From Methylophilus medardicus (GTDB lineage Bacteria > Pseudomonadota > Gammaproteobacteria > Burkholderiales > Methylophilaceae), in the NCBI RefSeq assembly GCF_006363955.1, contig NZ_CP040948.1:2170001-2234000 (forward strand): DNA of 64,000 bases. The letters run 5' to 3'. The translations under genes were made by a program, and so were the position numbers. Each line of letters begins with the position of its first letter. Position 1 is the first letter of the stretch. Below, in pieces: positions 1 through 64,000 of this stretch. A model generated the notes under the pieces. It ran no database searches, was not told the DNA's origin, and worked only from the letters and a program-made list of their open reading frames with translations.

Positions 1-50
1 ATTCTTAATAAAGTAATATTCTCCGCTCAATTGATCACACAAGGCATGGT

Positions 51-1478
51 ATGCGTTCCAAATTAGAAAAATTCGGCTTGCTTGGTGCAGGCGCGTTCGT
101 AGGCATCTTGGTCAGTATCAACATCTCTGCCTGGGCAGATAGAACATCCATGTCGCAACTGCCAATTGACGAGTTGCGCGTCTTTGCTGAGGTTTTTGCC
201 AAAGTTAAGTCCGACTACGTTGAACCAGTGGAAGACAAAAAGCTGATTAACGAAGCCTTGTCAGGTATGTTGCAAGGCTTAGATCCGCATTCCACGTTCA
301 TGGATGCCGATGCTTACAAAGAGCTGCAAGCCGGTACGCAAGGTGAGTTTGGTGGCTTAGGCATTGAAGTCGCTATGGAAGACGGATTGGTAAAAGTTGT
401 CACGCCGATTGAAGATAGCCCTGCTTACAAAGCGGGCCTGAAATCTGGTGACCTGATCATGAAGTTAGACGACACACAAGTGCGAGGCCTAACCCTGAAC
501 GACGCCGTGAAGCGTATGCGCGGCACACCTGATACAAAAATCGTGCTCACAGTGATCCGTAAAGGCGAAGATAAACCTTTGACGTTTACCCTGATGCGCG
601 CGGTGATCAAATCACAAAGCGTCAAAAACAAATGGATTGAGCAAGGCTACGGCTATGTGCGCATCACGCAGTTCCAAGACCGCACTGGTGAAGATTTAGC
701 CAAAGCGCTCAAGAGCCTTCAAGTTGAAAACAAAACACCATTGAAGGGTTTAGTGCTTGATTTACGTAACAATCCAGGTGGTTTATTAGATGCAGCGGTT
801 GGCGTGTCTGCCGCGTTCCTGCCAAAAGATGACTTGGTGGTTTACACCGAGGGTCGCGTGGTGGATTCAAAAATGCGTTTGAACGCAACACCAATGGACT
901 ATGCACGTCGCGGCAAATCGGACTACTTAAAAGACTTGCCTGAAGAATTCAAGTCTGTGCCAATCGTGGTGCTGATCAACGCAGGCTCTGCCTCCGCATC
1001 TGAGATTGTCGCCGGCGCTCTGCAGGATCACAAACGCGCCACCATCATGGGCATCCAGAGTTTTGGTAAGGGCTCAGTGCAAACGATCTTGCCAATGAAT
1101 AATGGCAGCGCGATTAAACTGACTACGGCCCGTTACTTCACGCCGAATGGTCGTTCTATTCAAGCAAAAGGCATCGTGCCGGACATCACGGTAGATGATG
1201 GCTCAGACCCAAGCCTGAGCTTGCATGAAGCAGACTTGAAGCGCCATTTGTCCAACCCGACCGATGCAAAAGGCAACGCTGACAATAAAGCGGCGGATGA
1301 AGCGAAAGCAAAAGCAGCTGCTGAAAAACTGAAAGAAGAGAAGCATGCTGAAACACGTGGCCCAATTGAGCCTGCCAGCAAAGATGATTTTCAGTTCACG
1401 CAAGCCATGAACTTGTTAAAAGGGTTGCCAGTGCAAAAAACGCAAGAACCCGCCAAAGTAAGTACCGCTAAACCATAA
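51..1478 (+). CDS. ctpA: S41 C-terminal processing peptidase (CtpA/Prc family)
   Basis: Serine protease of the tail-specific protease family, exported to the periplasm, where family members trim C-termini of envelope proteins and regulate murein hydrolases. Residues 1-29 form a signal/anchor segment ending AWA. A PDZ domain lies at about 95-175 and the S41 catalytic domain at about 190-385. The Ser-Lys dyad is Ser315 (in GSASASE) and Lys340 (in FGKGSVQ), with the same 25-residue spacing as in E. coli Prc. The tail after 390 is Lys/Glu/Ala-rich and low in complexity. AAGG lies 6 nt upstream of the ATG. Coq7 follows after 62 nt containing a strong hairpin. The preceding gene is outside the window. 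Confidence 0.93.
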   Translation: MRSKLEKFGLLGAGAFVGILVSINISAWADRTSMSQLPIDELRVFAEVFAKVKSDYVEPVEDKKLINEALSGMLQGLDPHSTFMDADAYKELQAGTQGEFGGLGIEVAMEDGLVKVVTPIEDSPAYKAGLKSGDLIMKLDDTQVRGLTLNDAVKRMRGTPDTKIVLTVIRKGEDKPLTFTLMRAVIKSQSVKNKWIEQGYGYVRITQFQDRTGEDLAKALKSLQVENKTPLKGLVLDLRNNPGGLLDAAVGVSAAFLPKDDLVVYTEGRVVDSKMRLNATPMDYARRGKSDYLKDLPEEFKSVPIVVLINAGSASASEIVAGALQDHKRATIMGIQSFGKGSVQTILPMNNGSAIKLTTARYFTPNGRSIQAKGIVPDITVDDGSDPSLSLHEADLKRHLSNPTDAKGNADNKAADEAKAKAAAEKLKEEKHAETRGPIEPASKDDFQFTQAMNLLKGLPVQKTQEPAKVSTAKP

Positions 1479-1485
1479 AGGCTTA

Positions 1486-1519
1486 ACCTGCTTGCCGGCA
1501 AAAGGCTGGGCAAGCAGGT
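1486..1519. other. Long hairpin between ctpA and coq7
   Basis: An 11-bp inverted repeat (ACCTGCTTGCC with GGGCAAGCAGGT) encloses a loop of about 11 nt. No T-run follows, so it is not a canonical intrinsic terminator. It could be an RNA processing or 3'-end stabilising element between the two genes. Confidence 0.5.
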
Positions 1520-1540
1520 GTTACTTACCCGGAGCGAAGC

Positions 1541-2185
1541 ATGTTGACATTACCACCACTCAGTTTGGATAAAGCGATTGCCGTGCTAGACATGGGGCTA
1601 CGGACAGTGTTCAGCAGCGCTGTTGCCAGTCGGCCTTACCCAGTATCAGAGATGACGAGTGATAGCACATTGACGGACCGCGAGCGTAAGCATGCGGCGG
1701 CACTCATGCGGGTGAATCATGTTGGTGAAGTTTGTGCGCAGGCCTTATACAGTGGTCAAGCATTGGTCTCGCGTGATCCCGCGAATGTGGAAGCCCTCAA
1801 ACAGGCCTCACACGACGAGGTGGATCATTTGGCTTGGTGTGAGCAGCGTATCAACGAATTGGGTGGCCGTAAGAGCCTGTTGAATCCGCTCTGGTTCGGT
1901 GCAAGCTTTGGGTTGGGTGTGGCTGCCGGCTTATTGGGTGACAAATGGAATCTTGGTTTTTTAGCCGAAACCGAACATCAAGTCTCGGCACATTTACAAA
2001 GCCATTTGCAAGCATTGCCCGCGCAGGACCATATGTCGCGCACGATTGTGTCACAAATGAAAATTGACGAACAACAGCACGCAAAAACCGCTGAACAGCT
2101 AGGTGGCGCCGTGTTACCCGCCCCGGTAAAACGCGTGATGAAACTGGCTTCAACCGTGATGACACGCACCGCGTATCATTTGTAA
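1541..2185 (+). CDS. coq7: 2-polyprenyl-3-methyl-6-methoxy-1,4-benzoquinone monooxygenase (Coq7)
   Basis: Di-iron membrane-associated hydroxylase that performs the penultimate hydroxylation in ubiquinone synthesis; many betaproteobacteria use it in place of flavin-dependent UbiF. The family's carboxylate/histidine ligand pattern is visible: Glu63 in NHVGEVCAQ, the EVDH motif near residues 93-96, ETEH near 143 and the C-terminal DEQQH motif. Length (214 aa) is typical. GGAG lies 7 nt before the ATG. The C-terminal hydrophobic segments fit an interfacial membrane protein. A small gene of unknown function follows 25 nt later and may be cotranscribed. Confidence 0.93.
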
Positions 2186-2210
2186 GATTTGTAGTAACCT
2201 AGAGTCAACC

Positions 2211-2531
2211 ATGCAAAAATTTAGTGACAACCTTCTCACACTGGACAGTGCCGATCATGTTAAGCGCATTGAACTGTATGATGAAAACAATCAACCTGCC
2301 GGGGTCCTTGAGAACAAACCAGGTACGCAAGGCTCCATCAAGGTATATCATCACTTGTTTAAAGTGTTTGGTGAGCTCAATACTGATGCTGCAGTCGAGG
2401 GCTTGGCACTGTATGCTGAGCACACTGATGATGCGGAAGATCATCCGGGCAAACACCCTAATATTGATCGCTTGCTGACGGTGCTGGACAAGGATCAAAC
2501 GCTAACTATCAAACTGATTACCAACGAATAA
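2211..2531 (+). CDS. Conserved hypothetical protein, DUF2322-like
   Basis: A 106-residue acidic soluble protein without signal peptide or membrane segment. The pattern KRIELYDE near the start, a central helix-rich stretch and a C-terminal NIDRLL...LTIKLI stretch remind me of the DUF2322 family of betaproteobacterial hypothetical proteins. That assignment is from memory and is not certain. It lies 25 nt after coq7 on the same strand and is closed by a strong terminator, so it is probably the last gene of a ctpA/coq7 transcription unit. No function can be stated. Confidence 0.7.
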   Translation: MQKFSDNLLTLDSADHVKRIELYDENNQPAGVLENKPGTQGSIKVYHHLFKVFGELNTDAAVEGLALYAEHTDDAEDHPGKHPNIDRLLTVLDKDQTLTIKLITNE

Positions 2532-2549
2532 TTCTCGCAGAGTAGTGAT

Positions 2550-2580
2550 AAAAAAGCCTCCAATCATTGGAGGCTTTTTT
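2550..2580. terminator. Bidirectional intrinsic terminator
   Basis: AAAAAGCCTCC pairs with GGAGGCTTTTTT around a short loop, with A-run and T-run on either side. It serves the upstream + strand gene and the convergent VOC gene. Confidence 0.9.
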
Positions 2581-2603
2581 GTTGTGCCTAAGCAGCAGCG
2601 ACG

Positions 2604-3008
2604 TTATGCAGCTGCCATGTGACGGACAATCGGCGGATGATAAATAAACTCCAGCAAGTGCCCCACACTATCCAGGCAATAAAATCCGCGTGAGCCATCG
2701 CGGTGGGTTTTTGGCGCTTCTGTGATGCGCACGTCATTCGCCACCATATGGCTGTACCAGTCATCAACAGCCGACGCATCGGTTAACACAAAGCCAATAT
2801 GGTCCAAGCGCTGCAATGGGTCCGCCTTGTAAGCGACGCGATGCAAAGCAAACACATCGCCATGATTGGTTAAATAGACGTTGTCAGGATCCGGCTGCCA
2901 CTCTATGTGCATGCCAACGATACGCGTATAAAAGTCGACGGCGGTTTCAAGCTCATTGATAAACAACGCCACATGACGAATGCCTATCATGCCTTTGGGA
3001 ATACTCAT
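2604..3008 (-). CDS. VOC/glyoxalase-fold family protein
   Basis: A 134-residue single-domain-pair vicinal oxygen chelate protein. Two beta-alpha-beta-beta-beta halves are recognisable: IRHVALFINE...AVDFYTRIVGM at residues 9-33 and RLDHIGFVLTD from about 67, ending in a GFYCLDSVGHLLEFIYHP strand. Possible metal ligands are the His in IRHVAL, the His in RLDHIGF and the Glu in LLEFI, which is typical of metal-dependent members. The substrate cannot be deduced; lyase, dioxygenase and resistance proteins share this fold. It lies 25 nt downstream of the OsmC gene on the same strand, suggesting cotranscription and perhaps a shared detoxification role (inference). Confidence 0.85.
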   Translation of the reverse strand: MSIPKGMIGIRHVALFINELETAVDFYTRIVGMHIEWQPDPDNVYLTNHGDVFALHRVAYKADPLQRLDHIGFVLTDASAVDDWYSHMVANDVRITEAPKTHRDGSRGFYCLDSVGHLLEFIYHPPIVRHMAAA

Positions 3009-3033
3009 GCGATCCTTTCGCTACTAAATAAGG

Positions 3034-3459
3034 TTAATCAAAACTCGGGGCTTTGATTTCGAAGCCGTGGGTAATCTCGCAAGCCTTTTGCAGCATAATG
3101 CTTGCCGAGCAATATTTTTCAGCAGATAGTTTGACGGCTCGCTCCACCTGGGTCGCATTCAGGCCCTCACCGGTCACCACAAAATGCACATGAATCTTGG
3201 TGAACACTTTTGGCACGCTGTCTGCGCGTTCTGCATGAATCTCCGCCACACAATCGACAATTGGCTGGCGGGATTTTTTAAGGATGGTCACCACATCGAA
3301 TGAGGTGCACGCCCCCATGCCAATGAGTAACATTTCCATTGGGCGCATACCGATATTGCGGCCGCCATTTTCAGGGGCGCCGTCTAATACAACCGCGTGT
3401 CCCGTCTCTGACTCACCGACAAAACTCACACCATCAACCCACTTCACTTTCACTTGCAT
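3034..3459 (-). CDS. OsmC family peroxidase-like protein
   Basis: A 141-residue OsmC/Ohr superfamily protein, closest in character to the YhfA-type OsmC branch. The two redox cysteines of the family are present at Cys51 (GMGACTSFD) and Cys117 (SAEKYCSAS). These cysteines reduce organic hydroperoxides in characterised OsmC/Ohr proteins. There is no signal peptide, so it is cytoplasmic. It precedes the VOC gene by 25 nt on the same strand. The exact substrate is not deducible. Confidence 0.88.
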   Translation of the reverse strand: MQVKVKWVDGVSFVGESETGHAVVLDGAPENGGRNIGMRPMEMLLIGMGACTSFDVVTILKKSRQPIVDCVAEIHAERADSVPKVFTKIHVHFVVTGEGLNATQVERAVKLSAEKYCSASIMLQKACEITHGFEIKAPSFD

Positions 3460-3509
3460 CGTGACACCCTATGACTGATTAAAATAAGCACAGACTCAAC
3501 AAAAGACGC

Positions 3510-3971
3510 TTATTTGACCCCTAACAATTCCACATCAAACACCAGCGCAGCATTGGGTGGAATCACGCCACCGGCACCACGCGCGCCATACCCCATGTCA
3601 GAAGGAATAATTAGGGTACGCTTGCCACCCACTTTCATCCCTTGCACGCCAACATCCCAGCCCTCAATCACTTGGCTACCACCCAAAAAGAAATTAAAGG
3701 GTGCGTTCCGATCCAGACTACTGTCAAACTTTTTGCCTTTGTGATCTTCTTTGCTGGCATCATACAACCAGCCGGTGTAGTGCACCGTCACGTTAAAGCC
3801 AACCTCGGCTTCGCGGCCCTCACCCACCAGGGTATCTATTTTTTGTAGTGCATTGACGTTGGCAGACATTTGGATCGCTTCCTTGTTTGTTGCAGAATTG
3901 GATTGCGCTTGGCAACCCGTGATGCTCAGCAGCATCAGGCTGAGACCGATCAATTGAACCTTAGATTTCAC
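3510..3971 (-). CDS. FKBP-type peptidyl-prolyl isomerase lipoprotein
   Basis: A 153-residue periplasmic FKBP-fold prolyl isomerase. The N-terminus is a lipoprotein signal with lipobox ITGC (acylated Cys20). The FKBP domain spans about residues 45-153, with the hallmark stretches [37 protein letters not shown] and the closing [12 protein letters not shown]. The Asp/Phe/Trp/Tyr binding-pocket residues are retained, so it should be active. It probably assists folding of exported proteins. It runs opposite to the upstream housekeeping genes and appears monocistronic or loosely grouped with the OsmC gene (50 nt gap). Confidence 0.92.
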
Positions 3972-4037
3972 TTATTTGCTCCCATAAGACGACCATTATT
4001 TTACGCGTTTTTGCTAAGAAAATATCACACGCGCCTG

Positions 4038-5447
4038 CTACTGACTTTCAATCACCTGCTTGAGTAAGGCATCCTGCACCTGGCGTATCGCGGCAGATTG
4101 GGGATGATTGACCATCATCACCAGCACATAACGCTTGCCCGCCTGATCTTGCACATAGCCGGCTAAACTACTCACGCCATCGAGCGAACCGGTTTTGAGA
4201 TAAGCCATGCCTTGACTCGCGCCATCAGCAAGACGCTTTTTCAGCGTGCCATCCATGCCCAATATCGGTAGTGATGCCATCAACACTGGCATCACTGGGC
4301 GGTGATACGCTGTGACGAGCAACTGCGCTAAATGTTCCGCACTGATGCGCTCTAGGCGGGACAAGCCGGCGCCATTCTCCAATGCCAACTCAGGGAACTG
4401 CAGGCCTCGTTGATGTAATACTTGCTTGAGGGCCAGCGCGGCGGCCGCTTCATCGACTGGACGCACACCTGCCTCCCACCCGATCGTCAGCATCAGTTGG
4501 CGCGCCATGACATTATTGCTCCACTTATTGATATCGCGCACCACGCTGTCAAGCGGCGGAGATAACCAGCTGGTTAATAAAGTCGCGCCATCCGGGGTGG
4601 GTGCGAGTAACAATTGGCCATTAAACTGCCCACCAAGCTGCGCCCACAGTTTTTTAAACGTAAAAAACACGTATTGGCTATCACTGAGCACACTGAGCTC
4701 CAGATACCGCACATCACACTGCTCAGGCAAGCTGCCACTAAACACCACGGTGACGCCCTCTGCTTGTGGCGTCACACTATATTGCAAGTCACTGCGCCAA
4801 TCATGACAGGCGCCTTTGCGTACTCGCATGTTGTTGATCAGATGAATTTGCGCCAATTCGAATTCTGGTGTGATCTGCACGCTCGGCTTGGCCGTTGCAT
4901 GGCTGATCGCAAAACGAAAACTCGTGTGACGTCCATTGAGCAGTAAAGCACTCGGATTGGCGTTATAGGCACGCCAAGGCTCATCATCCAATACGGGGCG
5001 CTGACTGACTTCAGGCGTATACATCGATAAATCCAACTGTAGATTGCCTTTGATCTGGCGGACACCCTGCTGCTGTAGTTGTTGCAATAAACGCCAAAAC
5101 TCCGCCACATTCAGGGCAGGGTCTCCACCGCCTTTGATGATTAAATCGCCATCGAGCACGCCCTGATTCAGCGACCCATTTCGATAGAGGTCTGTTGTCC
5201 AGCGATAGGCAGGGGTCAATGCCTCAAGCGCGGCATAGGTGGTCACTAACTTCATGACGCTTGCTGGATTCATGGCTTTGCCGGCATTGTGGCTGATACG
5301 CGGCGGATTGCCGTCCAGCGGTTGCAACACAATAGCAACGCTATCCGCGGGCAGCTGCGCTTTGGCTAGGGCCTCTTGCAGACTAGGCGGCAATGCAGCC
5401 TGCGCCTGCATCACCCACGCAACAAAAATAGCGAGCATCCAGCGCAT
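4038..5447 (-). CDS. dacB: D-alanyl-D-alanine carboxypeptidase/endopeptidase, PBP4 family
   Basis: S13-family penicillin-binding protein that removes terminal D-Ala from peptidoglycan peptides and may cut cross-links. A signal peptide covers residues 1-17 (ending AQA). The active-site motifs are all visible: Ser63-x-x-Lys66 (SVMK), Ser310-Asn-Asn (SxN) and Lys418-Thr-Gly (KTG). The long insertion typical of PBP4 lies between the first and second motifs. Length (469 aa) is normal. Its ATG directly abuts the TAA of bioA upstream, so the two are cotranscribed although functionally unrelated. Confidence 0.93.
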   Translation of the reverse strand: MRWMLAIFVAWVMQAQAALPPSLQEALAKAQLPADSVAIVLQPLDGNPPRISHNAGKAMNPASVMKLVTTYAALEALTPAYRWTTDLYRNGSLNQGVLDGDLIIKGGGDPALNVAEFWRLLQQLQQQGVRQIKGNLQLDLSMYTPEVSQRPVLDDEPWRAYNANPSALLLNGRHTSFRFAISHATAKPSVQITPEFELAQIHLINNMRVRKGACHDWRSDLQYSVTPQAEGVTVVFSGSLPEQCDVRYLELSVLSDSQYVFFTFKKLWAQLGGQFNGQLLLAPTPDGATLLTSWLSPPLDSVVRDINKWSNNVMARQLMLTIGWEAGVRPVDEAAAALALKQVLHQRGLQFPELALENGAGLSRLERISAEHLAQLLVTAYHRPVMPVLMASLPILGMDGTLKKRLADGASQGMAYLKTGSLDGVSSLAGYVQDQAGKRYVLVMMVNHPQSAAIRQVQDALLKQVIESQ

Positions 5448-6764
5448 TTAGAGGCTCTCTGCCACGGCAGCGCGCGTCGCATGCACCAAATGTTCGATGG
5501 CTTGCGCGTCTAAGCAATAGGGCGGCATCCAGTAAACCGTATTGCCGATTGGGCGCAATAACAATCCCTGTTTTAGGGCAGCAGCGTAACAAGCGCGCGC
5601 GAAATGCGGCTTGGTGGTGATGACGTCAAACGCCAAAATCATGCCGCGCTGACGTAGATGTTGCATCGGCAAATCGTACCCCTGCACCGCGGCCATCAAT
5701 TGTTGGGCTACCTGCTGGTTGGCCCCCAGCACATCTGAGTTTTCAAACAACTGCAATGTTGCCAGCGCAGCACTACATGCCAATGGGTTGCCGGTGTAGC
5801 TGTGGCTGTGTAAAAAGCCTTTTACGGTATGATCGTGGTAAAACGCCTGATAAACCGCATCAGTGGTCAGCACGACAGACAAGGGCAAATAACCGCCGGT
5901 AATGCCTTTTGATAAGCAAATAAAATCAGCAATTTCACTCACTTGGCCTGCGGCCTGTTCACAAGCAAACATGGTTCCGGTGCGGCCAAAACCCACCGCG
6001 ATCTCATCGGCGATGACATGCACCTGGTAGCGATGGCAAATCTCACGCGCACGCTGCAAATAGATCGGATGATACATGGCCATGCCCGCCGCCCCTTGCA
6101 CCATGGGCTCAATAATCAACGCAGCCAGTGTTTCGTGATGCGCTGCGACATAGGTTTCGAGCGCCGCAGCACAACGTATCGCAAACGCTTCCTCTGATTC
6201 ACCTGCCTCAGCCAAACGGCTATCTGGGCTGGGCATTTGCGATGACTGCAAAATTAAGGGCGCATAAGTGTCTTTAAACACCGCCACATCTGTCACACTC
6301 AGCGCACCCAAGGTTTCGCCGTGATAACTATTTTGCAGGCTAATAAATTTGGTTTTATTGGCTTGTCCAAGATTGCGCCAGTAATGAAAACTCATTTTCA
6401 GCGCAATCTCGGTGGCGCTGGCGCCGTCTGAGCCATAAAAGGCATGCCCCAGACCGGTCAAGGCAGCTAACTTTTCTGATAGCGCCACCACTGGCAAATG
6501 GGTAAAACCAGCAAGCATGACATGCTCCAACTGGTCTAACTGTGCCTTGATGGCATTTTTAATGTCAGGCTGATTGTGCCCAAACAGGTTCACCCACCAG
6601 CTGCTGACAGCATCTAGATAGGCTTTGCCCTCGGTGTCATACAACCATGCGCCCTCCCCGCGCGCAATCGGCACCAACGGGAACTGTTCATGATGTTTCA
6701 TCTGTGTGCATGGGTGCCACACGCTACGCAAACTGCGCTGCAATAAATCCTGATTTCCACTCAT
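5448..6764 (-). CDS. bioA: Adenosylmethionine-8-amino-7-oxononanoate aminotransferase
   Basis: PLP enzyme of biotin synthesis that transfers the amino group of S-adenosylmethionine to KAPA, giving DAPA. Class-III aminotransferase features: WHPCTQM near the N-terminus, the substrate/PLP stretch YGSDGASATEIALK, ADEIAVGFGRTG, and the PLP lysine in LSKGITGGYLP. The ATG at 6764 gives a 438-residue protein that aligns with E. coli BioA; an upstream TTG at 6794 would add ten residues but looks less likely. No other bio gene is adjacent. The gene runs directly into dacB and is divergent from rlhA. Confidence 0.92.
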   Translation of the reverse strand: MSGNQDLLQRSLRSVWHPCTQMKHHEQFPLVPIARGEGAWLYDTEGKAYLDAVSSWWVNLFGHNQPDIKNAIKAQLDQLEHVMLAGFTHLPVVALSEKLAALTGLGHAFYGSDGASATEIALKMSFHYWRNLGQANKTKFISLQNSYHGETLGALSVTDVAVFKDTYAPLILQSSQMPSPDSRLAEAGESEEAFAIRCAAALETYVAAHHETLAALIIEPMVQGAAGMAMYHPIYLQRAREICHRYQVHVIADEIAVGFGRTGTMFACEQAAGQVSEIADFICLSKGITGGYLPLSVVLTTDAVYQAFYHDHTVKGFLHSHSYTGNPLACSAALATLQLFENSDVLGANQQVAQQLMAAVQGYDLPMQHLRQRGMILAFDVITTKPHFARACYAAALKQGLLLRPIGNTVYWMPPYCLDAQAIEHLVHATRAAVAESL

Positions 6765-6857
6765 GGCGAGATTGTACGATGTTTCCAAGCGCAATCGGCA
6801 TGCTTCGTTTAAAATAGCGCCTTAAATCAAGTTGTTACAACGAATATAGATTCTGGC

Positions 6858-8792
6858 ATGCAAAAAACCCGCAAACACCTCGAACTGCTCGCTCCGGCCA
6901 AAAATGCCGACTTTGGCATTGAAGCCATTCATCACGGTGCCGACGCCGTTTACATCGGCGGTCCGGCTTTTGGCGCGCGAGCCAAAGCGCCCAACACCGT
7001 GCAGGATATCGCCCGCTTGGTGCAACATGCGCATCGTTTCCATGCCGAGGTGTTTGTTGCACTCAATACCATTTTTCATGACAACGAACTCGAAGGCGTG
7101 CGCCAACTGGTGCACCAGTTATACGACTGCGGTGTCGATGCCCTGATTGTGCAAGACATGGGCTTGCTGGCGCTCGATTTGCCTCCGATCCAGCTGCACG
7201 CCAGCACGCAAACTGACATCCGTACCGTCGAAAAAGCACAGTTTCTAGATCAAGTCGGCTTTAGTCAACTCGTGTTAGCGCGTGAGCTCGACATTGCCAC
7301 CGTGAAAAAAATTGCCGACGCCACCAGCGCCAATTTGGAATATTTTATTCACGGCGCACTCTGCGTCGCTTTTAGCGGCCAATGTTTTATTAGCCACGCC
7401 CACACCGGCCGCAGTGCTAACCGCGGTGAATGCTCACAAGAATGCCGCCTGCCCTACACACTTGAGGACCAAAAAGGACGCATTCTCGGCAAAGACAAAC
7501 ATTATTTATCCATGAAAGATAACGATCAAAGTGCCAATCTTCGCGCCCTGATTGCTGCCGGTGTCAGCAGTTTTAAAATCGAGGGCCGCTACAAAGATCT
7601 GCCTTACGTTAAAAATGCCACCGCGCATTACCGTCAGTTGCTAGATGAAATATTGGAAGAGATGCCTGAATACAGCAAATCTTCTGACGGCGATGCGAGC
7701 TATACGTTTAGCCCGCAGCCAGAAAAAACCTTTAATCGCAGCGCGACTGACTATTTCGCCAATGGCCGTCAGGCCGACATTGGTGCATTTGATACACCAA
7801 AATTCTCTGGCGAAGCATTGGGCACCGTGCGTAAAGTCGGCAAAGACTTTATTGATGTGACCACCGAAGTCGTCTTACATAACGGCGATGGTGTCTGTTA
7901 TTTTGACGTACACAAATCGCTGGTCGGCTTGCGCGTGAACACCGTGCAAACACTCGATCAGCACACACAACGCTTGTTTCCCAATGAAATGCCGGCGGAT
8001 ATTCGCAACAACACGCAACTGTATCGCAACCGCGACCACGGGTTCATGCGGCTACTTGAAAAACCATCCGCTTCACGCAAGATCGCCATCGATGTAGCAC
8101 TTTATGAAACGCACGATGGTTTTGCGTTGACACTCACCGATACGCGAGGGCTGAGCGCCACCGCGCAATGCCAGGCGGACAAACAAGCTGCCGTCGATGC
8201 CATCAAAGCAGAAAATGCGCTCAGGGAACACTTGGCCAAACTAGGCAACACCGACTTTGTGGCGAATGAAGTCAGCTTACAACTGACCCAATGGTGGTTT
8301 TTGCCGGCATCGCTGGTCAATCAATTACGTCGCGATGCGGTTGAACAACTCGTTGCAATCCGAGCAATGGCCTACGAGCGCCCGCCCCTCAGAGCCGCGG
8401 TGGAGCCGCCAGCGCTTTACCCGCAAGACAGTCTGAGTTACTTGGCCAACGTCTACAACCACAAGGCACGCGCGTTTTACCACAAACATGGCGTCAAGCT
8501 GATTGAGAGCGCCTATGAGGCCAATGAAACTCTGGACGAGGTCCCGGTCATGATCACCAAACACTGCCTGCGCTTTAGCCATGGGCTGTGCCCGAAAGAA
8601 GCCAAAGGGGTGATTGGTGTGCAAGGCACTGTCACCGCTGAACCAATGACATTGATCAGCGGCAATGATAGATACACTTTGAAATTTGATTGTAAACCGT
8701 GCGAGATGCACGTGATGGGCAAAGTACGCAAACACATCCTGCAAATTGCTCCTCCGCAAGCGATTACTTTTTTTGATAAACGCCCGGCCTAA
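6858..8792 (+). CDS. rlhA: 23S rRNA 5-hydroxycytidine C2501 synthase, U32 family
   Basis: Long-form U32 'peptidase family' protein, colinear over its whole 644 residues with E. coli RlhA (YdcP), which hydroxylates C2501 of 23S rRNA. Recognisable family stretches are LELLAPAKNADFGIEAIHHG at the start, HASTQTDIRTVEKAQF, the U32 signature GRSANRGECSQECRLPY around residue 190, and FKIEGRYKDLPYVK. The C-terminal part (DUF3656 and after) carries KHCLRFSHGLCPKE and FDCKPCEMHV, whose cysteines could bind an Fe-S cluster. The promoter region is shared with divergent bioA. marC follows after 24 nt. Confidence 0.9.
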   Translation: MQKTRKHLELLAPAKNADFGIEAIHHGADAVYIGGPAFGARAKAPNTVQDIARLVQHAHRFHAEVFVALNTIFHDNELEGVRQLVHQLYDCGVDALIVQDMGLLALDLPPIQLHASTQTDIRTVEKAQFLDQVGFSQLVLARELDIATVKKIADATSANLEYFIHGALCVAFSGQCFISHAHTGRSANRGECSQECRLPYTLEDQKGRILGKDKHYLSMKDNDQSANLRALIAAGVSSFKIEGRYKDLPYVKNATAHYRQLLDEILEEMPEYSKSSDGDASYTFSPQPEKTFNRSATDYFANGRQADIGAFDTPKFSGEALGTVRKVGKDFIDVTTEVVLHNGDGVCYFDVHKSLVGLRVNTVQTLDQHTQRLFPNEMPADIRNNTQLYRNRDHGFMRLLEKPSASRKIAIDVALYETHDGFALTLTDTRGLSATAQCQADKQAAVDAIKAENALREHLAKLGNTDFVANEVSLQLTQWWFLPASLVNQLRRDAVEQLVAIRAMAYERPPLRAAVEPPALYPQDSLSYLANVYNHKARAFYHKHGVKLIESAYEANETLDEVPVMITKHCLRFSHGLCPKEAKGVIGVQGTVTAEPMTLISGNDRYTLKFDCKPCEMHVMGKVRKHILQIAPPQAITFFDKRPA

Positions 8793-8816
8793 GGCCATTG
8801 ATAAAATGGACCAGCC

Positions 8817-9452
8817 ATGACTGAATACGCCTATCTGCTTAAAGTGGCCATTGCCTTGATCGCTATTGTTAACCCCATCGGCAGTTTGCCGATTTTTATT
8901 AGCGCGACCAGCGGCTGGAGCAAAGCAGAGCGTGCACGCACAGCACGGACAGTCGCCATTACCGTCATGATTGTGCTGTGCGTCTCGGCTTTTTTTGGCG
9001 AGCTAATTCTGGATTTTTTTGGCATTACGATCCCCTCGTTTCAAGTGGGTGGTGGTATTTTACTATTGCTGATTTCGATTTCGATGATGCATGGCAAACA
9101 AAGTGCTACGCGTCAAACGGCCGAAGAAGCGCAAGATCTGGCGGAGCGCGAAGTGATTGCCATTGTGCCGCTCAGCATCCCCTTGCTGGCCGGGCCGGGC
9201 GCCATCTCCAGCATGATCTTGACCGCGCAGCAGCATCCCGGGCTGTGGGGCCATCTCAGCTTGATGCTACCCATTGCGGTCATCGCTCTGTTTATTTGGG
9301 GCTTGTTACTGTTGGCCGATGGCATTACCCATTATCTAGGCAAAATCGGCATTAATATCGTGACACGCTTGATGGGTTTGATTTTGGCGGCGATGTCAGT
9401 AGAGTTTATTGCACATGGCTTGACGGGCTTGTTTCCGCAATTAGCGGGATAA
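8817..9452 (+). CDS. MarC family integral membrane protein
   Basis: A 211-residue UPF0056/MarC protein with six predicted membrane segments in two similar halves. The conserved NPIGSLPIF near residue 20 and IPLLAGPGAIS near residue 120 are the family's repeated signatures. Function is unknown; the old link of MarC to multiple antibiotic resistance was not upheld. It starts 24 nt after rlhA and is probably cotranscribed with it. Confidence 0.9.
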   Translation: MTEYAYLLKVAIALIAIVNPIGSLPIFISATSGWSKAERARTARTVAITVMIVLCVSAFFGELILDFFGITIPSFQVGGGILLLLISISMMHGKQSATRQTAEEAQDLAEREVIAIVPLSIPLLAGPGAISSMILTAQQHPGLWGHLSLMLPIAVIALFIWGLLLLADGITHYLGKIGINIVTRLMGLILAAMSVEFIAHGLTGLFPQLAG

Positions 9453-9527
9453 ACCCGAGGCACACCGGCGCGCGCAAATCAAATAACCGTCCCCGCAATC
9501 AATCACTTAACGGTAAAATAATGTTTC

Positions 9528-9575
9528 TAACGAAACCAACGCCTCACGAAACCAACGCATAAAGAAACCAGCGCA
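9528..9575 (+). repeat. Three tandem 16-bp repeats abutting the nudJ start codon
   Basis: Three consecutive units of 16 bp, 9528-9543, 9544-9559 and 9560-9575, share the core CGAAACCAACGC (last copy AGAAACCAGCGC). The final A of the third unit is the first base of the nudJ ATG. No normal Shine-Dalgarno is visible, so the repeat forms the translation leader. Confidence 0.75.
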
Positions 9576-10069
9576 TGTTGAATTCCACTGATTCAAAATC
9601 CTCCAAATCGGCCTTGCAATGGAAACCGAACGTCACGGTCGCGGCGATTATCGAGCACGCGGGTAAGTTTTTATTGGTCGAAGAGATTACCGAGCGTGGT
9701 CATCGTTTTAATCAGCCTGCGGGCCACCTCGAAGAGCATGAAACCATCATTGCAGCCGCGATTCGTGAGACGCTAGAAGAAACGGCTTATGATTTCACGC
9801 CTGAGGCGATCGTCGGCATTTACCACTGGCAACATCCTCTCAATGGGATTACCTATCTACGCTTTGCTTTCAGCGGCACGTTGGGCAAGCATTACCCTGA
9901 GCAAGCGTTGGATGACGGTATCATTCGCACCGTTTGGAAAACAGAAACTGAAATTGCCGCAGAAGGCGCTTCCATGCGCAGTCCGCAAGTATTGCTCTGC
10001 GTTCAGGATTACCTAGCAGGCAAGCGCTATCCTTTAGACATTTTGAAGCATTTGGGCCAAGCACTATGA
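9575..10069 (+). CDS. nudJ: Nudix hydrolase, NudJ-like
   Basis: A 164-residue Nudix-fold pyrophosphohydrolase. The Nudix box starts at [20 protein letters not shown] (residues about 50-70) with the consensus G-x5-E-x7-R-E-x2-E-E pattern intact. In E. coli the orthologous gene (ymfB/nudJ) also sits directly before mnmA; NudJ hydrolyses thiamine pyrophosphate intermediates and nucleoside di/triphosphates. Its TGA overlaps the mnmA ATG in an ATGA junction, so translation of the two is coupled. The leader is made of three tandem repeats and lacks a clear ribosome-binding site. Confidence 0.88.
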
Positions 10070-11160
10070 GTAAACCACACGTAATCGTCGGCCTCTCCGG
10101 CGGTGTTGATTCTTCTGTGACCGCCTTGTTATTAAAGCAACAAGGTTATCAAGTCACCGGCTTGTTTATGAAAAACTGGGAAGACGACGATACCGATGAG
10201 TATTGCTCCTCGCGACAGGATTTGATTGATGCGGTGTCAGCCGCAGACAAAATTGGCATCGATATCGAGACGGTGAATTTTAGTGCCGAGTATAAAGAAC
10301 GCGTGTTCGCTAACTTTTTGCAGGAGTATCAAGCCGGTCGCACGCCCAACCCAGATATTCTCTGCAATGCCGAAATTAAATTTAAAGCGTTTTTAGACCA
10401 TGCCATGGGCATGGGTGCCGACTTGATCGCCACTGGCCATTATGCACAAGTACGTGAAAACCCCATTCAGCCGGGCCAGTTTCAATTGCTGAAAGCCGAT
10501 GATGGCAGCAAAGACCAAAGCTACTTTTTGTCGCGGCTGAATCAGGCACAGCTCTCCAAAACCTTATTCCCTTTGGGCAAACATCTCAAACGAGAAGTAC
10601 GCGAGATCGCCCGCGAACACGGTCTGGCCAATGCAGAGAAAAAAGACTCTACCGGCATTTGCTTTATCGGCGAACGCCCGTTTCAGGAGTTTTTACAACG
10701 CTACTTGCCTCGTCACCCTGGGGTGATGCGCACGCCAGAAGGCAAAGTGGTCGGTGAGCATGAAGGCTTGATGTATTACACCATTGGGCAGCGGCAAGGG
10801 CTCAAAATTGGTGGCAGCCGCGACAGCAATGGTGAGCCGTGGTTTGTGGCGGCTAAACACATGGCAGAAAACGCCTTGATCGTGGTTCAAGGCCACGATC
10901 ACCCCTTGTTGCAAAGCGATGGACTGACCGCAGGCCAACTCCACTGGATTAGCGGTGAACAACCCGAGACCAACTGGGTATATGCGGCGAAAACGCGGTA
11001 TCGTCAACCAGATGCGCCATGCGAAGTGGATGCAGTCGATGCCGAACAAGCCACCATTCGCTTCGGCCAACACCAGTGGGCCATTACGCCCGGGCAAAGT
11101 GTGGTGGTTTACGAAAGCAATGTTTGCCTTGGTGGTGGCATTATTACTGCAGCCCTTTAA
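10066..11160 (+). CDS. mnmA: tRNA-specific 2-thiouridylase
   Basis: Thiolates U34 of Lys/Glu/Gln tRNAs using sulfur relayed by the Tus proteins. The N-terminal PP-loop ATP pyrophosphatase motif is GLSGGVDSS at residues 9-17. The catalytic cysteines are Cys100 (NPDILCN) and Cys199 ([10 protein letters not shown]), matching E. coli Cys102 and Cys199. GHYAQV and KDQSYFL are also conserved. Length (364 aa) is normal. The gene overlaps nudJ by 4 nt, and the pair is conserved across proteobacteria. Confidence 0.96.
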
Positions 11161-11239
11161 CCCACCCCAAGGCATGGTTATTGCTTGAGCTTGCAAGATA
11201 AAATGAAAATCAACGCCAAGTGACGAGGAATGACAACGA

Positions 11240-11569
11240 ATGGCTTATATTTTAAAAAATAAAGCAGGTGAAATTATTGCGGCGAGTCCAGACACGCAAG
11301 TCGCTGCGGATTGGCAAGCAGTAGATAACACCGATATGGAATATTTAAGCTTTTTGGATGATGAATTAAAAAAACACCACACTTTCCGTGAGAGCGACAT
11401 TCAATTGGCGCGTGTGCTCGAAGACTTGATCAGCATTTTGATTGACCGCAGTCTGATCAGCTTTACGGATTTCCCTAGCCCGGCGCAAAAACGCCTCAAT
11501 GAACGCCAAAGCCTGCGTCATAAAAACAATCTTCAGCTCCTGGGCGATGATGATATTTCGCCGCTGTAG
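11240..11569 (+). CDS. Conserved hypothetical protein (often mislabelled tryptophan synthase beta-like)
   Basis: A 109-residue soluble protein. The central helix ESDIQLARVLEDLISILIDRSLISFTDFP and the C-terminal stretch AQKRLNERQSLR...LLGDDD resemble a small family widespread in gamma- and betaproteobacteria, sometimes annotated 'tryptophan synthase subunit beta-like'. There is no real resemblance to TrpB. It lies 79 nt after mnmA on the same strand. Function is unknown. Confidence 0.75.
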   Translation: MAYILKNKAGEIIAASPDTQVAADWQAVDNTDMEYLSFLDDELKKHHTFRESDIQLARVLEDLISILIDRSLISFTDFPSPAQKRLNERQSLRHKNNLQLLGDDDISPL

Positions 11570-11578
11570 GTTCACCCG

Positions 11579-13903
11579 CTAATAGGTCATTTCGACCAAA
11601 AACTTAAGGTTACGCCCAGGCCCATACATTCCCAAGCCACCCATGCTGCCATCGAGACGATAGCGTTCGTTTTTCAGGTTCTCGCCAATCAGCCGCAGGG
11701 TCAAATGTTCGTTCACGTTTAAACGGATACCTGCATTCCACATCTCATAACCCGCCTGCTGGCCAAACACATAGCGACTGCTATCTGTGCCATCACCACT
11801 AAGCAAAATGTCGCGCGCAGATACTTTTCTGTAGGTCATATTCAAGTCGAGCTGTTTATTCAACGCGACACCAAGATTAATATTCAATGCATTGCCCGGC
11901 GCAGTGAAAAGTGGTGCAAATGTCTGACCATTAAATATTTCACCACGGATGCGAGCGTATCCGCTACGCAGATACCAGCCGTGGTATTGCAAAAAACTTT
12001 CTACCTCCACGCCATTTCGACGCTCCCAGCCATTCTGGCTAATTGTGCCATCGACCTCCTCGCGCAAGGAAATCAACAACTGTGAGGTATGGGTATGGTA
12101 GACATTGAGTTTTCCCGAGAACCAAACATCTGTATTCAATAAGTGTGGCGTTTGGTAACTCACACCCAGCTCTGTCGTCTCTGACCGTTGCGGTTGATAC
12201 AAATCACCACAGATGCGTGAATCGGGGCCATTTATCGGCATCAATTGGGCCCGGCAACGGCTAAACGGCCCTTGCGTAAAGTATTCATCGATCAGTGGTG
12301 GACGAAACCCTTGTCCATAATTGCTGTAAACCGTCAGCTTGTCCGGCTGATTTTTCGCCAACACATCATAGGCAAGCCCTAAGCTCCAAGTCTCTTCTTT
12401 AAATTTGATGGTATTGGCTTGATCATATGGTTGCAGCAAAGCCAGCGTGCCCCCCGCTGCCTCGACCTGATACCGGTCTTGTCGATAGCCGGGCGTCAGC
12501 GTGAATTGGCCCATTTGCAAAGTGGGCTGCACATACAGCGCCTCAAATGACTTTCGCCCCGGCGGGGCTGACGCATTGAACCCATCGGGATAGGTTGACT
12601 GCATCGTGGTACTGCGATTCTGATACACCCTTGTAATGGCACGCTCACTGGCGTTGTACTGAAAACCGGCTAACAACGATAGATGCAACCAGCCACTCTC
12701 TTTTAGCACCGCTAAGTTACTGATATCCACTGTTTGCGTTTTGTATTGATAAGTATCCGTTAAATCGCCCCGACAAAAGGTCGTATTGGATGGGTCTGGC
12801 AGATACAGTAAACCCTGACATTGCGTTTGCTTGGGATTGAAGGTTGAACCCATCTCTTGGCTGATCACGTCTTGCAGATGCGTGTGCCCGGCGCCGACGG
12901 TAGCCTTGACATGCACCAGCGGACTCTGCGGATCATACTGAACCGTTTCAGACCAGGTCAGATCATCGACTGATCGAATGACATTGCCAAAAAATCCCGG
13001 TTGGCCGCCGGTGGCATCATAAGGTTGCAATCCAGTGTCATCAAACTTGACGATAGACGTCACCAGTTGCAAGTCTTCCGTCGGAAAAACACTCACCTTT
13101 AACAAATGAGAAATCGACGCAATGGCAGAATTGGTCAGCTTGGTGCCATCCCCCAAGGTCATATCGTTTGACTGGCGATTACTGTAGTTATACAGAATAT
13201 CTATCCGCTCTTCCGGACGCGCAAAGAGTAAATAAGAACGCGTATATTCGTCATTGTTGTTGCCATAGCCAAATTTCAACTTAGCCCCGTAGTGTTGGCC
13301 AGGCTTTAAAAAGTCTTCAGCATTTTTGGTGGTTGCATTGACAGTTCCGCCCAGCGAACCGGAGCCACTGGTGATTTGCGGACCGCGTTGGACTTCAATG
13401 CTTTTAAGCAACTCGGGCTCAATAAATGTGCCTCCCATCCGGTACTTTTCAAAGCCCTTGGGCACGCCATCAACCTTCACCATGACATCCTCGTTATCGC
13501 CATAGCCGCGAATATTAAATGTCATACCGCTGGGACGTGGTCCGCCGTTAATGGACACGCCGGGGACCGACCTAATCGCGTCAAAAATATGGCTAGGTTG
13601 TAAGCGCTGCAATTGCTCGCTCGTGATGGTAGTGATCGGCAATGTGGGGTGAATGCCGGGCGTTGGGGCATCTATTTTTCGATCAGTGACCGTCACTTCC
13701 GGCAAGGTATCCACTGCGTCGGTCGCCTCAGACGCTGGTTTGTCAGTGATTTCATCCATCGAGGCCGCCTCTGCATGCGCCCATGGCGCAGCACTTAAGC
13801 AATACCACGTGGTAAGCAAGATAGGCAAAGCACGTAGCAGTTGCATCACGGATCGCGGGGAGGGGTCAGCACAGGTCATGTTGTAGACGTGTTTAATCTT
13901 CAT
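11579..13903 (-). CDS. TonB-dependent receptor, probable haem/haemoglobin family
   Basis: A 774-residue outer-membrane receptor with TonB box region LPEVTVTD near residue 70, a plug domain at about 85-205 (SVPGVSINGG, FNIRGYGDNEDVMVKVDG, IEVQRGP) and a 22-strand barrel ending in an aromatic residue. The barrel contains GFRPPLIDEYF, which resembles the FRAP box of haemoglobin/haem receptors; a clear NPNL box was not found. The window's haem operons have no receptor of their own, so this one could serve them (inference). The start is uncertain: ATGs at 13903, 13879 and 13846 are all in frame and lack a clear ribosome-binding site. No Fur box lies directly upstream. Confidence 0.85.
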   Translation of the reverse strand: MKIKHVYNMTCADPSPRSVMQLLRALPILLTTWYCLSAAPWAHAEAASMDEITDKPASEATDAVDTLPEVTVTDRKIDAPTPGIHPTLPITTITSEQLQRLQPSHIFDAIRSVPGVSINGGPRPSGMTFNIRGYGDNEDVMVKVDGVPKGFEKYRMGGTFIEPELLKSIEVQRGPQITSGSGSLGGTVNATTKNAEDFLKPGQHYGAKLKFGYGNNNDEYTRSYLLFARPEERIDILYNYSNRQSNDMTLGDGTKLTNSAIASISHLLKVSVFPTEDLQLVTSIVKFDDTGLQPYDATGGQPGFFGNVIRSVDDLTWSETVQYDPQSPLVHVKATVGAGHTHLQDVISQEMGSTFNPKQTQCQGLLYLPDPSNTTFCRGDLTDTYQYKTQTVDISNLAVLKESGWLHLSLLAGFQYNASERAITRVYQNRSTTMQSTYPDGFNASAPPGRKSFEALYVQPTLQMGQFTLTPGYRQDRYQVEAAGGTLALLQPYDQANTIKFKEETWSLGLAYDVLAKNQPDKLTVYSNYGQGFRPPLIDEYFTQGPFSRCRAQLMPINGPDSRICGDLYQPQRSETTELGVSYQTPHLLNTDVWFSGKLNVYHTHTSQLLISLREEVDGTISQNGWERRNGVEVESFLQYHGWYLRSGYARIRGEIFNGQTFAPLFTAPGNALNINLGVALNKQLDLNMTYRKVSARDILLSGDGTDSSRYVFGQQAGYEMWNAGIRLNVNEHLTLRLIGENLKNERYRLDGSMGGLGMYGPGRNLKFLVEMTY

Positions 13904-13914
13904 CAGGTGGGAAA

Positions 13915-13939
13915 CAAAGGGGCTCTTTGAGCCCCTTTG
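13915..13939 (-). terminator. Intrinsic terminator of the PEP-CTERM gene
   Basis: On the minus strand AAAGGGGCTC pairs with GAGCCCCTTT around a 4-nt loop and is followed by GTTT. It separates the PEP-CTERM gene from the downstream receptor. Confidence 0.8.
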
Positions 13940-13953
13940 TCATGGTTGCACTA

Positions 13954-13990
13954 CCGTAAATTAGGCCGTAAATTACGGCCGTAAATTAGG
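13954..13990. repeat. Tandem repeat spanning the stop codon of a PEP-CTERM gene
   Basis: Three head-to-tail units lie at 13954-13965, 13966-13978 and 13979-13990, with core CCGTAAATTA(G/C)GG. The middle unit is a perfect palindrome. The stop codon of the minus-strand PEP-CTERM gene (13986-13988) falls in the third unit. Confidence 0.75.
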
Positions 13991-14645
13991 CTGGTTGTTT
14001 TGCAGCGCGACGGGAGACAAAGGCCATCAGGCCCAGACCCAGAGCCATCAGGCTGTAGGCTTCTGGCTCTGGCACCGGCGTTACCGTCGGTACAGCCACT
14101 GCCGCCAAGGCGACTTGATCCAAACTCATGTGTGCAGCAGGAGAGGTAAAGTTAAAGGTATAAAGCGCAGCCGCACTGACATTGCTCCATTTCCAATATA
14201 ACTCTTGTTCGGCGGTCGCACCGCCCATCACCACCCCTTGGTCTTCGTTAAATTGCAACACCGAGGCGGCGGAAACACCGTTCAATGTCGCTGTAGAACT
14301 GCTGAGCGTACCGACCGTCGCAATACGTAAGTACACATCGAACAAACCACTGTTTTGGCCGCTGAGGGTGGCTGTAAGTGCTGCGGGACCAGCGAAACTA
14401 TAGATATTGCCACCGCCAGTGAGAAAAGAGCCTCCCGAGGTTTCTGTCACAGAAGCGCTCGTCCCAGCGGTCACCGCCACATCAGGTGTGGTGTCGTTGG
14501 TGCTGTTAAAAATATTCCATTCGGCGTAGCTCACTGGTGTCTCGCTGCCCCATGGATTGGCTGTGTTCCAAACCGCCTGTGTGGCAAATGCAGAGCCGCT
14601 AAAAGCCATGCCTAAACTAAGTGCCAATACTGAAACTTTCATCAT
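13986..14645 (-). CDS. PEP-CTERM sorting domain protein
   Basis: A 219-residue exported protein with an N-terminal signal peptide (residues 1-21, ending AFA) and a C-terminal PEP-CTERM sorting signal: VPEPEAY, a hydrophobic helix, then the basic tail SRRAAK. Such proteins are recognised by the EpsH/XrtA exosortase family and often end up in the extracellular matrix. The body is rich in Ser/Thr/Ala/Gly and resembles no enzyme I know. A strong GAGGAG lies 7 nt before the ATG. It is followed by its own terminator, and its stop codon lies in a tandem repeat. Confidence 0.88.
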   Translation of the reverse strand: MMKVSVLALSLGMAFSGSAFATQAVWNTANPWGSETPVSYAEWNIFNSTNDTTPDVAVTAGTSASVTETSGGSFLTGGGNIYSFAGPAALTATLSGQNSGLFDVYLRIATVGTLSSSTATLNGVSAASVLQFNEDQGVVMGGATAEQELYWKWSNVSAAALYTFNFTSPAAHMSLDQVALAAVAVPTVTPVPEPEAYSLMALGLGLMAFVSRRAAKQPA

Positions 14646-14797
14646 TTAAAACTCCTCAACAAGCGCGTGTTCCCCTTCCTCGCAAAGGCCACTGCGCCAT
14701 TTCTAGAATAAGTCTCACGGACCCACACCGTTGAGTGTTTCAATCCCCATGTAGCCGTGCACATGGTTAAAAAAATATGTAAATGAATAGCTGCCGC

Positions 14798-14986
14798 TTA
14801 TTTGCTGCTGGCCGGCTCAAAGTCAACCACAAATCGATATTGCTTGCCGCAATCAATAATGACTTCTTTTTGTCCGCGTTTCAGCAAGCGAATATCGACC
14901 TTGATGCTGCCAAAACCATCATGCGCAATCAGCTCATCGAGTAAGTCGAGTAATCTTTTTTTGACCGGCGTATTCACTGCGTGCAT
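14798..14986 (-). CDS. Small Fur-box-associated protein, YezD/DUF2292-like
   Basis: A 62-residue protein: an N-terminal amphipathic helix (RLLDLLDELIAHDG), then GSIKVDIRLLKRGQKEVI and the closing KQYRFVVDFE. The order helix, GS(I/V) strand, Q-x-E/V strand, K..YRF recalls the short YezD/DUF2292 family, but similarity is weak and uncertain. A strong Fur-box match lies 33 nt upstream of its start, so it is probably iron-repressed. Its role is unknown. Confidence 0.6.
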   Translation of the reverse strand: MHAVNTPVKKRLLDLLDELIAHDGFGSIKVDIRLLKRGQKEVIIDCGKQYRFVVDFEPASSK

Positions 14987-15018
14987 AGCATCTATTTATC
15001 TTGGTTTGCTTATTTTTT

Positions 15019-15040
15019 AAATGATAACAATTATCATTTA
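15019..15040 (-). promoter_or_regulatory. Fur box upstream of the 62-aa gene
   Basis: The palindrome AATGATAACAATTATCATT closely matches the Fur consensus GATAATGATAATCATTATC. It lies 33 nt upstream of the small minus-strand gene, the only gene it is placed to control. Confidence 0.8.
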
Positions 15041-15195
15041 CTTTATCAACAAAAACATTGATCCGCCTACAAGCACGGACTAACAGGGCGCACAGCGATG
15101 AGAAATAAGGCGCAGAGATGCATGAGCAACACTCAGCGGTGCGGCTTAGCGCGGGTGATCAGGCTATAGGACAAGAAAAAATAAGAGTAACAGCA

Positions 15196-15216
15196 TGCAC
15201 GCATTGACTGCGTGCA
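15196..15216 (-). terminator. Hairpin after the GST gene
   Basis: The perfect inverted repeat TGCACGCA-TTGAC-TGCGTGCA lies 17 nt past the GST stop codon. On the minus strand a T-rich tract follows after about 15 nt. It may be a terminator or 3' stabilising hairpin. Confidence 0.45.
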
Positions 15217-15232
15217 CTGTCATTGGGGGAGG

Positions 15233-15856
15233 TTATGGCTGTGGCATGGTTTGTTTAAAGCTAGGACGCTTGACCAGCACGCCGTAGTGTTTGGCAAGAT
15301 TAGGAAACTTCTCCTGCCAGTATTTGCCATCCCATTGCATACTTTTAAAACGCAAATCGAAATAGCCGAGCGCAGTGCCTAACGCGATATCGGCCAGACT
15401 GAAGGTTTCATTCACGCACCACTTCTTTTTCAGTAGGTCATCATCCAACGCGGTTAATCCCGCCGTTACTTTGGCAAACTGCTTGTCTATCCAGCCGGCA
15501 GATTGTTGGGCCTCTGGCTTGCGCTGTTCAAGCATCACGGCGACGGCAGCATCACATACCCCATCGGCAAGCGCTTCCCAACGCCTCACCTTGATTTTGG
15601 CAGAGTGGTCTTGTGGAATCAGGTGCGCGACCGGTGTGCGATGGTCGAGATATTCGACAATGACGCGTGAATCATAGAGCGCATCGCCATCATCGAGCAC
15701 CAGCACGGGCACTTTGCCTAAGGGGTTGTGCTGACCGACCGGACAATCAGGTGAAGATAACACCACTTCATTGAGGGTCAGATCCACATGTTTTTCGATA
15801 GCGACAATACGCACCTTGCGTGCGTAGGGACTGTTTACCGTGTATAAAAGCTGCAT
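15233..15856 (-). CDS. Glutathione S-transferase family protein
   Basis: A 207-residue two-domain GST-fold protein. The thioredoxin-like N-domain shows YTVNSPYARKVRIVAIEK with the potential catalytic Ser9, the cis-Pro in GKVPVL (Pro50) and the Ser/Asp motif YDSRVIVEYLD that binds the glutathione gamma-glutamyl group. The all-helical C-domain includes FSLADIALGTAL. It resembles the YibF-like group. The substrate is unknown. It is monocistronic. Confidence 0.9.
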   Translation of the reverse strand: MQLLYTVNSPYARKVRIVAIEKHVDLTLNEVVLSSPDCPVGQHNPLGKVPVLVLDDGDALYDSRVIVEYLDHRTPVAHLIPQDHSAKIKVRRWEALADGVCDAAVAVMLEQRKPEAQQSAGWIDKQFAKVTAGLTALDDDLLKKKWCVNETFSLADIALGTALGYFDLRFKSMQWDGKYWQEKFPNLAKHYGVLVKRPSFKQTMPQP

Positions 15857-15945
15857 AGTGTGGTCTGAGCCAGAAGTTGAATACTTTAAATATAAAAAAA
15901 TCCCACAACAGCGCGCTTAACAAAAACGCTGATCTTAAAAAACAC

Positions 15946-15971
15946 TTGTCTTGGGATGCATTTATTATAAT
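15946..15971 (+). promoter_or_regulatory. Candidate promoter of nadC
   Basis: A TATAAT at 15966-15971 is a perfect -10 hexamer. TTGTCT at 15946-15951 is a possible -35, but the spacing of 14 nt is short. It lies about 60 nt upstream of the nadC start. Confidence 0.35.
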
Positions 15972-16030
15972 AGCTTTTGGCATGGGCTTAGACTGCTGCA
16001 TGCATATTTTTTAACCTTGCTGACGACCAC

Positions 16031-16903
16031 ATGACCACATCGACGCTTTACCAACGCTTACCCGACTACCTTACCCAGTCTATGATTGCTGAGCAAGTGC
16101 GCGCTGCACTTGCAGAAGACGTGGGAGACGGCGACCTGACTGCAGCACTGATCCCCGCTGGCACGCAGGCGACAGCGACCATTATTAGCCGAGAAGCTGC
16201 CGTGGTTTGTGGCTGCGCTTGGCTAGAACAATGCTTTAAGCAATTGCAGCCTGCGATTGCACTGTGTTGGCATGTGAGCGATGGCGATCAAGTGCAAGCG
16301 AACCAGACACTGGTGACCATTCAGGGCGAAGCGCGCGCCATGCTCAGTGCCGAACGGCCAGCACTCAACTTCTTGCAGACATTGTCTGGGGTCGCTAGCC
16401 ATACCCGCCGCTATGTAGACGCCATTGCGGGCTTACCGACGCAGATTCTCGATACGCGAAAAACCATCCCCGGCTTACGTCTGGCACAAAAATATGCCGT
16501 ACTTGCTGGCGGCGGCGCCAATCAGCGCTTGGCCCTCTACGATGGCATTCTGATAAAAGAAAACCATATCGCCGCCGCTGGCGCCATCTCGACCGTGTTG
16601 CAAGCAGCGCTAGCATTGCAACAAACGAACAATATTCAGATTGAAGTTGAAAGCCTAAGTGAGTTGCAAGCGGCACTGGCGGCCGGAGCGCGCAGTATTT
16701 TGCTGGATAATTTTTCGTTGGAGGATATGCGGCAAGCGGTGGTTTTAAACAACAAGCGTGCGTTGCTTGAAGCCTCTGGCAACGTCGATTTAACCACGGT
16801 GCGCGCGATTGCAGAAACCGGCGTGGACAGAATCTCGATTGGGGCACTGACCAAAAATATTCAAGCCATCGACTTAAGTATGCGGATACAGATGGCACTG
16901 TAA
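16031..16903 (+). CDS. nadC: Nicotinate-nucleotide pyrophosphorylase (carboxylating)
   Basis: Quinolinate phosphoribosyltransferase of de novo NAD synthesis, converting quinolinate and PRPP to nicotinate mononucleotide. Family landmarks: ALAEDVGDGDLTAALIP near the N-terminus, ERPALNFLQTLSGVASHTR, the substrate-binding DTRKTIPGLRLAQKYAV, IEVEVES-like IQIEVESLSE and the C-terminal LEASGNVDLTTVRAIAETGVDRISIGALT. Length (290 aa) is normal. It is divergent from the GST gene and followed by a GspE-family ATPase after about 165 nt. Confidence 0.95.
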   Translation: MTTSTLYQRLPDYLTQSMIAEQVRAALAEDVGDGDLTAALIPAGTQATATIISREAAVVCGCAWLEQCFKQLQPAIALCWHVSDGDQVQANQTLVTIQGEARAMLSAERPALNFLQTLSGVASHTRRYVDAIAGLPTQILDTRKTIPGLRLAQKYAVLAGGGANQRLALYDGILIKENHIAAAGAISTVLQAALALQQTNNIQIEVESLSELQAALAAGARSILLDNFSLEDMRQAVVLNNKRALLEASGNVDLTTVRAIAETGVDRISIGALTKNIQAIDLSMRIQMAL

Positions 16904-17007
16904 ATGCGGAAGCAAACAAGAAGCCGGGCTTAGCAAGCCCATGGCGGTGGCATCACACCGCAACTCGCAAATCTGCGCAGGTTTTTCAGTCACAAGGGTG
17001 ACCATTT

Positions 17008-17027
17008 ATGCCACTTAGCAGTGGCAT
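17008..17027 (+). other. Hairpin in the gspE leader
   Basis: ATGCCACT-TAGC-AGTGGCAT is a perfect 8-bp hairpin about 40 nt before the start of the downstream ATPase gene. It has no T-run. It may belong to the 3' end of nadC or to the 5' leader of the ATPase gene. Confidence 0.4.
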
Positions 17028-17068
17028 GAGTCTTGCATCATTGGGTGCTCATCCAGCCCAAATATGAC

Positions 17069-18859
17069 ATGAATAGTCCCATCCCCTTTTCACTACCTAA
17101 GACGTTAGAGAGCCTGCGTTTAGGAGACCTATTGCGCATGCTGGTCTCCGATGGACGTATTGAAAAGGCCTGGGCGGAAAAGCTGCATCAGGACCGAAAA
17201 CGCGATAGCTCCAAAATCCACCCGATTGTCATCGTGGCCGAACAAAGATGGCCAGACTTATTGCATCCGTCACAATTGCTGTCAGTAGAGCAGCTGAGTC
17301 AGTTTGTTGCCAACAAAGCCAAAGTCCCTTATTACCAAATTGACCCGTTGAAGCTGGATTTCAGCGCGGCGGCACAGATTGTTTCGCAAGCCTATGCTGA
17401 GCGCTTGCGCATCATGCCGATTACGGTTAAAGATGGCGTCGCCACCGTCGCCACCGCGGATCCGTTCCATCAAGAATGGCTGCATGACTTGGAGCGTATG
17501 CTCAAGTTGCGCATTGAAGTGGTGATGGTCAACCCACTAGACCTGCAACGTTATCTGCCAGAAGTTTATCAATTATCTGCAGCCATCCAATCGGCTAATG
17601 CTGCCAAAGCCGGTCAAATTGTCGGCGTACAAAACTTTGAGCAATTAATCGAACTAGGCAAAGACCGCCAGCTCGATGCGAATGAGCAACACGTGGTCAA
17701 TATTGTGGATTGGCTGTTTAAATACGCCTTTGAACAGCGCGCCAGCGATATTCACCTTGAACCGCGTCGCCACATGGGCCTAATGCGTTTTCGGATTGAT
17801 GGTGTCTTGCATCAGGTGTATCAACTACCGAGCAATATCATGAATGCGATCACCAGCCGGATCAAACTGCTGGGTCGCATGGATATGGTAGAGAAACGTC
17901 GTCCGCAAGATGGCCGAGTGAAAACCGTGAGCGCAGATGGCAAGGAAATCGAATTACGCCTATCCACCATGCCGACCGCTTTTGGTGAAAAGCTGGTCAT
18001 GCGGATTTTCAAACCAGATATTCTGGTGCAAGATTTTCAGCTACTGGGTTTTTCGAAACGGCAAAGTGAGCAGTGGTCTCAATGGACGCGTCAACCGAAT
18101 GGCATTATTTTAGTCACCGGGCCGACCGGCTCCGGCAAGACAACCACGCTATACACCACGTTGAAACAGCTGGCGACGGATGAAGTGAATGTCTGCACGG
18201 TGGAAGACCCGATTGAAATGATAGAGCCGGCCTTTAACCAGATGCAGGTCACGCAAAACATCGGTTTGGGCTTTGCGGAAGGCATCCGCACGCTGATGCG
18301 TCAGGACCCTGACATTATCATGGTGGGGGAGATCCGCGATCAGGAGACGGCAGACATGGCCATACAAGCAGCACTTACCGGCCATCTAGTGCTCTCCACC
18401 TTGCATACTAACGACGCCCCATCCGCCGTGACCCGTTTGCTAGACTTAGGCGTCCCCGCCTACCTGATTCATTCCAGTTTGCTTGGCATCATGGCGCAAC
18501 GATTAGTGCGCACACTGTGCCCACACTGCAAAACAGAGGGAGAACTCTCAGACGAAGAATGGGCCAGCGTCACCCGACCGTTTAAAGCAAAAAAACCCGC
18601 CAAAGTGATGAAAGCCGTCGGCTGTCAAGAATGCCGAAAAACGGGCTATCGCGGTCGCACCGGCATTTATGAGATGTTGACCATGACCCCGGCGTTACGT
18701 CAGCTGATTACACCGGAAACCGATGTATTGCAGCTACGGCAAGCCGCCATCCAAGCAGGCATGCAGCCCTTGATGCTCAATGGCGCTGAAAAAATAGCCG
18801 CGGGGCTCACCACGGTAGAAGAAGTGCTGAAAGTTGCGCCGCCACTAGAATTACATTAG
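17069..18859 (+). CDS. GspE/PilB-family secretion or pilus assembly ATPase
   Basis: A 596-residue hexameric ATPase of the type II secretion/type IV pilus family. The N-terminal half contains a GspE_N/MshEN-like domain (about 45-160). The C-terminal motor has Walker A GPTGSGKTTT near residue 350, the Asp box (VEDPIEM), Walker B with RQDPDIIMVGEIRD, and the His box GHLVLSTLHTNDAPSA. A CPHC...CQEC zinc tetracysteine motif sits near residue 500. ATG 17069 is preferred over the upstream TTG at 17033. No other secretion or pilus gene is adjacent, so whether it serves T2SS, T4P or another filament cannot be told. Confidence 0.88.
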   Translation: MNSPIPFSLPKTLESLRLGDLLRMLVSDGRIEKAWAEKLHQDRKRDSSKIHPIVIVAEQRWPDLLHPSQLLSVEQLSQFVANKAKVPYYQIDPLKLDFSAAAQIVSQAYAERLRIMPITVKDGVATVATADPFHQEWLHDLERMLKLRIEVVMVNPLDLQRYLPEVYQLSAAIQSANAAKAGQIVGVQNFEQLIELGKDRQLDANEQHVVNIVDWLFKYAFEQRASDIHLEPRRHMGLMRFRIDGVLHQVYQLPSNIMNAITSRIKLLGRMDMVEKRRPQDGRVKTVSADGKEIELRLSTMPTAFGEKLVMRIFKPDILVQDFQLLGFSKRQSEQWSQWTRQPNGIILVTGPTGSGKTTTLYTTLKQLATDEVNVCTVEDPIEMIEPAFNQMQVTQNIGLGFAEGIRTLMRQDPDIIMVGEIRDQETADMAIQAALTGHLVLSTLHTNDAPSAVTRLLDLGVPAYLIHSSLLGIMAQRLVRTLCPHCKTEGELSDEEWASVTRPFKAKKPAKVMKAVGCQECRKTGYRGRTGIYEMLTMTPALRQLITPETDVLQLRQAAIQAGMQPLMLNGAEKIAAGLTTVEEVLKVAPPLELH

Positions 18860-18884
18860 CTGCAGGACATCCAACGCAATGCGC

Positions 18885-19415
18885 TCATTGTTGGTCGAAA
18901 CGACCGTGCCACATTTGCCGCACTAATCGTTGGCGGGACACATGACTCACTACTGCCACCGCTATCACGTGCAATACCACCATCCCCAGTAGCATCCAAC
19001 TCAGGGCGGCATGCCAGTCAACTGGCCAGTCTTCCCCCCAAAAAGCATCGGTGCGACTGAGCCAACCGCTCAGTGCCAACGCAGCAATCAGCGTCCAAAT
19101 CACAGCAACTGCCCACTGCCCTGCTGGATTGTGGCCGCGCTGCGGTGAGAGCTTGCCTTGCTTTATTTCGGCCCAGTGCAGGCACAAGGCACGTCCACTT
19201 GGCAGACTGATACGCGCGCTGCTCAACCGAGTGCGAAGCCCTAACAGCAGCCGCGCGATGACAATGGCGAGCACCCCATACCCCAAGGTGCGATGCAGCG
19301 TATCGGTTTCATACCAAAAGTAGCTCATCAGCCACAAGGCGATCACCCCAGCGGCCACTAGCCAGTGAGACAGGCGCACCCACCACGGCCAGATGAGGTC
19401 AGCGCGTACCGACAT
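18885..19415 (-). CDS. Cytochrome b561 family protein
   Basis: A 176-residue di-haem-type cytochrome b with four membrane segments. Candidate haem histidines are visible in WVRLSHWLVA (first helix), TLHRTLGYG (second), DWHAALSW (third) and VVLHVIAVA (fourth). It is the last gene of the apparent iron-regulated series receptor-piuC-FMN oxidase-PepSY-b561 and starts 8 nt after the PepSY gene. Pairing of b561 with a PepSY protein suggests membrane electron transfer to a periplasmic acceptor, perhaps ferric iron (inference). Confidence 0.88.
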   Translation of the reverse strand: MSVRADLIWPWWVRLSHWLVAAGVIALWLMSYFWYETDTLHRTLGYGVLAIVIARLLLGLRTRLSSARISLPSGRALCLHWAEIKQGKLSPQRGHNPAGQWAVAVIWTLIAALALSGWLSRTDAFWGEDWPVDWHAALSWMLLGMVVLHVIAVAVVSHVSRQRLVRQMWHGRFDQQ

Positions 19416-19423
19416 CGCTGGTT

Positions 19424-19702
19424 TTAATCTTTCAGGCCGATGGCTTTTACAATCGCCAACGTTTTCATGTCAAAGTAAATCTCTACTTTTTTGCCTTCTT
19501 TATTTCGGCCATAAATTTCGTAACAATTGCCATCGATTTTGAATTTTTTGATGGTGTAGCCTTCTGCTTGCATGGCTTCTTTCAAGGTGTCCTCTGCTGC
19601 CCATTCCTCTTTGGGATAAGACTTGCATTCCGCGGCGGCAAACGCCGCGTTTGCGTTCAACAGCCCGACAACCCATAAAATAGAATAGCTCAATGTTTTC
19701 AT
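19424..19702 (-). CDS. Periplasmic PepSY-domain protein
   Basis: A 92-residue secreted protein: signal peptide of about 22 residues ending AFA, then one PepSY-like module (EDTLKEAMQAEGYTIKKFKIDGNCYEIYGRNKEGKKVEIYFD). Two cysteines, in AAECKS and DGNCYE, could form a disulfide. ATG 19702 has AAGGAA upstream and gives a clean signal peptide; the longer in-frame start at 19765 runs back into the oxidase gene. It lies between the FMN oxidase and the cytochrome b561 genes. Similar PepSY/b561 pairs occur in other proteobacteria. Confidence 0.82.
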   Translation of the reverse strand: MKTLSYSILWVVGLLNANAAFAAAECKSYPKEEWAAEDTLKEAMQAEGYTIKKFKIDGNCYEIYGRNKEGKKVEIYFDMKTLAIVKAIGLKD

Positions 19703-19721
19703 CTGTATTTCCTTGTTATGA

Positions 19722-20765
19722 CTAATATAAATCGACCTGGCGAATATCCGACAACCGCGAGACACCGGTCAGTGCCATGGTCATTTCTAGCTCATCGCGT
19801 AGGGTGCGGATCACTTTGGCCACCCCCATCGCACCCTCACTGGCCAACCCCCAAATATAGGGACGACCAATACACACCGCATCTGCCCCCATGGCAAGCG
19901 CCTTAAACACATCCTGACCGCTGCGAATGCCGCTATCCACCAGCAGCTTGCATTGCCCATCGACCGCCGCAACCATGTCAGGCAATATCGCCGCCACTGC
20001 CGGCGTGCTGTCGAGCACCCGTCCACCATGGTTAGAAACTACAATGCCTTCACAACCCAACGCGATCGTGCGTTTAGCATCATCCACATGCATCAAGCCT
20101 TTGATCAGCAACGGAACTTTGCACTGCTGCCGCAACCAAGCTACATCCTCCCAAGTCGGCGCTTGTGTCATCCATCCATCAAATACCTGACTCTGGCCGG
20201 GCTGCAGGGCTTGCATGGCCAAGGGTTTTTCTAAATTGACTGCTGACACGCCTTTGGGTAGATCCATCAGCGCTTGTTTGACCGGCGCATCGACCGTGAG
20301 CACGATCGCGCTGACCCCCGCATTGAGTGCTTTATGCAGCAACACCTCTGTGCGTGCGCGGTCACCCTGCCAATAGAGTTGAAACCAGAGCGGTTGTTGC
20401 GCCTGCCCAACAATGTCAGCCACCGGCTGACTGGCTAAGCTGCTGACCATCATTTGGCCTTGTTGCGCATTACAGGCGACAGCCGTGCCGATTTCACCAT
20501 CGACATGAAACAGGGTTTGATAAGCCACGGGCGCCAGCATAATCGGATGCGCCCAGTGTTCCCCAAACATATCGCAGCCCGTCGAAGGCTGCTGCAAGGC
20601 TTGTAACGGCCGCGGTATTAATTTGTGGGTTTGCCACCCTGCCTCATTGCATTGTTGCTGTGCGCCTTGTCCCGCATCAGATTGCAAATAGTGCCAAACA
20701 TTGGCCGGCAATTTTGCTTGGGCCTGTTGTGCATAATGGCTTAACAACGGTAGCGTGCCCTTCAT
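19722..20765 (-). CDS. FMN-dependent alpha-hydroxy-acid oxidase/dehydrogenase
   Basis: A 347-residue TIM-barrel flavoprotein of the glycolate oxidase/L-lactate dehydrogenase/lactate oxidase family. The FMN lysine is Lys222 (LLIKG) and the catalytic His-Arg pair is His246 and Arg249 in SNHGGR. VDSGIRSGQDVFKALAMGADAVCIGRP is the phosphate-binding end. It is cytosolic, with no signal peptide. The start is 3 nt after the piuC stop, so it is part of the iron-receptor operon, which is unusual for this enzyme family. The substrate cannot be told; oxidation of a hydroxy-acid or release of reducing power for iron mobilisation are both possible. Confidence 0.88.
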   Translation of the reverse strand: MKGTLPLLSHYAQQAQAKLPANVWHYLQSDAGQGAQQQCNEAGWQTHKLIPRPLQALQQPSTGCDMFGEHWAHPIMLAPVAYQTLFHVDGEIGTAVACNAQQGQMMVSSLASQPVADIVGQAQQPLWFQLYWQGDRARTEVLLHKALNAGVSAIVLTVDAPVKQALMDLPKGVSAVNLEKPLAMQALQPGQSQVFDGWMTQAPTWEDVAWLRQQCKVPLLIKGLMHVDDAKRTIALGCEGIVVSNHGGRVLDSTPAVAAILPDMVAAVDGQCKLLVDSGIRSGQDVFKALAMGADAVCIGRPYIWGLASEGAMGVAKVIRTLRDELEMTMALTGVSRLSDIRQVDLY

Positions 20766-20768
20766 GAT

Positions 20769-21449
20769 TCAAAGCGCCCACTGACGTAATAAGTTGTGAT
20801 AAATGCCGGTCAGTTGCACCACTTCGGGCGTTTCACCATGCTGTTGGCGCAACCTGACCAGCGCCATGTCCATCTCAAATAGCATGCGTCTGTGCGCAGC
20901 GTCGCGAACCATACTCTGAATAAACATAAAACTGGCTAAACGCTCACCACGCGTCACTGGCGTGACCGCATGCACCGAGCTAGAGGGGTAAATGACAATT
21001 GCGCCCGCCTTAAGCTTGACGCGCTGATCGCCAAACACATCCTGCACCACCAATTCGCCGCCCTCATAGTCATCTGGATCGTTTAAAAACAACGTCGCCG
21101 ACACATCCGCGCGCACGCGCGCACTGCCGTCTGGCATGCTACGCATCGCATTATCCACATGAAAACCGTAATGATTGGTGTCGCCCGAGTAGCGATTCAC
21201 GAATGGCGGCAGAATTTTATCGGGTAACACAGCCGAAAAAAATAAAGGATCGCGATGCAATGCCTGCAACACGATCCCTCTAATGTTTGCCAGCAACGGG
21301 TCCTGCTCAGCCAGTTGCTGGTTATTTTTGACTTGTGCTGCCTGTATCCCTGCGGTATGACGACCATCCACCCACTGCGCCTGTTTCAATAGGCCTCGGA
21401 TAGTCGTCAGTTCATTTTCCAGCAATACATCTGGTAACGTCAGCAGCAA
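20769..21449 (-). CDS. piuC: Fe(II)/2-oxoglutarate-dependent PKHD-type hydroxylase
   Basis: A 226-residue dioxygenase of the PiuC/YbiX family, regularly encoded beside Fiu/PiuA-type siderophore receptors. Iron ligands are His97 and Asp99 (YGFHVDN) and His160 (SSSVHAV); Arg170 (RGERLA) is positioned to bind 2-oxoglutarate. The double-stranded beta-helix core is complete, followed by the family's C-terminal helical part. It starts 8 nt downstream of the receptor gene and ends 3 nt before the FMN oxidase gene. Its real substrate is unknown in any organism as far as I know. Confidence 0.93.
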   Translation of the reverse strand: MLLTLPDVLLENELTTIRGLLKQAQWVDGRHTAGIQAAQVKNNQQLAEQDPLLANIRGIVLQALHRDPLFFSAVLPDKILPPFVNRYSGDTNHYGFHVDNAMRSMPDGSARVRADVSATLFLNDPDDYEGGELVVQDVFGDQRVKLKAGAIVIYPSSSVHAVTPVTRGERLASFMFIQSMVRDAAHRRMLFEMDMALVRLRQQHGETPEVVQLTGIYHNLLRQWAL

Positions 21450-21457
21450 TTCAACTC

Positions 21458-23695
21458 CTAGAACTTGTACTCAGTGGTAATAATCGCCTGGCGTTTATTA
21501 CCGGGCGTCACCAATCCACCATTGTCGTAAACGGCATCATAATACTCTTTGTTTAAGAGGTTTTTGACGTTGAGTCTTACTGCCCACTTTGGCTGTTCGT
21601 AAGCTGCCATCATATCTACGCGCGCATAGCCAGGTGCAGCATTTGGATTAAAGTGTCCGTTAGTGAAGCTCGCGCTGGCATCGGTTGCACTTGGGTTATA
21701 AGCATAACGCTCCCCTTTTGCCTCAACGCCTCCGCCCACTTTCCATGCCTCATTCAATGCATAAGTGGTCCAAAGGTTGAATGTCCCAATGGGGGTGTTG
21801 CGTGCGCGTTGCCCTTCGAGCCTTACATCGGATGGGGTCAGCACACCAGCGACATAGTTATCAGCGACATTGATAATACGCGCGTCCAGTAACGCAAAAC
21901 CAGCGAACATATCCCAACGGTCGGTGATCTTACCCGTCACTTCAAACTCGACCCCGTTCGTGCGCCGACGTTTGGTCAAAATAGATGCCGTTGATTCGAG
22001 ATCCGTGTTGCGCTCCCAATCCTTGGTGGTAGTAAACACCGCAGTGCGCACTGACAAGTCACCATCCAAGAACAACCACTTAGTACCCAGCTCTAAAGTG
22101 CGTGCCCGCTCGGGAGGCAATGGTTGGACGGTTAGCTGATACAAGTCAGCAGTGGGGCTAAACGCATCACTAAAGGTCAGATAATAATGACGATCGGCGT
22201 TCGGTTGCCATGACAACCCGGTACGATAACTGTTCTCATAGTATTTCAGTTTTGGCGAGGTCAAACTGGAATAGTCAGCATCCATTTTGTCGCGCCGAAT
22301 GCCAGCCAATACTGTCCAGTTTTTGATCACTTCTACACTATCTTGAATGTACAAAGCATAGTTATCTGCATTGAATTTCGTCGGTGTTGCGGTCACATTG
22401 GCAAAGTGACGGTTATAAGCCACCCCATTCGGATTGGCTAAAATCGCATTGGTCAATGCATTCCCTGTTTGCGTATATAACGCGCCTGTCACAGGGTCAT
22501 AGGGCTGCAAAGTACTTCTATATGAATCCTCTTTCAAGTACTCAATGCCTGAAATGAGCTGATGTTTCATACCGGCCAACTCGAACTTGGTACTAAAATC
22601 TGATTGCAGATTTAAGGTCTCATAATCCATGATTCTAGTGACATTACCGCCCAAGCGATCGTTGTCCAGAGGCAAGGTGGTACCAGGCGTTTTCGCCCAA
22701 TAGCTGCGTTTGTAATTGGCATGACGCAGCTGCGTTCTTAACTGCGTATCGTCATCGAATTTGTGTGTAAAAATACCCGTCGTGATTCGCGTATCGCTAT
22801 CATCAAAGTTATTGTTGCTACCCCAAAAGGTGCGGTCGGAACGCCCATTTGGACTGTCACTCAGGGGCCGCTTATTGGTACCAAAGCGAATCCCAAAATC
22901 AGGCACATCACGGGTTTGTGTATACGCATGATTAAGGAAAAATTCATTTTCTGTGCCGATACCAGCGCCAAAACTAATGGCAATGCCTTTGCGATCAAAA
23001 GAAGGACGATCCCCGGTGGTTGGATTCTTACGATAAGTTTCTTCGTAGCGGTCCATGACATTCACTCGAATCGCTGCAGTCTCCGTAAGCTGTTTGTTAA
23101 AGTCACCGGTAAATTGATGGTAGTCATACTCCCCACCACTTGCTGTCAGGGTGTTTTTATCCCGTAGCTCAGCCATCTTGCTCACTTGGTTAATCACGCC
23201 CCCGGCTTGACCGCGACCAAACAGCATCGCGGCAGAGCCTCGTAGCACATCAACTTGCTCAAGATTGAATGTCTCACGGTTGTATTGCGCCGTGTCGCGC
23301 ATATTATCCAGATAGATATCACCGAAAGTATAAAAACCCCGCAGGTTAAAGTTATCGCCTGCACGACCACCTTCAGCAGCGTTCACCGACAACCCCACCA
23401 CATTGCGCAGAGCTTCACGCAATGAACCGACCTGCTGATCATGGAGCAACTCTCTGGTTAACGTGGTGACGGCTTGCGGCACGTCTTGCGGATCTTGGTA
23501 GGTTTTTCCGACCCGGGTCTTGGTGGCTTGGTAGCCTTTATTCGGCGTGTCCTGTATCCGTGTGGATTTAACCTTTACCTCGGTCATGGTCTGTGCTGCA
23601 TCCGCTGTTTTCTCTTCTTCAGCGGCGACTGCAAGCACGGGTAGCGCCATCATCAGCGCCAATGTCATTGTTCTCTTGTTAAAGCCAGCCGGCAT
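21458..23695 (-). CDS. fiu: TonB-dependent catecholate siderophore receptor (Fiu/PiuA type)
   Basis: A 745-residue outer-membrane receptor. Signal peptide of about 25 residues, a plug at about 60-190 with DVPQAVTTLTRELL, NFNLRGFYTFGDIYLDNMRD and VLRGSAAMLFGRGQAGGVINQVSK, then the barrel ending in the aromatic-terminated TTEYKF. The combination with an adjacent piuC gene is diagnostic of the Fiu/PiuA/CirA-like group, which takes up monomeric catechols. AGGGAA precedes the ATG. A Fur box lies about 80 nt upstream. It heads a five-gene unit ending at 18885. The exact ligand is inferred from family only. Confidence 0.9.
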   Translation of the reverse strand: MPAGFNKRTMTLALMMALPVLAVAAEEEKTADAAQTMTEVKVKSTRIQDTPNKGYQATKTRVGKTYQDPQDVPQAVTTLTRELLHDQQVGSLREALRNVVGLSVNAAEGGRAGDNFNLRGFYTFGDIYLDNMRDTAQYNRETFNLEQVDVLRGSAAMLFGRGQAGGVINQVSKMAELRDKNTLTASGGEYDYHQFTGDFNKQLTETAAIRVNVMDRYEETYRKNPTTGDRPSFDRKGIAISFGAGIGTENEFFLNHAYTQTRDVPDFGIRFGTNKRPLSDSPNGRSDRTFWGSNNNFDDSDTRITTGIFTHKFDDDTQLRTQLRHANYKRSYWAKTPGTTLPLDNDRLGGNVTRIMDYETLNLQSDFSTKFELAGMKHQLISGIEYLKEDSYRSTLQPYDPVTGALYTQTGNALTNAILANPNGVAYNRHFANVTATPTKFNADNYALYIQDSVEVIKNWTVLAGIRRDKMDADYSSLTSPKLKYYENSYRTGLSWQPNADRHYYLTFSDAFSPTADLYQLTVQPLPPERARTLELGTKWLFLDGDLSVRTAVFTTTKDWERNTDLESTASILTKRRRTNGVEFEVTGKITDRWDMFAGFALLDARIINVADNYVAGVLTPSDVRLEGQRARNTPIGTFNLWTTYALNEAWKVGGGVEAKGERYAYNPSATDASASFTNGHFNPNAAPGYARVDMMAAYEQPKWAVRLNVKNLLNKEYYDAVYDNGGLVTPGNKRQAIITTEYKF

Positions 23696-23776
23696 ATGGT
23701 TCCCTATTTTATGCTTGTTAGTTGGATTGCTGGCTACTGGAGAAAATGGTCGTTGGCTTGCAAATTCTTAATCGCT

Positions 23777-23795
23777 AATGATAACAATTCTCATT
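23777..23795 (-). promoter_or_regulatory. Fur box upstream of the fiu-piuC unit
   Basis: AATGATAACAATTCTCATT is a good Fur-box match. It lies 82 nt upstream of the receptor start. Confidence 0.8.
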
Positions 23796-23851
23796 TTATA
23801 AATCAATACGAAGCTTGTTGGAAATAGCGCTATCGCCCAAGCAACCTCTAT

Positions 23852-23883
23852 AAAACAATACACCCTGCCGATTGGCAGGGTGT
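23852..23883 (-). terminator. Terminator of the second siderophore receptor gene
   Basis: ACACCCTGCC pairs with GGCAGGGTGT around a 4-nt loop; on the minus strand it is followed by ATTGTTTTA. It ends the transcript of the gene at 23930-26074. Confidence 0.8.
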
Positions 23884-23929
23884 GTTGGCGTCATCAAGAC
23901 GTATGCGCTGAGTTATGGATGAAAACTGA

Positions 23930-26074
23930 TTAGTATTTCCAGGTCAATGTCGCCATTCCATTAAATGGCGCAGCATAAAACGCTTGGCCGAAGGCTGCGT
24001 ATCTAAAACTAGACAAGTATTTTTCATCGGTCACGTTATACAGATTAACGGCCGCATCCCAATGCTTGTCGATTTTGTAATTGGCCATCAAATTTAAAAC
24101 TGCGTAACTGTCTTGCGTATAACGCACACTGCCAATATCTACATAAATGTCACTCTGCCAATTGACACTGGCACCCACTTTTAGATTCTGGATAAACGGC
24201 ACCCGATAGACTGCACTCACATGTGCCATGTGCCGCGGCGTAAAGGTATTGGCACTGGTGCCGCCTTGCCCCTTAATGCTCATTAAGCGGGTGTAGCCTG
24301 CATTCACACTTAATCCATCCATGACTTCCCCAGAAATATCCAGCTCATAGCCTTTGCTGGTTGCTTCAATGCCCTCATAAATGGTCCGTTGCGCGGTTTG
24401 ACCAATGGCCACGGCCTGGTTCTCTTGCTCGGTTTTAAACAGCGCAAACGCGCTATTCAAACGCTTATTAAACCATTCGCTTTTCACGCCCATTTCATAG
24501 TTTTTGCCTTTTAACGGCGCCAGCACCGAACCGCTGGTGCCTGTTTCTACCTGTGGTCGATAGATGCCTGTATAACTGGCGTAGACTGATGACTCACTAT
24601 TCACGTCGTAAACAGCCCCTACATAAGGCGTCAGTTTGTGATCTTCATCGGCTTTTTGCGCCACGCCATAGGCATTCCCTTCCAATTTGTAACTTAAGAG
24701 ATTGCTCCCTAAGGTCACTTTTAAACCATCCATCGGGTTTAATTTGGCAGCGGTGTAAATATTGGTGGTTCTGGTTGAATAATCAGAACTCTTGGTCTCG
24801 GCACCGAAGGCTGGATAAGGCACATCCCCGGCAGCATCAAAGCTTAACAGTGAAGACCCCGCCGCACTGCGTGAAAACTCTCGCATACTGCTGCGGCTCA
24901 TGGTGACACCCGCCACCAACTCATGCTTGCGTCCTGCCAACTCAAATGGCCCATTGGCATAAATATCTGCCACGTAATCTTGTGTCTTAAAGGTATACAC
25001 AAAGGGGCTCGAGCTTAACCCTAAGCCCGTTGCCCGGTTTTCATTGCCAGAGACATAATTATGCGGGCCGGCAGAGGTGACGGCTTTTTGTGTGAGCTGG
25101 CCTTTAATTTTCCACTCGCCACTCAAGTAATGCGTTAACTCAGCAAAGCTGATATTGGTATCTACGTTCCGCTCACTCCAACTTGGCGCGGTGGAGTCAG
25201 ATACTTTGTAGGCGCGTTTACTGCCATCAGCATAGAGCAAGGGCAAACTACCAAACATGTTTCCGCTGGCATCATTGCGTTGATAAGTGTGTCCAATCGC
25301 GACACTGGTGTTATCAGACAAATCCGCTTCAATGATGCCGTATAAAACATCTCTTTGACTGCTGTACCGATCCAGGTAAGAATTTTTCTCTTGATGTGCT
25401 GCGACCAAGCGGGCACGGATACTCCCGTCAGCATTCAATGCCCCTGAAATATCGCCATCGAAACGTCTGTTATCCCATGAACCGATGGAAGCGTTGGCTT
25501 TGGCCTGAAACTGGTTAGTTGTGCGTTTACGAATAAAATTGATGGTCGCTGAAGGGTTACCGGGGCCGGTTAACAAACCATTGGCACCGCGAAGCACCTC
25601 AATGCGATCGTAGAGCGCGATATCCAGATCACCATAATTCGTCCCGCTAAAACTAATGGGGGTACTCAAGCCGTCTATTTGAAAATTAGTAATATTGAAA
25701 CCACGCGCCGTATATTCAGTGCGGTCTGTTTCAAACTGCTCTACTTTGATCCCGGTCGCGTATGAAAATGCCTCATTCACCGTCAACACGCGAAAATCGT
25801 CCAGCTGTTCACGCGTAATGACTGAGATGGATTGCGGTGTTTCGCGGATACTCGTATTTAATCGCGTCGCGGTAGAAGTCGCGTTAACCGTATAAGACTT
25901 GGTTTTTTCTGAGGGCTGATTCTTTTCTAGCACGGAGGTAACCTTCACCTCAGGCAACGACTCGACTGCTTGTTGCGCCGAATCTTCAGCAGATGCCAGA
26001 TAAGGAATCGCGAGCAGGCAGGCTGCCACCAAGCGACGATAATGAAATAAACCGATTTGTTGTGAACTGCGCAT
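23930..26074 (-). CDS. TonB-dependent ferric siderophore receptor (FhuE/FpvA/FoxA-like)
   Basis: A 714-residue outer-membrane receptor with signal peptide (about 1-29), TonB-box region LPEVKVTSV near 41 and the plug hallmark ETPQSISVITREQLDDF, followed by YTARGFNITNFQIDG and IEVLRGANGLLTGPGNPSATINFIRKR. The barrel closes with ATLTWKY. This plug type is typical of hydroxamate/mixed-ligand siderophore receptors such as FhuE, FpvA and FoxA. GGGGAG precedes the ATG. A Fur box embedded in a 39-bp palindrome lies 68 nt upstream. No biosynthesis genes are nearby, so it probably takes up siderophores made by others (inference). Confidence 0.9.
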   Translation of the reverse strand: MRSSQQIGLFHYRRLVAACLLAIPYLASAEDSAQQAVESLPEVKVTSVLEKNQPSEKTKSYTVNATSTATRLNTSIRETPQSISVITREQLDDFRVLTVNEAFSYATGIKVEQFETDRTEYTARGFNITNFQIDGLSTPISFSGTNYGDLDIALYDRIEVLRGANGLLTGPGNPSATINFIRKRTTNQFQAKANASIGSWDNRRFDGDISGALNADGSIRARLVAAHQEKNSYLDRYSSQRDVLYGIIEADLSDNTSVAIGHTYQRNDASGNMFGSLPLLYADGSKRAYKVSDSTAPSWSERNVDTNISFAELTHYLSGEWKIKGQLTQKAVTSAGPHNYVSGNENRATGLGLSSSPFVYTFKTQDYVADIYANGPFELAGRKHELVAGVTMSRSSMREFSRSAAGSSLLSFDAAGDVPYPAFGAETKSSDYSTRTTNIYTAAKLNPMDGLKVTLGSNLLSYKLEGNAYGVAQKADEDHKLTPYVGAVYDVNSESSVYASYTGIYRPQVETGTSGSVLAPLKGKNYEMGVKSEWFNKRLNSAFALFKTEQENQAVAIGQTAQRTIYEGIEATSKGYELDISGEVMDGLSVNAGYTRLMSIKGQGGTSANTFTPRHMAHVSAVYRVPFIQNLKVGASVNWQSDIYVDIGSVRYTQDSYAVLNLMANYKIDKHWDAAVNLYNVTDEKYLSSFRYAAFGQAFYAAPFNGMATLTWKY

Positions 26075-26131
26075 GAGACTCCCCTGTGAGTGAACTGCTG
26101 GCTACAGGAGGGAGGTCTCGTTGGCTTGCAC

Positions 26132-26170
26132 TGAAACATTAAATGATAACAATTATCATTTAATGTTTCA
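26132..26170. promoter_or_regulatory. 39-bp perfect palindrome containing a Fur box and the hmuV stop codon
   Basis: Arms 26132-26149 and 26153-26170 are exact reverse complements around CAA. The centre is AATGATAACAATTATCATT, a strong Fur box for the downstream siderophore receptor. The distal arm includes the TGA stop of hmuV (26168-26170), so the transcript of the upstream haem operon would also form this hairpin. Confidence 0.85.
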
Positions 26171-27025
26171 ATAGAAATGATCTTCATGGTTTTCAGTACA
26201 CGGCCATACATGGAAGCGTGTAGGGGATAGCGCTTGCTTCATGCTTGGCGCCACCAGTAAGGTGCCGGAGTCGGTCAAGGCTGCATCCAATTGGACGTCA
26301 TACAAAGCTTCGAGCATCGGCAAGGTCACCTGCGACCTAGGATAATCGACGACCATGGCGCCTTGTTTCATTAGAATCAATCGCTCAAATCCTTGTAATG
26401 CCTGATTAATGTCATGCAAGATGGCTAGCAAGGCATGCCCGCGCTGAGCGGCAAATGCACAGATCGCTGCCATCAAGCTGCATTGCAAACCCGGATCCAG
26501 GGCCGCCAACGGCTCATCTACCAGCAGCAATCCTTGCTCAACATCCCATAACTGTGCGAACACTCTTGCCATTTGCACGCGCGCTTTTTCACCGCCGGAC
26601 AGCGTATCAAAGCGACGCCCAAGCAAATGCGCGGCGCAAGCCTGCGTAGCCGCCTGCTGCACAATCGTCGGCAGAGATGGGTCAAGCGTGCGCGCCACGC
26701 GGCCTAATCCGATCACCATCTCTACTGGCAAATCAAAAACCACCTCATGCGACTGTGGCAAGATAGCCCGATGATAACTCAGCGCAGCCAACGACCAAGA
26801 CTGCAATGGCCGTTGCTCAAATTGTGCGACGCCACTGGCTGGGGTTAATTCACGTGCCAATAGCTTGAGCAACGTCGACTTGCCCGCGCCGCTGGGCCCT
26901 AATATGGCAACCTGCTCCCCTGGCTGAATCATCAAATTGAAAGGTCCAAATTGCCGCCCACCCAAGGCTAACCTCACTTGCTTTAATGTGAGCAACATGT
27001 TGTCGGTGCTGTGCAAGCTTGACAT
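26168..27025 (-). CDS. hmuV: Haem ABC transporter ATP-binding protein
   Basis: A 285-residue ABC ATPase of the FepC/HmuV group that powers haem import through HmuU. Walker A is GPSGAGKST, the signature is LSGGEKARVQMAR, Walker B is LLLVDEPLAALD and the H-loop is LHDINQ. The ATG at 27025 is chosen because it is 2 nt after the hmuU stop and the encoded N-terminus fits the family; a longer open frame back to 27487 overlaps hmuU and is spurious. The stop codon lies inside the palindromic Fur operator of the next gene. Confidence 0.93.
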   Translation of the reverse strand: MSSLHSTDNMLLTLKQVRLALGGRQFGPFNLMIQPGEQVAILGPSGAGKSTLLKLLARELTPASGVAQFEQRPLQSWSLAALSYHRAILPQSHEVVFDLPVEMVIGLGRVARTLDPSLPTIVQQAATQACAAHLLGRRFDTLSGGEKARVQMARVFAQLWDVEQGLLLVDEPLAALDPGLQCSLMAAICAFAAQRGHALLAILHDINQALQGFERLILMKQGAMVVDYPRSQVTLPMLEALYDVQLDAALTDSGTLLVAPSMKQALSPTRFHVWPCTENHEDHFY

Positions 27026-27027
27026 GC

Positions 27028-28092
27028 CTAACGCCCCTTGCGCATTCTGACCAACAAAACGAGAAAAAAGGGTGCGCCTAACAAGGCGGTAAAAATACCC
27101 ACCGGAATCTCCGCCGGAATTGCCACCGTTCTGGCAGCGGTATCCGCCAATAACAGTAATAATGCGCCGACCAACATGGCCAATGGCGCCAAACGTCGTT
27201 GGTCTGGCCCGACCATCAAACGCACCATATGCGGTGCCACCAAACCGATGAAACCAATCATGCCGCACCAGGCGACGGCAAAGCCGCAGAGCAGCGCAAC
27301 CAGCGCAATCACGCGCACCCTTAATCTGCGTACGTTCACACCCACATGCGCTGCGGCTGCCTCTCCGAGTGCCAAAGCATTCATCGCATGCGTCAAGCGA
27401 TGCAATGCCCACAACGCCAATATCAGCGCGGCCAGCAACGTGGTGACTAAAAACCAATTGGCGCCGGCCAGCGAGCCCAGCGTCCAAAAAGTCAAACTAC
27501 GTAGTTGCTCATCTGTGGCCAAATAAGTACATAAGCCAATCACCGCCGCAGCGAGGGCATTTAGGGCAATACCCGTCAACAACAACCCGGCGATCGAATC
27601 CGCCGTCAGCCAGCGTGCTACGCTATCCAATACAAAGCAAACACCTACTGCACCGGCAAAGGCGGTGACAGGCAATAGCCAGTAACGCAACACTGGCGGC
27701 ACGTCAATGCCACTGCCTGCCAACAACACAATCGTTAAGGCGGCTGCACAGGCCGCACCACTAGTGACCCCTAACAAGCCCGGATCCGCCAACGGATTAC
27801 GAAACAAGCCCTGTGTGAGCGCGCCAGACAAGGCCAGTGCCGCGCCTATCATCACCGCAAATCCAATGCGTGGCAGCCGCAAATGCCACAACACATATGC
27901 GCCCCCTGACAACGGCGTATCGCTGGTTTGCAAAATTGCCAACCAATCACCCGAGGTCATCGAGACGGCGCCTTGGGTTGCCGCTGCCCATATGCTCAAG
28001 CACAATAAACACATGAGTAGCCACGCTGGCCGCTGTGAAGCAGTGCGTAGGGCACGGACCATGCCTGGGGGGCGTAAAATTGTTTGAATCAT
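27028..28092 (-). CDS. hmuU: Haem ABC transporter permease (FecCD family)
   Basis: A 354-residue inner-membrane permease with about ten membrane helices. Family stretches include LRLPRIGFAVMIGAALALSGA, NPLADPGLLGVTSGA and the coupling region GMIGFIGLVAPHMVRLMVGPDQR near residue 275. It forms the channel of the haem importer with HmuV. It lies 39 nt after hmuT and ends 2 nt before hmuV. Confidence 0.94.
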   Translation of the reverse strand: MIQTILRPPGMVRALRTASQRPAWLLMCLLCLSIWAAATQGAVSMTSGDWLAILQTSDTPLSGGAYVLWHLRLPRIGFAVMIGAALALSGALTQGLFRNPLADPGLLGVTSGAACAAALTIVLLAGSGIDVPPVLRYWLLPVTAFAGAVGVCFVLDSVARWLTADSIAGLLLTGIALNALAAAVIGLCTYLATDEQLRSLTFWTLGSLAGANWFLVTTLLAALILALWALHRLTHAMNALALGEAAAAHVGVNVRRLRVRVIALVALLCGFAVAWCGMIGFIGLVAPHMVRLMVGPDQRRLAPLAMLVGALLLLLADTAARTVAIPAEIPVGIFTALLGAPFFLVLLVRMRKGR

Positions 28093-28131
28093 ATGAGGAC
28101 TTAAAATAAGGATAGACGCAGCATTTAAGCG

Positions 28132-29061
28132 CTAAGGGGAGACTTGCATCGCATTGATCAGCAATTGGTCTAGCGTCGTCAACGCTTGTGGCAAGCGTGG
28201 GCCAAACCCCAACATAAACATGGCTTCTAGAGCGACCACGCGACGCTTTTGCCCGGCGCTGGTTTGCGCCATACCGGGCAATTTCAGTACACCGTCGATG
28301 CCACCGATCACCTGCATGCCCTGTGTCGTCATCAAAACAATGTCCGGCTGGGCGGCGATCACTGCCTCGGGGGTGAGTGGCTTAAAGCCGTCGAAACCAT
28401 CCACCGCATTGCGCGCACCAACATAAGCAATCATGGCATCGGCACTGCTACCTTTACCGCCAACCATCACTTGCCCGGGACTATGTGACAACACAAACAA
28501 CACGCGTGGGGCAGCGGGCTTTTTTCGCGCCAAGATTGGTGAACGCGCACGTTGCCAATCCTGCCTGAACTGTTTTTCTAATTGACTGGCCTGCATATGC
28601 CGATCCGTCAACGCCCCCACCCGTTGAATACGCTCAATCACCCCCTCAAAAGTGTCATTGGCTGCCAGTATTGTCACCGGCACCCCTGCATCGCTCACTT
28701 GCCGCAACACGCTTGGTGGTCCGGCATCTTCAGTTGCCAACAGGTGCGTTGGCCGCAAGGCCAAAATGCCTTCGCTGGACAACGCCCGCGCGTAGCCGAC
28801 ACTGGGTAAGGAAGTCGCAGCCTGCGGATACAATGACGTGGTATCCACGCCGACCAACGCTTGTTCAGCGCCCAACACATAGACGATTTCGGTGATCCCG
28901 CCGCCTACACAGACGATCCGTCGTCCGCCTTGCTTGACGGCGCCATTGGCAAACCCCGGTTGTAACCAGATGCCTGCCACAGCCATGGCAGCCAAGCGGT
29001 TTAAAAAAGTCCGCCTAGACCACGATTGAATCATGTTTTTTGGAGTCTTAGAGCGTGGCAT
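28132..29061 (-). CDS. hmuT: Haem ABC transporter substrate-binding protein
   Basis: Periplasmic binding protein of the HmuT/BtuF fold that hands haem to HmuUV. The N-terminus carries a twin-arginine-like signal (WSRRTFLNRLAAMAVAG), so export may use Tat. The mature part shows RIVCVGGGITEIVYVLG and the second-lobe stretch APRVLFVLSHSPGQVMVGGKG. The start is uncertain: ATG 29061 overlaps hmuS by 14 nt, while ATG 29034 follows the hmuS stop by 13 nt and begins just before the signal peptide. Both keep the signal intact. Confidence 0.9.
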   Translation of the reverse strand: MPRSKTPKNMIQSWSRRTFLNRLAAMAVAGIWLQPGFANGAVKQGGRRIVCVGGGITEIVYVLGAEQALVGVDTTSLYPQAATSLPSVGYARALSSEGILALRPTHLLATEDAGPPSVLRQVSDAGVPVTILAANDTFEGVIERIQRVGALTDRHMQASQLEKQFRQDWQRARSPILARKKPAAPRVLFVLSHSPGQVMVGGKGSSADAMIAYVGARNAVDGFDGFKPLTPEAVIAAQPDIVLMTTQGMQVIGGIDGVLKLPGMAQTSAGQKRRVVALEAMFMLGFGPRLPQALTTLDQLLINAMQVSP

Positions 29062-30148
29062 GGTGATCAGACCGGATAGGTTCAACAAGAGGTAAACGAT
29101 GCATCAACGCCACCCAGGCGCTGCGCTCACTGGCGCCTGACGACGCATCTGCTGCGATTAAGGCGATTATTTCACCTGCTGCATTGAACAACACAAGGGC
29201 TGAAAAGTGGCCAGCCAACCCTGGCACAACAACCACCCACGACGAGGCAATCAGGTCTTGGCGCACATGCAGATTGAACCCCGCATCCAGCACATTCAAC
29301 CATGGCCCCATCTGCACCACTTTATCAATCGGCCCACGATGCGCCTGCGTCATGCCAATATTGCCAGCCAGAATCCATATAGAGAGTCCTTGAGCCGCTG
29401 CATGCTCAAGCACCATGTTGGCTGCAGACAACTGCACCTCACGCGCTGATGCAGCGGGCAGGTGCTGCAAAAAGGTATGTCCACTACCGCGCACTTGCGC
29501 GAGTAGGCAATGCAAGTCACGGGCATCTTGAATCGCCTCCCAGTGTGTTAAAAACGCCGCAAAATCTGTGGCAGGCACTGTCAGCAATGCTTGCGGGATG
29601 AGACCGGGCAGTTGGTCTGTGTCACAAAACGCCCTCACTAATGACTGGTAGGCGGATAAGTCACTTTGCGCACGCAAAAATAACTTATGCACGGCGGTGC
29701 CGGATGCATCATAAAACTGCAAACTGCGCTGCACGCCTTTTTCGCCGGATTCTTCAACTGCAAACCCATGCTGCCAGTGCGCAACCTCCCATAACAAATC
29801 CACTCCCGCCCCTCGCATCCAAGTTACCTGCAGATACTCGGTCTGCTTGGCGGTAAATTCTGCATATCGACCCACTTTTTCATGCACGCAAGCGCCATTT
29901 CTTGTTAACGCCATCACCTCGCCAAGGCTGTGGAGTGCAGCACACAATACGGTCCAGCGTGGCTGTAATCGCGTAGCACGCATCAACGCCGCTGCCTCGG
30001 CGCCAACATGCGCAGCAATTAAGGCCCCTTCTGAAATGTGCATGGCTTCAGCGATCTCACGATGACGTGCTTGACCCGCTTGCCGCGCCTGTGAAAATTG
30101 CGCACGGATGCGGAGGTAAGCATCATCGCCCAAGGGTGACTGCATCAT
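29048..30148 (-). CDS. hmuS: Haem-degrading/haem-trafficking protein HmuS
   Basis: A 366-residue cytoplasmic protein of the HmuS/ChuS/HemS family, composed of two homologous halves (about 1-180 and 190-350). Related proteins bind imported haem and either degrade it or pass it on. The C-terminal half contains NIGMTQAHRGPIDKVVQMGPWLNVLD, and an earlier NGACVHEKVG stretch matches the N-terminal half. It overlaps hutZ by 4 nt (ATGA) and overlaps or abuts hmuT, indicating tight coupling. Confidence 0.93.
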   Translation of the reverse strand: MMQSPLGDDAYLRIRAQFSQARQAGQARHREIAEAMHISEGALIAAHVGAEAAALMRATRLQPRWTVLCAALHSLGEVMALTRNGACVHEKVGRYAEFTAKQTEYLQVTWMRGAGVDLLWEVAHWQHGFAVEESGEKGVQRSLQFYDASGTAVHKLFLRAQSDLSAYQSLVRAFCDTDQLPGLIPQALLTVPATDFAAFLTHWEAIQDARDLHCLLAQVRGSGHTFLQHLPAASAREVQLSAANMVLEHAAAQGLSIWILAGNIGMTQAHRGPIDKVVQMGPWLNVLDAGFNLHVRQDLIASSWVVVVPGLAGHFSALVLFNAAGEIIALIAADASSGASERSAWVALMHRLPLVEPIRSDHHATL

Positions 30149-30696
30149 TTGGCCAATGCGTCCAATGTTTGCTGACTGCTTTGATCAGGCGCCGTATGCC
30201 CTTGCTCATTGCGATGCGTGACCCGCGTCAGATCTTGCCCATGCAAATGGTAGGCTTTAGCAAACCCGGAGACGTAACTCCCCTGCGCCGGGATTAACTC
30301 AATCAAATGAAAATCGGTGAGCTTGCTAATCACCTCCATAAACTTGCCAAACTGGTTAAAAAACAAGCCCATCACCACGTTAAACTTTGCATCTTCTCTG
30401 ACGATTTCATTTGCAGCGCACTGAAACACCAGCCGTTTTCTGGCAAACAAATGAGCAGCCGCCTGCTCTGATTCGATAAACATCACCGCGCAACGACCCG
30501 TGTTGCGCAAGTTGGCACAATGCGTGGCTAACTCACTGACATACACATAAAACCGCTGATCATGCGCGACATAGGCGGCATAACTTGCTTCTGGAAGACC
30601 GTGCAGGTCCGTCGTAGCCAATTGAAGCGACTGAAACTGCTGCTGAAAAGCAACGGCTTCGGCGGCAATGGCCGCTAGTTGATCAACCTCACTCAT
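30145..30696 (-). CDS. hutZ: HugZ/HutZ family haem utilisation protein
   Basis: A 183-residue split-barrel (pyridoxamine 5'-phosphate oxidase-like) protein of the HutZ/HugZ family, involved in cytosolic haem breakdown or storage. Visible features: LATTDLHGLPEASYAAYV near residue 26, CAVMFIESEQAAAHLFARKRL, and the C-terminal GSYVSGFAKAYHLHGQDL, which includes the histidine region that binds haem in HugZ. It is the first gene of hutZ-hmuS-hmuT-hmuU-hmuV, with a Fur box about 120 nt upstream. Confidence 0.9.
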   Translation of the reverse strand: MSEVDQLAAIAAEAVAFQQQFQSLQLATTDLHGLPEASYAAYVAHDQRFYVYVSELATHCANLRNTGRCAVMFIESEQAAAHLFARKRLVFQCAANEIVREDAKFNVVMGLFFNQFGKFMEVISKLTDFHLIELIPAQGSYVSGFAKAYHLHGQDLTRVTHRNEQGHTAPDQSSQQTLDALAK

Positions 30697-30801
30697 ATTA
30701 TTCCTTTCTAAAAGATGCTTTAGCGATACTTGGCTGGTGCGAATCTAGACAGTCCGCAGATCACTAGGTGCCTGATGTACGTATTGAACAAAAACAAACC
30801 A

Positions 30802-30954
30802 ATGAATGATATTGTATATGATAATCATTCTTATTTACAAGAAAGAAATTGGCGTTTATTTAGCGCGTTTGCAGATCACATCAGGGAGCGCTCAACGATG
30901 GCGCAAAAAGAGAAAATGCTGCGGAAGTTGCTTTTGAGTCAACGCACGGCTTAG
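30802..30954 (+). CDS. Possible small protein of unknown function
   Basis: An open frame of 50 codons from ATG 30802 gives a charged, helical-looking peptide (RNWRLFSAFADHIRERS, then KEKMLRKLLLSQ). Composition looks protein-like, but there is no ribosome-binding site, and the Fur box at 30814-30832 lies inside the frame, so a shorter start or no gene at all is equally possible. It is convergent with, and overlaps by 4 nt, the small membrane protein gene. Confidence 0.3.
   Translation: MNDIVYDNHSYLQERNWRLFSAFADHIRERSTMAQKEKMLRKLLLSQRTA
30814..30832 (-). promoter_or_regulatory. Fur box upstream of hutZ-hmuSTUV
   Basis: GTATATGATAATCATTCTT contains the full Fur core ATGATAATCATT. It lies about 118 nt upstream of hutZ and is the only iron-type operator for the haem operon. 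Confidence 0.78.
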
Positions 30955-31154
30955 CGAAAACGACTTTCGCGTTGCATCCACCATGGCTTAAACCAGTAAT
31001 AAAAAATAGCAACCAGCACCGGGATTGCAATTGCCGCGTTAGCGAGGCACTCACGCGCATCATCGTACACCAGCGCAAAGATTAAGCCCGCCAGCGATAA
31101 GCCAGCGATGATTAACGGCCAGAGAAAAATGCGAGTCATATGTTTTTGCTGCAT
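30951..31154 (-). CDS. Small two-helix membrane protein of an iron-uptake operon
   Basis: From ATG 31154 (or 31139) this encodes 67 (or 62) residues with two hydrophobic helices, FLWPLIIAGLSLAGLIFALV and NAAIAIPVLVAIFYYWF, and a basic C-terminus. It lies 45 nt after the PepSY membrane protein gene. Small membrane proteins of this kind commonly follow PepSY-TM genes in iron operons; their function is not known. Longer in-frame starts would run back through the PepSY gene and are rejected. Confidence 0.65.
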   Translation of the reverse strand: MQQKHMTRIFLWPLIIAGLSLAGLIFALVYDDARECLANAAIAIPVLVAIFYYWFKPWWMQRESRFR

Positions 31155-31198
31155 GGCTTGCAGGCGCTCCCAATGAACAAATTTGCTAAGGTGCTCGC

Positions 31199-32335
31199 TT
31201 AATATGCGTCGCGCAAGGTGTGCGTTGCATGCAGCTCTGGTAGGGACCGATGGCGTTTTTTCCACCACAATACTAACCCCGTCCACAGCACGATAATGGT
31301 GATCACATCGAGTACTGCCCATAACCACTTTAAGGTCAAGCCGCCATAATCGCCAAAATGTAGCGGCTGTGACACTAACAGCGCCACCAGATACCATGGT
31401 AAATCGCGACTGTCGGTGAAGGTGGCGGTGCGTGCATCGACCAGCACAGGCTTAAATAAGCGCTTAGTGAGCGGGGAATCACCGCGCATAAAAATACCGT
31501 AATGATGTGGGCTGGCGTACGCCGTACCCGGAAAAGCGACAAACCCTAGTTGCATATCAGGCTGTGCCTGTTGTGCCACGTGCAAGGCGGCCTGTAAAGA
31601 ACCGAAGCGGTCTGGCGGCGGCAAGTGTTTATAAGGCGCGATCATTGCTGCGATTTGATCTGCCTGCCAATATTTAATCAATAGGTCGGACCAGGCGTTG
31701 ATGCCCCCCGTTGCTGCCACAATGAGCGACCAACTCAACACAACAATGCCGAGAAAATTGTGCACATCCAGCCGTTTAAGCTTTTCGCCTTTGTAGCGGC
31801 GAATCTCGCCGAAGCGGAGTTTGCGCATGAAAGGCGCATAAAGCACCACCCCAGACACCAGTGCCACTAGCAACAAACACCCCATGAATCCCAAAAACAA
31901 CATCCCCGGCAAGCCAGCGAACAGGTCAACATGCAACTTAAACATGATGTACAAGAAGCCCGCCTCAACTATGGGCTCGCCCAGCACCTGCGCAGTGCGC
32001 GCATCTAGCACCACTTGCTTAAAACCTTGCTCGGCATCGGCGGTTTTCGCCATGCTGAGAATCCACTGCAAAGGCTCATCTTCTTCACGGTAAAGATACA
32101 AAGGCACCATGCCGGGTTGTTTCGCTTTGGCCGCTGCCACCAAGGCATCCATGCTGGCCATGGGGCCGGTATGTGCAATCGCAGGCGTCTGGATATGTTG
32201 GCCTAAAAAATCACCAATCTCATGATGAAAAATCAGTGGCAGACCTGTCAGGCACAGCAATAACATAAACACTGTGCAGACGAGGCTAGACCATTTGTGT
32301 AGCCAGAGCCAGCTGCGAATAGAGGACTGCGTCAT
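31199..32335 (-). CDS. PepSY-associated transmembrane protein (PiuB-like)
   Basis: A 378-residue inner-membrane protein with four main membrane helices: the first at WSSLVCTVFMLLLCLTGLPLIF, two in the middle and one at WLWAVLDVITIIVLWTGLVLWW. Periplasmic PepSY-type loops lie between. Members of this family (PiuB, 'iron-regulated membrane protein') are thought to act in ferric siderophore reduction or release. ATG 32335 is chosen over a TTG at 32347. It follows exbD by 21 nt. Confidence 0.9.
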   Translation of the reverse strand: MTQSSIRSWLWLHKWSSLVCTVFMLLLCLTGLPLIFHHEIGDFLGQHIQTPAIAHTGPMASMDALVAAAKAKQPGMVPLYLYREEDEPLQWILSMAKTADAEQGFKQVVLDARTAQVLGEPIVEAGFLYIMFKLHVDLFAGLPGMLFLGFMGCLLLVALVSGVVLYAPFMRKLRFGEIRRYKGEKLKRLDVHNFLGIVVLSWSLIVAATGGINAWSDLLIKYWQADQIAAMIAPYKHLPPPDRFGSLQAALHVAQQAQPDMQLGFVAFPGTAYASPHHYGIFMRGDSPLTKRLFKPVLVDARTATFTDSRDLPWYLVALLVSQPLHFGDYGGLTLKWLWAVLDVITIIVLWTGLVLWWKKRHRSLPELHATHTLRDAY

Positions 32336-32356
32336 CAAAACACCCAATACCTAGAT

Positions 32357-32776
32357 TTAGGGTTGTGGCTGGCTGACAAAGCCTACTTTTTTCATGCCCG
32401 CGGTTTGGGCTTTTGCCAACACTTCAGCCAGCACCTGATAACGCGTGTTCTTATCTGCACGGATCTGCAACTCAGGCTGATTCTGCTTGGCTGCTGCTTC
32501 TGCCATCTGTGTCGACAGTGCCTCAGCTTGAATTTCGCGATCATTCCAAAACAGTTTGCCATCGGCATCGACCGCTAAATCAATCACTTCTGGCTTTTCT
32601 TCTAGCGGCTGCGAGGTTGCCTGTGGCAGATCAATTTTGACCGCATGGGTGAGCAAAGGCGCTGTGATAATAAAAATCACTAGCAACACCAGCATCACAT
32701 CCACTAACGGCGTGGTGTTGATCTCGCTCATGGGTTGCGTGTGTTCGCCAGCGCTAAATGGATTTTGCCCCATCAT
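32357..32776 (-). CDS. exbD: Biopolymer transport protein ExbD
   Basis: A 139-residue proton-channel subunit of the TonB energising complex. The single membrane helix carries the essential aspartate in PLVDVMLVLLVIFI (Asp near residue 26). The periplasmic domain follows, ending KKVGFVSQ. It overlaps exbB by 4 nt. Confidence 0.95.
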   Translation of the reverse strand: MMGQNPFSAGEHTQPMSEINTTPLVDVMLVLLVIFIITAPLLTHAVKIDLPQATSQPLEEKPEVIDLAVDADGKLFWNDREIQAEALSTQMAEAAAKQNQPELQIRADKNTRYQVLAEVLAKAQTAGMKKVGFVSQPQP

Positions 32777-33516
32777 AGCGTGTTTCCTTTGGCAGCGACT
32801 TTTGCATGCAACTCAGTCACATTGGCAGGTTTGTTGCTGCTTTTAATTACTAACGGCGCACCTGTGGTCATCAGCGTATGCAAGTCTTGGGCAAAGCTTT
32901 CTAACTCAGCCATAATGCCGCGATTCGCTTTAATAAACGCGTTATATGCCAACACCGCAGGAATCGCTACCGCCAAACCAATCGCGGTCATAATCAAGGC
33001 CTCACCCACCGGGCCGGCCACTTTATCAATGGTCGCGACGCCAGATTGGCCGATGGCGGTCAATGCATGGTAAATTCCCCACACGGTGCCGAACAAACCC
33101 ACAAACGGCGCCACGCTGCCGACGGAGGCGAGCACAGACAAACCACTCTCTAAAACGGCTTGCTCTTGGGACAATGTTCTGCGCAACTGACGCGCGATAA
33201 ACTCATCTTGACTGCAAGCGGCGGCCAGCGACTGACTGGCATGTTGCTGATGATGCTGGGTAGACTCGGCTGCGGTCACCGCCAGACGGAAAGCAGGCGC
33301 CTGCAATTGCACCTCTTGCAGGGCTTCTTGTAGCGTGGCCTTGCGCCAAAACTGCTTAACATAAGCAGAAACATCGCGTTTGCGCTTAAACACCTGCCAA
33401 GTTTTGACCAGAATAAAGTACCAGCTCAATACTGACATCGTCAGCAAAATCAGCGCCACTATCACTGACACCACACCACCTTCGGTGATAAAAGCCAAAC
33501 CACTTGTTGCTTGCAT
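32773..33516 (-). CDS. exbB: Biopolymer transport protein ExbB
   Basis: A 247-residue MotA/TolQ/ExbB channel protein with three membrane helices. The conserved stretch SVGSVAPFVGLFGTVWGIYHAL near residues 132-153 and GEALIMTAIGLAVAIPAVLAYN line the proton path with ExbD. AAAGGA precedes the ATG. It lies 28 nt after tonB and overlaps exbD by 4 nt. Confidence 0.95.
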   Translation of the reverse strand: MQATSGLAFITEGGVVSVIVALILLTMSVLSWYFILVKTWQVFKRKRDVSAYVKQFWRKATLQEALQEVQLQAPAFRLAVTAAESTQHHQQHASQSLAAACSQDEFIARQLRRTLSQEQAVLESGLSVLASVGSVAPFVGLFGTVWGIYHALTAIGQSGVATIDKVAGPVGEALIMTAIGLAVAIPAVLAYNAFIKANRGIMAELESFAQDLHTLMTTGAPLVIKSSNKPANVTELHAKVAAKGNTL

Positions 33517-33544
33517 TAAAAACGTCCTTTCAATTTAAACTTGC

Positions 33545-34417
33545 TTAATTCTGCGTGAGCGAGAATGACAACGGCACATTGACATAGGCACTCAAGGCCT
33601 TACCCCCCTTACGGGCAGGTTCAAAACGCCATTGCTTGACCGCGGTCACCGCCGCCTTATCTAGGCGTTCAAAACCACTGGTTTTAATCACCTCAACCGA
33701 CTCGGGTAAGCCTTCAGCAGAGACCAGCACCTTCATCAGCACTTTTCCCTCTTCACCGGCCCGTTGTGAGAGTCGGGGGTAATCAGGCCGTGGATTATTC
33801 AGATAAGCCACGCCAAACTTCGGTGGCTCTTCTTTCTCTTCGGCTGGCTCGGGTTTGGGCGTTGTCGCTGCGGCAGGCACAGGCTTGCTGGGCGCAGCCG
33901 CCACAGGGGCTTCTAACGGCGGTGCGGATGGCTGGGTGCTCGCCTCGAAGCGAGGCTGATCAGACGTGGTTTCAACGATGCGGTCCACCACCGGCGCCGG
34001 ACGGTCGATCGGCTTCACCGGCGTCTCTTTCGGTTTAATCACCGTTTTTACGGGCTGTTTTTGAATAATCGGCACCACTTCTGGTGCTGGTGTCTCTTGT
34101 TTCTTGGCTGGCAAGGTGATGAGAGAAACCGTCATCGGCTCAGGCGTTGGCAACACCAACGGCGGTGTTTCAGACACCACCATCCAGGCAATGACTGCCG
34201 CGTGCAGCGCGACCACCAACAACACTCCCAAGCCATGCCAACGCTGCTGCCTGTGCTGTTGTAGCCAGTCCTCATTGGCGAACACTGGCCAGCGGAAAAC
34301 ACCCGCCAATGCACCCAAGGGGCGACGACGCAAACTCAATGCAGGCAATGCCGCCACTGGCGCGTGCGCAGGTTTTAAAGATAATGCGCGCAAAGTGTCC
34401 CGTTGCAGCATTAGCAT
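33545..34417 (-). CDS. tonB: Energy transducer TonB
   Basis: TonB protein: one membrane helix (GVLLVVALHAAVIAWMVV), a Pro/Lys/Glu-rich periplasmic spacer, and a C-terminal TonB domain with YPRLSQRAGEEGKVLMKVLV and KQWRFEPARKGGK. An unusual cytoplasmic extension of about 60-80 residues precedes the helix; ordinary TonB has only a few. The start is uncertain: ATG 34417 (290 aa), ATG 34411 (preceded by GGAG at 9 nt), or TTG 34483 (312 aa). It powers the receptors of this island and perhaps others. Confidence 0.92.
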   Translation of the reverse strand: MLMLQRDTLRALSLKPAHAPVAALPALSLRRRPLGALAGVFRWPVFANEDWLQQHRQQRWHGLGVLLVVALHAAVIAWMVVSETPPLVLPTPEPMTVSLITLPAKKQETPAPEVVPIIQKQPVKTVIKPKETPVKPIDRPAPVVDRIVETTSDQPRFEASTQPSAPPLEAPVAAAPSKPVPAAATTPKPEPAEEKEEPPKFGVAYLNNPRPDYPRLSQRAGEEGKVLMKVLVSAEGLPESVEVIKTSGFERLDKAAVTAVKQWRFEPARKGGKALSAYVNVPLSFSLTQN

Positions 34418-34489
34418 ACGCTCCGAGCCACACTGATTGAGATCAGGCCGAGATGCCCACCCTTGTACAAACTTTTCACGCAACCCCCT

Positions 34490-34717
34490 CTATTCATCTT
34501 GTTTTGCCTGTGGCGGCGCAGCCAGCACTTGGCTTTTGGTCAAGAGCAATTTATTTTGCTTGGTACGTGTGAGCTGATATGTCTCACCAGCATGCATAAT
34601 CGCTAACACCCCTGCGTCGCCCAGCAGCTGCCTTGCCTCAATAGTAGGCACCTGCCCGGGCGAAACACGGGCCGCATTTTGCACTTCACTCATCAGGGAT
34701 TGCAAGCGGTTGATCAT
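34490..34717 (-). CDS. hemP: Hemin uptake protein HemP
   Basis: A small protein (75 aa from ATG 34717, 67 aa from ATG 34693) whose C-terminal half carries the HemP signature: S/TIEARQLLGDAGVLAIMHAGETYQL followed by RTKQNKLLLTK. HemP is a short basic protein found before haem-receptor or tonB genes in proteobacteria; in some species it activates haem receptor expression. It lies 6-70 nt upstream of tonB, depending on the start chosen for tonB. Confidence 0.88.
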   Translation of the reverse strand: MINRLQSLMSEVQNAARVSPGQVPTIEARQLLGDAGVLAIMHAGETYQLTRTKQNKLLLTKSQVLAAPPQAKQDE

Positions 34718-34829
34718 GCGAACTCTATCCAGTCTAAAAAAAGGCCGACTTACTTGCCATGGCAAAGCGGCACCAGATTTCAAGGAACACCCTTACCAGG
34801 GGTAGGTTGGCGCATCAACAATCACGCCT

Positions 34830-34872
34830 ATTTGAGCAGTGGCCTGTCGGGGTTAGACGCCCCTGCTCAAAT
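34830..34872 (-). other. Long hairpin between the S4 paralogue gene and hemP
   Basis: ATTTGAGCAG (34830-34839) pairs exactly with CTGCTCAAAT (34863-34872), and the 23-nt interior can extend the stem (GGC..TGTC with GAC..GCC). There is no T-run. It lies about 110 nt upstream of hemP within the presumed operon and may be an attenuation, processing or protein-binding element. Confidence 0.6.
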
Positions 34873-34910
34873 GTATTATGGTTAAGCGCCATCGGCGCCA
34901 AGCCAGTGAA

Positions 34911-35528
34911 TTAAACACGGTTTGAGTAAAACTCAACCACTTGCTGCATATCAATCGCAAAAGGCACATCTTCAATCGACGGCAAATGACCAATTTTTGC
35001 CGTGGCCGAAACCGCCTCCACCGACAACCATTCTGGCACGGTCAAACTTGGTGTGGCTAAGGCTTCTACCACCATGGGGATCTTGCGGCTTTTCTCTTTT
35101 ACCGTCACCACGTCACCGACTTGCAAGCGCACAGAAGCAATATTGACCGGCTTACCATTGAGCAGCACATGCCCATGATTCACCAACTGACGCGCAGCGA
35201 TGCCTGTGGGCGCAAAACCAGCGCGAAACACCACATTATCTAAGCGACGCTCTAGTAATGACATCAGCTTATCGCCGGTTGGCTCACTGCCTTTACGCGC
35301 CTCAAGGATCAAACGGCGCATCTGCTTCTCACTCACACCATAGTTAAACCGAATCTTTTGTTTTTCCATCAATTTAACGGCAAAATCAGAACGCCGACGG
35401 CGAGAAGCTTGCTGACCATGCTGACCCGGTGGATTGGGTCTGTTTTCAATCGACTTGCGTGATAACCCTGGCAACTCAACGCCCAATGCGCGCATAATTT
35501 TGAGTCTGGGTCCTGTCATTCTTGCCAT
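34911..35528 (-). CDS. rpsD2: Second, cysteine-free ribosomal protein S4 (RpsD paralogue)
   Basis: A 205-residue S4 protein: N-terminal S4 domain (MARMTGPRLKIMRALG, PPGQHGQ, KQKIRFNYGVSEKQ) and the S4 RNA-binding fold (RRLDNVVFRAGFAPTGIAARQLVNHGHVLLNGKPVNIAS), ending VVEFYSNRV. It looks more like cyanobacterial S4 than the usual betaproteobacterial one, and it has no cysteine. It is not in a ribosomal operon; it sits between a small unknown gene and hemP, apparently behind a Fur box. An ordinary rpsD is expected elsewhere in the chromosome. A role as an iron-starvation ribosomal variant or a translational regulator is inference. Confidence 0.88.
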   Translation of the reverse strand: MARMTGPRLKIMRALGVELPGLSRKSIENRPNPPGQHGQQASRRRRSDFAVKLMEKQKIRFNYGVSEKQMRRLILEARKGSEPTGDKLMSLLERRLDNVVFRAGFAPTGIAARQLVNHGHVLLNGKPVNIASVRLQVGDVVTVKEKSRKIPMVVEALATPSLTVPEWLSVEAVSATAKIGHLPSIEDVPFAIDMQQVVEFYSNRV

Positions 35529-35592
35529 AAACCGATCGCCTTTCTTCGCTCTACTTTTTCACTCTACTTAAACAATGATCGCCATCGACCCA

Positions 35593-35916
35593 CTATTGCA
35601 ACGTGGTCGATTGCGCGACAAATTCCGTCACGGCCTGTTGCATGGCAAATGTCTGATGCGCCTGCAACAAGGCTTGCCAATCATGTAGCAACTGCTTTGC
35701 AGCATTGGTAATCAAGCCACTCTCTGCGTACTCTGGGGCCGTTAAAGTCTGCGCCAGACTGCAACCTAACAAAGCCAAGTCTTGAGAGGGATTGGCCGCA
35801 TATCGGGTAGCCACACAGCTCAACGAGACCAATACCGCATTTGCCGTGGGCAAATCTGGGTCATACAAATGGCTGGCTGGCGCTGCGTAATCAACTTGCA
35901 TGTGGCGGACTTTCAT
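35593..35916 (-). CDS. Small unknown protein, first gene behind a Fur box
   Basis: A 107-residue, mainly helical, soluble protein with two cysteines (LSCVATRY, LLGCSLAQ). I do not recognise its family. It starts 13 nt downstream of a Fur box and precedes the S4 paralogue by 64 nt, so it probably heads the iron-repressed unit S4-hemP-tonB-exbB-exbD-PepSY. Confidence 0.6.
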   Translation of the reverse strand: MKVRHMQVDYAAPASHLYDPDLPTANAVLVSLSCVATRYAANPSQDLALLGCSLAQTLTAPEYAESGLITNAAKQLLHDWQALLQAHQTFAMQQAVTEFVAQSTTLQ

Positions 35917-35929
35917 TTAATCGTTATGC

Positions 35930-35951
35930 AAATGATAATGTTTCTCATTTA
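35930..35951 (-). promoter_or_regulatory. Fur box heading the S4-hemP-tonB unit
   Basis: AATGATAATGTTTCTCATT with flanking A/T is a clear Fur-box match. It lies 13 nt before the ATG of the 107-aa gene and about 180 nt from ilvB, which has its own promoter closer in. Confidence 0.78.
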
Positions 35952-36062
35952 TATTGTCAACGTTTGTTTGATGCTGCACAAAAGCTCGCCAACCTTTCTT
36001 TTTGATGTGATGCATGGACCCAACACAAGTGAGTCATCGACACCGTAGATTGATCGACATTC

Positions 36063-36091
36063 TTGACCAAATTAGTAAAGCAAGTTAATGT
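36063..36091 (+). promoter_or_regulatory. Candidate promoter of ilvBHC
   Basis: TTGACC (36063-36068), 17-bp spacer, TAATGT (36086-36091), 39 nt upstream of the ilvB start. No leader peptide with branched-chain codons is visible. Confidence 0.55.
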
Positions 36092-36130
36092 ATAGGGTTC
36101 AACATTTATTAGCCGAAAAATCAAGGTTTT

Positions 36131-37894
36131 ATGGACGCTTCAGCCCACTCCGCGACAGACACCCACGCCAAATCCATGACAGGTGCGGACATCGTTGTCT
36201 CATGCCTGAATGAAGAAAAAGTCAAATTTGTATTTGGCTATCCAGGTGGCGCGGTCTTGCACATTTACGATGCACTCTATAAACAGAATGGCTTCAAGCA
36301 CATTCTGGTGCGCCATGAGCAGGCAGCCGTGCATGCGGCTGACGCTTATTCACGCGCAACCGGCGATGTTGGCGTTGCACTGGTGACCAGCGGCCCTGGC
36401 GCCACCAATGCGGTTACTGGGATTGCGACCGCTTACATGGATTCTATTCCGATGGTGGTGATCAGCGGACAGGTCCCCGTCCCTGCCATTGGTATGGACG
36501 CTTTCCAAGAAGTGGACATGGTGGGCGTGACTCGTCCCTGCGTGAAACATAACTTCTTGGTTAAGCACGTCAAGGATATCGCACCGACCATTAAAAAAGC
36601 GTTTTACATCGCGAAAACTGGCCGTCCAGGTCCGGTGGTGGTAGATATTCCTAAAGACATCACCGCGCATGTGGCAGACTTTATCTACCCTAAAACGGTA
36701 GAAATGCGCTCCTACAGCCCGATTTTAAAAGGCCACAGCGGTCAGATTAAAAAAGCGGTTAAGTTACTGCTGGGCGCAAAACGTCCGATGATTTACACCG
36801 GTGGCGGCTTAGTGCTGAGTAATGGTGCATCCGAGCTGGTCAAACTGGCCAAGGCATTAAATTTTCCAGTCACTAACACACTGATGGGCTTGGGCGGCTA
36901 TCCTGCCACCGACAAACAGTTCGTTGGCATGCTGGGCATGCATGGCAGCTACGAAGCCAACATGTCCATGCAAAACTGTGACGTATTGTTGGCAGTAGGC
37001 GCGCGTTTTGATGACCGCGTGATTGGCAATCCAAAACACTTCTCTGGCCAGAAGCGCACCATCATTCATATTGATGTAGATCCTTCGAGCATTTCTAAAC
37101 GCGTCAAGGTGGATGTGCCCATCGTCGGCGACGTGCAATCTGTGCTGTCTGATATGCTGGAAATTTTGGCCCAAGAAGAAAACCAGACCACGGACATCGC
37201 TGACTGGTGGACACAAATTAATGAATGGCGTGGCGTGCAATCGCTGGATTACACCTATTCTGACACGGTGATCAAACCACAATATGTGGTTCAAAAGCTG
37301 TGGGAAGTCACCAAAGGCGAAGCCTACGTGACCTCTGACGTCGGTCAACATCAGATGTGGGCGGCACAATACTACAAATTTGATAAACCACGTCGCTGGA
37401 TCAACTCAGGCGGCTTGGGTACCATGGGCGTTGGCTTGCCATACGCGATGGGCTGTCAGTTTGCCGACAAAAATGCACAAGTCGCCTGTGTGACCGGCGA
37501 AGGCAGTATCCAAATGAACATTCAGGAACTGTCGACCTGTGCGCAATACGGCCTACCGATCAAGGTTATTCTGCTGAATAACCGTTACTTGGGCATGGTG
37601 CGTCAGTGGCAAGAGTTCTTCTACGAGAACCGCTACTCTGAGTCTTACATGGACAGCCTGCCAGACTTTGTCAAACTGGCTGAATCATATGGCCACGTCG
37701 GCATGCGCATCACTAACCCGGCAGATGTTGAAGGCGCGCTCAAAGAGGCGTTTGATAAAAAAGACAAATTCGTATTTATGGACTTTTTAACTGACCAAAC
37801 CGAAAACGTCTTCCCAATGGTTGAAAACGGCAAGGGCTTATCCGAAATGGTATTAAGCCCAGGCGCTGCTGGCCGTCTGAAAGGGGAAGAATAA
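36131..37894 (+). CDS. ilvB: Acetolactate synthase large subunit
   Basis: TPP/FAD enzyme (587 aa) making acetolactate or acetohydroxybutyrate at the head of branched-chain amino acid synthesis. Features: FVFGYPGGAVLHIYDAL with the catalytic Glu in HEQAAVHAADAYSR, the FAD-binding central domain, and the TPP/Mg motif in VTGEGSIQMNIQELST plus LNNRYLGMVRQWQE. AAGG precedes the ATG. The TAA overlaps the ilvH start (TAATG). Confidence 0.96.
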   Translation: MDASAHSATDTHAKSMTGADIVVSCLNEEKVKFVFGYPGGAVLHIYDALYKQNGFKHILVRHEQAAVHAADAYSRATGDVGVALVTSGPGATNAVTGIATAYMDSIPMVVISGQVPVPAIGMDAFQEVDMVGVTRPCVKHNFLVKHVKDIAPTIKKAFYIAKTGRPGPVVVDIPKDITAHVADFIYPKTVEMRSYSPILKGHSGQIKKAVKLLLGAKRPMIYTGGGLVLSNGASELVKLAKALNFPVTNTLMGLGGYPATDKQFVGMLGMHGSYEANMSMQNCDVLLAVGARFDDRVIGNPKHFSGQKRTIIHIDVDPSSISKRVKVDVPIVGDVQSVLSDMLEILAQEENQTTDIADWWTQINEWRGVQSLDYTYSDTVIKPQYVVQKLWEVTKGEAYVTSDVGQHQMWAAQYYKFDKPRRWINSGGLGTMGVGLPYAMGCQFADKNAQVACVTGEGSIQMNIQELSTCAQYGLPIKVILLNNRYLGMVRQWQEFFYENRYSESYMDSLPDFVKLAESYGHVGMRITNPADVEGALKEAFDKKDKFVFMDFLTDQTENVFPMVENGKGLSEMVLSPGAAGRLKGEE

Positions 37895-38385
37895 TGCGTC
37901 ATATTATTTCGCTACTGATGGAAAACGAAGCTGGCGCGCTGTCGCGTGTGGCTGGCCTGTTTTCAGCGCGTGGCTACAATATTGAATCACTCACCGTGGC
38001 GGTCACCGAAGACCCTACCCTGTCGCGCATGACGATTGTGACTACCGGCTCGGATGATGTGATTGAACAAATTATCAAACAACTCAACAAGTTGATTGAC
38101 GTGGTCAAAGTGCTAGATCTGAACGATGGTAAGCACATTGAGCGCGAACTGATGCTGGTCAAGGTTAAAGCCACCGGTGTCTTTAAAGACGAAATGAAGC
38201 GTATGTGCGACATTTTTCGCGGCCGTATTATCGATGTGGCCGACAACAGCTACACCATTGAGCTTACCGGCTCTTGCAGCAAATTGGATGCGTTTATCGA
38301 AGCCTTAGACCGCAGTGCAATATTGGAAACCGTACGCACGGGTGCGTCCGGTATCGGCCGCGGCGACCGCATCCTCAAGGTCTAA
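37894..38385 (+). CDS. ilvH: Acetolactate synthase small regulatory subunit
   Basis: A 163-residue regulatory subunit that stimulates IlvB and gives valine feedback inhibition. The N-terminal ACT domain (ISLLMENEAGALSRVAGLFSARGYNIESLTV) and the C-terminal ALS_ss_C domain (FRGRIIDVADNSYTIELTG) are complete. It overlaps ilvB by 1 nt. Confidence 0.96.
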   Translation: MRHIISLLMENEAGALSRVAGLFSARGYNIESLTVAVTEDPTLSRMTIVTTGSDDVIEQIIKQLNKLIDVVKVLDLNDGKHIERELMLVKVKATGVFKDEMKRMCDIFRGRIIDVADNSYTIELTGSCSKLDAFIEALDRSAILETVRTGASGIGRGDRILKV

Positions 38386-38444
38386 TCGACCCAACTTCAA
38401 CCGATCGAATTTATTTTTACTATACAACTAAGCATTTGTATTGA

Positions 38445-39476
<1,032 letters not shown>

Positions 39477-39500
39477 TTTTTAGGATGAAGCCAGCGCTTA

Positions 39501-39529
39501 GGAGGATGTGCATGTGTCATGCATCCTCC
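39501..39529 (+). other. Hairpin after ilvC
   Basis: GGAGGATG pairs with CATCCTCC with further internal pairing of CATG with CATG. It lies 25 nt after the ilvC stop, just before the terminator. Confidence 0.5.
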
Positions 39530-39535
39530 ATAGGC

Positions 39536-39574
39536 AAAAAGCACAGGCCGATGTAATATCGCCTGTGCTTTTTT
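39536..39574 (+). terminator. Terminator of ilvBHC
   Basis: GCACAGGC (39541-39548) pairs with GCCTGTGC (39561-39568), preceded by an A-run and followed by TTTTTT. Confidence 0.88.
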
Positions 39575-39603
39575 ATTGACCACCGATTGAACAAGGGATA
39601 GAC

Positions 39604-40452
39604 GTGAAACTCGCCATTCTGCTGCAATACATTGCACCCAAACAATTACTGACTGCGGCCGCCGGCAAACTGGCGCACTGGCAAGCCGGGCGCTTGACCA
39701 CCGCGTTTATCGGCTGGTTTGTGCGTAAATATCAGGTCAACATGGAGGACGCCGTCAATGGCGATCTCACCAGTTACGTCTCGTTCAACCAGTTTTTTAC
39801 CCGGCCGCTCAAACCCGGCGCACGGGTGTTGGCCGACAATGCCTTTGTTTGCCCAGTGGATGGTTGCATCAGCCAGTTTGGCCAAGTCGTACAGGGACAG
39901 ATTTTTCAGGCAAAAGGGCACCAGTACTCGGCGCAAGCCTTGGTGGGTGGTGATGCAACGCTGGCTGCGCGTTTTGATCATGGTAGTTTTGCCTGCCTGT
40001 ATTTAAGCCCCAAAGATTATCACCGGATTCATATGCCCTGCGATGGCACACTGCTTCACATGACCTATGTGCCCGGGGATTTGTTCTCAGTGAATCCGCT
40101 CACCGCAGCCAACGTACCCGGCCTGTTTGCAAGAAACGAACGCGTGGTCTGTACGTTTAACTCTGCGCAACATGGGCAGTTTGTGTTGGTGTTGGTGGGC
40201 GCCACCATCGTCGGCAGCATGGCTACCGTCTGGCATGATGCTAAAGATCGCATTATTAACCCTCCCCGTCCCGGCAAAGTGGTGAAATGGGACTACAGCG
40301 ACCGCAATATTCACCTAAAACAGGGGGAAGAAATGGGCAGGTTCTTGTTGGGCTCGACAGTGGTGATGCTGTTTGAAAAAGACATGCTCACATTTAACAC
40401 GGGCTGGCATCCTGGCAAACCAATCCGCCTTGGGGAAGCCATGGGCAAATAA
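39604..40452 (+). CDS. psd: Phosphatidylserine decarboxylase proenzyme
   Basis: Self-cleaving pyruvoyl enzyme that forms phosphatidylethanolamine. The 282-residue proenzyme has the cleavage motif LGST with Ser251 becoming the pyruvoyl group, and the triad residues Asp86 (CPVDGC) and His143 (YHRIHMP). FFTRPLKPGAR is the family's N-terminal signature. The start is GTG with AAGGGA upstream. It is the type I, E. coli-like form. The gene lies alone between two terminators. Confidence 0.95.
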   Translation: MKLAILLQYIAPKQLLTAAAGKLAHWQAGRLTTAFIGWFVRKYQVNMEDAVNGDLTSYVSFNQFFTRPLKPGARVLADNAFVCPVDGCISQFGQVVQGQIFQAKGHQYSAQALVGGDATLAARFDHGSFACLYLSPKDYHRIHMPCDGTLLHMTYVPGDLFSVNPLTAANVPGLFARNERVVCTFNSAQHGQFVLVLVGATIVGSMATVWHDAKDRIINPPRPGKVVKWDYSDRNIHLKQGEEMGRFLLGSTVVMLFEKDMLTFNTGWHPGKPIRLGEAMGK

Positions 40453-40470
40453 CGTGCTATACCTTTATTA

Positions 40471-40498
40471 AAAAGCGGAGCCTAGGCTCCGCTTTTTT
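40471..40498. terminator. Bidirectional terminator between psd and pepN
   Basis: AAAAGCGGAGCC pairs with GGCTCCGCTTTTTT across TA; A- and T-runs serve both convergent genes. Confidence 0.92.
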
Positions 40499-40501
40499 GT
40501 A

Positions 40502-43108
40502 TTAGCCTTTCAGGCTCTTGCTGACAATTTCAAACACATCCCCTGACAGATTTGGGGTGGCTAAAATCGCCTCAAGCGCGGCTTGCATCTGTGCTTGCAA
40601 GGCTGGGGTATAGCGTTTCCATTCACGCAGTGGCGTCACCATGCGTGCAGCAATTTGCGGGTTAATGGTATTTAATTCAATAATCACATCGCGCAAAAAG
40701 GCATAGCCCTTGCCACTCGGGTCGTGAAACTTCACCGGGTTGTTAATTGCAAACGCGCTATACAAAGAACGGACACGGTTTGGATTTTTGATATTGAAAT
40801 CCGCATGGTTGCGCAGCATCGCCAAGTCTTCAAAAATCTGCTCGCGATTGGCAATCGCTTGCAGCGAAAACCATTTATCCACGACCAGCGGATAGTTTTT
40901 AAAACGTGCATAAAAATCAGCGAATACTTCCGCACGTTGTGGCTGATCGCTATCTGCCAGACACGCCAAAGCAGTCACGCGGTCTGTCATGTTATCAGCC
41001 GCATCATAGTGCGCTTTTGAACGTGCAGCACAGCCGGTACCATTGGTAACGGTCAGAATTTCCAGCACTGCATGCTGCAAGGCACGGCGGCCCATGGCTT
41101 CAGGCGTCATCGAAAACTCGCCGCTATTGCGATTTAAATCATAGAGCGCAGCCAATGCCTCTTTGTGCGTGCGCTTGATTTGGATGAGGATGGCCGTCCG
41201 CGCAGCGTCGATCGCCGCCGGGTCAATCACCGCCTGGTGCTGGGCAATCACGCCAAGCAGAGGCAAACTCAATGCCCGCGCCAGTAAAGCCTTATCGCCT
41301 TGACCGCTTAAACCCTGTGCAATCAGTGTGCCGATATCGGCCACAAATTGCGTGATATCCGCTTCAGGCTGATCCATGACACGCTGAATGGTGCGCAATG
41401 CTAGGGTTTGCCCGGCCTCCCATTTATTAAAGCCATCGGTGTCATACACTTGCAACAGACGCAAGTCATCGTCACTCAAATCAGTTTCTAGTTTTACCGG
41501 CGCAGAAAAGCCGCGCAAAATAGAAGGCACAGGCCGGTCGGCCATATCCGCGAAAGTGAATGTTTGCTCACGTTCGGTGACTTCCAGCACGCGGGTAGGC
41601 AGCAGTTCTTGACCAAAAGCATCCAGCAGACCCACCGCAACCGGGATATGCAATGGCTGCTTGTTCGTTTGCTCCGGCGTATCCGGCTGAGACTGCTTAA
41701 AGGTCAGCGTATACCGTTGATGGCTGGCATCGTAGTGACTACTGACCTGCAGGCTAGGGGTACCCGCTTGCTTATACCAGCGGAAAAACTGCGATAGATC
41801 GCGGCCAGAAGCATCCGCCATACATTGCACAAAATCATCACAGGTCACCGCTTGGCCATCAAAGCGGTCAAAATACAAATCCGTGGCTTTGCGGAAAGTC
41901 TCGGCACCTAAAAGCGTGTGTTGCATGCGAATCAGCTCCGCGCCTTTGTCGTAGATCGTTTTGGTGTAAAAATTGCTGATCTCAATAAACTGGTCAGGCT
42001 GCACTGCGTGCGCCAGCGGGCTACCATCCTCAGAAAACTGCAAGCGACGCAAGGTGTTAACATCGTCAATCCGTAACACCGCGCGCGAGTTCATATCGGC
42101 ACTAAACTCCTGATCACGGAACACGGTAAAACCTTCTTTGAGCGAAAGTTGAAACCAATCGCGACAAGTCACCCGGTTACCGGTCCAGTTGTGAAAGTAT
42201 TCATGACCAATCACGCCTTCTACACTCATGAAGTCGCTATCGGTCGCCGTCTCCTGATGCGCCAACACCAGCGCCGTGTTAAACACATTGAGCGAAGTGT
42301 TTTCCATCGCCCCCATATTAAAGTCACTGACCGCAACGATATTAAACAGGTCGAGTTGATACTCGCGGCCATAGACCTCTTCGTCCCACTGCATCGACTT
42401 TTTCAGTGACGCCATGGCATGACTGCATTGGCCTTCATCGCCGGCGCGCACATAAATATGCAAATCTACTTTGCGCCCCGTCATTGTAGTAAATGTATCT
42501 GCCACCCGCTCCAAGTCGCCCGCTACCAACGCAAACAAATAACAAGGCTTGGGGAAAGGGTCATGCCAAACTCGAAAATGACGGCCGTCTGCCAGCATCC
42601 CCTCTTCCTGCAAATTACCATTCGAAAGCATCACCGGATACGCCAGCGCATCCGCCTCAATGCGAACAGTAAACACGCTCAATACATCCGGTCTATCTTG
42701 ATAGTAAGTAATGCGTCTAAAGCCCTCGGCCTCGCACTGTGTGCAGTAGTTGCCTTGCGATTGATATAAGCCCTCCAGCGCCGTATTGGCTTCAGGGTGA
42801 ATCTCGCTGACGATGGTTAAACTAAACGCATGTCCCGGATTCACAATAGTCATCTGCCCATCGGCGATGGTGTAATCCTCAAACGGCTGACCATTCAACG
42901 CGACAGAAATAACGGTTTGATCCTCACCATCCAACACCAAATCACTCGACACACCCGCTGGGTTTTTCACATAGTCAACGCTAGAGGTCACGATGGTTTT
43001 GCCCGGCAACAGGTTAAAACTCAAATTCACCTGTTTCGCCAGATAAGGGGCGGGGGTGTAGTCTTTGAGATAAATGGTTTTGGGTGCTACAGCGTTTTCG
43101 GTTCGCAT
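40502..43108 (-). CDS. pepN: Aminopeptidase N
   Basis: M1 zinc metallopeptidase (868 aa) that removes N-terminal residues from peptides in the cytoplasm. The exopeptidase motif GAMEN is in MGAMENTSLN; the zinc motif is HEYFHNW near residues 302-308 with the third ligand Glu in LSLKEGFTVF. The four-domain E. coli-like architecture is complete through the C-terminal HEAT-like domain. The last codons run into the shared terminator with psd. Confidence 0.96.
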   Translation of the reverse strand: MRTENAVAPKTIYLKDYTPAPYLAKQVNLSFNLLPGKTIVTSSVDYVKNPAGVSSDLVLDGEDQTVISVALNGQPFEDYTIADGQMTIVNPGHAFSLTIVSEIHPEANTALEGLYQSQGNYCTQCEAEGFRRITYYQDRPDVLSVFTVRIEADALAYPVMLSNGNLQEEGMLADGRHFRVWHDPFPKPCYLFALVAGDLERVADTFTTMTGRKVDLHIYVRAGDEGQCSHAMASLKKSMQWDEEVYGREYQLDLFNIVAVSDFNMGAMENTSLNVFNTALVLAHQETATDSDFMSVEGVIGHEYFHNWTGNRVTCRDWFQLSLKEGFTVFRDQEFSADMNSRAVLRIDDVNTLRRLQFSEDGSPLAHAVQPDQFIEISNFYTKTIYDKGAELIRMQHTLLGAETFRKATDLYFDRFDGQAVTCDDFVQCMADASGRDLSQFFRWYKQAGTPSLQVSSHYDASHQRYTLTFKQSQPDTPEQTNKQPLHIPVAVGLLDAFGQELLPTRVLEVTEREQTFTFADMADRPVPSILRGFSAPVKLETDLSDDDLRLLQVYDTDGFNKWEAGQTLALRTIQRVMDQPEADITQFVADIGTLIAQGLSGQGDKALLARALSLPLLGVIAQHQAVIDPAAIDAARTAILIQIKRTHKEALAALYDLNRNSGEFSMTPEAMGRRALQHAVLEILTVTNGTGCAARSKAHYDAADNMTDRVTALACLADSDQPQRAEVFADFYARFKNYPLVVDKWFSLQAIANREQIFEDLAMLRNHADFNIKNPNRVRSLYSAFAINNPVKFHDPSGKGYAFLRDVIIELNTINPQIAARMVTPLREWKRYTPALQAQMQAALEAILATPNLSGDVFEIVSKSLKG

Positions 43109-43419
43109 GAGGATGACCTGAAATTGAAAGAGTTAATGAGGGATTATATTTGAGAGTGACGCAAAGAGAATTGGTTTAATTTGCTTAGCTACGGTTTTCC
43201 ATGAAATCAATCTAGATGGATGCCATAGTTTTCTCACAAATCATGCTATTTAGGCATCAAGCTATCCAACACAAGCTTACCAATCCGTTGTGCACGATAC
43301 GAACTGACCAGCCCTTCTCGATCGCTTGCATGGTGAGCGAAAAAACTACATTTCAACGCAATCATGACAGGCAATGCACTCTCAGAAGCCACTGATGCGC
43401 AAGGGGTCAGCTTGGTGTG
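43109..43419. other. Intergenic region with a possible gene remnant
   Basis: About 310 nt without a convincing gene. On the minus strand, 43246-43365 (ATG 43365, or GTG 43392) encodes a 39-codon frame ending SSYRAQRIGKLVLDSLMPK. It looks protein-like, but I cannot assign it. It has no clear ribosome-binding site and might be the tail of a degraded gene. No promoter or repeat stands out. Confidence 0.3.
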
Positions 43420-43650
43420 CTATGGCCTGCGTTTTTTCCAGCCGTAAGGTTCACCGGAGGGAAGTTTGCCATTTTCCACGCCATCAACGCCAAATCCACC
43501 GACAATGCTATCTTCATTGATTGCAGTTGCAATCAAACGCACCAGTGGATTTTTGCGCAGCGTATGCGTGAACTTGAGTGACGCCACCACGTCATCAAAA
43601 TCCTGATGTTTAATCTGACCTTCTTCGGTCCAATAAACGCGGTTAATCAT
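43420..43650 (-). CDS. Small conserved hypothetical protein
   Basis: A 76-residue soluble protein beginning MINRVYWTEEGQIKHQDF, with a central ALKFTHTLRKNPLVRLIATA-like stretch and a C-terminal GVENGKLPSGEPYGWKKR. I have seen similar short proteins in proteobacteria annotated as hypothetical; no function is known. GGAG lies 7 nt before the ATG. Part of the 43-45 kb patch of small genes. Confidence 0.6.
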   Translation of the reverse strand: MINRVYWTEEGQIKHQDFDDVVASLKFTHTLRKNPLVRLIATAINEDSIVGGFGVDGVENGKLPSGEPYGWKKRRP

Positions 43651-43794
43651 ATGGGCTCCATGTCAGTGGTCGTCAGGCTTGTGGCTGAAAATGCGAAAGC
43701 GGAATGGCGTGCATCAGCGTTGCCAATTGACCGTTTACGCTAGGCCATTCAGACAGCATCTTGAACGGTGATGCTGTTGCAGAGCGCGCCATTA

Positions 43795-43968
43795 TTATTT
43801 AAACAAACTTTTTAAGGTGTTTTTTATAAACTGGTTTTTGTAATGCCTGTCGCGCCTGGATTTTTTCTCCTGACTGCGTTTTCCGTTGCGTTTATCAAAC
43901 ACAATCTCATCAATATTCGTCAAATCATCCAGTGATTGAATATCTTTGGGGGAGTTTCTTTTGGTCAT
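43795..43968 (-). CDS. Possible small basic protein
   Basis: A 57-residue open frame starting MTKRNSPKDIQSLDDL, followed by a very basic region (KRNGKRSQEKKSRRDRHYK). Composition looks real rather than random, but there is no good ribosome-binding site. It lies 89 nt downstream of the HNH gene on the same strand. Function unknown; nucleic-acid binding is a guess from charge. Confidence 0.35.
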   Translation of the reverse strand: MTKRNSPKDIQSLDDLTNIDEIVFDKRNGKRSQEKKSRRDRHYKNQFIKNTLKSLFK

Positions 43969-44057
43969 GGGCATTGGGTAATTGCGCTATATGGACTCAT
44001 GACCATGCCGCCCGGGTTTAAGTTTTATTCATCAGTGCTTGCCAAAGTAAATTTCGT

Positions 44058-44414
44058 TTATAGGTGGCCTTTTTCTTTGCTACGCCGGATGTTAGCGCGA
44101 ATATGGTTGGGTTTATCACCAACCCATGCAACAAACTTGGCAATTTCAGGGTGGGCTTTCAGCGCCTCAACGGTTGAATAGTGCCGCGCCAACTGGGTTT
44201 CGGTAAACAAGGCATGAATCTGCCGATGGCAAAGCCGGTGCAGAATGACAGTTTCTACGCCGCCCCGGGATTTGGGTATCAGATGATGCGCATCCCGCTG
44301 CGCTTTTGGAACTGGCCGCATGCAGAGCGGACAAACCCTCTCCTCTGCAACTAAATTAGCGTGATATGACTCACTCATTGTTGCAATTTGCTTCTTTTTT
44401 ACGCGTCCACTCAT
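44058..44414 (-). CDS. HNH endonuclease domain protein
   Basis: A 118-residue protein with a compact HNH motif: CPLC near residues 28-31, DAHHLIPKSRGG near 41-52 and LHRLCHRQIHALF near 58-70. The Cys pairs would bind structural zinc and the His residues the catalytic metal. The C-terminal tail is basic. Such stand-alone HNH proteins occur both in mobile elements and as chromosomal genes; here no phage or restriction partner is adjacent. Confidence 0.82.
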   Translation of the reverse strand: MSGRVKKKQIATMSESYHANLVAEERVCPLCMRPVPKAQRDAHHLIPKSRGGVETVILHRLCHRQIHALFTETQLARHYSTVEALKAHPEIAKFVAWVGDKPNHIRANIRRSKEKGHL

Positions 44415-44572
44415 GATTTGTTTTATTTAGATGGTTTGTGTTATTAAATGCCACGATTCATCAATATTCAAAATTCATCGCCAAGCGCTAGCCCACCGAT
44501 GGGCGATAAGCAAAGCGTGCACGATGGCCTCGTACGCCAGTCAAAGTTCATTGATTGCCTAGAGACACACAC

Positions 44573-44731
44573 ATGAAAACCAAAATCTGCCATACCTGTA
44601 GAAAAGAATTCAGCGTGCTATATCGTGTACAACTAAAAAAGGGAAAAGTTTGGGTGTTTGTGTGCGGAACATGCGCTTTGTTTGCACAAAAGCTACCGGC
44701 GTATCGATACGGCGGGACTTGGAAGGGATAA
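44573..44731 (+). CDS. Small zinc-ribbon protein
   Basis: A 52-residue protein with two CxxC pairs, Cys6/Cys9 (ICHTCRK) and Cys31/Cys34 (VCGTCAL), flanking a short beta segment (LYRVQLKKGKVWVFV), and a closing YRYGGTWKG. Similar tiny zinc-ribbon proteins with the same YGGTWKG end occur in gammaproteobacteria as conserved hypotheticals. Function unknown. Confidence 0.65.
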   Translation: MKTKICHTCRKEFSVLYRVQLKKGKVWVFVCGTCALFAQKLPAYRYGGTWKG

Positions 44732-44861
44732 TTAGAAAAGGGGGTGGGTTCGCTGACGCCACAATCACCCGCTCAAATAAGGCACTTGATCAATCTGTCT
44801 CAACCAGTACCGCTTTACTTGAGCGCCGTTGATTGAGCGTTGGTTTATTTTAGCAACCGAG

Positions 44862-45197
44862 CTAAGCCTTTTTCACAAACTCCGACTTCAACTTCATCGC
44901 GCCAAAGCCTTCGATTTTACAGTCGATATCATGGTCACCCTCCACCAGGCGGATGTTTTTCACTTTAGTGCCGACTTTGACGACTGACGAAGAGCCTTTA
45001 ACTTTAAGGTCTTTGATCACGGTGATGGTGTCACCATCTTGTAGCACATTGCCGTTGGCATCACGCACCACTTTCGTTTCATCAGACTCAGTTGCGGCTA
45101 GTTTGCTCCACTCGTGAGCGCATTCGGGGCAGACGTAGTTGTCACCGTCCTCGTAAGTATATTCAGATTGGCATTTGGGGCAGGCGGGTAATGACAT
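44862..45197 (-). CDS. yjdM: PhnA/YjdM family zinc-ribbon protein
   Basis: A 111-residue protein of the PhnA (YjdM) family. The N-terminal zinc ribbon has CPKC (residues 6-9) and CPEC (23-26) pairs, followed by the PhnA domain with [35 protein letters not shown]. Despite the old name it is not a phosphonoacetate hydrolase; its role is unclear. ATG 45197 begins MSLPACPKC, the canonical N-terminus. Confidence 0.92.
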
Positions 45198-45303
45198 AAG
45201 GACTTTCTTGGGACACACAATAAAACCATATATTTTACAGGGTTATTATTGAATAGCGTGTTGAATCCTCTATTTTGTCTAGATTGGCTGAAACTAAATG
45301 ACG

Positions 45304-45336
45304 AAAAAAAACCGCCAAGCGAAAAGGCGGGTTTTT
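45304..45336 (-). terminator. Terminator of the RIO kinase gene
   Basis: AACCCGCC pairs with GGCGGTTT on the minus strand around an 8-9 nt loop, followed by a T-run. It lies 35 nt past the kinase stop. Confidence 0.85.
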
Positions 45337-45370
45337 GTTGCGATCTGCACGGTGCGTCGCATAGACTTTT

Positions 45371-46246
45371 TTAAAACCGTTTGGGCTTAGGCAGCGCTGC
45401 TTTTGCTTCCGCCAAGCGCATTTGCTTTTTGGCTTCATCATCGCGCACGGCATCAATCACGCGCACCACGCTTTTTAAATCTACCGGCTTGTTATCTTGT
45501 TTGAATTGGCCGGTGAGTACTGTTTCAGGCGTCAGCGCGCCATGTGCATATAGTGCCCAAATCTCTTTACCGTATTGCGTGCTCAATAGCTCAGGGGCAA
45601 ACTGACCGAAAAAATCGGCCAAATTGCGCACATCACGCTCGAGCATGCTCATGGCATGGTTGTTTCCTGCCGCGTCGACCGCTTGGGGTAAGTCGATGAT
45701 GATGGGGCCATGGGCACTGAGCAAAATATTGAATTCAGACAAATCGCCATGAACGATACCAGCGCAAAGCATACGCACCACCTCTTTGAGGAGGGATTGA
45801 TGATGCTGGCGAGCCTCTTCTGCCGTGAATACCACATCATTGAGTCTAGGCGCAGCGTTGCCGGCGGCATCGGTGACTAAATCCATGATTAATACACCCT
45901 CATAAAATTGATAGGGTGTTGGCACGCTCACGCCAGCTGCAGCAAGCCGATATAAGGCATCTACTTCTGCGCTTTGCCATGCCTCTTCTTGCGCTTGTTT
46001 ACCGTACTTAGAGCCTTTCGCCATGGCGCGGGCTTGGCGGCTGCTTTTGACTTTTCGGCCTTCGGTGTAATCGACACTTTGACGAAAGCTGCGTTTATTG
46101 GCTTCTTTATACACTTTGGCACAGCGTATTTCTTCGCCGCAACGCACGACATAAACGGTGGCCTCTTTGCCGCTCATTAACTGGCGGATGACTTCATCGA
46201 CAATGCCATCTTCAATCAGCGGCGCTAATCTGGTAGGGGTTTTCAT
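45371..46246 (-). CDS. RIO1-type serine protein kinase
   Basis: A 291-residue RIO-fold kinase. The ATP loop is SGKEATVYVVRCG with the lysine in CAKVYKE; the catalytic loop is IVHGDLSEFNILL (Asp near 177), and the metal-binding Asp is in IIIDLPQAVD. A basic segment (KSSRQARAMAKGSKYGKQ) sits after the ATP loop, as in other bacterial RIO proteins. The C-terminal tail is rich in Lys. Bacterial RIO kinases are poorly understood; archaeal/eukaryotic relatives act in small-subunit ribosome maturation. Confidence 0.9.
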   Translation of the reverse strand: MKTPTRLAPLIEDGIVDEVIRQLMSGKEATVYVVRCGEEIRCAKVYKEANKRSFRQSVDYTEGRKVKSSRQARAMAKGSKYGKQAQEEAWQSAEVDALYRLAAAGVSVPTPYQFYEGVLIMDLVTDAAGNAAPRLNDVVFTAEEARQHHQSLLKEVVRMLCAGIVHGDLSEFNILLSAHGPIIIDLPQAVDAAGNNHAMSMLERDVRNLADFFGQFAPELLSTQYGKEIWALYAHGALTPETVLTGQFKQDNKPVDLKSVVRVIDAVRDDEAKKQMRLAEAKAALPKPKRF

Positions 46247-46506
46247 AATGCGGATTAAACTTAAATGTGTTCAGACTATCATTAAATGCAAAAAAACGGG
46301 GCAAGTCTTGTCGCTTACCCGTACTTTTGAATGCATTATGCGCAAGATTGCAGTCATCTCTCGTTTCATACGCGCGAAGCGGGCAGTTCATTTATGCTGG
46401 CGCACGTATGGGAATGCGCGGATTAGATACATTTAAGTAAATACTATACCCGGTGTTTATCAAAGCAAGCTAGAATGGAACTGAATACACCACATAAGGA
46501 GTTCGC

Positions 46507-47304
46507 ATGTGGCTATGCACTGAATGTGACATCACGTTTAATGTCAGTATCCCAACCCCATTTATCCTAATGTTGCGCCCGCGTAGCGGCGAACAGCAAT
46601 GGGTAGCGCGGCAATCTTATACGCTAAGCCCTAGCGTGCCTGTGTTTGAGTATACCGACACTTATGGCAACCTTTGCCAGCGTCTGGTCGCGCCTGTGGG
46701 CAAGTTTTGTATCAGCACTTCGGCAGATATTTTAACAGCCGATGGGATTGATACCGCACCCGGTGCGCCTTTTGACGATGTGCAATATCTGCCAGACGAT
46801 GTGCTCACTTATCTATTGCCTTCGCGCTATTGCGAATCGGACAAGTTACTTGATTTGGGCCAGCAGATCGTGACCAATGTGAGGCCTGGCTATGACCAAG
46901 TGACGGCCATTGAGCAATGGATTCGGGAAAATATCAGCTACAACACCAACTCCACGCACTTTCAGCTCTCTGCTGTTGAGGTCAACCAAGAGCGCGAAGG
47001 CGTGTGCCGGGAACTGGCGCACTTGGGCATCGCTTTGTGTCGGGGCTTATGTATTCCTGCCCGGATGGTCGTGGGATTTTTACATGAACTACAACCAATG
47101 GACTTCCATGCTTGGTTTGAGGCTTATGTGAATGGCAGATGGTATACCTTTGACCCGACTCAACCTTTTCCTCGTGGCGGGCGAGTGACCGTCGCCTATG
47201 GGCACGATGCCGCCGATGTGGCCATTTTTAATCAGTTTGGTCCGGCATTGCATCCTGAAGAGATGCGTGTCCGCGTGACCCAACTCCCAGGCGCTCCTGG
47301 TTAA
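46507..47304 (+). CDS. Transglutaminase-like cysteine protease/hydrolase (first of a pair)
   Basis: A 265-residue cytoplasmic protein with a transglutaminase-like core. The catalytic triad is visible as Cys in EGVCRELAH (near residue 162), His in DFHAWFEAY (near 199) and Asp in YTFDPTQ (near 214). An N-terminal beta-sandwich-like domain precedes it. It is followed after 20 nt by a second, related gene. AAGGAG lies 6 nt upstream of the ATG. Substrate unknown. Confidence 0.87.
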
Positions 47305-47324
47305 CCGGGCGTGATGCAGACACC

Positions 47325-48179
47325 ATGAAGCGTATTAAAATCAAACATCTGACGGAGTATGCTTTCTCATCCCCGGTGACGCTGCAACAACATTGCTTGC
47401 TGATACGGCCGCGTGAAGGCCACGATTTACGTATCGAATCCTCTCTCCTGAACATCTCACCCGCTTATGAGATCCGCTGGTCGCGGGATGTGTTTGATAA
47501 CTCGTTGGCGATGGTCAACTTTTTGCAGACAAGTGACAGGCTGACCATCGCCAGCGAAGTGGTGATTCAACATTATGCAGAGGCGCCACTGGATTTCTGG
47601 ATGGATGCCTATGCGGTCAATTATCCGTTTAGTTATGCGCAAGCCGAATGGGCTGACCTGGCCGCTTTTCAGCGCCCGGTTTTTGCACAGGACGAAACTC
47701 AGGTGCATCAATGGCTGCAGCAACTTGGTTTACTCAATGGCCAGCACAATACGTTTGCGTTGCTAACGACCTTGAATCAGGCCATTTATACCCAATTCCG
47801 TTATCAGGCACGTGAAGCAGCAGGCGTACAATCTCCCGCTACCACCCTGCAGTATGGCAGCGGTTCCTGCCGTGATTATGCCACGCTGTTTATTGAGGCT
47901 TGCCGCAATCTAGGGCTTGCCAGCCGCTTTGTCAGTGGTTATCTACATGCGCCGGCCACCGAGGTAGGCAATGCGACCACTCACGCCTGGGCTGAAGTGT
48001 ATTTGCCGGGCACCGGCTGGAAAGGCTTTGACCCAACGTCGGGACAAGTCACGGGGACGCATCATATCGCCGTGGCGGTCGCTCGCGATCCAGAAGCGGT
48101 TCCTCCGGTTGCTGGCAGTTTTATCGGGCCCAATGTGGCGCCTATATTGCAGGTCAATGTGCAGGTGAATTTACTCTGA
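47325..48179 (+). CDS. Transglutaminase-like protein (second of a pair)
   Basis: A 284-residue protein of the same superfamily with the typical N-terminal bacterial transglutaminase-like region (KIKHLTEYAFSSPVTLQQHCLLIRPR). The triad is Cys in GSGSCRDYATLF (near 184), His in NATTHAWAEVYLPG (near 219) and Asp in GFDPTSGQ. The two genes are cotranscribed but only distantly similar. This type often sits with circularly permuted ATP-grasp/alpha-E genes that make a peptide-like product; those partners are not in this window. Confidence 0.9.
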   Translation: MKRIKIKHLTEYAFSSPVTLQQHCLLIRPREGHDLRIESSLLNISPAYEIRWSRDVFDNSLAMVNFLQTSDRLTIASEVVIQHYAEAPLDFWMDAYAVNYPFSYAQAEWADLAAFQRPVFAQDETQVHQWLQQLGLLNGQHNTFALLTTLNQAIYTQFRYQAREAAGVQSPATTLQYGSGSCRDYATLFIEACRNLGLASRFVSGYLHAPATEVGNATTHAWAEVYLPGTGWKGFDPTSGQVTGTHHIAVAVARDPEAVPPVAGSFIGPNVAPILQVNVQVNLL

Positions 48180-48251
48180 TCAAAGACGCGTGCTTGCCGA
48201 CTTGCTCTCAACCCGCTGCAATGACCAAGTCCTGATGGCCTCAAGGGGCAT

Positions 48252-48282
48252 AAAAAAACCGCCCCACAAGGAGGCGGTTTTT
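48252..48282. terminator. Bidirectional terminator between the transglutaminase pair and tkt
   Basis: AAAAAACCGCC pairs with GGCGGTTTTT around a 9-nt loop. Confidence 0.9.
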
Positions 48283-48304
48283 ATTTCGATCAATCTGTCT
48301 TTAA

Positions 48305-50290
48305 TTACAGAACAGATTTAACAGTAGCTACAACGTTCTCTACCGTGAAACCGAAGTGCTTCATCAGTGCGCCGCCAGGAGCAGACTCACCGAAGGTGTC
48401 GATACCGACCACAGCACCCTCTAAACCAACATACTTACGCCAGAAATCTGGGTGAGCAGCTTCAACAGCCACGCGAACAACGCCTGGAGTCAATACGCTG
48501 TCTTTGTAAGCTTTGTCTTGACGGTCAAATACGTTAGTGGATGGCATTGAAACCACGCGCACTTTAGTACCAGCAGCGGTTAACTCAGCAGCGGCTTTCA
48601 CTGCCAAATCTAATTCTGAACCGTTAGCGATGATGATCACATCTGCTTTACCAGCCGCGTCGGAGAACACATAACCACCTTTACGGATGGCTTCGAGTTG
48701 TGACGCTTCGTGTTTGATACCAGCCAAATTCTGACGGCTCAATACCAAGCTGGTTGGGCCTTCTGCACGCTCAACAGCAGCAACCCATGCAACCGTTGTT
48801 TCAGTCGCTGAACCTGGACGCCATACATCCATACGTGGGATGTAACGCAAGCCAGAAGTGTTTTCAACGGGCTGGTGCGTTGGACCATCTTCACCTTGAC
48901 CGATAGAGTCATGGGTCAGCACGTAAACCACACGTTGATGCATCAACGCTGACATACGCATGCCGTTTTTCATGTAATCAGAGAACATGTGGAAAGTACC
49001 GCCGAATGGCAACAAGCCACCGTGCAATGCCACACCGTTCATGATCGCAGCCATACCGAATTCACGTACACCGTAAGAGATGTAGTTACCTGGTTTTTTC
49101 GCATCTACGTGCACGAAGCTACCAGTTGAAGTCAGGTTAGAACCAGTCAAATCAGCTGAACCGCCTAAGAACTCAGGCAATAATGGCGCCAAAGCACCAA
49201 TCGCGTTTTGTGACGCTTTACGGGAAGCATTGCCTTCCGCTTTTTCGTTCACTGCAGCGATGATCTTGTCTGTTTCTGCTTTCCAGTTTGCTGGCAAGTC
49301 ACCGGCCATACGGCGTTTGAACTCAGCAGCTTCTGCTGGGAATGCTTTTTCGTAAGCCGCAAACTTGTCGTTCCAAGCAGCTTCACGTGCAGCGCCTTTG
49401 GCTTTTTGATCCCAACCTTCGTAAACGTCAGCAGGAATCACGAATGGCTCATGTGGCCAGCCGATTTCAGCACGGGTAGCAGCCACTTCGGCGTCACCTA
49501 ATGCAGAACCGTGACAGTCGTGTGAACCAGATTTGTTTGGTGAGCCTTTACCGATGATGGTTTTGCAGCAGATCAGTGATGGTTTATCAGTCACAGATTT
49601 CGCTTCGTCTACAGCTTTTTGGATCGCCGCTTGGTCATGGCCATCGACAGAAACAACGTGCCAGCCATATGCCTTGAAACGGCCTGCGGTGTCGTCTGTG
49701 TACCAACCTTCGATGTGACCGTCGATCGAGATACCGTTGTCATCCCAGAAAGCGACCAACTTGCCTAAGCCCCAAGTACCAGCCAGTGCACATGCTTCGT
49801 GAGAAACGCCTTCCATCATGCAACCGTCGCCCAAGAACACGTATGTGTAGTGGTCAACAATGTCGTGGCCTGGCTTGTTAAACTGGTTGGCCAACAATTT
49901 TTCAGCCATCGCGAAACCAACGCCGTTCGCAATCCCTTGACCCAATGGGCCAGTCGTGGTTTCAACGCCTGGTGCGTAGCTATACTCAGGGTGACCAGCA
50001 CACTTGGAGTGCAATTGACGGAACGTTTTGATGTCATCGATAGACACATCGTAACCGGTCAGGTGCAGCAAGGAGTAAATCAGCATAGAGCCATGGCCGT
50101 TTGACAACACGAAGCGGTCACGGTTAGCCCATTGTGGGTTAGTTGGGTTGTGGCTCAGATTGTGGTTCCACAATACTTCAGCAATTTCAGCCATGCCCAT
50201 AGGTGCGCCTGGGTGACCGGAGTTTGCTTTTTGTACAGCGTCCATGCTCAGAGCACGGATGGCGTTGCACAAGTCGACACGAGTTGCCAT
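48305..50290 (-). CDS. tkt: Transketolase
   Basis: TPP-dependent transketolase of 661 residues, interconverting sugar phosphates; in RuMP-cycle methylotrophs it regenerates ribulose 5-phosphate, the formaldehyde acceptor. Landmarks: [30 protein letters not shown], the TPP motif [22 protein letters not shown], and [11 protein letters not shown] in the pyrimidine domain. ATG 50290 has GGGAG upstream and gives the canonical MATRVDL start; 13 extra upstream codons are discarded. It is divergent from the fae homologue, with about 260 nt between starts. Confidence 0.95.
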
Positions 50291-50548
50291 TGTTTTCTCC
50301 CTAGAGTGAAAGTGAGCGGTCTTACACAAAATGCTGCAAAACCTTGATTGAATTCTTTAAAAAGGCCAGAAAAGCCGCCTTTTACGGAAAGGCTAGATTA
50401 TTCACTAGAACCCGGTTTTCTTCAAGCGTTAATCACCTTTTTCTGGTTGTGGGCTTGCGATAAAAAGGCCAGTCTGCAAGGTTCATGGGTAGCTTTCGGT
50501 CCAGGTTTCCCCTACCATGTGAAACACATTGATTGTAAAGGAATCCAG

Positions 50549-51100
50549 ATGTCTGACGAACGAATTATCATGCGCGTGGGTGAAGCCTTGGTCGCAGGCG
50601 GCCCGCCGGGCACCGCAGCTGAACCAGAAGTGGCGATTGGCGAAATGAACGGCCCGATGGGAACGGCATTTGCCAACTTACTCGGCGACCAAGTGAAAGG
50701 GCATACCCGCGTTCTCGCGATTATGAACACCGACATCATGGTGCGCCCTGCCACCCTAATGGTGAGCAAAGTCACGGTTAAAGATCCTCGTTATACCAAT
50801 ATTTTGATGGGCACGGTACAAGGCGCGATTGCCAATGGCGTACTGGATGCGGTGCGCAGTGGTGACATCCCCAAGGAAAAAGCCAATGACTTAGGCATTA
50901 TCGTCTCGGTATGGCTCAGCCCGGCAATTCTTGAACAAGAGAAAATCGACCACAAAGCGCTGTTTGACATCCACCGAGAGGCCACTTTTAAAGCGATTCA
51001 AAAAGCTTTGCGAAATGAACCGAGCATTGATTGGTTACTTGAAAATCAAGAAAAAATCGTACACAAATACTACCAAATGGGCTTAGACGGCAAGCTTTAA
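50549..51100 (+). CDS. Formaldehyde-activating enzyme homologue lacking the catalytic histidine
   Basis: A 183-residue Fae-fold protein. Fae condenses formaldehyde with tetrahydromethanopterin. Recognisable are VGEALVAGG, LGDQVKGHTRVLAIMNTDIMVRPATLMVSKVTVKDPRYTNI, and the AVQDAV-like VLDAVRSGDIPKEKANDLGIIVSVWL. The His that follows VGEALVGDGNEVA in characterised Fae aligns here with Glu, and two residues are inserted before it. So it may not catalyse the reaction and could be a Fae2/Fae3-type paralogue of other function. AAAGGAA lies 6 nt before ATG 50549; an open frame to 50348 is not convincing. Confidence 0.88.
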   Translation: MSDERIIMRVGEALVAGGPPGTAAEPEVAIGEMNGPMGTAFANLLGDQVKGHTRVLAIMNTDIMVRPATLMVSKVTVKDPRYTNILMGTVQGAIANGVLDAVRSGDIPKEKANDLGIIVSVWLSPAILEQEKIDHKALFDIHREATFKAIQKALRNEPSIDWLLENQEKIVHKYYQMGLDGKL

Positions 51101-51115
51101 GCCACAAAAGCGCAC

Positions 51116-51145
51116 AAAAAAAGGATGCCTTGGCATCCTTTTTTA
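51116..51145. terminator. Bidirectional terminator after the fae homologue
   Basis: AAAAAGGATGCC pairs with GGCATCCTTTTTT around TT. It serves the fae homologue and the convergent oxidoreductase gene. Confidence 0.92.
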
Positions 51146-51156
51146 TTTAAACCTAA

Positions 51157-52173
51157 TCATCGTTTTAATGCAGCGATGACTGCTTCAATCGCTTTGCAAT
51201 TGCCGCGGGCATCGTCAAATGTCAGCAACGGGGCTTTGCCGTAAAGCACGCAATCGCTAAAGTGCTCGATTTCGAGGTTGAAGTGGTTGGCTGTTGGCAA
51301 CACAATGGTCTCGGACTGACCAGCGGCCTCCCAGCTAATGACCGGGGCATCCCCGGGATAGGCCCACATGTTGTGGCATTTGATCCAGCCTTTGTCGCCG
51401 ATGATTTCATATTCGGCCTTCCGGCCGCGCTCAAAGCTAACATCAAAGTGACCGAATCGGGCGCGGCCTTGTGCATCTGCGCCAAAGTCGAACACGCCGC
51501 TGGCCACCACATCGGCACCATGGCTGTTGAGTTTGCCGTAAGCAACGACGTGCTCTGGCTCAGCAGGCACATTATCTTTGCCAAAACACCAGCGCAAGGC
51601 ATGGATGGCGTAAGGGCCGATATCCCACATGGCACCGCCGCCATGGGCCATATCACGACTGATGCGATACATGCGCGCGGGGGCCATTAAGAAGGAAAAA
51701 CTGGCGCGACAAGACAGCACGTCACCTATGAGGCCAGAGGCGATGAGTTCAGCCACTTTGGCATGCTGTGGATGAAAACGGTACATAAAGCCTTCCATCA
51801 CCGTCACCCCTTTGGTTTTTGCCGCAGACTCAATGGTGTCGATGTCCGCCAAATGCGTCGTCATTGGCTTTTCGATGAGCACATGCTTACCGGCCTGAAT
51901 CGCTTTCAATGCCCACTCGGCATGCTCCTCGTTGGCCATCGGACAATACACTGCTTCCACCTGTTCATCTGCAATCAATGCCTCTAAATCATCATAACAA
52001 GTCACGCCATTGTAGCCAGGGGCGTATTTATCGAGGGTGGATTGTGCCGCGCCTGCACGGCGACTGGCGATCGCTACCAGCTGCGCATTATTGGCCGCGA
52101 TGATGGCCGGAAGTAAGCGCTCATTGACACGGGCCGCCCCTAAAATTCCCCACTTCAGCCTTTGTTTGCTCAT
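51157..52173 (-). CDS. Gfo/Idh/MocA family NAD(P)-dependent oxidoreductase
   Basis: A 338-residue sugar/inositol dehydrogenase-like protein. Rossmann motif WGILGAARV at the N-terminus, the conserved EKPMTT lysine motif near residue 100, and the C-terminal domain with GGGAMWDIGPYAIHALRWCFG, where the His and Asp/Lys residues of the active site sit. The substrate cannot be told. Convergent with the fae homologue. Confidence 0.88.
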   Translation of the reverse strand: MSKQRLKWGILGAARVNERLLPAIIAANNAQLVAIASRRAGAAQSTLDKYAPGYNGVTCYDDLEALIADEQVEAVYCPMANEEHAEWALKAIQAGKHVLIEKPMTTHLADIDTIESAAKTKGVTVMEGFMYRFHPQHAKVAELIASGLIGDVLSCRASFSFLMAPARMYRISRDMAHGGGAMWDIGPYAIHALRWCFGKDNVPAEPEHVVAYGKLNSHGADVVASGVFDFGADAQGRARFGHFDVSFERGRKAEYEIIGDKGWIKCHNMWAYPGDAPVISWEAAGQSETIVLPTANHFNLEIEHFSDCVLYGKAPLLTFDDARGNCKAIEAVIAALKR

Positions 52174-52226
52174 CTTTCCATCCCATCCATTAAACGAGCT
52201 TTATTATACCCCGCACCCATACAAAA

Positions 52227-52248
52227 AAAGGCTGGATATCCAGCCTTT
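52227..52248 (-). terminator. Terminator of the PEP-CTERM gene at 52271
   Basis: AAAGGCTGG pairs with CCAGCCTTT around ATAT; on the minus strand a run of seven T follows. It lies 22 nt past the stop. Confidence 0.9.
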
Positions 52249-52270
52249 CAATCACACCACCAATAAAGCA

Positions 52271-53089
52271 TCAAACCGACAACTGGCGGCGTCGCAACAG
52301 CGCACCCAACACCGGCAAGCCCATCGCAAACAGCCAAATGGCGGCTGGGGCCGGGACAGGACTAATCGCACTAGGGGCAATCCCGTTGACGCTGACGCTG
52401 AAGTTATCCACGGCAACTTTTGCGTTAAAGCCATCACAAGATACATAACATAGGTTGTAAGCTACATAACCAACGCCAAAACGCAACATTCCGCTGGTGA
52501 AATCAGGTCGGTCAGTGCTAAAAATCCCCTGACTAGCAAAGTCAGCATTTAAACTCTGCCAGTCGTTGCTTGCCACAGTATTAAAACCAAAGTTTTGCCA
52601 GTTGCTATTCGTGACAGAGGTTAAATTGTCCCACAAATGATAGATGCGACCGTTTTGTTCGATTGCCGCGGTTAAAAAACCCGCACTGTTGTTTGAGTAG
52701 CTTGACTCCAGCGTCTTTGCGTCAAAACGGATATCGAGGCTGGTCAGCACACCGTCAGTGGCGGGGTTCCAAGAGGCGAATTGATAGATCATAGCGATTG
52801 TGACACCGGGCGTGTATCTCTTACCGTCGGATGCAATTGGACTATCGTAGTCTGATTTTGACACGCCCATTTGCAAGTGACTACCAGGATTTCCCCCGCT
52901 GGCAACCACCGTTTTGAGCTCTGTGGATGCATTGGTATTATTGACTGTAATGGCATGCCAATCGATGTCTGTCATATCCCCCACGACCAGACTGGTCGCC
53001 TGGGCATTACCAGCTAGATGAAAAAAACAGAGTGCGAGCGTGGCCGCGGACTTTTGATGTTGAACAGCGTAACGAAGTAATCCAAGCAT
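52271..53089 (-). CDS. PEP-CTERM sorting domain protein (VPAPAA variant)
   Basis: A 272-residue exported protein from ATG 53089 with signal peptide through NAQA and a C-terminal sorting signal VPAPAAIWLF, hydrophobic helix and basic RRRQLSV tail (the VPxPAAxWL variant of PEP-CTERM). The body is predicted beta-rich with NTNAS-type glycosylation-like motifs and one CYVSC pair. An open frame extends upstream to 53227, but that part crosses the shared palindromic operator and is probably untranslated. Function unknown; exosortase substrate. Confidence 0.85.
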   Translation of the reverse strand: MLGLLRYAVQHQKSAATLALCFFHLAGNAQATSLVVGDMTDIDWHAITVNNTNASTELKTVVASGGNPGSHLQMGVSKSDYDSPIASDGKRYTPGVTIAMIYQFASWNPATDGVLTSLDIRFDAKTLESSYSNNSAGFLTAAIEQNGRIYHLWDNLTSVTNSNWQNFGFNTVASNDWQSLNADFASQGIFSTDRPDFTSGMLRFGVGYVAYNLCYVSCDGFNAKVAVDNFSVSVNGIAPSAISPVPAPAAIWLFAMGLPVLGALLRRRQLSV

Positions 53090-53148
53090 AGAATCAACCT
53101 TTCGATGAAGTGAACCTTGAAAAGAGCAAACACGATATCTAAAGGACT

Positions 53149-53192
53149 CTAGCGCATAAAGATCAACAAAAACACCCCGCAAACAGGGGGGG
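53149..53192 (-). promoter_or_regulatory. Palindromic operator and -10-like element, PEP-CTERM gene
   Basis: On the minus strand a C7 run, TGTTTGC and GGGG (palindrome at 53175-53192) are followed 22 nt later by CTAGAGT (CTAG at 53149-53152). The ATG is 60 nt further on. The same layout is found at 57184 and, more loosely, at 53964. Confidence 0.7.
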
Positions 53193-53252
53193 CTGACTGC
53201 ATGGAAGTCGCCCGCCTCTGTATCCAATTGCCTTTCAAATCTTTGATGCGGA

Positions 53253-53888
53253 CTAAATTAAACCCATTTTTTGCGCGCTGATGGCCGCCTCTGCCCGGGA
53301 GGAAACGTTCAATTTTCGATAGATTTCTTTCACATAGCCGGCAATGGTGTTGCGCTTGAGGCCAAGCATATTGGCAGTCTCGACCATGGTCATGCCTTTG
53401 GCAATGATAGACAGCACCTCTTTCTCACGCTCGGTGAGTAATGCTTGCGCGTGCAGCTCGGGCAAAGGCTCATGAAAATGGCGCAATAACTTTCTGGCAA
53501 TGGCTGGCGACAAAGGAGGTTGCCCGGTGACGATGCCGTTGAGCGCCTGCACGATCGCCGCCTGTGGCTGATCTTTGAGTAAATAGCCATGCGCACCGGC
53601 GCGTAATGCAGGAAAAATATGATTATCATCGTCAAAAATGCTGGCTACGACACAAATCGTGTGCAATGAGTGGCGATTGAACCACTCAATGACGCTGACA
53701 CCGCTGCCGTCGGGCAAGCTCAGGTCAATCAGGGCGATGTCCTGCGCGGGCAGGGTAGGCAATAATGCCAGTGCTTGCTCAATCGTATTGGCTGATTGAA
53801 TATGAATAGCAGGAAAGCTTTGGCGCAACACCTCTGACAGCCATACTTGCGACTCCGGGGTATCTTCAAGAATGAAAGCTGTTTTCAT
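53253..53888 (-). CDS. NarL/LuxR-family response regulator
   Basis: A 211-residue response regulator. The receiver (about 1-115) has the acidic pair Glu8-Asp9, the phosphoacceptor Asp55 (LIDLSLPDGSG) and the Lys in LLKDQ. The LuxR-type helix-turn-helix (about 145-208) shows LTEREKEVLSIIAKGMTMVETANMLGLKRNTIAGYVKEIYRKL. ATG 53888 is used. It is divergent from the outer-membrane gene; its partner is probably the histidine kinase at 55266, since both lie in the same cluster and match in type. The operator in its own upstream region suggests autoregulation. Confidence 0.92.
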   Translation of the reverse strand: MKTAFILEDTPESQVWLSEVLRQSFPAIHIQSANTIEQALALLPTLPAQDIALIDLSLPDGSGVSVIEWFNRHSLHTICVVASIFDDDNHIFPALRAGAHGYLLKDQPQAAIVQALNGIVTGQPPLSPAIARKLLRHFHEPLPELHAQALLTEREKEVLSIIAKGMTMVETANMLGLKRNTIAGYVKEIYRKLNVSSRAEAAISAQKMGLI

Positions 53889-53937
53889 GGCAACGCTGAC
53901 CAGTTTGATTGATTGCAAATAAATTAAGTTAGAGTGA

Positions 53938-53980
53938 CTATATACGAAATTCTAGGTAGCACACCCCCGCAAACAGGGGG
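53938..53980. promoter_or_regulatory. Palindromic operator between the response regulator and the OM-protein gene
   Basis: CCCCCGCAAACAGGGGG (53964-53980). Read towards the response regulator, GGGGG is followed 22 nt later by ATAGTCA, the same distance as at the other two sites. Read towards the + strand, TAGAAT follows after 17 nt, only 6 nt before the ATG at 54010. Confidence 0.7.
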
Positions 53981-54009
53981 CTCCCATTTAAAATAATTAG
54001 AATACACTC

Positions 54010-55269
54010 ATGGCCAATACAACACTTTGCCTGCGCACTTTGTCTGCTAAACCGTATTTTTTCGTATTGAGTATGTGTGCCATGGCGCCTGCATCCGCAC
54101 AAGAAGCCTTACCCACCTCAGCTTATTTTGGCTTAGAAACGATGGCGCCTGCAGGGGGTTGGGGGATTCGATTCGAGCAACGCAGTAATCATTTTGACCA
54201 CCGTTTTGATGACAACGGCCGCTTGCGTGATCTGGGGGCAAAATTCGATGCCATCGATTTAAATGCCAATGTGTTTCCGGCTTTATCGGCATTAGGCGCA
54301 AGTGCCTCATTGGGAAACACGCGCTTTAAAAGCGAAACCAACAACCAGATCAGTATTCTCACGCTCGGCTACGGCCTCACGCAGGACATCACCTTCGGCG
54401 CCATCATTCCTTATGCCATGTCACAAACGAAGATCCAGTTTGCCGTGGACGGCGGCAATGTCGGCGCAAACCCTTCTTTTGATGCTAACCAGCCGCTGGG
54501 GGCAGCAAACTTTCCGTTTGCCCCAGCAGGCGGGGGTATCGCGCCGATGGGCACCAACGGTGTGCAAAATGTGCTCAGCAACCCCGCCTTTGGTTATCAG
54601 TATAAAGCCCTACAGAATACGCGCACTGAGGGGCTAGGCGATCCCACCCTTGGCGTGTTGTGGCGCGCATACAAAGCGCCGGGAGAGAGCCTGATTATCG
54701 GGCTGGGCCTGCGATTAGGGCTAGCAAAAAAAGATGACCCAGATAACTTGTTGGACACCCCGCTAGGCGACGGCAGTCAAGACGTTCGCACACGTTTTGA
54801 GTATTTTCGTGACCTTGGCGCCAATCTCGACTTGCACCTGCTGGCGGATTACAACTGGCAAACCGCTGACAAGGCCACCATGCGCATTCCCGAGCCAGGT
54901 CAAGTATTAGCCCTGGCCAGTAGCAAACAACGTTTACGACGTGACCTAGGAGACTACTACGAAACGGACATTGAACTTGGCTACCGCTGGTCGAATTGGC
55001 GGGTATCGACCACTTGGCACCGCTACGAAAAAAAATCAGACACCTATCGCTCGAGCTTAGGCACGGACACCGCTAGCCTGCAACAAAACACCTTCACACG
55101 CGCCGACCAGTACCGCATCAGCGCCTCATGGAGCGGCATTCAGGCCTGGCAGCAAGGCAAACTGCCACTGCCCATCATTGTAAAACTAGAGCTACAAGAA
55201 ACCTTTGCTGGCCGTAATTTTGTCGATGTGAGCGATATTTACCTCCAAGTGATCACCCTATTTAAATGA
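54010..55269 (+). CDS. Outer-membrane beta-barrel protein, MetA-pathway-type porin/transporter-like
   Basis: A 419-residue exported protein: signal peptide about 1-31 ending SAQ, then repeated amphipathic beta-strands with aromatic edges (GWGIRFEQRSNHF, LTLGYGLTQDITFGAIIPYAM, IGLGLRLGLAKK, IELGYRWSNWRVSTTWHRY) and a terminal ITLFK. It resembles the 'putative MetA-pathway of phenol degradation' outer-membrane family, a loose label. No ribosome-binding site precedes the ATG, and the first -10-like element ends 6 nt before it, so it may be translated leaderless. It overlaps the kinase gene by 4 nt (ATGA). Confidence 0.8.
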   Translation: MANTTLCLRTLSAKPYFFVLSMCAMAPASAQEALPTSAYFGLETMAPAGGWGIRFEQRSNHFDHRFDDNGRLRDLGAKFDAIDLNANVFPALSALGASASLGNTRFKSETNNQISILTLGYGLTQDITFGAIIPYAMSQTKIQFAVDGGNVGANPSFDANQPLGAANFPFAPAGGGIAPMGTNGVQNVLSNPAFGYQYKALQNTRTEGLGDPTLGVLWRAYKAPGESLIIGLGLRLGLAKKDDPDNLLDTPLGDGSQDVRTRFEYFRDLGANLDLHLLADYNWQTADKATMRIPEPGQVLALASSKQRLRRDLGDYYETDIELGYRWSNWRVSTTWHRYEKKSDTYRSSLGTDTASLQQNTFTRADQYRISASWSGIQAWQQGKLPLPIIVKLELQETFAGRNFVDVSDIYLQVITLFK

Positions 55270-57155
55270 TCGTTGACACCCACTCAAGACGCTTTGCTTA
55301 TTTTGCACGCCAGCGGTGGTTGCGCGGCATACTCTGCTTGCTGTTGGTGTGTGCGCCCTTTCCTACCATGGCTGCAATTGCCAGTGGCGTCAATCTGACC
55401 CAGGGCTGGTTCACGCCCAATGCACAAACCACGCCGCCCAATGCGCAAGCAGCTTGGCAAGCGGTGAATATGCCTGATCTGTGGAAGATTCAACATCCAC
55501 AAGCCGATGGCCACGGCTGGTATCGATTTGAATTTGACTACCCCGGGCTAGACCCGCAACAGCTTTATGCACTTTATCTTTCACGACTAAGCCTCAATGG
55601 CGAGGCCTATTTGAACGGTCACAAAGTGGGCTCAGGGGGTGCATTCAGCGAGCCAGTCGCCCGCTACTGGAACCGTCCGCTGTTGTTTAACATCGCGCCC
55701 GGCGTGCTACAAACAAAACACAACACGCTCTATATTCGAATATTGGCACCACGCCATTCACAGGGCATGCTCTATGCGCCAGAGATCAACCTGCTGCAGA
55801 ACCTGCAGCCTCGTTATGAGCAGGCAAAGTTTATTCGCATCACCCTTAATCAAACCTCAAGCTTGCTGATTATCGGTATCGGCTTGTTAATGCTGAGCTT
55901 GTGGTGGCGACGCCGACAAGACACAGCATATGGCTTGTTTGGTTTGGCCGCTTTTATCTGGGCGTTGCAATCACTCAATTTTTATATCATCACGGCACCG
56001 CTGCCTACCCCGCAGTGGGAGCTATTGGTCAATGCCAGCTTTCAAGCCATTGCGACTTTGTGGCTCATTTCGTTGCTGGATTTTGTCGGTATTCGTCTGC
56101 AGCGGTTTAACCGCCTGCTATGGGCCATGTTAGTGCTTTCACCGATCAGCTTGTGGTGTATGCCCGCGGCTTATTTCACCCTAGCGACGGATTTCTGGCA
56201 TCTGTTGACCATGGCAGTGGTGGTGTTTGGCCTCACGCTGCTGGCCAGAGAAGGCTTTGTGCATCGTAATAAAGACGCAAATTTACTGCTACTGACACTG
56301 AGTCTGATTTTGCTGTTTGCTTTTCATGACTGGCTGATCCATACCAACATTGCAGGACTCAACCAATGGATGACTGGGGAAGAATATCTGATGCAGTTTT
56401 CTGCCCCCGTGCTATTTCTGATCGTGGGCCTGATGATGACCTCGCGCTACGTGGGCGCACTCAATAACTACGAGCAACTCAACTTGCAACTTGAACAACG
56501 GGTCATTTCAAAACACCAAGAACTCAACCAAAACTTTCAACAATTACAATCGATTCTCAAAGAGCAGGCCACGCTTGAAGAACGCGAGCGCATCTATCAG
56601 GATTTGCATGACGATCTTGGTGCGAAGTTGCTCACGCTGGTGTATCGGGCGCAAACACCGCACAACGCCGAGCTGGCCCGATCTGCGTTGCAAGACTTGC
56701 GCGATGTGGTCTCGCGTGCCGGCGCAGAGAGTGTACCCGTCACTTATGCCATGGCAGATTACCGCATTGAATGCGAAAAACGGCTAAGTGATGTGCATAT
56801 TCAGCTGATTTGGGATAACCAAATTTGTGAGGAGCACCTGCACCTAACACAACCGCAAGTGCTCAATCTAGGCCGGATTATTCGCGAAGCCGTCTCCAAC
56901 GTCATTCGGCATGCCCAGGCTACGCGTGTGAGCATCCGTTTGTGTGCAAATCATGCCTACTTGCAACTAGATATCTGCGATGACGGCATCGGCTTGCCCA
57001 ACACTCACGACAATACCAAAGGACGTGGTTTAAGCAATATCCAAAAACGGGCCGCGCTATTGGGCGGAGAAATCCACTTTGCGTCCGCTGACAACGGCGG
57101 ACTTCGACTGAGCCTCCGCCTGCCCCGGCAACATTTACAAGTCAAACAGACCTGA
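55266..57155 (+). CDS. Membrane sensor histidine kinase with sugar-binding-like sensor domain
   Basis: A 629-residue kinase. A signal peptide/first helix (about 18-38) is followed by a periplasmic jelly-roll resembling the GH2 sugar-binding/7TMR-DISM extracellular domains (GHGWYRFEFDYPG, LYLSRLSLNGEAYLNGHKVG). Seven or so membrane helices (about 195-405) and a coiled coil (about 410-440) come next. The HisKA_3 dimerisation domain has His448 in IYQDLHDDLGAKLL. The HATPase has an N box REAVSNVIRHA, DDGIGLP and GRGLSNI. This is the NarX/DesK type that pairs with NarL-type regulators. It overlaps the OM gene by 4 nt. Confidence 0.9.
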   Translation: MIVDTHSRRFAYFARQRWLRGILCLLLVCAPFPTMAAIASGVNLTQGWFTPNAQTTPPNAQAAWQAVNMPDLWKIQHPQADGHGWYRFEFDYPGLDPQQLYALYLSRLSLNGEAYLNGHKVGSGGAFSEPVARYWNRPLLFNIAPGVLQTKHNTLYIRILAPRHSQGMLYAPEINLLQNLQPRYEQAKFIRITLNQTSSLLIIGIGLLMLSLWWRRRQDTAYGLFGLAAFIWALQSLNFYIITAPLPTPQWELLVNASFQAIATLWLISLLDFVGIRLQRFNRLLWAMLVLSPISLWCMPAAYFTLATDFWHLLTMAVVVFGLTLLAREGFVHRNKDANLLLLTLSLILLFAFHDWLIHTNIAGLNQWMTGEEYLMQFSAPVLFLIVGLMMTSRYVGALNNYEQLNLQLEQRVISKHQELNQNFQQLQSILKEQATLEERERIYQDLHDDLGAKLLTLVYRAQTPHNAELARSALQDLRDVVSRAGAESVPVTYAMADYRIECEKRLSDVHIQLIWDNQICEEHLHLTQPQVLNLGRIIREAVSNVIRHAQATRVSIRLCANHAYLQLDICDDGIGLPNTHDNTKGRGLSNIQKRAALLGGEIHFASADNGGLRLSLRLPRQHLQVKQT

Positions 57156-57183
57156 CCCTAGTCGCTTGCTTTACCCTGTTCTG

Positions 57184-57226
57184 CCCCCCTGTTCAGGGGG
57201 TGCACTTAGCACACAAAACTCACTAG
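57184..57226 (+). promoter_or_regulatory. Palindromic operator and -10-like element, PEP-CTERM gene at 57271
   Basis: CCCCCCTGTTCAGGGGG (57184-57200) is followed exactly 22 nt later by CTAGTAT (CTAG at 57223-57226). The ATG is 45 nt further on. The layout matches the sites at 53149-53192 and 53938-53980. Confidence 0.7.
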
Positions 57227-57270
57227 TATTGGATCGTATTAATTTAGCCATCCATTCACAGGAGATGTTT

Positions 57271-57960
57271 ATGAGTTCATGCAAAAAGTACCTAAGCCGG
57301 ATTGTTGTGGCAGCATTATTCGCAAGTAGCTTCACTGCCGCACAAGCTGCAACTTCAACGGCAATCTTCTGGGGGCCAAGCGCTTACCTTTCCGCAAATG
57401 ATATTCCTGTCGGTTTTTATGCCGGCGGCAGCCCACAGCTGCTAGACACGCTTGAGGATGGTTCGTTGGATGCCTCTCTGAGCGCAAATAATGGCGCTGT
57501 GTATGGCCCTACTGGCATTGCAGATTCGGTAGATTCGGATGATGGCAACATTGACGGCTTCGGGACCGCCGGGCGCAGTTGGTTTTCCGGCACAGTGACG
57601 TTTACCTTTGTTGGCAACGGCCCCTTGCCAACCGCCTTTGGTCTCGTCTGGACCGATGGCTCAGGCACAATTACCTTTAGTGCCCAAGATGCCAATGGTC
57701 AATCGCTTGGCTCTAACGCATTTAATGGGATTCCAGACAACACTTTTGGCGGCACCACCGGCGATGACCGTTTTTTTGGAGTGCAATTTGCAGGTGGGAT
57801 TAAATCGATCACGATCGGCACAGGCGGTGGCATTGAAGTAGATCATATCCAGTATGGACAAATGGTGAGCAGCGTGCCGGAGCCATCTTTAGCCCTAATG
57901 TTAAGCCTGGGCTTGATGAGTCTAATTAATCTGCGTCGTAAAAACGATACCACTACTTAA
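57271..57960 (+). CDS. PEP-CTERM sorting domain protein
   Basis: A 229-residue exported protein. Signal peptide about 1-25 ending AQA, a Gly/Ser/Asp-rich beta body, and the C-terminal sorting signal VPEPSLALMLSLGLMSL followed by NLRRKN. ATG 57271 has GGAG 6 nt upstream; the in-frame ATG two codons earlier directly abuts the GGAG and is unlikely. It follows the kinase gene by 115 nt with its own operator-promoter and precedes a second exported protein by 46 nt. Confidence 0.88.
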   Translation: MSSCKKYLSRIVVAALFASSFTAAQAATSTAIFWGPSAYLSANDIPVGFYAGGSPQLLDTLEDGSLDASLSANNGAVYGPTGIADSVDSDDGNIDGFGTAGRSWFSGTVTFTFVGNGPLPTAFGLVWTDGSGTITFSAQDANGQSLGSNAFNGIPDNTFGGTTGDDRFFGVQFAGGIKSITIGTGGGIEVDHIQYGQMVSSVPEPSLALMLSLGLMSLINLRRKNDTTT

Positions 57961-58006
57961 AAATGACGGCCTGATTGATTCATATTTTTGCAATAGGGAG
58001 AACCGC

Positions 58007-58762
58007 ATGTATCGTCTAATCACTCAGGTCATCGCTATTTGCTTTGCCAGTACGATGGCCGCCCCGGCTTCTGCTGCATTCACGGTTTACAGCGATCAAG
58101 CAAGTTTTTTAGCCGCAGCAGGCACACTCAGCACCGAAACCTTTAACAATGTGAGTGCTGATATTGCCGCCAGCAGCGCAGGGGCGGCGATCGCCGATTT
58201 CACCGTCAATGGGAATGCGATAGTTGACGCGCCGTCAACCTCGATAGACATCAACGGCACAGGCAACCTTTACCTCAACATCTCTTACGGTGGCTGGGCG
58301 GACTTGATATTTAATCAGCCGATCACCGCATTTGGCATGAAGATGAACAATAGTCGCCTGCAGTTACTATCTATCAATATTGACCGTATTGGGACCGGCA
58401 CGGGTGAATATCATCACATTGCTTCGTATGCAGCGCCCGACCCTTATGTCAATGATCAATCTTTCAACGGGTTTCTCGGCTTCACCTCTGATATGGCATT
58501 TAACCGTATTGTATTTTCAGGGACCGGATGTTGTGCCAGTACATTTGCTGTGGATGATGTGGTCTACGCCACGACCCTCGCCAACCCGGTGCCTGAGCCA
58601 CTTAATCGAAGCTTGCTAGGCAGTGGTTTGGTCACCTTGCTTATACTTAGCAGAAAAAACGCGGTGATTCAGCTTGCCTTGGCACTTGCTGGTGCACATA
58701 CCGCGCATAGTGCCAACGCAAATGCTAGCGCATCAACTTCACTTAGGCATCTTTCCACTTAA
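58007..58762 (+). CDS. PEP-CTERM-like exported protein with an abnormal C-terminal extension
   Basis: A 251-residue protein: signal peptide about 1-24 (ending ASA), a beta-rich body with a GCCAS pair, then PVPEPLNRSLLGSGLVTLLILSRKN, a normal PEP-CTERM signal ending near residue 219. About 32 further residues follow (ALALAGAHTAHSANANASAS...), where typical family members stop. The extension overlaps the convergent redoxin gene by 20 nt. A lost stop codon or frameshift near 58665 is likely; the sorting signal may or may not still function. GGGAGA precedes the ATG. Confidence 0.75.
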   Translation: MYRLITQVIAICFASTMAAPASAAFTVYSDQASFLAAAGTLSTETFNNVSADIAASSAGAAIADFTVNGNAIVDAPSTSIDINGTGNLYLNISYGGWADLIFNQPITAFGMKMNNSRLQLLSINIDRIGTGTGEYHHIASYAAPDPYVNDQSFNGFLGFTSDMAFNRIVFSGTGCCASTFAVDDVVYATTLANPVPEPLNRSLLGSGLVTLLILSRKNAVIQLALALAGAHTAHSANANASASTSLRHLST

Positions 58763-59297
58763 TAGAGCAGCCGATGCTGGCAATCTGCTCGCGCGGACCT
58801 GCACCAGTCTCGGCCACCTGCTGCATGGCCTTAAATAACTCTCGTGTGCTCTCGGGGGCGGTCTCTTTACGGCTTTCATCAAAACGACCGCGGTACTGTA
58901 AGGCGAAATCTTTGTTAAAGCCAAAAAAATCTGGGGTGCACACCGCATCATAAGCTTTCGCGACCTGCTGGGTTTCATCCAGTAAATAGGCGAAGGGTAA
59001 CGCGAGTGCCTCAAACAATTTTTTCATCTCGCTAGGGCTGTCTTCAGGATAATCCGAGGGATCATTGGACATGATAGCCACCGTATTCACACCCAGTGCT
59101 TTTAATGCGGTGACGTCAGCGATCAAGCGCGGCAGAATTGCCTTCACATATGGGCAATGGTTACAGATAAACATTACCAGCAGGCCACGCGGGCCCATAC
59201 TGTCAGCAAGGCTGACCATACTGCCATAGACATCGGGCAGGTTGAATTCGGGGGCTTTCCAGCCAAAATCGCACACGGGTGGGCTAATGCTTGCCAT
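58743..59297 (-). CDS. Thioredoxin-fold redoxin (AhpC/TSA-like)
   Basis: A 184-residue cytoplasmic thioredoxin-fold protein with a CNHCPYV redox motif (Cys45/Cys48) and the AhpC/TSA-like segments APEFNLPDVYGSMVSLAD and FAYLLDETQQVAKAYDAVCTPDFFGFN. It belongs to the 'thioredoxin family protein' group that carries CxHCPY; probably a thiol oxidoreductase. Its 3' end overlaps the extension of the preceding exported protein gene. Confidence 0.88.
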   Translation of the reverse strand: MASISPPVCDFGWKAPEFNLPDVYGSMVSLADSMGPRGLLVMFICNHCPYVKAILPRLIADVTALKALGVNTVAIMSNDPSDYPEDSPSEMKKLFEALALPFAYLLDETQQVAKAYDAVCTPDFFGFNKDFALQYRGRFDESRKETAPESTRELFKAMQQVAETGAGPREQIASIGCSIKWKDA

Positions 59298-59400
59298 TAA
59301 AATGACTCCTGCTGATCATTGAAACCACTATGGTACGTGATTCAGTCGGTGAGGTGAATCTTGCTTTGATGCCGTGCCCGCTTTAGCCATTTTGGTTACA

Positions 59401-60144
59401 ATGACAAGCATGAGTAATTTACGATTTCATCATCCGTCAGCATTAACCATCGGCACACACACGGCCTTAAGCGAGAACGCCATGGCGCATGCCGTGCGGG
59501 TAATGCGTTTAAAAGTAGGGGATACGCTACATCTATTTTGCGGCGATGGGTTTGATTATGCCTGCGCCCTCACCAGCATTGAAAAAAAGTCTGCGCAGGT
59601 TGAGGTGCTCAGCCGCAAAGCCATTGAGTGTGAATCGCCGCTGTCGATCCGGCTGTTGCAGGGCATCTCCAGTGGGGATCGCATGGACTTCACCATTCAA
59701 AAAGCGGTTGAACTGGGTGTCACCGAGATTTATCCGTTGAGTACTGAGCGTTGTGTGACCAAGCTCAGTGGCGACCGTGCCGAAAAACGGACTGAACATT
59801 GGCAAGGGGTCGCCATCGCCGCCTGTGAGCAAAGTGGACGCGCCATTGTGCCCACCGTCCATGCCCCGCTCAGCTTAGTGCAATGCCTGGGCCAGCATGC
59901 CTCGCCAGAGACGCTCAACCTGATACTAGACCCCGTTGGCGCGCAGCGACTAGCCAGCTTTAGCAAGCCTCAACAAATGATTCAGTTATTGATCGGCCCC
60001 GAGGGCGGCTTAAGTGCGGCCGAAATTGCACTTGCCAGACAACACCACTTTCAATCGATCGTGATTGGCCCCCGCATCTTACGCACCGAAACCGCGGCAC
60101 TCACTGCGATCGCGAGCATGCAGGCGCTATGGGGCGACTTTTAG
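59401..60144 (+). CDS. rsmE: 16S rRNA (uracil1498-N3)-methyltransferase
   Basis: SPOUT-fold methyltransferase that methylates U1498 of 16S rRNA. The N-terminal PUA-like part shows RFHHPSAL and HAVRVMRLKVGD; the knot has LLIGPEGGLSAAEIALA and IGPRILRTETAALTAIASMQ, the SAM-binding signature. ATG 59401 (or 59410) is taken as start; a GTG 27 nt earlier is not convincing. Length (247 or 244 aa) is normal. The AEC transporter gene follows after about 100 nt. Confidence 0.94.
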   Translation: MTSMSNLRFHHPSALTIGTHTALSENAMAHAVRVMRLKVGDTLHLFCGDGFDYACALTSIEKKSAQVEVLSRKAIECESPLSIRLLQGISSGDRMDFTIQKAVELGVTEIYPLSTERCVTKLSGDRAEKRTEHWQGVAIAACEQSGRAIVPTVHAPLSLVQCLGQHASPETLNLILDPVGAQRLASFSKPQQMIQLLIGPEGGLSAAEIALARQHHFQSIVIGPRILRTETAALTAIASMQALWGDF

Positions 60145-60245
60145 CACCTAAGGAACCGATGCATCATGTTTCATGATCAAGCAACACTGGCGTGGATGGC
60201 TCGCGCCCCAATCCACACCCACGGCTTTCTCAAGAGGCGTTGCGC

Positions 60246-61190
60246 ATGCTCGCAGTAATGTTGCAGATGGCGCTGCTGATCGCCACCGGCATCCTCTGGC
60301 AACGGTTCGCTCCTCAGCATATCTCCGGGCTATCACACAGACGGGCACTAACGGATCTGGTATTTTGTATTTTGTTACCGGCTCTGGTGTTGGATATTTT
60401 ATGGCGAGCGCCCTTTGATGCGACCACGCTCAGCTTCGCGCTGACAGCCCTGAGTCGTCTGACCGTGGCAGCGGTGTGCATGTGGCTAACGCTACAACTG
60501 TTGCAGCGACTGATGCCCATTTCGCGCGCCCAGCAAGGTGCGCTGATGTTGGCGGCGATCTTCCCCAATGCGACCTACTTGGGGCTACCAGTCACCAGTG
60601 AGGTACTGGGCGACTGGACACACGAAATTGTGCTTAAATTTGACCTTTTCGCCTGTACACCTGTGTTACTCACGCTCGGCATGCTGCTCGCGCAAAGCTA
60701 CGGCCAAACCGAACAAAAATCCCATCCCTTACGTGCGCTATTGACCGTACCGCCACTGTGGGCGTTGTTGCTAGCAACCGTGCTCAATCTCTGGCAAGTG
60801 CCGCAACCGGTCATGATCGCGCATGCCCTACACACCTTGGCAGGTGGCGTGGTGCCATTGATGCTGATTGCCCTAGGCATGAGCATCCGCTGGGATACTT
60901 TTAAACTCAGACTCATCCCTTTGCTATTGCCTGTATGCCTCATCGGATTATGTATTGCCCCCATCGCAGCATGGTGGGTGGCTAAAGCGCTTGGACTACA
61001 CGGCGAGCAACTCACTGCCTGCGTGCTACTGGCGGCCATGCCAACCATGGTGTTCGGGATCGTGATTTGTGAGCGATATCGTCTTGATGGCGCCTTGTAC
61101 GCTGCTGCGGTGTTTATGAGCACCCTACTCAGCATCGGTAGCCTTTCAGTCTGGTTTACGGTGTTGCAATCCCCAGCTGCGGGCACTTGA
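60246..61190 (+). CDS. AEC family transporter (auxin efflux carrier-like)
   Basis: A 314-residue inner-membrane protein with about ten helices in two halves. The family pattern is seen in LVFCILLPALVLDILW near residue 45, the first-half-ending GALMLAAIFPNATYLGLPVTSEVLG and the second-half AMPTMVFGIVICERYRLDGA. Such carriers export organic acids or amino-acid-like compounds; the substrate cannot be told. GAGG lies 8 nt before ATG 60246; the upstream GTG start at 60192 is less likely. Confidence 0.88.
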   Translation: MLAVMLQMALLIATGILWQRFAPQHISGLSHRRALTDLVFCILLPALVLDILWRAPFDATTLSFALTALSRLTVAAVCMWLTLQLLQRLMPISRAQQGALMLAAIFPNATYLGLPVTSEVLGDWTHEIVLKFDLFACTPVLLTLGMLLAQSYGQTEQKSHPLRALLTVPPLWALLLATVLNLWQVPQPVMIAHALHTLAGGVVPLMLIALGMSIRWDTFKLRLIPLLLPVCLIGLCIAPIAAWWVAKALGLHGEQLTACVLLAAMPTMVFGIVICERYRLDGALYAAAVFMSTLLSIGSLSVWFTVLQSPAAGT

Positions 61191-61667
61191 GCAAACAACC
61201 GGCACAGCACCCTCCTACGTCATATGACGTGTTGCCTCGCCCCCTCACCCTTTTTATGATGTGAGCTATTCGGTGCGTGTTTGATACAACACGCATTCAG
61301 CACCGCCCAAATGATGTGGTCACATGGTTGCCAGGTTGAAAAAAATATGGCTAAGCGACCAGCCGAACCACAAATGCGTTGGGATGCAAGGTTTTACCGG
61401 ATGCGAAAATAGGAAGAACGCTGGTTTTAGCTTATTTTCGCCCCCGGAATGGGCAACGCTGACAACAGGTATTGAGCAAACGGCCGAGCAACCGTGTTCA
61501 TCGTTCAATGTGCCTGACGCCAGTGAGTTGATGTTGACGTAGTCTCTCTGTTCTTGACCTCATATGACGGCTTATGCCGTCATTTTTTTCATCTTTATCC
61601 GCTATAAATTTGCATTTAAAGCTATATCAAATTACTATTTTGCAAAACAACCTCTTTATTTGCAAAT
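61191..61667. other. Gene-poor interval before argA, with an orphan terminator
   Basis: About 480 nt without a convincing gene. A frame at 61324-61542 (72 codons) has no recognisable motif and no ribosome-binding site. Two copies of TCATATGACG lie at 61221-61230 and 61560-61569. The first sits in the palindrome ACGTCATATGACGT. A good terminator at 61564-61589 is 370 nt past the last gene, which would fit a small RNA or a long 3' UTR. Confidence 0.5.
61564..61589 (+). terminator. Intrinsic terminator upstream of argA
   Basis: ATGACGGC pairs with GCCGTCAT around TTAT, followed by seven T. It ends a transcript from the 61.2-61.6 kb interval or the AEC transporter gene and insulates argA. Confidence 0.85.
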
Positions 61668-61709
61668 ATGATTGGCAATAACATTAGGAATTTGCGTAAA
61701 TCGCAAAAT
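61606..61709 (+). promoter_or_regulatory. Array of TTTGCA-centred motifs around the argA start
   Basis: AAATTTGCATTT (61606-61617), ATTTTGCAAAA (61637-61647), ATTTGCAAAT (61658-61667, a perfect palindrome touching the ATG) and ATTTGCGTAAATCGCAAAAT (61690-61709, inside the coding region) repeat the same half-site. They are candidate operators for the HTH domain encoded by this gene. Confidence 0.6.
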
Positions 61710-63236
61710 CTAACCTTACAACAACTCGCCGCCCGCATGGGCACAGATGCGAGTAACTTGTCGCGCATTGAACGCGGCGAGATCGGCATTTCAGAAGCGT
61801 TGTTACGTGCGGCTGCACAAGCACTCAACACCACGCCGGGGCGCTTGTACGATGCCGACCTCACGCCAGTCTCACTCACCAATACACCGCCTGCGATCCT
61901 ATCCCAGGCCAACAGCAAAGACTTTGTGCATTGGTTTCGCTCGGCAGCGCCTTATATTCATGCCTTTGGCGGCAGCACCTTTGTGATTGCCTTTGGGGGT
62001 GAAGTGGTCAGCGAGCAACAATTCATTGCACTCTCACACGACCTGAACCTGCTCGCCAGTCTAGAGGTTCGGTTGGTACTGGTGCATGGCGCACGTCCAC
62101 AAATTGAGCACCGCCTCAAACGCGACAACCTCACCCCTAAACTCCACAATGGTTTACGGATTACCGATGATGCCGCGATGCAAGCGGTAAAAGAGGCCAA
62201 TGGCGCCATTCGCGTCGAGATTGAATCACTACTTTCAATGGGGATTGCCAATTCCCCCATGGCAGGAAGCGATATCCGCGTCGCCAGCGGCAACTTTGTG
62301 ACGGCGAAACCGCTGGGAGTGCGCGACGGCGTTGACCTGCAACACACCGGTGAGGTGCGTAAAATTGATGCGATTGGGATTCAAAAACGGCTTGATGACG
62401 GTGAATTGGTGTTGTTGTCCCCCATGGGTTACTCGCCCACAGGCGAGACCTTTAACTTATCCCTTGAAGACGTTGCGGTGAGTGCCGCCGTTGCACTAGA
62501 TGCCGAAAAACTGATTTTTTTGATGGACTCCGCTGGGGTGCATAATCTACGCGGTGAACTACTGCGTGAGATGACTTCGGCCAAGGCCAAAAACCTGCTG
62601 CGCAACGTGCAGGAAAGCGATGTGCCTATCCACTACTCAGAAGACGTCAATTACTATTTGCCTGCCGCTGTCCGCGCCTGCGAACATGGCGTAACCAGAA
62701 CGCACCTAATTTCTCGTCATATTGACGGAGCCATTGTGCAGGAACTGTTTACCCGGCAAGGCATCGGCACCATGGTGACCGAACTGCCGTTAGAAACCAT
62801 GCGCCAAGCGAATATTGACGATGTGGGCGGCATTCTGATGTTGATTGAACCGCTCGAAAATGAAGGCATTTTGGTGCGTCGCGGGCGCGAACGGATCGAA
62901 ATGGAGATCAATTATTTTTACGTGATGGAACATGACAACCGGGTCATCGGTTGCGCCGCGCTCTATCCGTTCGCACAAGAGAAAATGGTGGAGTTTGCCT
63001 GCCTAGCGATTGACCCAAGTTATCGCGGAGGCGGCCGTGGCGACAAACTATTCAATTATTGTCAGGCACAAGCCAGTCAAAAGGGTTTTAAACGGTTATT
63101 CTGCCTGACCACGCGCACTGAGCACTGGTTTCTCGAGCGCGGCTTTACTGAGCAAAATATTGATCAGCTGCCTGATGAAAAACAAAAACTTTACAATTTT
63201 CAAAGAAAATCCAAAGTTTTCATCAAACCCTTATGA
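61668..63236 (+). CDS. argA: N-acetylglutamate synthase with N-terminal XRE helix-turn-helix domain
   Basis: A 522-residue fusion. Residues 1-64 are an XRE/Cro-type helix-turn-helix (RNLRKSQNLTLQQLAARMG, SNLSRIERGEIGIS, ALNTTPGRLYD). From about 85 to the end it is a full E. coli-type ArgA: amino-acid-kinase-fold domain (HAFGGSTFVIAFGGEVV, VHGARPQIE, SGNFVTAKPLGV) and GNAT acetyltransferase domain (ILVRRGREQ-like GILVRRGRERIEMEI, FACLAIDPSYRGGGRGDKL, YNFQRKSKV). E. coli ArgA has 443 residues and no HTH. ArgA acetylates glutamate as the first step of arginine synthesis, and arginine inhibits it through the kinase-fold domain. Only one in-frame ATG precedes the HTH; no ribosome-binding site is visible. 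argB follows after 70 nt. Confidence 0.9.
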   Translation: MIGNNIRNLRKSQNLTLQQLAARMGTDASNLSRIERGEIGISEALLRAAAQALNTTPGRLYDADLTPVSLTNTPPAILSQANSKDFVHWFRSAAPYIHAFGGSTFVIAFGGEVVSEQQFIALSHDLNLLASLEVRLVLVHGARPQIEHRLKRDNLTPKLHNGLRITDDAAMQAVKEANGAIRVEIESLLSMGIANSPMAGSDIRVASGNFVTAKPLGVRDGVDLQHTGEVRKIDAIGIQKRLDDGELVLLSPMGYSPTGETFNLSLEDVAVSAAVALDAEKLIFLMDSAGVHNLRGELLREMTSAKAKNLLRNVQESDVPIHYSEDVNYYLPAAVRACEHGVTRTHLISRHIDGAIVQELFTRQGIGTMVTELPLETMRQANIDDVGGILMLIEPLENEGILVRRGRERIEMEINYFYVMEHDNRVIGCAALYPFAQEKMVEFACLAIDPSYRGGGRGDKLFNYCQAQASQKGFKRLFCLTTRTEHWFLERGFTEQNIDQLPDEKQKLYNFQRKSKVFIKPL

Positions 63237-63303
63237 GTTTTTAGCTAAAATTCAGGCTGACGCTGATTAAACCTAATCGCCTGAAGATTGAATGAAAGTC
63301 TGA

Positions 63304-64000
<697 letters not shown>

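Follow-up and report, generated by a model that had tools for sequence, protein, structure and literature searches.

A putative palindromic operator at a fixed distance from the -10 element in a NarL-type two-component locus with PEP-CTERM genes of Methylophilus medardicus

Introduction

Two-component control of PEP-CTERM genes has been described for PrsK/PrsR, a system which acts through sigma-54 (Haft 2006, PMC1569441; Aquincola pepA, PMC9850573). PrsR is an NtrC-type enhancer-binding protein, and motif 1, which ends in TTTACA, is located about 63 nt upstream from a -24/-12 promoter. The locus of M. medardicus described here is similar in that a two-component system is associated with a common upstream motif of PEP-CTERM genes in Proteobacteria; it differs in having a NarL-type regulator, a G+C palindrome at about -43 as its motif, and a -10 element of the form TANNNT in the promoter.

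DevR/DosR of Mycobacterium tuberculosis, a regulator of the NarL subfamily, has a start-proximal site that overlaps the -35 element of its target promoters (PMC3029386). The M. medardicus regulator is likewise of the NarL type with a predicted site overlapping the -35 position, and would work like DevR, a likeness of mode of action for which no family membership is claimed: operator and targets are different, and each promoter has a single site instead of tandem Dev boxes. The closest relatives of solved structure are E. coli NarL (1a04) and Staphylococcus VraR (5hev), with similarity over the full length, receiver and helix-turn-helix (HTH) included, but the score against NarL (91.7 versus 250 bits) is far below the equivalog cut-off and the targets are others. 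EpsA (TIGR03020, XrtB/PEP-CTERM-associated) has a LuxR-type HTH and is tied to PEP-CTERM systems, as is the case here; however, the regulator reaches 38.6 bits against a cut-off of 170, only the HTH aligns, and the protein is not of the EpsA family.

No description of the regulator was found in the literature, and none of four operator variants occurred in the open-access papers searched. Sequence comparison suggests that the system acts like DevR and NarL at the promoter and plays a PrsR-like part for some PEP-CTERM genes, being a member of neither group.

Results

Gene content of the cluster

The cluster is located in a 2.6 Mb genome consisting of one contig, whose closest named relatives are Methylophilus strains. 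In the window, i.e. the whole stretch of 64,000 nucleotides that was analyzed, its genes are found in the following order, with the barrel gene divergent from the regulator gene:

52271-53092, minus strand: PEP1, exported protein with a PEP-CTERM-type (VPAPAA) C-terminus, predicted target (TIGR02595, 17.4 against a cut-off of 16 bits)
53253-53888, minus strand: NarL/FixJ-type response regulator, ATG at 53888, proposed activator (Response_reg and GerE domains)
54010-55269, plus strand: outer-membrane beta-barrel of 419 aa, in a conserved cassette (fold comparison)
55266-57155, plus strand: histidine kinase composed of HisKA_3, HATPase and a 7TMR-DISM membrane domain, thought of as the candidate kinase for the regulator (domains, co-occurrence)
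57271-57960, plus strand: PEP2, PEP-CTERM protein, predicted target (TIGR02595, 20.3 against a cut-off of 16 bits)
58007-58762, plus strand: PEP3, PEP-CTERM-like protein, 46 nt downstream from PEP2

PEP1 and PEP2, which an earlier note on this DNA had named as two PEP-CTERM genes, hold at the NCBIfam cut-off; PEP1 is an atypical VPAPAA variant and scores under the cut-off of Pfam. PEP3 is probably part of the PEP2 transcript. It extends 30-odd residues beyond the PEP-CTERM segment and overlaps the end of a convergent thioredoxin-like gene; its orthologue in locus L078 (445-1131) ends right after this segment, and the extension is perhaps due to a changed stop or a frameshift.

The regulator has a receiver domain (PF00072, 52.6 against 30.2 bits) and a C-terminal GerE/LuxR-type HTH (PF00196, 51.2 against 23.5 bits) with the recognition helix YVKEIYRKL. 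The phospho-acceptor aspartate D55 and K105 are invariant in 23 homologues. The HATPase_c domain of the kinase is over the cut-off (47.1 bits); its HisKA_3 match is weak and under the cut-off, but H448 is invariant.

No Pfam family was found for the barrel protein. The folds closest to its model (pLDDT 84) are those of the COG4313 channel and of FapF, an amyloid transporter, with a TM-score of about 0.5 by query length and an identity of about 10%, a likeness that is taken as a lead only.

In the genus Methylophilus, none of 23 genomes, M. medardicus included, has a PrsR (TIGR02915) match over the cut-off. The best match of this species scored 411.9 against 502.6 bits, which indicates that close NtrC-type paralogues exist and leaves a small probability for an unusual PrsR.

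Palindromes and promoter geometry

Pattern search located three palindromes in the cluster, with the positions and orientations given for them in the earlier note, as rechecked on the sequence. Each is accompanied by a -10-like hexamer, whose offset is given relative to the last base of the 14-mer core:

53175-53192, minus strand: putative palindromic operator 1, core CCCCTGTTTGCGGG at 53176-53189
53146-53151, minus strand: -10-like TAGAGT of the PEP1 promoter, offset 25
53964-53980, minus strand: putative palindromic operator 2, in the intergenic region from which the regulator and barrel genes diverge, core CCCCTGTTTGCGGG at 53966-53979
53937-53942, minus strand: -10-like TATAGT of the regulator promoter, offset 24
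57184-57200, plus strand: putative palindromic operator 3, core CCCCTGTTCAGGGG at 57186-57199
57224-57229, plus strand: -10-like TAGTAT of the PEP2 promoter, offset 25

The consensus of the palindrome is CCCCTRTTYRSGGG, about 14-16 bp long. The pattern CCCCTGTT-N(1-4)-GGGG occurs at 3 places in the whole genome, all inside the cluster, and the reversed control pattern gave 0 matches genome-wide; the many unrelated matches that the earlier note had named as a refuting outcome were thus not seen in this pattern search. The window has 3 exact sites, and 4 sites with at most one mismatch, where shuffles give an expectation of 0.14; the number of sites is thus far above chance. When the -10 element was required at offset 25, with up to two mismatches, the genome-wide search returned the two offset-25 sites and two chance-like extras (control, 1); the regulator promoter, with its offset of 24, falls outside this pattern.

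A spacing of exactly 22 nt between the end of the G-run and the -10 region had been claimed. The strings CTAGAGT, ATAGTCA and CTAGTAT do each begin exactly 22 nt past the G-run, but the hexamers themselves (TAGAGT, TATAGT and TAGTAT) start after 23, 21 and 23 nt. The value of 22 is partly a coincidence of register: measured from the 14-mer core CCCCTGTTYRSGGG, TANNNT starts at base 25, 24 and 25 past its end in the PEP1, regulator and PEP2 promoters, respectively, and this is the register conserved in relatives.

With the hexamer set at -12 to -7, the centre of the palindrome is at -43.5 (or -42.5) from the predicted start. The three promoters have no recognisable -35 element. The best -35 match averages 2.9 of 6 positions against 2.5 in shuffled sequence, i.e. 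near chance level. A -24(GG)/-12(GC) promoter was not seen by eye in any of the three. Since the palindromes are centred near -43, within the range of -41 to -44 expected for class II activators, and the -35 match is near the shuffled level, the geometry is that of class II activation, the layout proposed in the earlier note, which is thereby supported.

Judging from these sequence features, it is likely that the phosphorylated regulator binds the palindrome and acts as a class II activator of its own gene and of a few surface-protein genes. The 7TMR-DISM kinase would phosphorylate the regulator on Asp55, a regulator dimer would bind the palindrome at about -43, overlapping the missing or poor -35 element, and the bound regulator would recruit sigma-70-type RNA polymerase to the -10 element. 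The targets would be the regulator itself (positive autoregulation), PEP1, PEP2 and, by way of the PEP2 transcript, probably PEP3, resulting in a dedicated surface-protein circuit.

The same regulator and operator could instead serve repression, the dimer covering the -35 region and blocking the polymerase, with negative autoregulation and derepression on a signal. A site that overlaps the -35 position would be usable by a repressor too, but promoters almost devoid of a -35 match fit dependence on an activator, and a spacing held to 1 nt is demanded more by contact between activator and polymerase than by a steric block; repression is therefore unlikely.

Occurrence in Methylophilus

The regulator was found in 9 of 22 Methylophilus genomes at an identity of at least 84%; the remaining 13 have no orthologue that reaches this value. 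The distribution of the kinase is exactly the same (9/9 and 0/13), and on this ground the kinase is proposed as the partner of the regulator.

In all nine regulator-carrying genomes the palindrome is part of the promoter of the regulator gene itself, and the sequence at the -10 element reads GTATATAGT or GTTTATAGT. The offset of this element is 24 in seven genomes and 25 in two; most regulator promoters (24) thus deviate by 1 nt from the other sites (25), a point against the proposed mechanism. A second promoter, reading from operator 2 into the barrel gene, was considered as a possibility; on that side the sequence is conserved only in close relatives.

Over the loci of these nine genomes, TANNNT was present at 24 or 25 in 20 of 23 distinct site-strands (6 and 14, respectively), and at any other offset in at most 4. 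A single site, an intrinsic terminator with a T-run (GGCACCCCCTGAACTGGGGGTGCCTTTTTT), accounts through its orthologous copies for two of the three exceptions; the last one is an antisense strand, and the opposite strand of that palindrome fits. The binomial probability of the 24/25 spacing is about 1e-23, and about 1e-9 when the sites are collapsed to seven independent promoters; the latter is the honest figure, because occurrences within the genus are related by descent and the raw value overstates their independence.

The counterpart of operator 1 is located between the regulator and PEP1 in L076 and upstream from a different, large PEP-CTERM gene in L081. The counterpart of operator 3 was found upstream from the PEP2 orthologue in L064/L076, L066 and L067/L078.

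Link between palindrome and regulator

Among the matches inspected in 60 relatives, with one locus taken per genome where there were several matches, all palindromes with a -10 element at 24 or 25 belong to regulator-positive genomes; no palindrome inspected in a relative without the regulator has this element. In the class-wide sample the sole inspected exact palindrome with the spacing, besides those of the window, was found in G290, which is regulator-positive.

The exact CCCCTRTTYAGGGG alone was rejected as a class-wide marker: its matches in regulator-less genomes are mostly terminators, coding DNA and repeats, and for this reason palindrome plus -10 element was used as the marker. In one family (loci L167, L168, L169, L179-L181 and L183; genomes G193, G310 and G407) each genome has between 3 and 21 exact copies of CCCCTGTTYAGGGG, most of them inside a longer repeat (CCCCGCCCCCTGTTTAGGGGGCGGG), with neither regulator nor -10 element; these copies have the appearance of a dispersed repeat that is not related to the operator.

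When one genome per species was scanned, 23 further loci were obtained, picked by protein peptides and not by the DNA motif, in which the regulator is 40-59% identical and always has the helix YVKEIYRKL. They come from Gallionella, Thiobacillus, Xanthomonadales, Moraxellaceae, Zhongshania, Kangiellaceae and other Beta- and Gammaproteobacteria. These loci contain 13 strict sites against 0.1 in shuffles, and a -10 element at 24 or 25 follows on at least one strand in 9 of 14 distant sites (9 counts for offset 25, 2 for 24 and 1 for any other). Examples are three sites near the regulator in L101 (Kangiellaceae) and the regulator promoters in L084 and L086. Several of the distant loci (L083, L084, L086, L087 and L089) have the barrel gene together with the regulator.

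In a random class sample, composites of palindrome and -10 element occurred in 2 of 32 loci whose regulators have other helices, compared to 9 of the 23 YVKEIYRKL loci (P = 0.005). The other-helix regulators have similar receivers, for example with the helix GYIKNIYQKL. Loci of high-scoring regulators, mostly with other helices, showed a weaker enrichment (2 versus 0.2 and 3 versus 0 strict matches) and mostly had no composite. A composite site within 7 kb is missing from about 14 of the 23 distant loci, which speaks against the proposed reading; the explanation would be either drift of the operator or the use of another site by part of the family.

The composite is thus associated with the helix predicted to read the DNA. 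This favours the regulator over other factors and supports the earlier nomination of the NarL-type protein as the candidate binder. A different DNA-binding protein, encoded elsewhere, might own the operator, with the regulator cassette as one of its targets, given that binding is deduced from co-occurrence. This we regard as very unlikely: site presence matches the regulator in 61 relatives, as far as inspected, and the site recurs beside distant homologues in unrelated genomes, in association with the regulator's recognition helix.

It is more improbable still that the palindromes are intrinsic terminators or transcribed hairpins. They are G+C-rich hairpins, two of the three are located just past a stop codon, a T-rich stretch comes after operator 1 in the window, and one near-match in L067 as well as several exact matches in other genomes are real terminators. 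However, operator 2 is situated between divergent genes, conserved sites have no T-runs, and this reading leaves the fixed -10 spacing unexplained; the sites are also upstream from the -10 element and outside the transcript that they precede. For operator 1 in particular a terminator function was rejected, the T-run being missing in L076 and L081.

Chance or the local duplication of a promoter segment, which three copies within 4 kb might suggest, can practically be dismissed: the spacers of the three sites differ, with only the core and the -10 element in common, shuffles give no such sites, and the same layout arises independently in distant genomes.

Candidate target genes

Activation by the regulator is predicted to concern a small, dedicated set, namely the regulator gene, PEP1, and PEP2 with PEP3, among 29 or more PEP-CTERM genes: the genome contains 29 PEP-CTERM matches over the Pfam cut-off, together with an exosortase. 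In other Methylophilus strains the candidate targets appear to change while remaining secreted or surface proteins. In G010 (L072) the site-linked gene codes for a very large repeat PEP-CTERM protein, and in G012 (L073) for a small exported one.

In Alkanindiges and other Moraxellaceae, sites were found near lipoprotein genes. In L116 and L118, also from Moraxellaceae, palindromes are located about 100 nt upstream from a lipoprotein gene (GTAATGKPF...) that is orthologous in the two loci and distant from the regulator; this gene is a candidate distal target. L070, a locus from a Methylophilus strain, and L069 contain a candidate target operon with a gene for a long acidic repeat protein, which in L070 precedes one for a secretin-like lipoprotein; this operon may encode a secretion system under the same putative operator.

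Discussion

The comparison provides an uncharacterised two-component family with a predicted operator, a promoter geometry and a target list, all of which are directly testable, and the operator code is predictive across proteobacteria. It also suggests how PEP-CTERM surface proteins may be switched on in bacteria that have no PrsR with its sigma-54 control; as far as sequence allows one to judge, the circuit would add to the PrsR route of PEP-CTERM expression a second one, of the sigma-70 type.

More tentatively, a widespread, unnamed proteobacterial two-component family, composed of the kinase, the YVKEIYRKL regulator and often a FapF/COG4313-like barrel, might govern the export or display of surface proteins via CCCCTRTTYAGGGG and a -10 element at 24-25 nt, and might represent the non-sigma-54 control of PEP-CTERM genes in lineages lacking PrsR. 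The barrel may serve the export pathway or sensing.

In L188 and L189 the regulators have the helix SYVKTIYRKL, and the variant palindromes CCCCGGAACAGGGG and CCCCTGAACAAGGGG are found some 90 nt upstream; helix and operator may form a matching pair in a neighbouring subfamily.
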